A stretch of 25,157 bases of DNA from assembly GCA_021160245.1 (NCBI GenBank), contig JAGHCW010000145.1, forward strand, positions 1 through 25,157, in the 5' to 3' direction. Shown one piece after another: positions 1 to 25,157 of this stretch. The position numbers were made by a program, and so were the translations under genes. Under the pieces are notes generated by a model. The model worked only from the letters and a program-made list of their open reading frames with translations. It made no database searches and was not told the DNA's origin. The DNA is from a bacterium. Lineage in GTDB: Bacteria > B130-G9. Numbering within the stretch: the first letter of the stretch is position 1; each line of letters starts with the position of its first letter.

Positions 1-60
1 GCACTGGACCGCGTAGTAGTATGGTCTGCCCTGCTTAATCTTCTTGATGATGCTAGCCAT
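1..60 (-). CDS. IS1634-type (IS4 group) transposase, N-terminus only, cut by window edge
   Basis: Read on the minus strand from an ATG at 60, the twenty visible codons give MASIIKKIKQGRPYYYAVQC. This resembles the conserved start of IS1634-type DDE transposases, which begin with a lysine-rich stretch followed by GR-x-YYY. A purine-rich AAGGGG lies about 6 bases upstream (near 67-72), a credible ribosome binding site. The rest of the gene lies beyond the left edge, so integrity and catalytic residues cannot be judged. The AT-rich stretch 61 to about 195 is probably the untranslated end of the same insertion sequence. Identification rests on only twenty residues. Confidence 0.65.
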   Translation of the reverse strand, partial: MASIIKKIKQGRPYYYAVQC

Positions 61-561
61 GACTTACCCCTTAAGAAGTTTTCTACATAACAACATCACT
101 ATAGGGTAATACTCTAATCGCATATGTCAAGATATACTTTTGTATTGACCGAGTGTTATCTCATAGATAATCACATATTAACAGGGTAATACATCAAGCA
201 AGAAGCGCAAAGCCCCTCCACGAGCCGGACTAACGCAACTTCGACCGTGGGAAAATCAGATAAAGCGGAAACTCAGGCTAGAGTGGCAGATCCAATCGAT
301 CCTGTCTCAAATCCAATCTCCGGGATTTGACCCGTATCTGCTCTTGGACCACGGAGGGCGTTGCGCAGATTCCAACCGATCAGCATCTCTTGAGTATGGT
401 TGAGCGGAGCTCGCCGCTCGCGCCAAAGCATACATCTTGCACAAAGCCAATATCGTTTATCACGCCTGATATAGCCGAGGAGGACTTCAAACTCCCGGAA
501 ATCATGAGGCAGAAAGAAAATTGCCTTATTGCCATTTGGCGCAGCTGTTCAGCTAGCAGAC
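61..561. other. Non-coding stretch between IS transposase start and SGNH hydrolase gene
   Basis: No convincing gene is seen. Bases 61-195 are clearly more AT-rich than the rest and carry two copies of AGGGTAATAC (103-112 and 183-192, 80 bases apart). They also carry a short palindrome, TTATCT-CAT-AGATAA (156-170). This part is plausibly the terminal region of the IS1634-type element. From about 200 to 561 the composition returns to that of the host genes. Open frames there lack ribosome binding sites and familiar sequence. Confidence 0.5.
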
Positions 562-1800
562 CTATTTCAGCAGGCCCTGTTCAGACATGGTTTCAGCGAT
601 CAGGTTAGATATTATCCGATAGCCCAGTGGGGTCGGATGGCACGGTTCCATGAACAAGGCGGGGTCCGAATGAGTCAGCAGAATCCGGGACGACAGCTTG
701 GGCCTCGAATCCAGTTCGAACATCCACTTTTTAGCTTGAAGGAGCCTTTGGGCAACGTGTTCCGTATGCTGCTCGGGGCCTAAGCGGTCGCCCAGGCCCT
801 CGTTCCGCCTGACCTCGGCCACAAGAGAGCTATGTGCCGCAAGGACTGGCTCTGTGTCGATGTATGTAACGTCCGCTGCCTCCGCTACCCGCTGCATCGT
901 CGCGGCGTATTCATCCGGCAGAGACAAGCTCATCATCATAACTTCAATACCTCTCTTTTGGCACAGATTGGCGATCTTCGCCAAATTCGCCTCATACTCC
1001 GGAACGGAGACTCTCCTCCGTCGTGGCTCGGCCCCAGTTTCTTGGTTGTTGGACGGCTCACGCAAGTTCACGAATAACGAAGTGATCGCCCGGTCAAGCA
1101 AGCTGAAGGCGCGCGATGCGCCAAGCCGGATCTTCCACTTTGTGGCTAATTGAGGCCAGAAGCCGAAGAGCTCGGCGTCGGTTCTGTTGGGGAAGTAGTC
1201 CGTATATGCCGCAACCATGGCGCCCGGAATTGTCCCCGCGTCATTGTAACCAACGCAAACTATGACGATGTCCGGCTGGAGTGCGAATCCCCTTTCTTGA
1301 AGCAAAAGCAGCGCTTGCAGTGAGCTGTAGCCGGGAACGCCCCCGATAATCACCTCAACCTGTCTGGGTTTGAGTTTCTCTGCCAGTATCCGTTCCAGCA
1401 CGGATGGATAAGCGTCCTCGTCGTTTATCATCACACCGTAGGTGCAAGAGTCGCCGAGGCATAGAATGCGAAGCGACCCTTCTGGTTTCTTTTGCGATAT
1501 CTCTTTGCCTCTGAAACCCAGTGAGTTTATTCTGTTCGGCCACGGCCCTTCGGATGTATCGTTGGCAATCGTCTCCGGTAGACGCGCTCGAAGCTCCCAG
1601 CCCAAAGTATCACTTCTTGTGATCGTGCTCTTGCTATTGGCCTTGGCCTCGGAAAAGGCCCGGCGTCTTTCCGCAATGCTCTCAACACCGGCCGCCCAAA
1701 GCAGAAGCTCAACGAGACCAAACAGGCAGACTACCCCGATGACCAATACTATGCCCGCCAAGATGAGCCTGCGCCGTGAACTCTCTTCGACTTGCTCCAT
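562..1800 (-). CDS. Membrane-anchored SGNH/GDSL-family hydrolase
   Basis: A predicted 412-residue esterase or acyl hydrolase of the SGNH superfamily. The start at 1800 is preceded by AGGAAGG at a good distance; the frame stays open further upstream but without a comparable site. Residues about 11-37 form one hydrophobic segment, so the protein is likely anchored in the membrane with its catalytic domain outside. Block I reads GDSCTYG (116-122, nucleophile Ser118), and a GYND block (184-187) supplies the Gly/Asn oxyanion positions. The C-terminal block reads EPCHPTPLGY, with His388. The usual Asp of the DxxH pair is Glu385, which is unusual but conservative. Family members often de-esterify cell-surface polysaccharides or lipids; the substrate cannot be told from sequence. 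It stands alone and divergent from the hydrogenase operon. Confidence 0.8.
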   Translation of the reverse strand: MEQVEESSRRRLILAGIVLVIGVVCLFGLVELLLWAAGVESIAERRRAFSEAKANSKSTITRSDTLGWELRARLPETIANDTSEGPWPNRINSLGFRGKEISQKKPEGSLRILCLGDSCTYGVMINDEDAYPSVLERILAEKLKPRQVEVIIGGVPGYSSLQALLLLQERGFALQPDIVIVCVGYNDAGTIPGAMVAAYTDYFPNRTDAELFGFWPQLATKWKIRLGASRAFSLLDRAITSLFVNLREPSNNQETGAEPRRRRVSVPEYEANLAKIANLCQKRGIEVMMMSLSLPDEYAATMQRVAEAADVTYIDTEPVLAAHSSLVAEVRRNEGLGDRLGPEQHTEHVAQRLLQAKKWMFELDSRPKLSSRILLTHSDPALFMEPCHPTPLGYRIISNLIAETMSEQGLLK

Positions 1801-1864
1801 GTCTTTATGCCTTCCTGTCGCTACGTTAGAACATCGAATCTGGGTCGCACTGATTGATGATGAA

Positions 1865-1892
1865 AAGATACTATATATCGAGCTGGAGTCAA
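1865..1892 (-). promoter_or_regulatory. Candidate sigma70-type promoter for the SGNH hydrolase
   Basis: On the minus strand TTGACT (1892-1887) and TATCTT (1870-1865) are separated by 16 bases, in an AT-rich setting about 60 bases upstream of the ATG at 1800. This is a reasonable but not perfect match to the sigma70 consensus. Confidence 0.35.
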
Positions 1893-2081
1893 CCCGAGGA
1901 GCCTTTGTGAGGCGCAAGTTTCTTAACGCACGGCAGCGAGACACCGCCAACAAACCTGAAGCAATCGCCTATGAATAACGCGGATAAGGCTATTACCGCT
2001 AACGGACATTCCAATTCCAGAGTTGGAGTTTCCGTATGTCTTGTTGGATGAATGAATACGAAGATTATTGTTCCACACTCC

Positions 2082-2110
2082 TTGACAAGAGTCGAAGACG
2101 GACATATTGT
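2082..2110 (+). promoter_or_regulatory. Sigma70-type promoter of the hydrogenase operon
   Basis: TTGACA (2082-2087) is a perfect -35 hexamer, followed after exactly 17 bases by TATTGT (2105-2110) as a -10. The expected start point falls at about 2116-2118, inside the Rex-like operator that begins at 2116. The leader to the first ribosome binding site (2161-2167) is about 45 bases. This is the best promoter match in the window. The overlap with the operator suggests repression by blocking polymerase. Confidence 0.65.
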
Positions 2111-2115
2111 ACACA

Positions 2116-2133
2116 TTGTGAAATAAATCACAA
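2116..2133 (+). promoter_or_regulatory. Rex-like operator (redox-sensing repressor site)
   Basis: The 18-base site TTGTGAAATAAATCACAA is a perfect inverted repeat in its outer six bases on each side (TTGTGA-N6-TCACAA). It differs from the general Rex box TTGTGAA-N4-TTCACAA at only one inner position. Rex represses fermentative and NADH-linked genes at low NADH/NAD+ and releases DNA at high NADH. The site sits on the predicted start point of an NAD-linked hydrogenase operon, a fitting target. CRP/FNR-type sites share the TGTGA-N6-TCACA core, so such a regulator remains possible. Position over the start site favours a repressor. Confidence 0.65.
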
Positions 2134-2170
2134 AGTAGCGTTAGTATGAAAAAACTACTCGGAGGAGAAC

Positions 2171-2407
2171 ATGGTGTCGATACAGCTCGCAAGCTGCGAT
2201 CCCGACATTGTTGACTTTGCGCATTTCGATCTAAAAGTAGTACATTCCCCAGTCGAGTTGACGGGCAGCCATAAGGGCGGGATTGGCCTCCCTTGGGCAA
2301 GCAGGACGAATACGAACGATGCCGTGAATGAACCGGTTCGGGCCTCGGACCTAACCGAAGAAACTAACCCCCGGCTAAAGTACAGACAGGAGGACGCTCA
2401 GTGCTGA
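2171..2407 (+). CDS. Unknown 78-residue ORF heading the hydrogenase operon
   Basis: I do not recognise this protein. Support for translation is positional. GGAGGAG (2161-2167) lies an ideal distance before the ATG, the frame is open for 78 codons, and its stop overlaps the GTG start of hydC by 7 bases, the layout of translational coupling. It begins MVSIQLASCDPDIVDFAH and is acidic overall, with only two cysteines (Cys9 and the last residue Cys78). There is no membrane segment, no signal peptide and no cluster-binding motif. It could be a small hydrogenase accessory protein, a translated leader that couples ribosomes to hydC, or a decayed gene remnant. Sequence character is not strongly protein-like, so I stay near even odds. 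Confidence 0.45.
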   Translation: MVSIQLASCDPDIVDFAHFDLKVVHSPVELTGSHKGGIGLPWASRTNTNDAVNEPVRASDLTEETNPRLKYRQEDAQC

Positions 2408-2922
2408 CTACTCAGCAGGACAGACTGATGGGTGAGATCAATGAACTGGTTGAGGTGCACGGCCACGACCGCAGCGCACTTATACCCATCCTACAAGATA
2501 TTCAGAGTCGTTATCATGCCATCAGCGATTTCACAATGCAGGTCGTCGCTGATCGGCTGGAGATTCATCCGGTTGAGGTCTTCGGGGTCGTCACTTTCTA
2601 TTCTTTCCTCAACGAGAAACACCACGGCCACTTTGTAATCCGGGTCTGTCGGACGATCAGTTGCGACATGGCCGGAAAGGACGCGGTGGCTCAGCAATTG
2701 AGGAGCGACCTCGGCATAGATTTTGGTGAAACGACATCCGACGGACGCTTTACACTCGAATGGGCTAATTGCATCGGCATGTGCGACCAGGGGCCGGCGA
2801 TGTTGGTCAACGATCACGTTCTCACCCACGTCACGCCTGAGAGGGTGCATGACATCTTGGCCGCCTGTGAGAAGACCTTTGGGCCGCACACACCCCAAAG
2901 CGATGAGGAGCACACACTTTGA
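2401..2922 (+). CDS. hydC: NAD-linked [FeFe] hydrogenase gamma subunit (NuoE-like, HydC)
   Basis: A 173-residue thioredoxin-fold [2Fe-2S] protein homologous to NuoE of complex I and to the gamma subunit of trimeric NAD-linked [FeFe] hydrogenases. The four ligands are Cys83 and Cys88 (CRTISC) and Cys124 and Cys128 (CIGMC), spaced C-x4-C-x35-C-x3-C as expected. An N-terminal helical region, about residues 1-75, matches the family. In the complex this subunit sits beside the flavin subunit HydB, and its cluster is thought to act as a side electron store or gate. The start is GTG at 2401, preceded by AGGAGG seven bases upstream. It overlaps the preceding small ORF by 7 bases and hydB by 4 bases, indicating coupled translation. 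Assignment to the hydrogenase rather than complex I follows from the next genes. Confidence 0.9.
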   Translation: MLTTQQDRLMGEINELVEVHGHDRSALIPILQDIQSRYHAISDFTMQVVADRLEIHPVEVFGVVTFYSFLNEKHHGHFVIRVCRTISCDMAGKDAVAQQLRSDLGIDFGETTSDGRFTLEWANCIGMCDQGPAMLVNDHVLTHVTPERVHDILAACEKTFGPHTPQSDEEHTL

Positions 2923-4109
2923 CCATAAGAAACAATATGACTCTTTCCTCAGTCGAGAAGAATAAAGGACTTGCGGCTGCGATGAAAATGGAGCCCGCCG
3001 GCGTGATCGGAATCATCCGTGGTTCGGGCATGAAGGGGCGAGGAGGCGCGGGCTTTCCAACCGGCGCCAAGTGGCACTTTGCTGCTTCGGCAAAGGGCGA
3101 GCGAAAGTTCGTCGTCTGCAACGCAGATGAGGGCGAACCGGGGACCTTCAAAGACCGCGTGCTTATGGACGAATGGCCCGACCTTATCTTCGAGGGCATG
3201 ACGATCGCAGGCTACGCTATAGGCGCTCAGGAGGGCATCCTGTACTTGCGTGGAGAGTACACGTATATCCGGAAAGCACTTGAGGAGTGTCTAGCGAAGC
3301 GGCGAGAGGAAAACCTACTTGGTAATCATGTTCTGGGCAACAGCAATTTCTCCTTTGACATTCATATTCACATGGGATGCGGCGCCTATGTCTGTGGTGA
3401 AGAGACCGCGCTGATTGAGAGCTTGGAGGGCTATCGAGGCGAGGCGAGAAATCGTCCTCCGTTCCCAGTTAATACTGGACTGAACGGGATGCCCACAATT
3501 GTCAACAACGTCGAGACCTTCGCCTGGACATCGGCCATTCTCGTCAATGGAGCGGATTGGTTCAAGGCTATTGGCACGAGCAAATCGACTGGCCCAAAGA
3601 TGCTGAGCATATCCGGCGACGTGGAGTGTCCTGGAGTTTACGAATTCCCCATGGGAACAACCGTCAATGATGTTCTTGATGCGGCGGGCTGTGACTGCGC
3701 GAAGGCCGTTATTATCGGTGGCGCGTCTGGCCACTGCTTGCCTCCAGCGGAGTTCTCCCGTGCTATCTGCTACGAGGACATATCGACAGGGGGGGCGGTA
3801 ATCGTCTTTGGTCCGGACCGTGACATGCTGGATGTCGCCGAGAGCTTCCTTGAGTTCTTCGCAGACGAATCCTGCGGTCAGTGCACGCCTTGCAGGATAG
3901 GAAACGTGAAACTGCTTGAGGGCGTGCGGATGCTGAAGTGCGGCAAGTGCTCGACGAATTGCCTGCGCGACCTCTGCGCTCTCGGGGAGACGATGCAATG
4001 CGCCTCGAAGTGTGGCCTCGGGCAATCCAGCCCCAACGCGTTTCTCTCCATTGTCAGACATTTCAAAAACGAGATATTAGGCCGCGCCTGCACGGCGGCT
4101 GAGTCATAG
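2919..4109 (+). CDS. hydB: NAD-linked [FeFe] hydrogenase beta subunit, short form (NuoF-like, HydB)
   Basis: The 396-residue flavin subunit that exchanges electrons with NAD(H). The FMN/NADH fold shows GRGGAGFPTGAKW (40-52), NADEGEPGTFKDR (68-80) and CGEETALIESLEG (159-171). An SLBB-like segment (about 225-290) follows, then the cluster motif ESCGQCTPC with Cys319, Cys322, Cys325 and the distant ligand Cys365. The protein stops soon after. It has neither the N-terminal [2Fe-2S] domain nor the C-terminal double [4Fe-4S] domain of bifurcating HydB such as that of Thermotoga maritima. Between the third and fourth ligands lie extra cysteines (341, 344, 348, 353, 361) that could hold another metal centre. 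The start is TTG at 2919, chosen because GAGGAG (2905-2910) fits it; an ATG at 2937 is too far away. Confidence 0.9.
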   Translation: MTIRNNMTLSSVEKNKGLAAAMKMEPAGVIGIIRGSGMKGRGGAGFPTGAKWHFAASAKGERKFVVCNADEGEPGTFKDRVLMDEWPDLIFEGMTIAGYAIGAQEGILYLRGEYTYIRKALEECLAKRREENLLGNHVLGNSNFSFDIHIHMGCGAYVCGEETALIESLEGYRGEARNRPPFPVNTGLNGMPTIVNNVETFAWTSAILVNGADWFKAIGTSKSTGPKMLSISGDVECPGVYEFPMGTTVNDVLDAAGCDCAKAVIIGGASGHCLPPAEFSRAICYEDISTGGAVIVFGPDRDMLDVAESFLEFFADESCGQCTPCRIGNVKLLEGVRMLKCGKCSTNCLRDLCALGETMQCASKCGLGQSSPNAFLSIVRHFKNEILGRACTAAES

Positions 4110-4115
4110 GAGATA

Positions 4116-6053
4116 ATGATGAAAGATACTAATGCATGCGCAGACGATACTTGTCGCGCTCCTGTCAGTCAGCGTACACAGGTCGTGGATGCGCCTGGTA
4201 CCAGCGCAACGGTTAAATTGAAGATCGACGATCATGAATTGAATATCCCGATGGGCACAACTATCCTGGAAGCAGCTCGAGAACTTGGTATCCATATCCC
4301 CACGCTCTGCCATCACGACGATCTTTGTGTGGCCGGCGTTTGCCGCGTCTGCCTCGTCGAGGTTGAAGGGCAGAACACGCTTCAGGCGAGCTGCGCATAC
4401 CCAATCACACAGCCGATTACGGTCAAAACGCACACGCGAAAGGTTCGACAGGCGAGGCGGCACATCATCGACCTGCTGCTTTCCAAGCATTACGGTGAAT
4501 GTTACAGCTGCTTCCGCAACAACAACTGCGAGCTTCAGTCTCTTGCGAAGGAATATGGAGTCGACTTCTTCCGCTTTGGCCATCCCGAAAAGCCGCTCTA
4601 TGAAGTTGACCGCTCTAGCTACTCCGTTGTCCGAGATATGAACAAATGCGTCCTCTGCCGCCGCTGCATCCGCACATGCATCGACCTGCAGGAGGTGGGC
4701 GTGCTAGAGGCCGCGGGTAGAAGCGATGGGACGACGATCTCAACGTATCTCGACAAACCGTTGGGCGAGGTAGTCTGCATCAATTGTGGCCAATGTATCA
4801 ATCGATGTCCCACCGGGGCATTAAGAGCTAAAGACCGTACCGATGATGTCTGGGCCGCGATCGATAATCCAGAAAAACACGTGGTTATCCAGACCGCCCC
4901 AAGTCCACGCGCCGGAATTGGCGAGGAGTTTAACCAGGAACCGGGAACACCCATGACTTGGAAAATGAACACCGCCTTGAAGCGCTGCGGTTTTGATAAG
5001 GTATTCGATACGAACTTCACCGCGGACCTCACGATCATCGAGGAGGGCACGGAGCTGATCCTGCGGCTTTACAAGAACCTTGTGCAGAGCGATTCATCTC
5101 AACCGCTGCCGCAATTCACGTCCTGCAGCCCTGGGTGGGTGAAGTATATCGAGCACTTCTATCCCGAATACCTCCCTCACGTCTCGACCTGCAAGAGCCC
5201 GCAGCAGATGTTTGGCGCTCTCATCAAGACCTGGTATGCCCGGATGAACAACATCGATCCGGCGAATATCGTCTCGGTCGCGCTGATGCCCTGCTCCGCA
5301 AAGAAGTTCGAGTGCAACCGTCCCGAGATGCGTGATAGCGGCTATAAGGATGTCGATAACGGTCTCACAACGCGCGAGCTTGCGCAGATGATCCGCGAGG
5401 CGGGCATAGACCTGCCCGAGATGCCCAAGAGTGATTTTGACAATCCCTTTGGCACTGCAACAGGTTCCGGCGTCATCTTCGGCTCAACAGGCGGCGTGAT
5501 GGAAGCTGCGCTTCGTTCCGTAATTGAGTTTGTTACGGGCAAAAAGGTTGAGAATTTCTACGATCATGCCAACATCATTCCGGTTCGAGGCTTCGAGGGC
5601 TGCCGTTACGCAGAGCTTCAGATACCTGACGAGGTGGGCCCTGTGCCGGAGCTCATACAGCATCTCGTTCCGAATTGGGACTGGCTGAAGGGCGCAACTC
5701 TGAAAGTCGGAATCGCCCACGGCACGGCCAACGCGAAGAAGGTAATGGAAAATATCAAGGCTGGCGGCAAGTTCAGCGAGTGCCACTTCATAGAGTTCAT
5801 GGCCTGTCCGGGCGGTTGTCTCGGAGGTGGTGGGCAGCCGATTCCGACAAGTCCTGAGATTCGTGCAGCCCGAGCGAGGGCGATTTACGCGGAAGACGCG
5901 GCTTACGGGGACGCCGGCAAGGCGCGAAAAAGCCATGAGAACCCCGCCGTGTTGAGGCTATATAGCGAATTTCTGACGAACGGTCCGTGTGGACACAAGA
6001 GCCATCATCTTCTGCACACACATTACACAGCTCGCGGCAAATATATCGGATAG
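4116..6053 (+). CDS. hydA: [FeFe] hydrogenase catalytic subunit, M3 type (HydA)
   Basis: The 645-residue catalytic subunit that reduces protons or oxidises H2 at the H-cluster. Domains in order: an unassigned extension (1-30); plant-type [2Fe-2S] (Cys65, 76, 79, 93); His-ligated [4Fe-4S] (His125, Cys129, 132, 138); two [4Fe-4S] clusters (Cys178, 181, 184, 188 and Cys221, 224, 227, 231); then the H-domain. Its signatures are L1 TSCSPGW (335-341), L2 MPCSAKKFE (391-399) and L3 FMACPGGCLGGGGQP with Cys564 and Cys568. L1 carries Ser338 where the usual motif is TSCCPGW. The C-terminus has the small-subunit-like tail with no further cluster domain. Two ATGs (4116, 4119) follow TAGGAG, which overlaps the hydB stop; the second is better spaced. 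With HydB and HydC this forms a group A3-like NAD-linked hydrogenase. Confidence 0.95.
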   Translation: MMKDTNACADDTCRAPVSQRTQVVDAPGTSATVKLKIDDHELNIPMGTTILEAARELGIHIPTLCHHDDLCVAGVCRVCLVEVEGQNTLQASCAYPITQPITVKTHTRKVRQARRHIIDLLLSKHYGECYSCFRNNNCELQSLAKEYGVDFFRFGHPEKPLYEVDRSSYSVVRDMNKCVLCRRCIRTCIDLQEVGVLEAAGRSDGTTISTYLDKPLGEVVCINCGQCINRCPTGALRAKDRTDDVWAAIDNPEKHVVIQTAPSPRAGIGEEFNQEPGTPMTWKMNTALKRCGFDKVFDTNFTADLTIIEEGTELILRLYKNLVQSDSSQPLPQFTSCSPGWVKYIEHFYPEYLPHVSTCKSPQQMFGALIKTWYARMNNIDPANIVSVALMPCSAKKFECNRPEMRDSGYKDVDNGLTTRELAQMIREAGIDLPEMPKSDFDNPFGTATGSGVIFGSTGGVMEAALRSVIEFVTGKKVENFYDHANIIPVRGFEGCRYAELQIPDEVGPVPELIQHLVPNWDWLKGATLKVGIAHGTANAKKVMENIKAGGKFSECHFIEFMACPGGCLGGGGQPIPTSPEIRAARARAIYAEDAAYGDAGKARKSHENPAVLRLYSEFLTNGPCGHKSHHLLHTHYTARGKYIG

Positions 6054-6078
6054 CGAGCTTTTTGACCGAGGGTGTAGG

Positions 6079-7473
6079 ATGGAAGAGACTTATATGATCG
6101 ACGAGAGGCGGATTCACAACACCTTGGTAGCTGCTACCACAAACAGCTCCGACGCCGTCGTCAACGACGTCTTGGCAAAATCGCGTCATTTGAGGGGATT
6201 GGATGAATCTGAGGTCGCGATTCTGATGCAGGTGCGGGCCCCGCACCTGCTCGCCAATCTCTTCGAGACGGCCAGGTGGGTAAAAGACCGCATATACGGT
6301 CGCCGTCTGGTACTCTTCGCGCCGCTCTATATCTCCAATCTTTGCAGGAACGAATGCCTGTATTGTGCCTTTCGGGCAAAGAATAAGGAGGTAAAGCGGC
6401 GTGCGCTAACGCAGCCTGAGATAGCGAGGGAAGTTAAGGTTCTTGTCGAACAAGGGCACAAGCGAGTGCTTCTTGTCGCCGGTGAATCCTATCCCAAGGA
6501 GGGGCTCCAGTATGTTCTCGACGCAGTGAAGACCGTCTATTCTGTAAAAAGCGGCAAGGGCGAGATACGTCGAGTGAACGTCAACATCGCGCCGCTCACT
6601 GTGGAAGAATTCCGCCGCCTCAAAGATGTGGAAATCGGCACGTATCAGCTCTTTCAGGAGACTTACGACCGCTCCGTATATCAGAGAGTTCATCTTGGCG
6701 GCGTCAAGGCGGACTACGACTGGCGCATAACCGCCATGAACCGCGCCATGGAGGCCGGAATCGACGATGTCGGCATTGGTGTGCTATTCGGACTTGCGGA
6801 TTGGAGGTTCGAGATACTGGCTATTCTTCAGCACGCTTCGTATCTTGATGAGCATTTTGGCGTCGGGCCACACACCATCAGCGTGCCTCGTCTGGAGCCA
6901 GCAACCTGCTCCGATATGGCAAGCCATCCGCCACATCCCGTCAGTGACGAGGATTTTCGCAAGATAGTGGCCATTCTGCGATTGGCAGTGCCCTACACTG
7001 GGATCATCATGTCAACACGAGAGACGGCTAGGCTGCGACGTGAGACCTTCGCGCTGGGCGTTTCCCAGATATCCGCCGGCAGCCGAACGAATCCCGGCGG
7101 ATACTCGACGGACAGCCGGGCCGATGACGAGAGCCAGTTCTCATTGGGAGATCATCGCCCGCTCGACGAGGTCATTCGCGACATCTCAGAGATGGGCTAT
7201 ATCCCCAGCTTCTGCACGGGCTGTTATCGGCTCGGTCGCACAGGTCAAGATTTCCTTGACCTTGCCAAGCCCGGAGAGATCAGGAAACACTGCGACCCGA
7301 ATGCTATCTCGACATTCGCGGAATATCTTGAAGATTACGCCTCCGATGAAACTCGCCGTGTTGGCGAAAAGGCAATCGGGGAGTTTCTATCTACAATGGA
7401 CGCCGCGCCTCGAAAGCGAGCAGAGGCCATGCTTCGAGAGATCAGGGAAGGTCAACGGGATGTCTTCTGCTAA
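6079..7473 (+). CDS. hydG: [FeFe] hydrogenase maturase HydG (radical SAM tyrosine lyase)
   Basis: A 464-residue radical SAM enzyme that cleaves tyrosine to p-cresol and dehydroglycine, making the CO and cyanide ligands and an Fe(CO)2(CN)-cysteine synthon for the H-cluster. The SAM-binding [4Fe-4S] motif is C-x3-C-x2-C at Cys89, Cys93 and Cys96 (NLCRNECLYC). The auxiliary cluster site near the C-terminus is Cys379, Cys382 and Cys405, exactly C-x2-C-x22-C, which carries the dangler iron. The expected SAGSRTNPGGY stretch is present (332-342). The frame stays open upstream to 5989 inside hydA, but family alignment and the gene junction favour 6079; an ATG at 6094 after GGAAGAG is an alternative. 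The hydA stop is 25 bases upstream, and the aspartase start overlaps its end by 14 bases. Confidence 0.95.
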   Translation: MEETYMIDERRIHNTLVAATTNSSDAVVNDVLAKSRHLRGLDESEVAILMQVRAPHLLANLFETARWVKDRIYGRRLVLFAPLYISNLCRNECLYCAFRAKNKEVKRRALTQPEIAREVKVLVEQGHKRVLLVAGESYPKEGLQYVLDAVKTVYSVKSGKGEIRRVNVNIAPLTVEEFRRLKDVEIGTYQLFQETYDRSVYQRVHLGGVKADYDWRITAMNRAMEAGIDDVGIGVLFGLADWRFEILAILQHASYLDEHFGVGPHTISVPRLEPATCSDMASHPPHPVSDEDFRKIVAILRLAVPYTGIIMSTRETARLRRETFALGVSQISAGSRTNPGGYSTDSRADDESQFSLGDHRPLDEVIRDISEMGYIPSFCTGCYRLGRTGQDFLDLAKPGEIRKHCDPNAISTFAEYLEDYASDETRRVGEKAIGEFLSTMDAAPRKRAEAMLREIREGQRDVFC

Positions 7474-8914
7474 CGACAGGCCAAACACGACACCGAAGGC
7501 CGAGGGGCATCGAGTCGAGGCGGATTGTATTGGAGAGAGGGAGATCCCGGCAGATATACTGCACGGCATTTACACGGTAAGGGCATTGGATAACTTCCCT
7601 CTCTCGGGCCGTCGGGTTCACTCCGCGCTCATTCACGCCTTTGGACAGGTAAAACTCGCCTGCGCAAGGACCAATCGCGCGCTTGGCGCCTGGTCCGATG
7701 ATCCCCTCAAAGGGGACGCAATTGAGCAGGCGTGCAATGAGATGGCAGGCGCTTCACTCGACGATCTGGTGGTTGTTGACGCCCTGCAAGGAGGCGCCGG
7801 CGCCAGCACGAACATGAATGTGAACGAGGCGCTTGCGAATCGAGCGCTTGTTATCCTCGGAGAGAAGCCGGGGAGTTACGACCGGATATCGCCGCTTAAC
7901 GACATTAACCTCCATCAATCGACAAATGACACCTATCCGACGGCGCTTAAGCTCGCGGCAATCGGCCTTTTGCATGATTTGGATAAGAGTTTGGTCGCGT
8001 TGCAGGAGGCCTTTCAGGAGAAAGAGAAGGAGTTTGCAGGCGTTGTGAAGTTAGGCCGCACAGAGCTTCAGGATGCGGTCTTAACGACTTTGGGAAGAGC
8101 CATGAGCGCATACGCCGAACCGATTGGACGGGACCGCTGGCGGGCATATAAATGTGAGGAGCGACTTCGAGTTGTCAACCTCGGCGGTACTGCCATCGGC
8201 ACCGGGCTATCCGCGCCTCGTGAATACATCTTCCGCGTCGTGGATTTCCTCCGCGAGCAGACGGGCATCGGCTTTGCCAGGGCGGAGAATCTCATCGACA
8301 ACACCCAGAATGCCGACAATTTCGTCGAGGTCTCGGGGATTCTGAAGGCCTGTGCCGCAACGCTTATCAAGATTTCCACAGACCTGCGCCTTCTGTCCTC
8401 TGGCCCTGATGGGGGATTGAGCGAGATTCTGTTGCCGTCTGTCCAGGCCGGGTCATCGGCCATGCCGGATAAGGTCAATCCAGTGATCCCCGAGGCGGTT
8501 ACCCAAGCCGCAATTCGAGTCATGGGATATGACCTCTCAATCACAATGGCGGCTGCCGCTGGCAACCTGGAGCTAAACGCGTTCCTTCCGTTGATCGCCG
8601 ATTCTCTTTTGCACAGCATCGAGCTTCTGACCAACGCCTGCAAAATACTGCGACTCAATTGCGTGCAGGGCATCAAGGCCAATGAGTCGCGATGCCAGTC
8701 GAACGTCGAGAGCTCCACCGCGACTGCAACTGCGCTTATGACGGTCATTGGCTACGATAAGGCGGCAGAGATCGCGAAGCTCTCGAGAGAGCAGGGCTGC
8801 TCCATCAGGCAAATCGTGCTCAGCATGGGACTGCTCAGCGAAGAGGATTTTGACGAGCTGATTTCACCCGAAACCGTTATGCGCCTGGGCGCAAATTCGC
8901 ACAAGGAGAGATGA
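7460..8914 (+). CDS. aspA: Aspartase/fumarase-family lyase, probable aspartate ammonia-lyase, in the maturase cluster
   Basis: A 484-residue member of the fumarase/aspartase superfamily, close in length to known aspartases. The active-site signature GSSAMPDKVNP (331-341) contains the catalytic SS-loop serine. STNDTYPTA (154-162) and GRTELQDAV (199-207) are the other substrate-binding blocks. The segment NPVIPEAVTQ and the following MAAAAGNLELN are aspartase-like rather than fumarase-like. Glu202 stands where aspartases usually have Gln or His. If it is an aspartase it converts L-aspartate to fumarate and ammonium. The start at 7460 follows AGGGAAGG by 8 bases and lies inside the end of hydG; the end overlaps hydF by 4 bases. 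I recall aspartase genes beside hydrogenase maturases in other anaerobes. A role in supplying ammonium for the H-cluster bridge is inference. Confidence 0.85.
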   Translation: MSSANDRPNTTPKAEGHRVEADCIGEREIPADILHGIYTVRALDNFPLSGRRVHSALIHAFGQVKLACARTNRALGAWSDDPLKGDAIEQACNEMAGASLDDLVVVDALQGGAGASTNMNVNEALANRALVILGEKPGSYDRISPLNDINLHQSTNDTYPTALKLAAIGLLHDLDKSLVALQEAFQEKEKEFAGVVKLGRTELQDAVLTTLGRAMSAYAEPIGRDRWRAYKCEERLRVVNLGGTAIGTGLSAPREYIFRVVDFLREQTGIGFARAENLIDNTQNADNFVEVSGILKACAATLIKISTDLRLLSSGPDGGLSEILLPSVQAGSSAMPDKVNPVIPEAVTQAAIRVMGYDLSITMAAAAGNLELNAFLPLIADSLLHSIELLTNACKILRLNCVQGIKANESRCQSNVESSTATATALMTVIGYDKAAEIAKLSREQGCSIRQIVLSMGLLSEEDFDELISPETVMRLGANSHKER

Positions 8915-10146
8915 TGTCGCGATCGGCCCCGAAGGGATTTCGCCTGCATATCGGGCTTTTTGGCCGTCGCAACGTCGGCAAATCGAGTCTCCTCAACGCC
9001 ATCACACGCCAAACGGTCTCCATCGTCTCGGAATTTGCTGGAACGACGACGGACCCCGTGGAAAAACCGATGGAGCTCTTGCCGCTTGGGCCGGTTCTTT
9101 TTATCGATACTGCCGGCATCGACGATGCTGGAGCGCTCGGAGAATTGCGGATTGCGAGAACGCGTCGCGTCTTTGACCGCACAGACCTGGGCGTCATAGT
9201 AACCGACGGCCTTTGGGGAGAGTTCGAGGAGTCGATATCTTCGACTCTGACCGAGATGGGAACGCCTGTGATTGCGGTATTCAATAAGACCGACATCAAG
9301 GACTCGACAGCCGGTATTGCCGCCATGCTGGCCAAGCGAAGTATCCCTTTGGTCAAAACCGCAGCAATTAAGGGCGAGGGAATACTCGATTTCCGTCAGG
9401 CGCTGCTCGATAACGCGCCGGCAGACTTCATCAATACGCCGACCATTCTGGGCGATCTAGTGGGACCAAATGAAGTTGCCGTCTTGGTCGTCCCAATCGA
9501 CAAAGAGGCGCCCAAAGGGCGTTTGATTCTGCCGCAGGTTCAGGTCATCCGCGATCTGCTGGACTTAGATAGCCTCGCGCTTGTGGTCAAGGAACGAGAA
9601 CTGCGATCGGCGCTCGGTCGCCTGAACGGCCAGCCGAAACTCGTTGTCACCGATTCTCAGGCATTTCTGAAGGTCGCCGCCGATACGCCCCTGGACGTTC
9701 CAATGACTAGTTTCTCCATTCTCTTTGCTCGCTTTAAGGGCGATCTGATGACTCAGACAGAGGGCGCGATTGCGATTGACGGTCTTCGGCGCGGTGATCG
9801 CGTGCTGATTGCTGAGGCCTGCTCACATCACCCGATTGCGGATGACATAGGACGAGTAAAGATACCCCGCTGGATTACTCAGTACGTCGGCAGCAAGATA
9901 GAATTTGACGTGGTTGCTGGGCATGATTTCCCAGATGATCTCTCGCAATATGAGCTCGTTATCCATTGCGGCGCGTGCATGTGGAACCGCCGGGAGATGC
10001 TCTCACGGCTGCTCTTATGCAAGCGTGCGGGTATTCCAATTACAAATTATGGCCTTATCATAGCCTACAGTCTCGGCATTCTGGAGCGAGCGCTTGCGCC
10101 ATTCCCCGCAGCGCTCGAGGCTTACTTGAAAGGCAAACAAGGATGA
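8911..10146 (+). CDS. hydF: [FeFe] hydrogenase maturase HydF (GTPase scaffold)
   Basis: A 411-residue GTPase and scaffold that carries the 2Fe precursor and delivers it to apo-HydA. The GTPase domain shows P-loop GRRNVGKSS (18-26), a TTTDP switch (45-49), DTAGI (66-70) and NKTD (125-128). The C-terminal cluster-binding domain has CSH (Cys304, His306) and HCGAC (His352, Cys353, Cys356), matching the family pattern C-x-H followed by HC-x2-C. A dimerisation domain lies between. The start at 8911 overlaps the aspartase stop in an ATGA; a second ATG at 8914 is better spaced from AAGGAGAG and may be used. The end overlaps hydE by another ATGA, so the three genes are tightly coupled. Confidence 0.95.
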   Translation: MMSRSAPKGFRLHIGLFGRRNVGKSSLLNAITRQTVSIVSEFAGTTTDPVEKPMELLPLGPVLFIDTAGIDDAGALGELRIARTRRVFDRTDLGVIVTDGLWGEFEESISSTLTEMGTPVIAVFNKTDIKDSTAGIAAMLAKRSIPLVKTAAIKGEGILDFRQALLDNAPADFINTPTILGDLVGPNEVAVLVVPIDKEAPKGRLILPQVQVIRDLLDLDSLALVVKERELRSALGRLNGQPKLVVTDSQAFLKVAADTPLDVPMTSFSILFARFKGDLMTQTEGAIAIDGLRRGDRVLIAEACSHHPIADDIGRVKIPRWITQYVGSKIEFDVVAGHDFPDDLSQYELVIHCGACMWNRREMLSRLLLCKRAGIPITNYGLIIAYSLGILERALAPFPAALEAYLKGKQG

Positions 10147-11252
10147 TCGATTCTGCAACCCTAGCAGACCGACAGAGCTTCAGCATTGACGAGATGGCCG
10201 CAATCCTAAGCGCCTCGGATGCAGATGATATCGAGGCGATACGAGACGCTGCGGGGAAAACGCTTCTCTCAAACTGCGGCCCCAACGTCTATTATCGCGG
10301 CCTGATTGAATACTCCAATATCTGCAACAGCGATTGCAGATACTGTGGGATCAGGCGCTCAAACAAGGGCGTCAACCGTTACCAGCTCAGTCTAGATCGC
10401 CTTCTTGAAGCTGCCCGATGGTGCGCAGAACAGCGGTTTGGCTCAGTGGTTATCCAATCGGGTGAGCGGCAAGATGAGGCGTTTATTGAGACGATCGTCA
10501 AGGCCCTTCAGCTCATAAAGAGGGAGACCAGGAGCGATGTGCTTCCCCATGGCCTCGGCATAACGCTATCTATTGGGGAGCAGACGAAGGAGACATACAG
10601 ACGGTTCTTTGAGGCGGGCGCCCACCGCTATCTCCTTCGCATTGAGACGAGTGATCCCGCTCTATTCTCGCGCATACATCCTGATGAACAATCGCTCGAG
10701 TCGAGAGTCGCCGCTTTGCGTGCGCTTTCCGAGACGGGATTTCAGGTCGGAACGGGCGTCATGATCGGCCTGCCAGGGCAAACGTCCGAGCATCTCGCAA
10801 ACGACATTGCCTTCTTTAAGAAGATCAACATCGACATGATCGGGATGGGGCCGTTCATACCACACGAGGCCACGCCTCTTGGGAACGAAAGCCTAAACGA
10901 TGAACTGCAAATGCGCCGCAGCCTATTGATGATCGCCATGACGCGCCTCGCGATGCCGGATATAAACATCGCCTCAGCAACTGCCCTTCAGGCGCTTGAT
11001 CCAACGGGAAGAGAGAAGGGGCTTCGCTTTGGGGCAAACGTGATTATGCCACTTCTTACTCCAAGTGACGTTCGGTCGGATTATCTTCTCTATCCTGGAA
11101 AGCCGTGTCTCAACGAATCGGCAATCCAGTGTCGCGACTGCCTCGAGGCGCGTATCAAGGGCATAGGCCGGCAGATTGGCTACGATCAATGGGGAGACTC
11201 AAAGCACGCCTTGAAACGGCACAACAAAGGCCAGAAACCTGTGTCACCATAG
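10143..11252 (+). CDS. hydE: [FeFe] hydrogenase maturase HydE (radical SAM)
   Basis: A 369-residue radical SAM enzyme that processes the HydG-made iron-cysteine synthon on the way to the diiron precursor. The SAM cluster motif is Cys61, Cys65 and Cys68 (NICNSDCRYCGIRR). The C-terminal trio Cys322, Cys330 and Cys333 has spacing C-x7-C-x2-C, as in the accessory cluster of Thermotoga maritima HydE, which is not essential there and is missing in many homologues. The start at 10143 is chosen from the ATGA overlap with hydF and the family N-terminus; the frame is open further upstream only inside hydF. It is the last gene of the operon and ends 6 bases from the stop of the convergent dprA. Confidence 0.95.
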   Translation: MIDSATLADRQSFSIDEMAAILSASDADDIEAIRDAAGKTLLSNCGPNVYYRGLIEYSNICNSDCRYCGIRRSNKGVNRYQLSLDRLLEAARWCAEQRFGSVVIQSGERQDEAFIETIVKALQLIKRETRSDVLPHGLGITLSIGEQTKETYRRFFEAGAHRYLLRIETSDPALFSRIHPDEQSLESRVAALRALSETGFQVGTGVMIGLPGQTSEHLANDIAFFKKINIDMIGMGPFIPHEATPLGNESLNDELQMRRSLLMIAMTRLAMPDINIASATALQALDPTGREKGLRFGANVIMPLLTPSDVRSDYLLYPGKPCLNESAIQCRDCLEARIKGIGRQIGYDQWGDSKHALKRHNKGQKPVSP

Positions 11253-11258
11253 GGCCTT

Positions 11259-12362
11259 CTATAACGTCCTGACGAAGAGCTTGCCCGGCATCTCCTTCGC
11301 CAGGCCCTTTATCTCAAGGTTGAAGAGTGTTGTGCTGACTGTCGGTGTTGGCAGGGCGGTTGACAAAATTATCTCGTCAATGTGCTGCGGCTCTTGTGTC
11401 AGCATTTCGTAAACCTTCCGCTCTTCGGATGTGAGCTTTAGCTTCGCCTCGGCCGCTTGTTTGACTGTTCCCTCTTTCATCATGCCCTTAAGCTCTGGGG
11501 CGATCTCCGCTATAATGTCCGAGGCGCTAAGGACGGGCTTTGCGCCTTGCTGAATCAACTGATTTGGTCCACTGCTCATTTCGGCGTTTATGTTCCCCGG
11601 GACGGCGAAGACCTCCCGTCCATGCTCAAGCGCGAGTCTGGCGGTGATCAACGCTCCGCTTCTCTTTCCCGCTTCAACCACGACGGTTCCCAGCGATAGG
11701 CCGCTGATTATCCTGTTACGGACGGGGAAGTTCCTGGGCACAGGTTCCGCGTCAGTCCTCAGTTCGCTTATGACCGCGCCCGCTCTCGCTATCTCCTCAG
11801 CTAACGAGGCGTGCTCCGCCGGATACAACTTCGCATGGCCGCTCCCCAGCACCGCAATCGTCCTGCCCTTTCCAGTAAGAGCTCCCATGTGCGCTGAGGC
11901 GTCAACACCTCTTGCAAGTCCGCTAACTACGGTTATCCCCATCGAGGCCAGATCGGCGCCAAGTGTCTTGGCCGTCTGCCTCCCGTAATGTGTAACGGTG
12001 CGGGTCCCCACGATTGCGATGGCGAAGCTGTCTTGAGGCTCCAGCCGCCCTTTCACATAAAGCAGTTGCGGCGGGTCGGCGATATGTCTTAGATTCTCCG
12101 GGTAATCGGGGCTACGGATGGTTACTATCTTAAGCCCCAGTCGCTGGACGGCGTCAAGTTCCGTCTTGAACTCATCGCTTTCTGGAGCTCTTTTTATCGC
12201 GCCCGCAAGCTCCATCGAAACGCCCTTTACGCAGCAGAGCTGACGGGCCGAGGCGTCGAATACCCTCTCAATGGTCTCAAAGTTGTTGATCAGGTTTGTA
12301 AACGTAACTCGCTTGGTGCGCAATGTGACGCCGAGAGCAAGCCAGAGAAGTTCTTCGGTCAT
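11259..12362 (-). CDS. dprA: DNA-processing protein DprA (Smf)
   Basis: A 367-residue DprA, the protein that binds incoming single-stranded DNA and loads RecA during natural transformation. It is also kept widely in bacteria not known to be competent. Residues 1-80 include an N-terminal helix-hairpin-helix-like region. The Rossmann-like core shows IVGTRTVTHYGR, VVSGLARGVDASAH, VLGSGHAKLYP, FPVRNRIISGLS and GALITARLA, all diagnostic. The last about 60 residues form the DprA winged-helix domain. The gene begins directly after the stop of the upstream gene with no spacer and no clear ribosome binding site, so translation probably depends on coupling. It converges on hydE with no visible terminator between them. 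Confidence 0.95.
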   Translation of the reverse strand: MTEELLWLALGVTLRTKRVTFTNLINNFETIERVFDASARQLCCVKGVSMELAGAIKRAPESDEFKTELDAVQRLGLKIVTIRSPDYPENLRHIADPPQLLYVKGRLEPQDSFAIAIVGTRTVTHYGRQTAKTLGADLASMGITVVSGLARGVDASAHMGALTGKGRTIAVLGSGHAKLYPAEHASLAEEIARAGAVISELRTDAEPVPRNFPVRNRIISGLSLGTVVVEAGKRSGALITARLALEHGREVFAVPGNINAEMSSGPNQLIQQGAKPVLSASDIIAEIAPELKGMMKEGTVKQAAEAKLKLTSEERKVYEMLTQEPQHIDEIILSTALPTPTVSTTLFNLEIKGLAKEMPGKLFVRTL

Positions 12363-13787
12363 CTAGGGCCAGGCAACGAGTATTCTGTCGTCCGGGTCAG
12401 TCCCGGACACCCAGGCAACCGGACGCTTTTTCTCCCTAGCTCTCTTTGTAAGCCAGGCCTTAATCTCCGAATCGCTTGAGCCACACTCCCTCGGGCCAAA
12501 AACCTGGGCAAAACTCGCGGCCGGGCCGAACATCTCCAGGGCAGTCCCGGGATTTGCGCCCTTGACGCCTATTACACAGTGCGACCAATCAGCTCGGTCC
12601 GGCTCGGTCATCGCGAATGTTGCTCCGATGCTCTGAAGCGCCTGGAGTGTGTCCTTCGTCGCGTTGTTCTTCTCCTTTGCGGTAAGGACGACAATTGCGC
12701 CCTCAGGTGTGCCGGCAATTTGCCTCTGCAGCCATATACTGTTGCCTCTTGCGCGAGCTGTATCAAAGCTGCGAGACGAGATGAGCTTGCCTGACGATTG
12801 GTCTATCGCCGCGATGTTGTAGCCCTTCTCGTTCATTGAGACATCTCTGCCATCGACCAGGATATTGCCAAAATCGCCCCTTCCTTCGCCTGCGCTGCGT
12901 GCGAATATATCGCAAGGGGCGGAGATGCCGGTTGAGCCAATCTCGCAAGGTTCAGCGAAAACCAGCTCGATCCCATTCAAAGCGGCGACGCGTGCTATCT
13001 CATAGCGTCCGACACTATCAAAAGCCTCGAACAGTGAGTGCATTGATTGGGGAATCACATCCCCGACTGTGGACTCCGAAACGCTTCCACCCTTAGAGCT
13101 CGCCTTCAAGTTGCCCAGCAACTTGTCCATGCCGGATAAGGTCTGGAACTCACTGAACGACTTTGAGGCGCCAGCAAAATCCCACGTTCTGCAAAATGTT
13201 GCGAATTGGTAGAAGGCCGCGGCCGGGTTGGGAGAGCTCTGCGCTTGGCAATCCCGAAGCAGGTCCAGTGCCCGAGCCCAATGAGACTGCAGGAATTCGA
13301 TCTTGCCCATGAAACAAGAATCATTCGCAATTTGGGAAAGCCGCGCAAGCAACTTGTTATCCTTTGGCGCAAGGAACTGCTGAGAGGGGAAAACGAAGAA
13401 AAACTGATCGGCAATCGCCATCGCCGCCTCGTATTTCTCTAGTGCCTCATGGACTTTCCCAGCGTCAAAACAAGCCTTGGATTCATCGTAGTACTGCGAG
13501 ATACCAGCCATTGCGATCTCTCGCATCTTGGGCTCTACATCTCGACTCTCCCCCTGAATGCGCCTGATCTTGATGCAAAGCGCCATGGCATACTCGAAAT
13601 CGCCGCTCTCAAAGGCGCTCTGAACGCGATAATGAAGAATGGGAACGAGGGTGTATATCTGAATGCCGACTGCGAAAAGGGCTGTTAAAACCAAAAGCGC
13701 AAGAACGAACTTCGAGAATAAGTTACATCTCGGTCTTTTGCTCTCCGCGACCTGTTCTATCGCGCCAATTTCTGCTAGTTCAGCCAT
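12363..13787 (-). CDS. Membrane-anchored protein with TPR-like region and C-terminal ILEI/PANDER-like domain
   Basis: A 474-residue protein of unknown role. Residues 27-50 form one membrane anchor after a short charged, probably cytoplasmic, tail. Residues about 55-215 are helical with TPR-like features (repeated A-L-E-K-Y and F-E-S-G-D motifs) and several cysteines. Residues about 290-412 resemble the ILEI/PANDER domain of FAM3 cytokines and POMGNT1. Supporting motifs are SAGEGRGDFGNILVDGRDVS, GYNIAAIDQSSGKLI, SFDT, PEGAIVVLTA, LQALQSIGA and HCVIGVKG. In eukaryotes this fold binds ligands including carbohydrates; the bacterial versions are barely studied. The start at 13787 has GGAG immediately upstream, but no other start precedes the anchor. 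A good promoter (13833-13861) lies just ahead. dprA follows without a gap. Confidence 0.7.
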   Translation of the reverse strand: MAELAEIGAIEQVAESKRPRCNLFSKFVLALLVLTALFAVGIQIYTLVPILHYRVQSAFESGDFEYAMALCIKIRRIQGESRDVEPKMREIAMAGISQYYDESKACFDAGKVHEALEKYEAAMAIADQFFFVFPSQQFLAPKDNKLLARLSQIANDSCFMGKIEFLQSHWARALDLLRDCQAQSSPNPAAAFYQFATFCRTWDFAGASKSFSEFQTLSGMDKLLGNLKASSKGGSVSESTVGDVIPQSMHSLFEAFDSVGRYEIARVAALNGIELVFAEPCEIGSTGISAPCDIFARSAGEGRGDFGNILVDGRDVSMNEKGYNIAAIDQSSGKLISSRSFDTARARGNSIWLQRQIAGTPEGAIVVLTAKEKNNATKDTLQALQSIGATFAMTEPDRADWSHCVIGVKGANPGTALEMFGPAASFAQVFGPRECGSSDSEIKAWLTKRAREKKRPVAWVSGTDPDDRILVAWP

Positions 13788-13832
13788 CTCCGCCCAATCA
13801 TATCCAAAATTGCATGCCCACTATGGGCAGCA

Positions 13833-13861
13833 ATCGTATTGCCTCAACGCCGTGCTGTCAA
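13833..13861 (-). promoter_or_regulatory. Candidate sigma70-type promoter for the ILEI-domain gene and dprA
   Basis: On the minus strand TTGACA (13861-13856) is followed after 17 bases by TACGAT (13838-13833). It lies in the 101-base gap after the carB stop and would start transcription about 40 bases before the ATG at 13787. It suggests the gene pair can be read independently of carAB. Confidence 0.5.
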
Positions 13862-13888
13862 TCGACTAGATGGCCGAGCAATTGGCGC

Positions 13889-16800
13889 TTACACGTACTG
13901 GTCCCAACTGGTTACAAGCAGATCGTCCATCGACGTGTCGGAAATGGCCTCAACAAATCGCTTGGCTATCTGCCTGTCCGTTATCAGCGCGACGCCGGAA
14001 TCGACCGCCTTCCTCCTGATGAGGTAGTCGTTGTCGAGCTCTTCCTTCTCGATGTTCTTGGGGATGTTTATGACCAGGTCTATCTTGCCGTCGGCGATAT
14101 AGGTCAGGGCGTTGGGTTCCCTCTCATCAAGCGGCCAATGGAGGATTGTAGCCTCAACACCGTTTGTCTTGAGGAAGTCCGCCGTCCCCTTAGTGGCGTA
14201 AAGGTCGAAGTTCATCTTGAAGAGCATTCTCGCGCTGGGCAAGAGCTCCGCCTTGCTCTCAATCGGCCCGGTTGACAGGAATATGCCCTTCTTGGGGATT
14301 TTGAACCCAACTGATATGAGGCTCTTTAAGAACGCCTCCTTGAAATCGCTGCCCAAGCACGCGACCTCCCCCGTTGACGCCATCTCAACACCCAGGACGG
14401 GGTCCGAGCCCTTGAGCCGCATGAACGAGAACATCGGCGCCTTCACCCCAACATAATCGAGATCAAACGGCGACCTCACGACCTTCGAGACGCTCTTGCC
14501 CATGATGATCTCGGTCGCAAGATCAATGAAATTCGTCCGAAACACCTTGGAGACGAACGGGAAGCTCCTCGACGCCCGAAGGTTGCACTCAATGACCTTC
14601 ACCTCATTGCCCTTTGCGATAAACTGAATGTTGAACGGACCGGTTATCCTGAGAGCCTGAGCGATCTCCTGGGCGATCTTCTTGATGCGCCTCATCGTCT
14701 CCAAGTACGTCCTCTGAGGAGGCAGCACCATAGTCGCATCGCCGCTGTGAACTCCAGCATTCTCAACGTGCTCGGAAATCGCATAGCAATAGACGTCTCC
14801 GGAATTTGCGACCGCGTCTATCTCGATCTCCTTCGCGCCGGTGATGAATTTGCTGATTACAACGGGGTGTTCCATGCTGACATCAGAGGCCTTTATCAAG
14901 TACTCCTTCAGCTCGTCCTTGGCCAACGCAATGCTCATCGCCGCGCCGCTCAGCACATAACTTGGCCGAATCAACACGGGGTAGCCGACCGCATCAGCGA
15001 ACTTCTGGGCCTCCTCTATGCTGGTCAGCTCTTCCCACTCCGGTTGACGAACTCCAAGCTCGTCAAGCAGACGGGAGAACTTATGCCTGTCCTCGGCCAC
15101 GTCGATATCAACAGGTGATGTCCCGAGTATCCTCACGCCGGTTTTGTGCAGTCTCAGGGCGAGGTTGTTCGGTACCTGACCGCCCATTGAGACCACGACG
15201 CCGCCGGGCGATTCCTTCTCGTAGATGTCGAGCACCCGCTCAAAGCTGAGCTCGTCGAAGTACAGCCTGTCGCAGATATCATAATCCGTGCTGACCGTCT
15301 CCGGATTGCAGTTTATCATTATTGTCTGATACCCAAGCCTCTTTAGCGTGATAACTGTGCTGACGCAGCACCAGTCAAACTCGACCGACGATCCGATTCT
15401 GTAGGCCCCTCCCCCAAGGACGACTACGTGGTTCTCCCCAGCGGTCTCGACGTCATCCTCGGAACCGTTATAGGTCAGATAAAGATAGTTGGCGCTGGCC
15501 GGAAACTCTCCGGCAAGCGTATCTATCTGCTTAATGCACGGGATAATCTCAAGGCTCTTTCGCCGCTCTCGGACGGCAGCTTCGCTGCTTCCGATGATGT
15601 GTCCTATCTGCTGATCCGAGAATCCCTTCTGCTTCGCCTCTTTGAACAGCTCGCGAGGCAATCCCTCGAGGTCGTGTCCCTTCAGCGATTGTGCCAAGTC
15701 AACAATGCTCTTCATCTTGAAGAGGAACCACTTATTAACATGCGTCAGCTCGTGGATTCTCGCCACGGAGTACCCCATTCTCATGGCCTCAGCTATGGCG
15801 AACATCCTCTTCTCAGTCGGCTCGCTTAATTCTCTATCCAGATCGTCGAACATGCGATCGTTGCAGACGAGACCCTTCAGGCCCAAATCCAGCATTCGAA
15901 TCGCTTTCTGCAAGACCTCCTCATAGCTTCTGCCAATAGCCATGACCTCCCCGACGGATTTCATCTCGGAGCCCAGATTGACGTTCACATTGCTGAATTT
16001 TTGAAGGTCCCACCTCGGATACTTCAGGACTATGTAGTCAAGCGCGGGCTCAAAGCAGGCCGAGGTTACTGATGTCACGGAGTTCTCAAGCTCTGTAAGG
16101 CTCTTGCCCAGGGCGAGCTTCGTTGCAACGAAGGCCAGAGGGTAACCCGTGGCTTTAGACGCCAGAGCAGAACTCCTGCTCAAGCGGGCGTTGACCTCAA
16201 TGATCTTGTAGTCCTCGGACGCGGGATCAAGCGCAAACTGGACGTTGCACTCGCCGATAACGCCTAGATGTCTTATCAGCTTTATGGCTGCAGCTCTCAG
16301 CTGGAAATTTTCCCTCGATGTCAATGTCTGAACCGGAGCTACTACTATGCTCTCGCCGGTATGAATGCCCATCGGGTCAACGTTCTCCATCGAACAGACG
16401 GCGATGCAGTTGTTGCAGTGGTCGCGCACGACCTCATACTCCACTTCCTTCCATCCAAGAAGATACTCCTCGATCAGAACCTGATCGGCGAACGCAAACG
16501 CCGATTGAACCTTCTGGGCCAATTCCGACGTATTATGCACAACGCCCGAGCCCAAACCACCGAGAGCGTAGGCTATTCTGCACATCACCGGGTAGCCAAT
16601 CTCCTCTGCAAACTCAAGCGCCTCGTCAACACTCGCAGCTGCTCTACTGAGCGGGACATGCAAGCCCGCCTCCAAAACCGCCTTGGCGAAGAGGTCGCGG
16701 TCCTCACTTTTCTGGATTGCCTCGATGGGCGTGCCCAGAATATCGACTTCATGCTTCTTAAGGACGCCGCTTTGCGCAAGTTCCAGGCCGACATTCAGAG

Positions 16801-17074
16801 CGGTCTGACCGCCGACGCCAAGCAATATCCCATCGGGCCTCTCCTTCTCAATCACTTTCTCCACGAAATAGGCGTCGATGGGTAAGAAATACACCTTGTC
16901 CGCTAGATGCTCGGACGTCTGAATTGTCGCTATGTTCGGATTGACAAGGACAGTCTCAATACCCTCCTCCTTGAGAGCCTTGATCGACTGGCTGCCTGAA
17001 TAGTCGAATTCTCCGGCCTGCCCAATTCTTATGGCGCCGGAGCCCAAGATCAGAACCTTCTTCACTCTATTCAT
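13889..17074 (-). CDS. carB: Carbamoyl-phosphate synthase large subunit
   Basis: A 1061-residue large subunit that makes carbamoyl phosphate from bicarbonate, ammonia (from CarA) and two ATP, feeding pyrimidine and arginine synthesis. Length and order match the family: first carboxyphosphate ATP-grasp half (about 1-400, with GSGAIRIGQAGEFDYSG at 11-27), oligomerisation domain (about 400-550), second carbamate ATP-grasp half (about 550-930, with the repeated GGGAYRIGSSVEFDWC) and a C-terminal MGS-like allosteric domain (about 930-1061). The ATG overlaps the carA stop in ATGA, so the two subunits are translationally coupled. No disruption is seen. Confidence 0.97.
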   Translation of the reverse strand: MNRVKKVLILGSGAIRIGQAGEFDYSGSQSIKALKEEGIETVLVNPNIATIQTSEHLADKVYFLPIDAYFVEKVIEKERPDGILLGVGGQTALNVGLELAQSGVLKKHEVDILGTPIEAIQKSEDRDLFAKAVLEAGLHVPLSRAAASVDEALEFAEEIGYPVMCRIAYALGGLGSGVVHNTSELAQKVQSAFAFADQVLIEEYLLGWKEVEYEVVRDHCNNCIAVCSMENVDPMGIHTGESIVVAPVQTLTSRENFQLRAAAIKLIRHLGVIGECNVQFALDPASEDYKIIEVNARLSRSSALASKATGYPLAFVATKLALGKSLTELENSVTSVTSACFEPALDYIVLKYPRWDLQKFSNVNVNLGSEMKSVGEVMAIGRSYEEVLQKAIRMLDLGLKGLVCNDRMFDDLDRELSEPTEKRMFAIAEAMRMGYSVARIHELTHVNKWFLFKMKSIVDLAQSLKGHDLEGLPRELFKEAKQKGFSDQQIGHIIGSSEAAVRERRKSLEIIPCIKQIDTLAGEFPASANYLYLTYNGSEDDVETAGENHVVVLGGGAYRIGSSVEFDWCCVSTVITLKRLGYQTIMINCNPETVSTDYDICDRLYFDELSFERVLDIYEKESPGGVVVSMGGQVPNNLALRLHKTGVRILGTSPVDIDVAEDRHKFSRLLDELGVRQPEWEELTSIEEAQKFADAVGYPVLIRPSYVLSGAAMSIALAKDELKEYLIKASDVSMEHPVVISKFITGAKEIEIDAVANSGDVYCYAISEHVENAGVHSGDATMVLPPQRTYLETMRRIKKIAQEIAQALRITGPFNIQFIAKGNEVKVIECNLRASRSFPFVSKVFRTNFIDLATEIIMGKSVSKVVRSPFDLDYVGVKAPMFSFMRLKGSDPVLGVEMASTGEVACLGSDFKEAFLKSLISVGFKIPKKGIFLSTGPIESKAELLPSARMLFKMNFDLYATKGTADFLKTNGVEATILHWPLDEREPNALTYIADGKIDLVINIPKNIEKEELDNDYLIRRKAVDSGVALITDRQIAKRFVEAISDTSMDDLLVTSWDQYV

Positions 17075-18144
17075 TTCATCGCTCGTACAAACATATCAAA
17101 TAGAAACTCCGAATCATCAGGGCCGGGCGATGCTTCGGGATGAAACTGCGCTCCAAAAAGCGGCCTAGAGATGTGAAGAATGCCCTCATTCGTCCCATCA
17201 TTGCTGTTGTAAAACCACTCACGCCAATCCTCTGGCAAAGTATCAGCATCAACCGCGTAGCTGTGATTCTGTGAAGTGATGTAGCACCTCCTAGTTCCAG
17301 TCTCCACACAGGGCTGATTCTGGCTCCGATGACCGTACTTCAACTTGTAAGTGTCAGCCCCGGCCGCAAGCGCGAGAATCTGCGACCCGAGGCAGATGCC
17401 TAAGATTGGCACGTCCCCAGAAAGAGCGACGCGGACATTCGCTATCGTCTCCTTACACATCTTTGGGTCGCCCGGCCCGTTCGATATCACGATACCGGCA
17501 GCCCTCTCATCTGAAATCGGATAGTCCCACGGGCAGCGCAGGACGGATAGACCCCGCCTCGTGAAAGAGCGGACGATGCTGTTCTTGGTCCCGCAGTCCA
17601 CCAAGACTATCCGCTTCTTTCCGCGCCCGTATTCTACCGGCTCAGCGACGCTAACTTCCTTGACCAGATTGGTCTTGAGGGGGTCTTCGAACTTGATATC
17701 TTGATCGTCGTGGATCATCTTACCAAGCATCGTGCCATGCTCCCTGAGGAGCTTCGTAAGCTGCCTCGTGTCTATGCCGTATATCCCCGGAATGCCCTGC
17801 TCGATCATCCATTCGGACAAGGAGCGAGTGGCCGCCCAATGGGAATACTCATCTGAGTTGCAGGCCACGATCAAACCCCTCACGTGTATCCGCTCCGACT
17901 CAAAATTGGCGAGCAGGCCGTCAACGCTAGTGTCTCCGGGGACGCCATAGTTGCCTACCAGGGGATATGTCATAACCAGTATCTGGCCTCTGTAGGAGGG
18001 ATCAGTAAGGGTCTCTGGATAGCCGACCATTCCCGTATTGAACACCACCTCGCCGGCTGCGATGCTTGAGTCGCCGAATGAGTAGCCGCTAAAACAACTG
18101 CCGTCCTTAAGAATGAGCTTCGCCGGCCGCTTCCTTGAACTCAA
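17071..18144 (-). CDS. carA: Carbamoyl-phosphate synthase small subunit (glutaminase), TTG start
   Basis: The amidotransferase subunit, 357 residues from the start chosen here. The N-terminal CPSase domain begins KLILKDGSCFSGYSFG and includes FNTGMVGYPETLTDPSY. The class I glutaminase domain has nucleophile Cys251 in GICLGSQ and His335/Glu337 in FHPEA. The frame is open to 18402, but homology begins within ten residues of a TTG at 18144, giving MSSRKRPAKLILKDG. AAGGAG lies 10 bases upstream and GGAGG directly abuts the TTG. An ATG at 18151 is out of frame and ends after 14 codons. The next in-frame ATG upstream (18303) would add 53 unfamiliar residues. I therefore prefer TTG, with moderate certainty about the start and high certainty about the gene. 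Confidence 0.93.
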   Translation of the reverse strand: MSSRKRPAKLILKDGSCFSGYSFGDSSIAAGEVVFNTGMVGYPETLTDPSYRGQILVMTYPLVGNYGVPGDTSVDGLLANFESERIHVRGLIVACNSDEYSHWAATRSLSEWMIEQGIPGIYGIDTRQLTKLLREHGTMLGKMIHDDQDIKFEDPLKTNLVKEVSVAEPVEYGRGKKRIVLVDCGTKNSIVRSFTRRGLSVLRCPWDYPISDERAAGIVISNGPGDPKMCKETIANVRVALSGDVPILGICLGSQILALAAGADTYKLKYGHRSQNQPCVETGTRRCYITSQNHSYAVDADTLPEDWREWFYNSNDGTNEGILHISRPLFGAQFHPEASPGPDDSEFLFDMFVRAMK

Positions 18145-18488
18145 CCTCCATTGTCTCCTTGTTTTATGCGAGCTAGCCTCGCTGGGCGCCCTAGAAACGA
18201 TTGAATAATCTGGTTTGTTCCCATATATCAGGACACCCACTCGTGCCGCCGGGACAACGCAACATTGAAATACTAGACCCAAAGAGTCAAATGCTATTGA
18301 CATGCCCGAGGAATGAGATTGACGCTGGCGGCTCTGACCTTTTGGGGTGCGGAGGCCAGAAGCCGTCCTCTCATAAATCGCCTTTTTGTCCCTTGCCGTC
18401 AATCTGATTTTCCAGGCATCATTGCTGCATGTTGACTAAATTGCGCACTAGACCTATTGTTCTGTCTGTAGATAATAGATGTGAAATT
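18145..18488. other. Divergent intergenic region between carA and tRNA-Glu
   Basis: About 340 bases. The frame of carA stays open through much of it, but the translation is not family-like. It must hold the carA promoter; I see no convincing match, only TTGACT-type fragments with poor -10 partners. A good rightward promoter (18432-18460) serves the tRNA. No attenuator or pyrimidine-responsive leader could be recognised. Confidence 0.5.
18432..18460 (+). promoter_or_regulatory. Sigma70-type promoter for tRNA-Glu and probably trxA
   Basis: TTGACT (18432-18437), 17 bases, TATTGT (18455-18460). Predicted initiation near 18467 leaves a leader of about 20 bases before the tRNA. The -10 hexamer is identical to that of the hydrogenase promoter. 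Confidence 0.55.
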
Positions 18489-18563
18489 GCCCTCATCGTC
18501 TAGTCAGGTCTAGGACACCGCCCTTTCACGGCGGCGACAGGGGTTCAAATCCCCTTGAGGGCG
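18489..18563 (+). tRNA. tRNA-Glu (anticodon UUC)
   Basis: A 75-base cloverleaf can be drawn by hand. The acceptor arm GCCCTCA pairs with TGAGGGC. The anticodon stem CCGCC/GGCGG encloses the loop CTTTCAC with anticodon TTC at 18525-18527. The T arm AGGGG/CCCCT encloses TTCAAAT. The discriminator base is G at 18563. CCA is not encoded. The sequence closely follows bacterial tRNA-Glu, including the GTCTAG in the D region. No terminator follows, so the transcript may continue into trxA 48 bases downstream. Confidence 0.96.
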
Positions 18564-18610
18564 TGTTTTCTTTCAGATATCAGCGACACGATTTTGGAGG
18601 CAGGAGCAAA

Positions 18611-18940
18611 ATGGCAGGTAATGTTGGCGTTTTCGATGATGCAAACTTCAAAACTGATGTATTGGACTCGGACGTTCCCGTTCTGGTCGATTTTTGGGCG
18701 GAATGGTGCGCCCCGTGCCACATGATAACACCAGTTGTTGAGAAGCTATCAATAGAATACGAGGGGCGTGTCAAGTTCGGGAAGCTCAACGTGGACGATG
18801 CTCCGAACACGGCGGCGCACTTCATGATCAGGGCAATCCCAACACTTCTGATTTTAAAGGGCGGCGCAGTTGCCGAGAAAATAGTCGGCGTTGTTGGGGC
18901 TGACAAGATTACCAAGGCGCTGGATGGCGTGCTGAGCTAG
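18611..18940 (+). CDS. trxA: Thioredoxin
   Basis: A 109-residue thioredoxin. The redox pair is Cys33 and Cys36 in WCAPC, with Ala where classical thioredoxins have Gly, a common variant. The cis-proline loop reads AIPTLLIL, and the buried Asp in VDFWAEW is present. It reduces protein disulfides in the cytoplasm, using electrons from a thioredoxin reductase not seen here. The ATG at 18611 follows AGGAG closely; an upstream in-frame ATG at 18563 lies on the last base of the tRNA and is rejected. It is the first protein gene after tRNA-Glu, and mlaE follows after 39 bases. Confidence 0.95.
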   Translation: MAGNVGVFDDANFKTDVLDSDVPVLVDFWAEWCAPCHMITPVVEKLSIEYEGRVKFGKLNVDDAPNTAAHFMIRAIPTLLILKGGAVAEKIVGVVGADKITKALDGVLS

Positions 18941-18979
18941 GCAGTTACCTGGTGTTCAATCATTTCGGGAAGGCGGCCA

Positions 18980-19759
18980 TTGGCTTCCGGAAGAATAGAT
19001 GCTCTTGACGCAAAGATTCTTGAGCAAATAAGATATGTTGGGGCGAGCGTTCGCCTCGTTGTCCGTGCGCTGCTTGTCTTCTTCAAGCGGCCCTTTGAGT
19101 TCGATCTGATTCTGGAGCAGATGCACAGTCTCGGTGTGAAGTCTCTTACAATTGTAAGTCTCACGTCGTTTTTCACCGGCATGGTGCTCTGCTTGCAGCT
19201 GGGCTTCTCTTTGACGAGATTCGGCGCAAAGGGCTATGTGGGCCGCATCATAGCGCTTTCGTTCACGAGAGAGCTCGGGCCTATGCTTGTATCCATAATC
19301 GTCTCGGGACGCGTGGCCGCGGGCGTGACGGCCGAGCTCGGCTCGATGAAGGTCTCAGACCAGATTGACGCCATGCGGGTTATGGGCGCAAGTCCGATAA
19401 AGAAGCTAGTTATGCCCAGGGTCGTGGCGCTTATGATAACGCTTCCAATGCTCGTGCTTCTCGGTGATTGCTTGGGTATATTGGGAGGCCTCGTAATGGG
19501 GGTTACAGAGCTGGATTTGAAGGCCGGCTTCTACTTCTCTAGCTCGCTGGATATACTCTCGCTGAAGGACGTGATGAGCGGCCTCGGCAAATGCGTATTC
19601 TTTGGCTTGATTATTACTGGGATAGGATGCTACCAGGGCCTTACAACACTAGGTGGTACAAGAGGCGTGGGGATTTCGACCACGCAGGCGGTGGTTTTAT
19701 CATCGATCATGCTCTTGGTCTCTGATTTTTTTCTTACTAAGGCCTTTATGCTAATTTAG
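18980..19759 (+). CDS. mlaE: MlaE-family ABC transporter permease (phospholipid trafficking)
   Basis: A 259-residue inner-membrane permease of the MlaE/YrbE family, part of ABC systems that move phospholipids or other hydrophobic molecules across the periplasm of diderm cells. The family block running from RELGPMLVSIIVSGR through AAGVTAELGSMKVSDQIDA to MRVMGASP is intact at about residues 96-141. Several hydrophobic segments follow. The start is TTG at 18980, with GGAAGG six bases upstream and no nearby ATG. The usual partners, an ATPase (MlaF) and an MCE-domain protein (MlaD), are absent from both sides, so they must be encoded elsewhere. Its presence argues for an outer membrane. Confidence 0.93.
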   Translation: MASGRIDALDAKILEQIRYVGASVRLVVRALLVFFKRPFEFDLILEQMHSLGVKSLTIVSLTSFFTGMVLCLQLGFSLTRFGAKGYVGRIIALSFTRELGPMLVSIIVSGRVAAGVTAELGSMKVSDQIDAMRVMGASPIKKLVMPRVVALMITLPMLVLLGDCLGILGGLVMGVTELDLKAGFYFSSSLDILSLKDVMSGLGKCVFFGLIITGIGCYQGLTTLGGTRGVGISTTQAVVLSSIMLLVSDFFLTKAFMLI

Positions 19760-19798
19760 GCGAGATTATTCCTGATACCACAGACGACGGAGATGATA

Positions 19799-20374
19799 AT
19801 GGCAAACGAGATTAAGAAATGCACGTCATGTGGCAATAAGCTCAATCAATCGCCTGCAGACAAGATATATAGCTGTCCATATTGCGGCCTTGAGTTTGTG
19901 GAGAAGAAGGGCAAGCTCGTCAAGAGAGAACCGGACTTTGCAGTAAATGACCCTCTAGACGAAGCCCTGGACGAGGCGCAAATGAAACAGGACATGGCCG
20001 ACGCGCTAGAGGACATGCCTCTCGGCCAGCAGCTCGCCGATGAGGCGGAAAAACTGAAGAGGAAGAAGGACGAGAAGGGCCTGCTGGAGCTGCGAATGAA
20101 GCGCAACGAGGCGCGGACATTGATCAGGACGGCTTATAGAACTGGTATTAGCCTCTCTGTTTTCCTTGACGCTGTGATGATCATCCTGACTTACAACTAC
20201 GATGTCATTCTATACGGCCTCATCGGCGCGTTCGTGCTGACTGTAGGAACTATGCTCTACCTTAGCTCCTACGCCGCTGGTATTAGGAAATGGAGCGCTA
20301 ATATAGAGGCGCAGGCCCAGTCCACAGAAGAAGAGCTCTACCACACAAAGAAGATTGAGGAGGCAATGAAGTAA
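19799..20374 (+). CDS. Zinc-ribbon membrane protein of unknown function
   Basis: A 191-residue protein I cannot name. The N-terminus has a zinc-ribbon of two knuckles, CTSC and CPYC, 15 residues apart. An acidic then lysine-rich helical stretch follows (about 45-105), likely coiled coil, then two close hydrophobic segments (about 115-135 and 140-162) forming a membrane hairpin, and a charged helical tail. The start at 19799 is preferred over the ATG at 19793 because GGAG sits six bases before it. It follows mlaE by 39 bases and precedes pgpA by one base, suggesting a link to membrane lipids through operon membership only. A membrane-tethered zinc-ribbon adaptor is all the sequence supports. 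Confidence 0.75.
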   Translation: MANEIKKCTSCGNKLNQSPADKIYSCPYCGLEFVEKKGKLVKREPDFAVNDPLDEALDEAQMKQDMADALEDMPLGQQLADEAEKLKRKKDEKGLLELRMKRNEARTLIRTAYRTGISLSVFLDAVMIILTYNYDVILYGLIGAFVLTVGTMLYLSSYAAGIRKWSANIEAQAQSTEEELYHTKKIEEAMK

Positions 20375-20375
20375 A

Positions 20376-20873
20376 GTGCCCCCAGCGTCCGAATTAACTC
20401 CTCGTCGAGGAGATACTCTCGCTCAGATCATAGCCACTTCCGTCTATATCGGCGATATACGATTTGCGCCCGGGACCTTCGGGACGATTCCCGGGCTCTT
20501 CCTCTTTGTCATCGCCTCGATGTTAGGACTGCCAGCGTGGCTGTTCCTTGCCTGCATTGCGGGCCTATTCGCAGTTGGCGTCTGGGCCGCGAGCCGCTCG
20601 GAGATGATCTTCGGGAAGAAGGACGACGGGCGAATCGTGATTGACGAGGTGGTCGGCGCGATGATCACGATGTTCATGCTTCCCCTTGACTGGCGCCTCT
20701 TGATAGCGGGCTTTTTCGCATTTAGGTTCTTCGACATTCTGAAGCCGGGTTTCAGGAGACTTGAGAAGATCAAGGGCGGCTTGGGAATCATGATCGACGA
20801 CGTTGCCGCCGGAATCATGGCCAACATCTCGCTCCGGATACTGCTTTACGTGGTTCAAGCGTTCTATAGCTAG
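20376..20873 (+). CDS. pgpA: Phosphatidylglycerophosphatase A
   Basis: A 165-residue integral membrane phosphatase that removes the phosphate from phosphatidylglycerol phosphate to give phosphatidylglycerol. Family motifs are APGTFGTIPG (about 32-41), DEVVGAMI (about 89-96) and FRFFDILKPG (about 116-125), with four hydrophobic segments between. Length is normal. The start is GTG at 20376, one base after the preceding stop, with GAGGAGG about 11 bases upstream inside the previous gene, so translation is probably coupled. It is the last gene of the plus-strand group beginning at tRNA-Glu. Confidence 0.93.
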   Translation: MPPASELTPRRGDTLAQIIATSVYIGDIRFAPGTFGTIPGLFLFVIASMLGLPAWLFLACIAGLFAVGVWAASRSEMIFGKKDDGRIVIDEVVGAMITMFMLPLDWRLLIAGFFAFRFFDILKPGFRRLEKIKGGLGIMIDDVAAGIMANISLRILLYVVQAFYS

Positions 20874-21298
20874 CGTTTGTCATCTGCGATTGTGCAACAT
20901 CGAGAACGACGATGCAAGGATGTTGGTTCTGACCGGAAATCAGATTGAAGTGTAAAGTGGGCTTTCTGATGCCGTCTCATAATTCGTTTTGTTCTTTCTT
21001 CTGTTGTTCCACAACATAATAATACCATGAATCTGCGATCATTTCAAGATCAATCAGAGGGCCGAGATTCAGGGGATATTAGTCGTATATCGGCTATGCA
21101 AAGGCATTTGTATCTTGTAGGGGCACTGCTTGCCATGCCCTTTACGGGTTCGGTCGTATCAAAGAAAGGCACGGCAAGCAGTGCCCCTACGCAACCGCAC
21201 CGAATTATGACCCAACCTCACAAGCCCCGCCCCTTCAAAACAGACCGATGGACAGCCTCGGAAAGCCCGCCCTACACATTGCAGCGCACGAGAGTGGC
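20874..21298. other. Non-coding region between convergent pgpA and glycosyltransferase genes
   Basis: About 425 bases with no credible gene. It contains weak inverted repeats (CAACATC...GATGTTG at 20895-20925; TGTTG-TTCCA-CAACA at 21002-21016) and the long palindromic element at 21117-21190. No intrinsic terminator with a T-run was found after pgpA. A 100-codon frame across the palindrome looks spurious. Confidence 0.6.
21117..21190. repeat. Long palindromic element (MITE/REPIN-like)
   Basis: Two 23-base arms, 21117-21139 and 21168-21190, are reverse complements with one mismatch and enclose a 28-base loop. The outer arm reads GTAGGGGCACTGCTTGCC. The element lies between convergent genes. 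Similar GTAGGGGC...GCCCCTAC palindromes recur in many bacterial genomes as I recall. It may be mobilised by a REP-associated transposase or act as a transcription barrier. Only one copy is seen in this window. Confidence 0.75.
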
Positions 21299-21976
21299 CT
21301 ATGATCTTCGCCTACTTGCGAATAAGTAGCGGGCAATGACGCGGCCGACCCTTAGGCTATCAACAATGCTGCGGAAGTGGCTGCCGCCATCGGCGTAGAT
21401 GAGCGGAACCTGAATGGTCTCTATTCTCTTCCCGGCCCGGCACATCTGAAGCAATATCTCGCTCTCCAGCCCAAATCCCCTTGCCCTCAAACTCTCGAGC
21501 GGCACAGATGAGAGCTTGTAGAGCCGGAAACCGCACTGGCTGTCCAGGATTTTCCGGCCACATGCAATGGATATCCAGAAACTAGATAGACGGTTGGCCA
21601 AGAGCCTTAAAAAAGGCATTTTACGGAAGGCGAATGGTCTCGCCCCAATCACGAGGTCGCAGCCGGTCTCTAAATACTTGTCAATGAACGCCGGGATGCA
21701 GGAGGGTGGATGCTGAGCGTCGGCATCTAGGGTAATTGCAGCATCAAATCCCCTTTCGCAAAGCCAAGAGAGGCCAGTTATGAGCGAGGCGCCCTTCCCC
21801 ATGTTTGCGTCGTGCGTCAGGACCTGATCAGCAAGTGATGATGCGATTGAGGCGGTTTCATCGGTAGAGCCGTCGTCCACAACCACGACGATGTCAACGT
21901 GCGGTTTTGTGCCTCTTATGACGGATTCTATGGTCTCGGCAGCGTTGAAGGCGGCGATTAGCACGGCACGTTTCAT
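21299..21976 (-). CDS. Family 2 glycosyltransferase, dolichyl/polyprenyl-phosphate sugar synthase-like
   Basis: A 225-residue soluble GT-A glycosyltransferase. VVVVDDGSTDET (30-41) binds the nucleotide sugar, and TLDADAQHPP carries the metal-binding DxD. The overall pattern, including MGKGASLITGL and ILDSQCGFRLY, is that of DPM1-like enzymes, which transfer a sugar from a nucleotide donor to a polyprenyl phosphate. It lacks C-terminal membrane helices. The start at 21976 is chosen from the family N-terminus (MKRAVLIAAFN) and lies 11 bases after the UbiA-type gene; the frame is open upstream but only within that gene. No good ribosome binding site is seen, suggesting coupling. Donor and acceptor are unknown. 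Confidence 0.85.
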   Translation of the reverse strand: MKRAVLIAAFNAAETIESVIRGTKPHVDIVVVVDDGSTDETASIASSLADQVLTHDANMGKGASLITGLSWLCERGFDAAITLDADAQHPPSCIPAFIDKYLETGCDLVIGARPFAFRKMPFLRLLANRLSSFWISIACGRKILDSQCGFRLYKLSSVPLESLRARGFGLESEILLQMCRAGKRIETIQVPLIYADGGSHFRSIVDSLRVGRVIARYLFASRRRS

Positions 21977-21987
21977 TTTTGTGGCGG

Positions 21988-22866
21988 CTATAGCAAATAC
22001 GCGGCAGCGAGGCCGAGCTGGGCGGTGAGCAGTATTAGATACATGTGTTTCCACGAGGGATGGTTTCGCTCAGTAGCCAATGCTTCAGGATTCCTCAAAA
22101 GAAGATATGCCGCGTATGCGCCCCACAGGACGAGGCCGATTGAGAGCGCGACCAAAACGACCGGATTTCCCGTCAGCACATCCGTTGCCGTCCCAACTAG
22201 TATCAGAATAAATGGCAGGGAGAGAAACGGGGCGACTATGTGGACGGACTTCCTCACGCCCAGAACCACGGGCAGAGTTTTGCAGCCGAATTTGCGGTCG
22301 CCGTCGGCATCCGCAAAGTCCTTTGTCGAGGCGGCGCCCAGAAGATATAAGCCAAGATCCATGCCGGCAAACCACGGCTCTGGCGTTGATATTTTGGCGA
22401 CGGATGCCCAGCCTGCCACGATCAGCAACATGCCCCTCGGAATCGCAATTGTGAGGTTTGCGAGCCAAATGCTGCGCTTCGTTCTAAATGGAGGCGCGGA
22501 GTAGGCGTATGTCAAAAATGCGGTGAAGACTACGATCACAAGGAAGGTTCGGTTGACGAATGCAGCAATCACGAGTGAGGCGACATATAGCAATGCGGCG
22601 GCGATCGCTGCGTTCGCCACAGTCATTTTCGACGATGGCAGTGGCCTCTCTGGCTTGTTTATGCGGTCAATCTCGAGATCGAATATCTGATTCAGGCCAT
22701 TCGAGCCTGCATTAAGGAGCATTGCGGACAGGGCGCCAAGATAGGTCTTTTCAGGGGGGAGCGAACGGCTGGCCATCACTGCGGCGCTAAGAAACCCGAT
22801 GAATGGCGCGAGCAAGGTAAACGGCCTGACGAGCTGCAAGTAGAGCCTTAGAGAAAGGGTCTTCAT
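21988..22866 (-). CDS. UbiA-superfamily prenyltransferase
   Basis: A 292-residue membrane prenyltransferase with about eight to nine hydrophobic segments. The first aspartate-rich motif is NGLNQIFDLEID (56-67), followed by RINKPERPL. The second is STKDFADADGD (180-190). These bind the Mg-diphosphate of the prenyl donor. The N-x3-Q-x2-D-x3-D-R-I-N-K-P form is shared with archaeal-type digeranylgeranylglyceryl phosphate synthases and chlorophyll-synthase relatives, so the acceptor could be a quinone precursor, a glycerol lipid or another molecule. I cannot decide. The start at 22866 overlaps the dus stop in ATGA; an in-frame extension to 22983 lies inside dus and is not family-like. Confidence 0.88.
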   Translation of the reverse strand: MKTLSLRLYLQLVRPFTLLAPFIGFLSAAVMASRSLPPEKTYLGALSAMLLNAGSNGLNQIFDLEIDRINKPERPLPSSKMTVANAAIAAALLYVASLVIAAFVNRTFLVIVVFTAFLTYAYSAPPFRTKRSIWLANLTIAIPRGMLLIVAGWASVAKISTPEPWFAGMDLGLYLLGAASTKDFADADGDRKFGCKTLPVVLGVRKSVHIVAPFLSLPFILILVGTATDVLTGNPVVLVALSIGLVLWGAYAAYLLLRNPEALATERNHPSWKHMYLILLTAQLGLAAAYLL

Positions 22867-23840
22867 CTCGTGATCGTTACGCCGAAGAAATCGGCCACTG
22901 CAGCCTTGAATGCAGGCTCCGTGCTGATAGTGTTTATCCAAGAGCGGAATCCGGAGGCGCCGGGGAAGCGGTGGCTGTACCATGCGGCGAACTTTCGGAA
23001 TTTCCTAACCGGGTCTCCGACGCACTCGATTGTGCTCAGATGATAGTGGACAAGTAGGGTTTTACCGACCTCTTGGAGCGACTGCTTGTCCGACGCGCCG
23101 GTCTCGCCGTTGAGCGCATCCGCGATGCTCTTGAATATCCAGGGGTCCCCAAGCGCGGCCCTTCCGACCATCACAGCGTCGCATCCGGTTTCCTCAAACA
23201 TCCTGAGCGCAGCCTTCGGGCCGTCAATGTCACCGTTGCCGATAACGGGTATCTTGACCGCCTGCTTGACCTTTGCTATCAGCGACCAGTCCGCATTACC
23301 CCTAAACCGCTCGACGCCAAATCGGGGATGCACCGTTATGGCCGAGGCGCCAAAATCCTCCACGAGTTTGGCAATAAAGATACAGTCCGGAGATTTCCTG
23401 TCATATCCGGAGCGGATTTTGACCGTTACGGGCACGTTTGCTGCGTTGACGACACTCGAGAGTATCTCGCTCAAAAGCTCTGGCTCTCGCATCAAGGCGA
23501 TGCCGGAGCCGCTTTTCATGACCTTCGGAACTGAGCAGCCGAGGTTTATGTCAATCAGGTCAAAACCGTAGGAATTGAGTATTGCGGCGGCTTCACCCAT
23601 AACAGCAGGCTTTGCGCCAAAGAGCTGCACCGAAATAGGCCTTTGCTCCTCGTTAAACCTCAAAAGGTGCTGAGTCTTCGCGCCTCCTCTTACAAGCGCC
23701 TCAGAACTCACCATCTCCGTGCAGACCAAACCACAGCCAAAGTGTTTCGCCAGCACTCGATATGCGTTGTCGGATATCCCGGCCATGGGAGCCGCAACTA
23801 GATTGGGTGCAATCCCCGCTCCACCGATTTGAAACGCCAT
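22863..23840 (-). CDS. dusB: tRNA-dihydrouridine synthase (DusB-like)
   Basis: A 325-residue flavoenzyme that reduces uridine to dihydrouridine in the D-loop of tRNA with NADPH. The TIM-barrel begins APMAGISDNAYR. The catalytic cysteine is Cys102 in INLGCSVPKVMKSGSG. Further family blocks are VKIRSGYD, VHPRFGVERFRG, IPVIGNGDI and VMVGRAALGDPW, followed by the helical C-terminal domain that grips tRNA. The ATG comes immediately after the rnfB stop, with no spacer, and the end overlaps the UbiA gene by four bases, so it is embedded in the operon. The choice of DusB over other Dus subfamilies is tentative. Confidence 0.93.
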   Translation of the reverse strand: MAFQIGGAGIAPNLVAAPMAGISDNAYRVLAKHFGCGLVCTEMVSSEALVRGGAKTQHLLRFNEEQRPISVQLFGAKPAVMGEAAAILNSYGFDLIDINLGCSVPKVMKSGSGIALMREPELLSEILSSVVNAANVPVTVKIRSGYDRKSPDCIFIAKLVEDFGASAITVHPRFGVERFRGNADWSLIAKVKQAVKIPVIGNGDIDGPKAALRMFEETGCDAVMVGRAALGDPWIFKSIADALNGETGASDKQSLQEVGKTLLVHYHLSTIECVGDPVRKFRKFAAWYSHRFPGASGFRSWINTISTEPAFKAAVADFFGVTITR

Positions 23841-24644
23841 CTACGCAGCGGCTTCGACAGCGCGCTCATCCTTGATGCTTTTTTGAGGGCATTTGGTCAC
23901 GCAGAGCCCACACTGTTTGCACTTGCTGTAATCGATGACGGCAAGATTATTGACGATCTCAATCGCCTCGAAAGGGCAAACCTGCGCGCAGAGACCACAG
24001 CCAACGCAGCCGACCGGACAGACGCTCCGAACGGCCTTGCCTCGGTCGCGCGAGCTACATAAAACGTGAATCTTCTTGCTCTCTGGAACCAGCCGGATGA
24101 TGTTTTTGGGGCACGCCTCAACGCAGCTGCCACATCCAGTGCATTTGCTGTCATCAATGACAGGAATGCCGCTCGGTCCGGAGCTGATTGCGTCAAACGG
24201 ACAGGCCTTTATGCAAGTATCGTATCCGAGGCACCCGTAGGGGCAGTTCTTGTCTCCGCCGCATATAAGCGCTGCCGCCTTGCAGTCCGTAACGCCCTTA
24301 TAGCCAAAACCGCGACCTACCCTATTATCGCCGCCCGCGCATAATATCCTCGCAACCATCTTGACTCTTGCGCCAGCCTCGAATCCAAATTCCTTGCAGA
24401 TATTCTCAATTGTAGAGACATCGCAAACTGGGCATTTTGTGACCGCAATTCCGTCATTTATTACGGCTTCAGCAAAGCCGCCACATCCCGCGTAGCCGCA
24501 GCCTCCGCAGTTCGCGCCGGGCAAGAACTCGGCCAATTTCTCAATTCTCGGGTCAGTCTTCACCGCCAGCTTCTTGGAGGCGATTCCAAGACCGAGGCTC
24601 GCGCCCAATCCCAATGCTCCCAAAACCAAGAGCGCATATAACAT
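23841..24644 (-). CDS. rnfB: RnfB-like iron-sulfur electron-transfer subunit, without other rnf genes nearby
   Basis: A 267-residue protein. One N-terminal membrane helix (1-22) is followed by the RnfB [4Fe-4S] domain LPGANCGGCGYAGC with Cys46, 49, 54 and 71, then a cysteine-rich region (CPYGCLGYDTCIKACP) and ferredoxin-type repeats CTGCGSCVEACP, CVGCGLCAQVCP and CKQCGLCVTKCP. RnfB receives electrons from ferredoxin in the ion-pumping ferredoxin:NAD+ oxidoreductase. Three start codons lie in a row (TTG 24650, ATG 24647, ATG 24644); the last is best spaced from AGGGAG. It is the first gene of its operon, with no rnfC, D, G, E or A in the 500 bases upstream or anywhere in the window. It may serve an Rnf complex encoded elsewhere or a different redox partner. 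Confidence 0.88.
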   Translation of the reverse strand: MLYALLVLGALGLGASLGLGIASKKLAVKTDPRIEKLAEFLPGANCGGCGYAGCGGFAEAVINDGIAVTKCPVCDVSTIENICKEFGFEAGARVKMVARILCAGGDNRVGRGFGYKGVTDCKAAALICGGDKNCPYGCLGYDTCIKACPFDAISSGPSGIPVIDDSKCTGCGSCVEACPKNIIRLVPESKKIHVLCSSRDRGKAVRSVCPVGCVGCGLCAQVCPFEAIEIVNNLAVIDYSKCKQCGLCVTKCPQKSIKDERAVEAAA

Positions 24645-24736
24645 CATCAACTCCCTTTATACCGAATGCTACTCCAGCTTTTCATTACTTTTGGCGCCGA
24701 GCTGCAGAACTAGCGGAGCACCGAAGAATTAGCCAC

Positions 24737-24765
24737 AATTTAGTGCCCGATGTGAATGCTGTCAA
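24737..24765 (-). promoter_or_regulatory. Candidate sigma70-type promoter of the rnfB-dus-prenyltransferase-GT operon
   Basis: On the minus strand TTGACA (24765-24760) is followed after 17 bases by TAAATT (24742-24737). Predicted initiation near 24730 gives a leader of about 85 bases to the rnfB start. No operator-like palindrome resembling the Rex-like site is seen beside it. Confidence 0.5.
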
Positions 24766-24823
24766 CAGCTGGGGCCTCTCGAGAAATCAGATTAGCATAG
24801 CCGGGCAGAGGGCATAGCGTTAC

Positions 24824-24894
24824 CATCCTTCTGGAGCCGCAATGCCCTGAAGGTGCACTATGTGAGATTGCCGTAGGCGCCAGGATGAAGGATG
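24824..24894. repeat. Small inverted repeat upstream of rnfB
   Basis: CATCCTTC at 24824-24831 and GAAGGATG at 24887-24894 are exact reverse complements 55 bases apart, flanking unexplained non-coding sequence next to a possible transposase fragment. It may be an insertion-sequence end or a dispersed repeat, or chance. Confidence 0.3.
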
Positions 24895-24910
24895 ACAACA
24901 CCGCGCGTTT

Positions 24911-24955
24911 CACACGAGCCTTGAACTCCGCGCTGAATTCACGTCGTTTCATCAT
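24911..24955 (-). pseudogene. Possible remnant of an IS3-family OrfA transposase
   Basis: The minus-strand frame from 24955 starts MMKRREFSAEFKARV, which resembles the start of IS3-family OrfA proteins (MKRR-x-FSAEFKA-x-V). GGGAGG lies just upstream. After about fifteen codons the similarity ends, and the rest of the open frame, down to 24740, does not look like a transposase. This suggests a truncated or recombined remnant. The match is short, so confidence is limited. Confidence 0.45.
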
Positions 24956-25157
24956 GCGACCTCCCTCGATAGAATACTACAGAAGGAGCTCCTTTCCATC
25001 TTAACAACTGGTCCACATTATGGGGACTGTTATACTTTTTTTCACTGTCGAACCTCTTCACTTCTGTACGCGCTTCCATTGCGCAAGAATATACAGCAAT
25101 GCGCCTACATAACTTGTTCTATTGGGAGCACAAAGGCGCGCACGCCCTCCCCCGGGA

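Follow-up and report, generated by a model that had tools for sequence, protein, structure and literature searches.

Aspartase-type genes among the maturation genes of [FeFe] hydrogenase have been described several times. A 2012 paper on Pelobacter reported an aspA gene flanked by hydG and hydF (PMC3543383), and hyd-linked aspA genes were noted in Sulfurospirillum and D. vulgaris in 2016 (PMC4794192). Pagnier et al. surveyed the aspA-hyd association in 2024 and found aspA in particular near hydF (PMC11736057). The same study demonstrated that, in defined in vitro maturation, 15N-aspartate together with E. coli AspA puts 15N in the dithiomethylamine bridge, that free NH4+ suffices in vitro, at least as well, and that ammonium stimulates the GTPase activity of HydF; ammonium supply and a role for fumarate as electron sink or acceptor were both proposed for aspA (PMC11736057). 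Its survey scored genes around hydF by Pfam membership and contained no phylogeny, and the hyd-linked clade described below was not separated (PMC11736057). No assay of any enzyme of this clade was found in the literature searched.

Here, the locus under study lies in a contig of 25,157 nucleotides from a bacterium of lineage B130-G9 (the whole stretch, hereafter the window). An earlier note on this DNA proposed that an aspartase encoded between hydG and hydF supplies ammonium for the bridge, or fumarate as an electron sink, and suggested a survey and isotope labelling, both of which have largely been done already in the published survey and 15N experiments. The arrangement and the ammonium-for-cofactor idea are therefore not new. 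The hyd-linked clade, its W-K-R motif, its pattern of gain and loss, and the cases lacking H-protein are additions of the present analysis.

The hyd gene run and its aspartase-type lyase

The genes nuoE-nuoF-hydA-hydG-aspA-hydF-hydE form a co-directional run on the plus strand of the window (Table 1). The aspA-like open reading frame starts with ATG, encodes 484 amino acids and is uninterrupted. Its ATG lies within the 3' end of hydG (14-nt overlap), and its TGA runs into the beginning of hydF (ATGATG, 8911/8914), with 4 nt or 1 nt shared according to the start chosen. This confirms the earlier claim that the gene overlaps both maturase neighbours, and it places the gene, like the published hyd-linked aspA genes, directly beside hydF and hydG. 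A further 4-nt overlap joins hydF and hydE (10143-10146). Translational coupling of the aspA-like gene with its overlapping neighbours is likely. In a promoter scan, the real sequence performed no better than shuffles. The minus strand downstream of these genes encodes a protein of 474 aa that matches the ILEI (interleukin-like EMT inducer) domain (12363-13787) and adjoins dprA, and it carries the overlapping carA and carB genes for the small and large subunits of carbamoyl-phosphate synthase (13889-18402).

Table 1. Genes of the hyd run and diagnostic sites of the lyase, in window coordinates
Feature	Coordinates	Strand	Evidence or remark
NuoE-like [2Fe-2S] thioredoxin-like subunit, first in run	2401..2922	+	Pfam PF01257, 158 bits
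NuoF-like diaphorase subunit of hydrogenase	2919..4109	+	PF01512, PF10589; TIGR01959 381 bits, under cut-off
HydA, [FeFe] hydrogenase group A6	4116..6053	+	NF040763 792 bits (cut-off 765)
HydG, radical SAM maturase (CO/CN synthon)	6079..7473	+	TIGR03955 542 bits (cut-off 312)
Hyd-linked aspartase-type lyase (AspA-like)	7460..8914	+	NF008909 604 bits (cut-off 510); tree; fold
HydF, maturation GTPase/scaffold	8911..10146	+	TIGR03918 553 bits (cut-off 326)
HydE, radical SAM maturase	10143..11252	+	TIGR03956 333 bits (cut-off 255)
GCC codon, Ala115 = Thr101 of AspB	7802..7804	+	Ala in window copy only
H152-Q-S154-T155-N156 = clade-typical His138, then conserved substrate-binding S140/T141/N142	7913..7927	+	
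T201-E202 = T187-H188 of AspB	8060..8065	+	E/Q in hyd clade; Q in E. coli AspA
W227-xx-Y230-K231-xx-E234-R235-x-R237, single-helix signature of the hyd clade	8138..8170	+	
SS loop G-S332-S333-A-M-P-D-K338-V-N340-P	8450..8482	+	Ser318/Lys324/Asn326 kept; I320A, G323D in window copy

The product is a full-length lyase of the aspartase/fumarase superfamily. It carries the GSSAMPDKVNP signature (GSSxMPxKxNP), scores 240 bits against PF00206 and matches AspB in Foldseek; its identity to the AspB protein of Bacillus YM55-1 is about 45%, and its AlphaFold model (mean pLDDT 86) aligns to AspB with a TM score of 0.90-0.95. The protein passes the cut-off of the 'aspartate ammonia-lyase' subfamily model NF008909 but falls short of that of the AspA equivalog TIGR00839 (482 bits, cut-off 681), and is therefore called aspartase-type here rather than an AspA equivalog. 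No further aspartase/fumarase-II gene was found in the window genome, which is about 95% complete.

Ser318, Lys324, Asn326, Ser140, Thr141, Asn142 and Thr187 (AspB numbering) are all kept in the window lyase, and the catalytic residues are retained throughout the hyd-linked clade. Position 101 is the exception. This site is occupied in 71 clade sequences, of which the window copy alone has Ala and the 70 others have Thr, so T101A was rejected as a mark of the whole clade. We take Thr101 to be among the residues that hold the succinate half of the substrate, presumably by helping to hold the beta-carboxylate in AspB; no paper on Thr101 in aspartase was found in the open literature. If this role holds, the window copy could be weak, and its own activity is uncertain because Ala replaces a conserved Thr. 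It is also possible that Ala115 is an assembly error, as the genome is a draft and one altered base would account for it. The name aspartase, as used in the earlier note, is supported by the subfamily cut-off, the fold and the catalytic residues, but not by the equivalog cut-off or at Thr101.

Linkage to maturation genes and a hyd-linked clade

To place the window gene among its relatives, 386 diverse bacterial genomes were surveyed with HydF called above the curated cut-off. HydF was found in 81 of them, and 33 of these 81, nearly all from different families, have an AspA-type gene within 1.5 kb of hydF. The adjacent gene lies upstream of hydF in 29 cases and downstream in four, and in none is it on the opposite strand; in six further genomes with HydF, a member of the clade described below lies on a different contig. 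The aspA-hydF linkage is far beyond chance. Flanks of 5 kb were complete for 22 clusters; 16 of these have HydE nearby and 15 HydG, but only 6 HydA, and the linkage thus tracks maturation rather than the hydrogenase gene. The aspA-like gene is missing from about half of the hydF neighbourhoods, and its adjacency to hydF, when mapped on the HydF tree, requires at least 16 changes by parsimony, 10 of which are forced by well-supported branches. Together, these two observations indicate that the gene is accessory: useful, but not required. Within the window's own family, two genomes (G001 and G003) lack both HydF and the lyase and two (G000 and G002) have both. Seven genomes (G167, G083, G242, G105, G093, G282 and G353) encode HydF-like proteins of 263-317 bits, slightly below the cut-off and far above generic GTPases, which possibly form a HydF-like subfamily.

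Phylogenetic analysis separates the hyd-linked proteins from classical aspartases. In a tree of 136 sequences, all 62 hyd-linked proteins fall within one clade of 73 tips. An IQ-TREE analysis on 85 rows supports this clade (bootstrap 97, SH-aLRT 89) and makes it sister to an aspartase clade (100/97) that holds both E. coli AspA and AspB; the window lyase lies in the former, not in the latter. The hyd-linked clade is also marked by a motif: 70 of its 73 members, against none of the 63 other sequences, combine Trp213, Lys217 and Arg221 (AspB numbering). With W227, K231 and R235 at these positions, and by its placement in the tree, the window lyase belongs to the clade. In the model, the three residues share a helix (211-236), along which they are spaced i, i+4 and i+8. 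Other family members vary at these sites and mostly have polar residues there, a pattern that suggests an exposed face that became fixed, for example as a docking surface. In addition, His138 is found in 57 of the 73 members and in none of the 63 others, and Glu or Gln at position 188 was confirmed as a clade-wide feature. Both sites flank the substrate loops; in AspB, His188 and Asn142 contact the amine (PMC11744663).

Eleven tips of the clade have no hyd genes in the stretch examined, and nine of these come from genomes with HydF elsewhere; for tip L064, the one HydF match in the genome is partial and lies at the edge of a contig. Among the HydF-negative genomes, the tree took in 20 high-scoring loci, weaker matches being left out, and only one of the 20 (G174) bears a clade member, which adjoins hydG in a locus cut by the contig end. 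The eleventh tip, a Desulfosarcina lyase at the base of the clade (L063:5001-6347), shares NLHQSTND and GSSAMPDKVNP; it was rejected as a true member owing to its long branch, the lack of the W-K-R motif and the lack of HydF in its genome. In G346 and G053 a classical aspartase is present besides the hyd-linked copy, which makes the latter a separate, dedicated paralogue there.

Possible roles of the hyd-linked lyase

Our preferred reading, with a probability of roughly 0.6, is that the product of the hyd-linked gene is an aspartase dedicated to hydrogenase, which provides the ammonium for maturation and possibly docks a partner. The enzyme would be co-expressed with HydG, HydF and HydE and would convert L-aspartate to fumarate and ammonium; the ammonium would be taken up through the T-protein/H-protein (aminomethyl-lipoyl) route, which HydF uses to install the dithiomethylamine bridge. 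The window genome has adjacent gcvT (C167:6615-7691) and gcvH (C167:7772-8140) genes, and the published ammonium-to-bridge route is therefore available to it; when hyd loci were searched with the GcvH and GcvT of this genome, no glycine-cleavage genes were found in the clusters. The window enzyme may be an active aspartase, and bridge nitrogen would be its physiological role. The ammonium supply put forward in the earlier note is favoured by the published 15N labelling and by the gene association. On the other side, the labelling used E. coli AspA, which lies outside the clade, the gene is accessory and the window copy carries T101A; free ammonium is no less effective in vitro, so a local or dedicated supply is hypothetical. 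That interpretation is thus plausible, already proposed, and partly supported for the window gene.

Being the sole aspartase/fumarase-II gene found in its genome, the window gene could possibly serve general metabolism, a point against a dedicated aspartase. The corresponding alternative is a catabolic or redox role, in which aspartate is broken down to fumarate, used as a source of carbon or a sink for electrons, and the gene shares its regulation with hydrogenase since the two serve fermentation. Such a role was proposed for Pelobacter (PMC3543383), and fumarate as an electron acceptor was noted by Pagnier et al. (PMC11736057). We regard it as unlikely, although it fares best among the alternatives, given that the linkage is to hydF rather than hydA, that the clade stands apart from catabolic aspartases and that G346 and G053 each have a classical aspartase alongside a clade member. 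The fumarate sink raised in the earlier note is accordingly the less supported of its two suggestions, with HydA so much rarer than HydE and HydG in the flanked clusters.

Somewhat less likely still, the true substrate of the clade may not be free aspartate, or the clade may pass the amine directly to a partner, with the W-K-R face as a docking or ligand site. An aspartate-derived adduct would have parallels in argininosuccinate and adenylosuccinate lyases, and the clade-specific His138 and Glu/Gln188 lie beside the substrate loops, where His188 of AspB touches the amine; the fixed W, K and R at otherwise variable positions point the same way. The residues for the succinate half are kept, however, bar Thr101 in the window copy, Gln at 188 is found in E. 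coli AspA too, and that enzyme supports in vitro maturation (PMC11736057).

Genomes lacking H-protein also bear on this alternative. H-protein above the NCBIfam cut-off is absent from 12 of the 80 other HydF genomes, of which G168 passes the Pfam H-protein model and G300 gives a marginal partial match. G013 (locus L084) and G300 (locus L088), both 99% complete, have hydE, hydF, hydG and a hyd-linked lyase without a recognisable H-protein, so the H-protein route is not the whole story there. Likewise, G261, G116, G025, G197, G020 and G141 have HydF and HydG above cut-off, and a full-length GcvH was not found in them; completeness across these eight genomes is 91-100%. Possibly the H-protein route is less than universal; a divergent carrier would be another way to account for these genomes. 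A bolder and more doubtful proposal is that hyd-linked 'aspartases' are a fourth maturation factor that would dock HydF or the T/H-protein through the W-Y/F-K-E-R-R helix face and hand over the bridge amine directly, not as free ammonium; if so, the lyase could work in genomes without a recognisable H-protein. Improbable, finally, is an impaired window copy, decaying or repurposed as a passenger: Ala at Thr101 in this one of 71 clade sequences, with I320A and G323D nearby, would fit, but the frame is intact, the overlaps and the remaining catalytic residues are kept, and the Ala codon may reflect an assembly error at one base of this draft genome.

Where the bridge nitrogen comes from has been established only lately, and solely in vitro. 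For the dedicated aspartase that we prefer, the clade and its motif offer a concrete enzyme and concrete residues, and the hydEFG genomes that lack a recognisable H-protein, including two that carry a hyd-linked lyase, are natural test cases for the universality of the glycine-cleavage route.

Comparison with known systems

The closest counterpart is the hydG-aspA-hydF arrangement of Pelobacter carbinolicus, which has the same gene family in the same slot and the same proposed ammonium role. The hyd-operon aspA genes of Sulfurospirillum cavolei and of the survey by Pagnier et al. (2024) likewise share the family and the proposed role. Compared with these published genes, the window copy comes from a different lineage and carries T101A. 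With E. coli AspA and Bacillus AspB (1J3U/3R6V), the window lyase shares the fold, the catalytic SS loop, K324 and N326, but it differs in H138, E/Q188 and W213-K217-R221, belongs to the sister clade and scores below the TIGR00839 cut-off. Class II fumarase (FumC) has the superfamily, fold and SS loop in common with it, whereas the window lyase has QSTND rather than QSSND, GGAG(T/A)S rather than GSGTQ, and E rather than H at position 188, and is distant from FumC on the tree.
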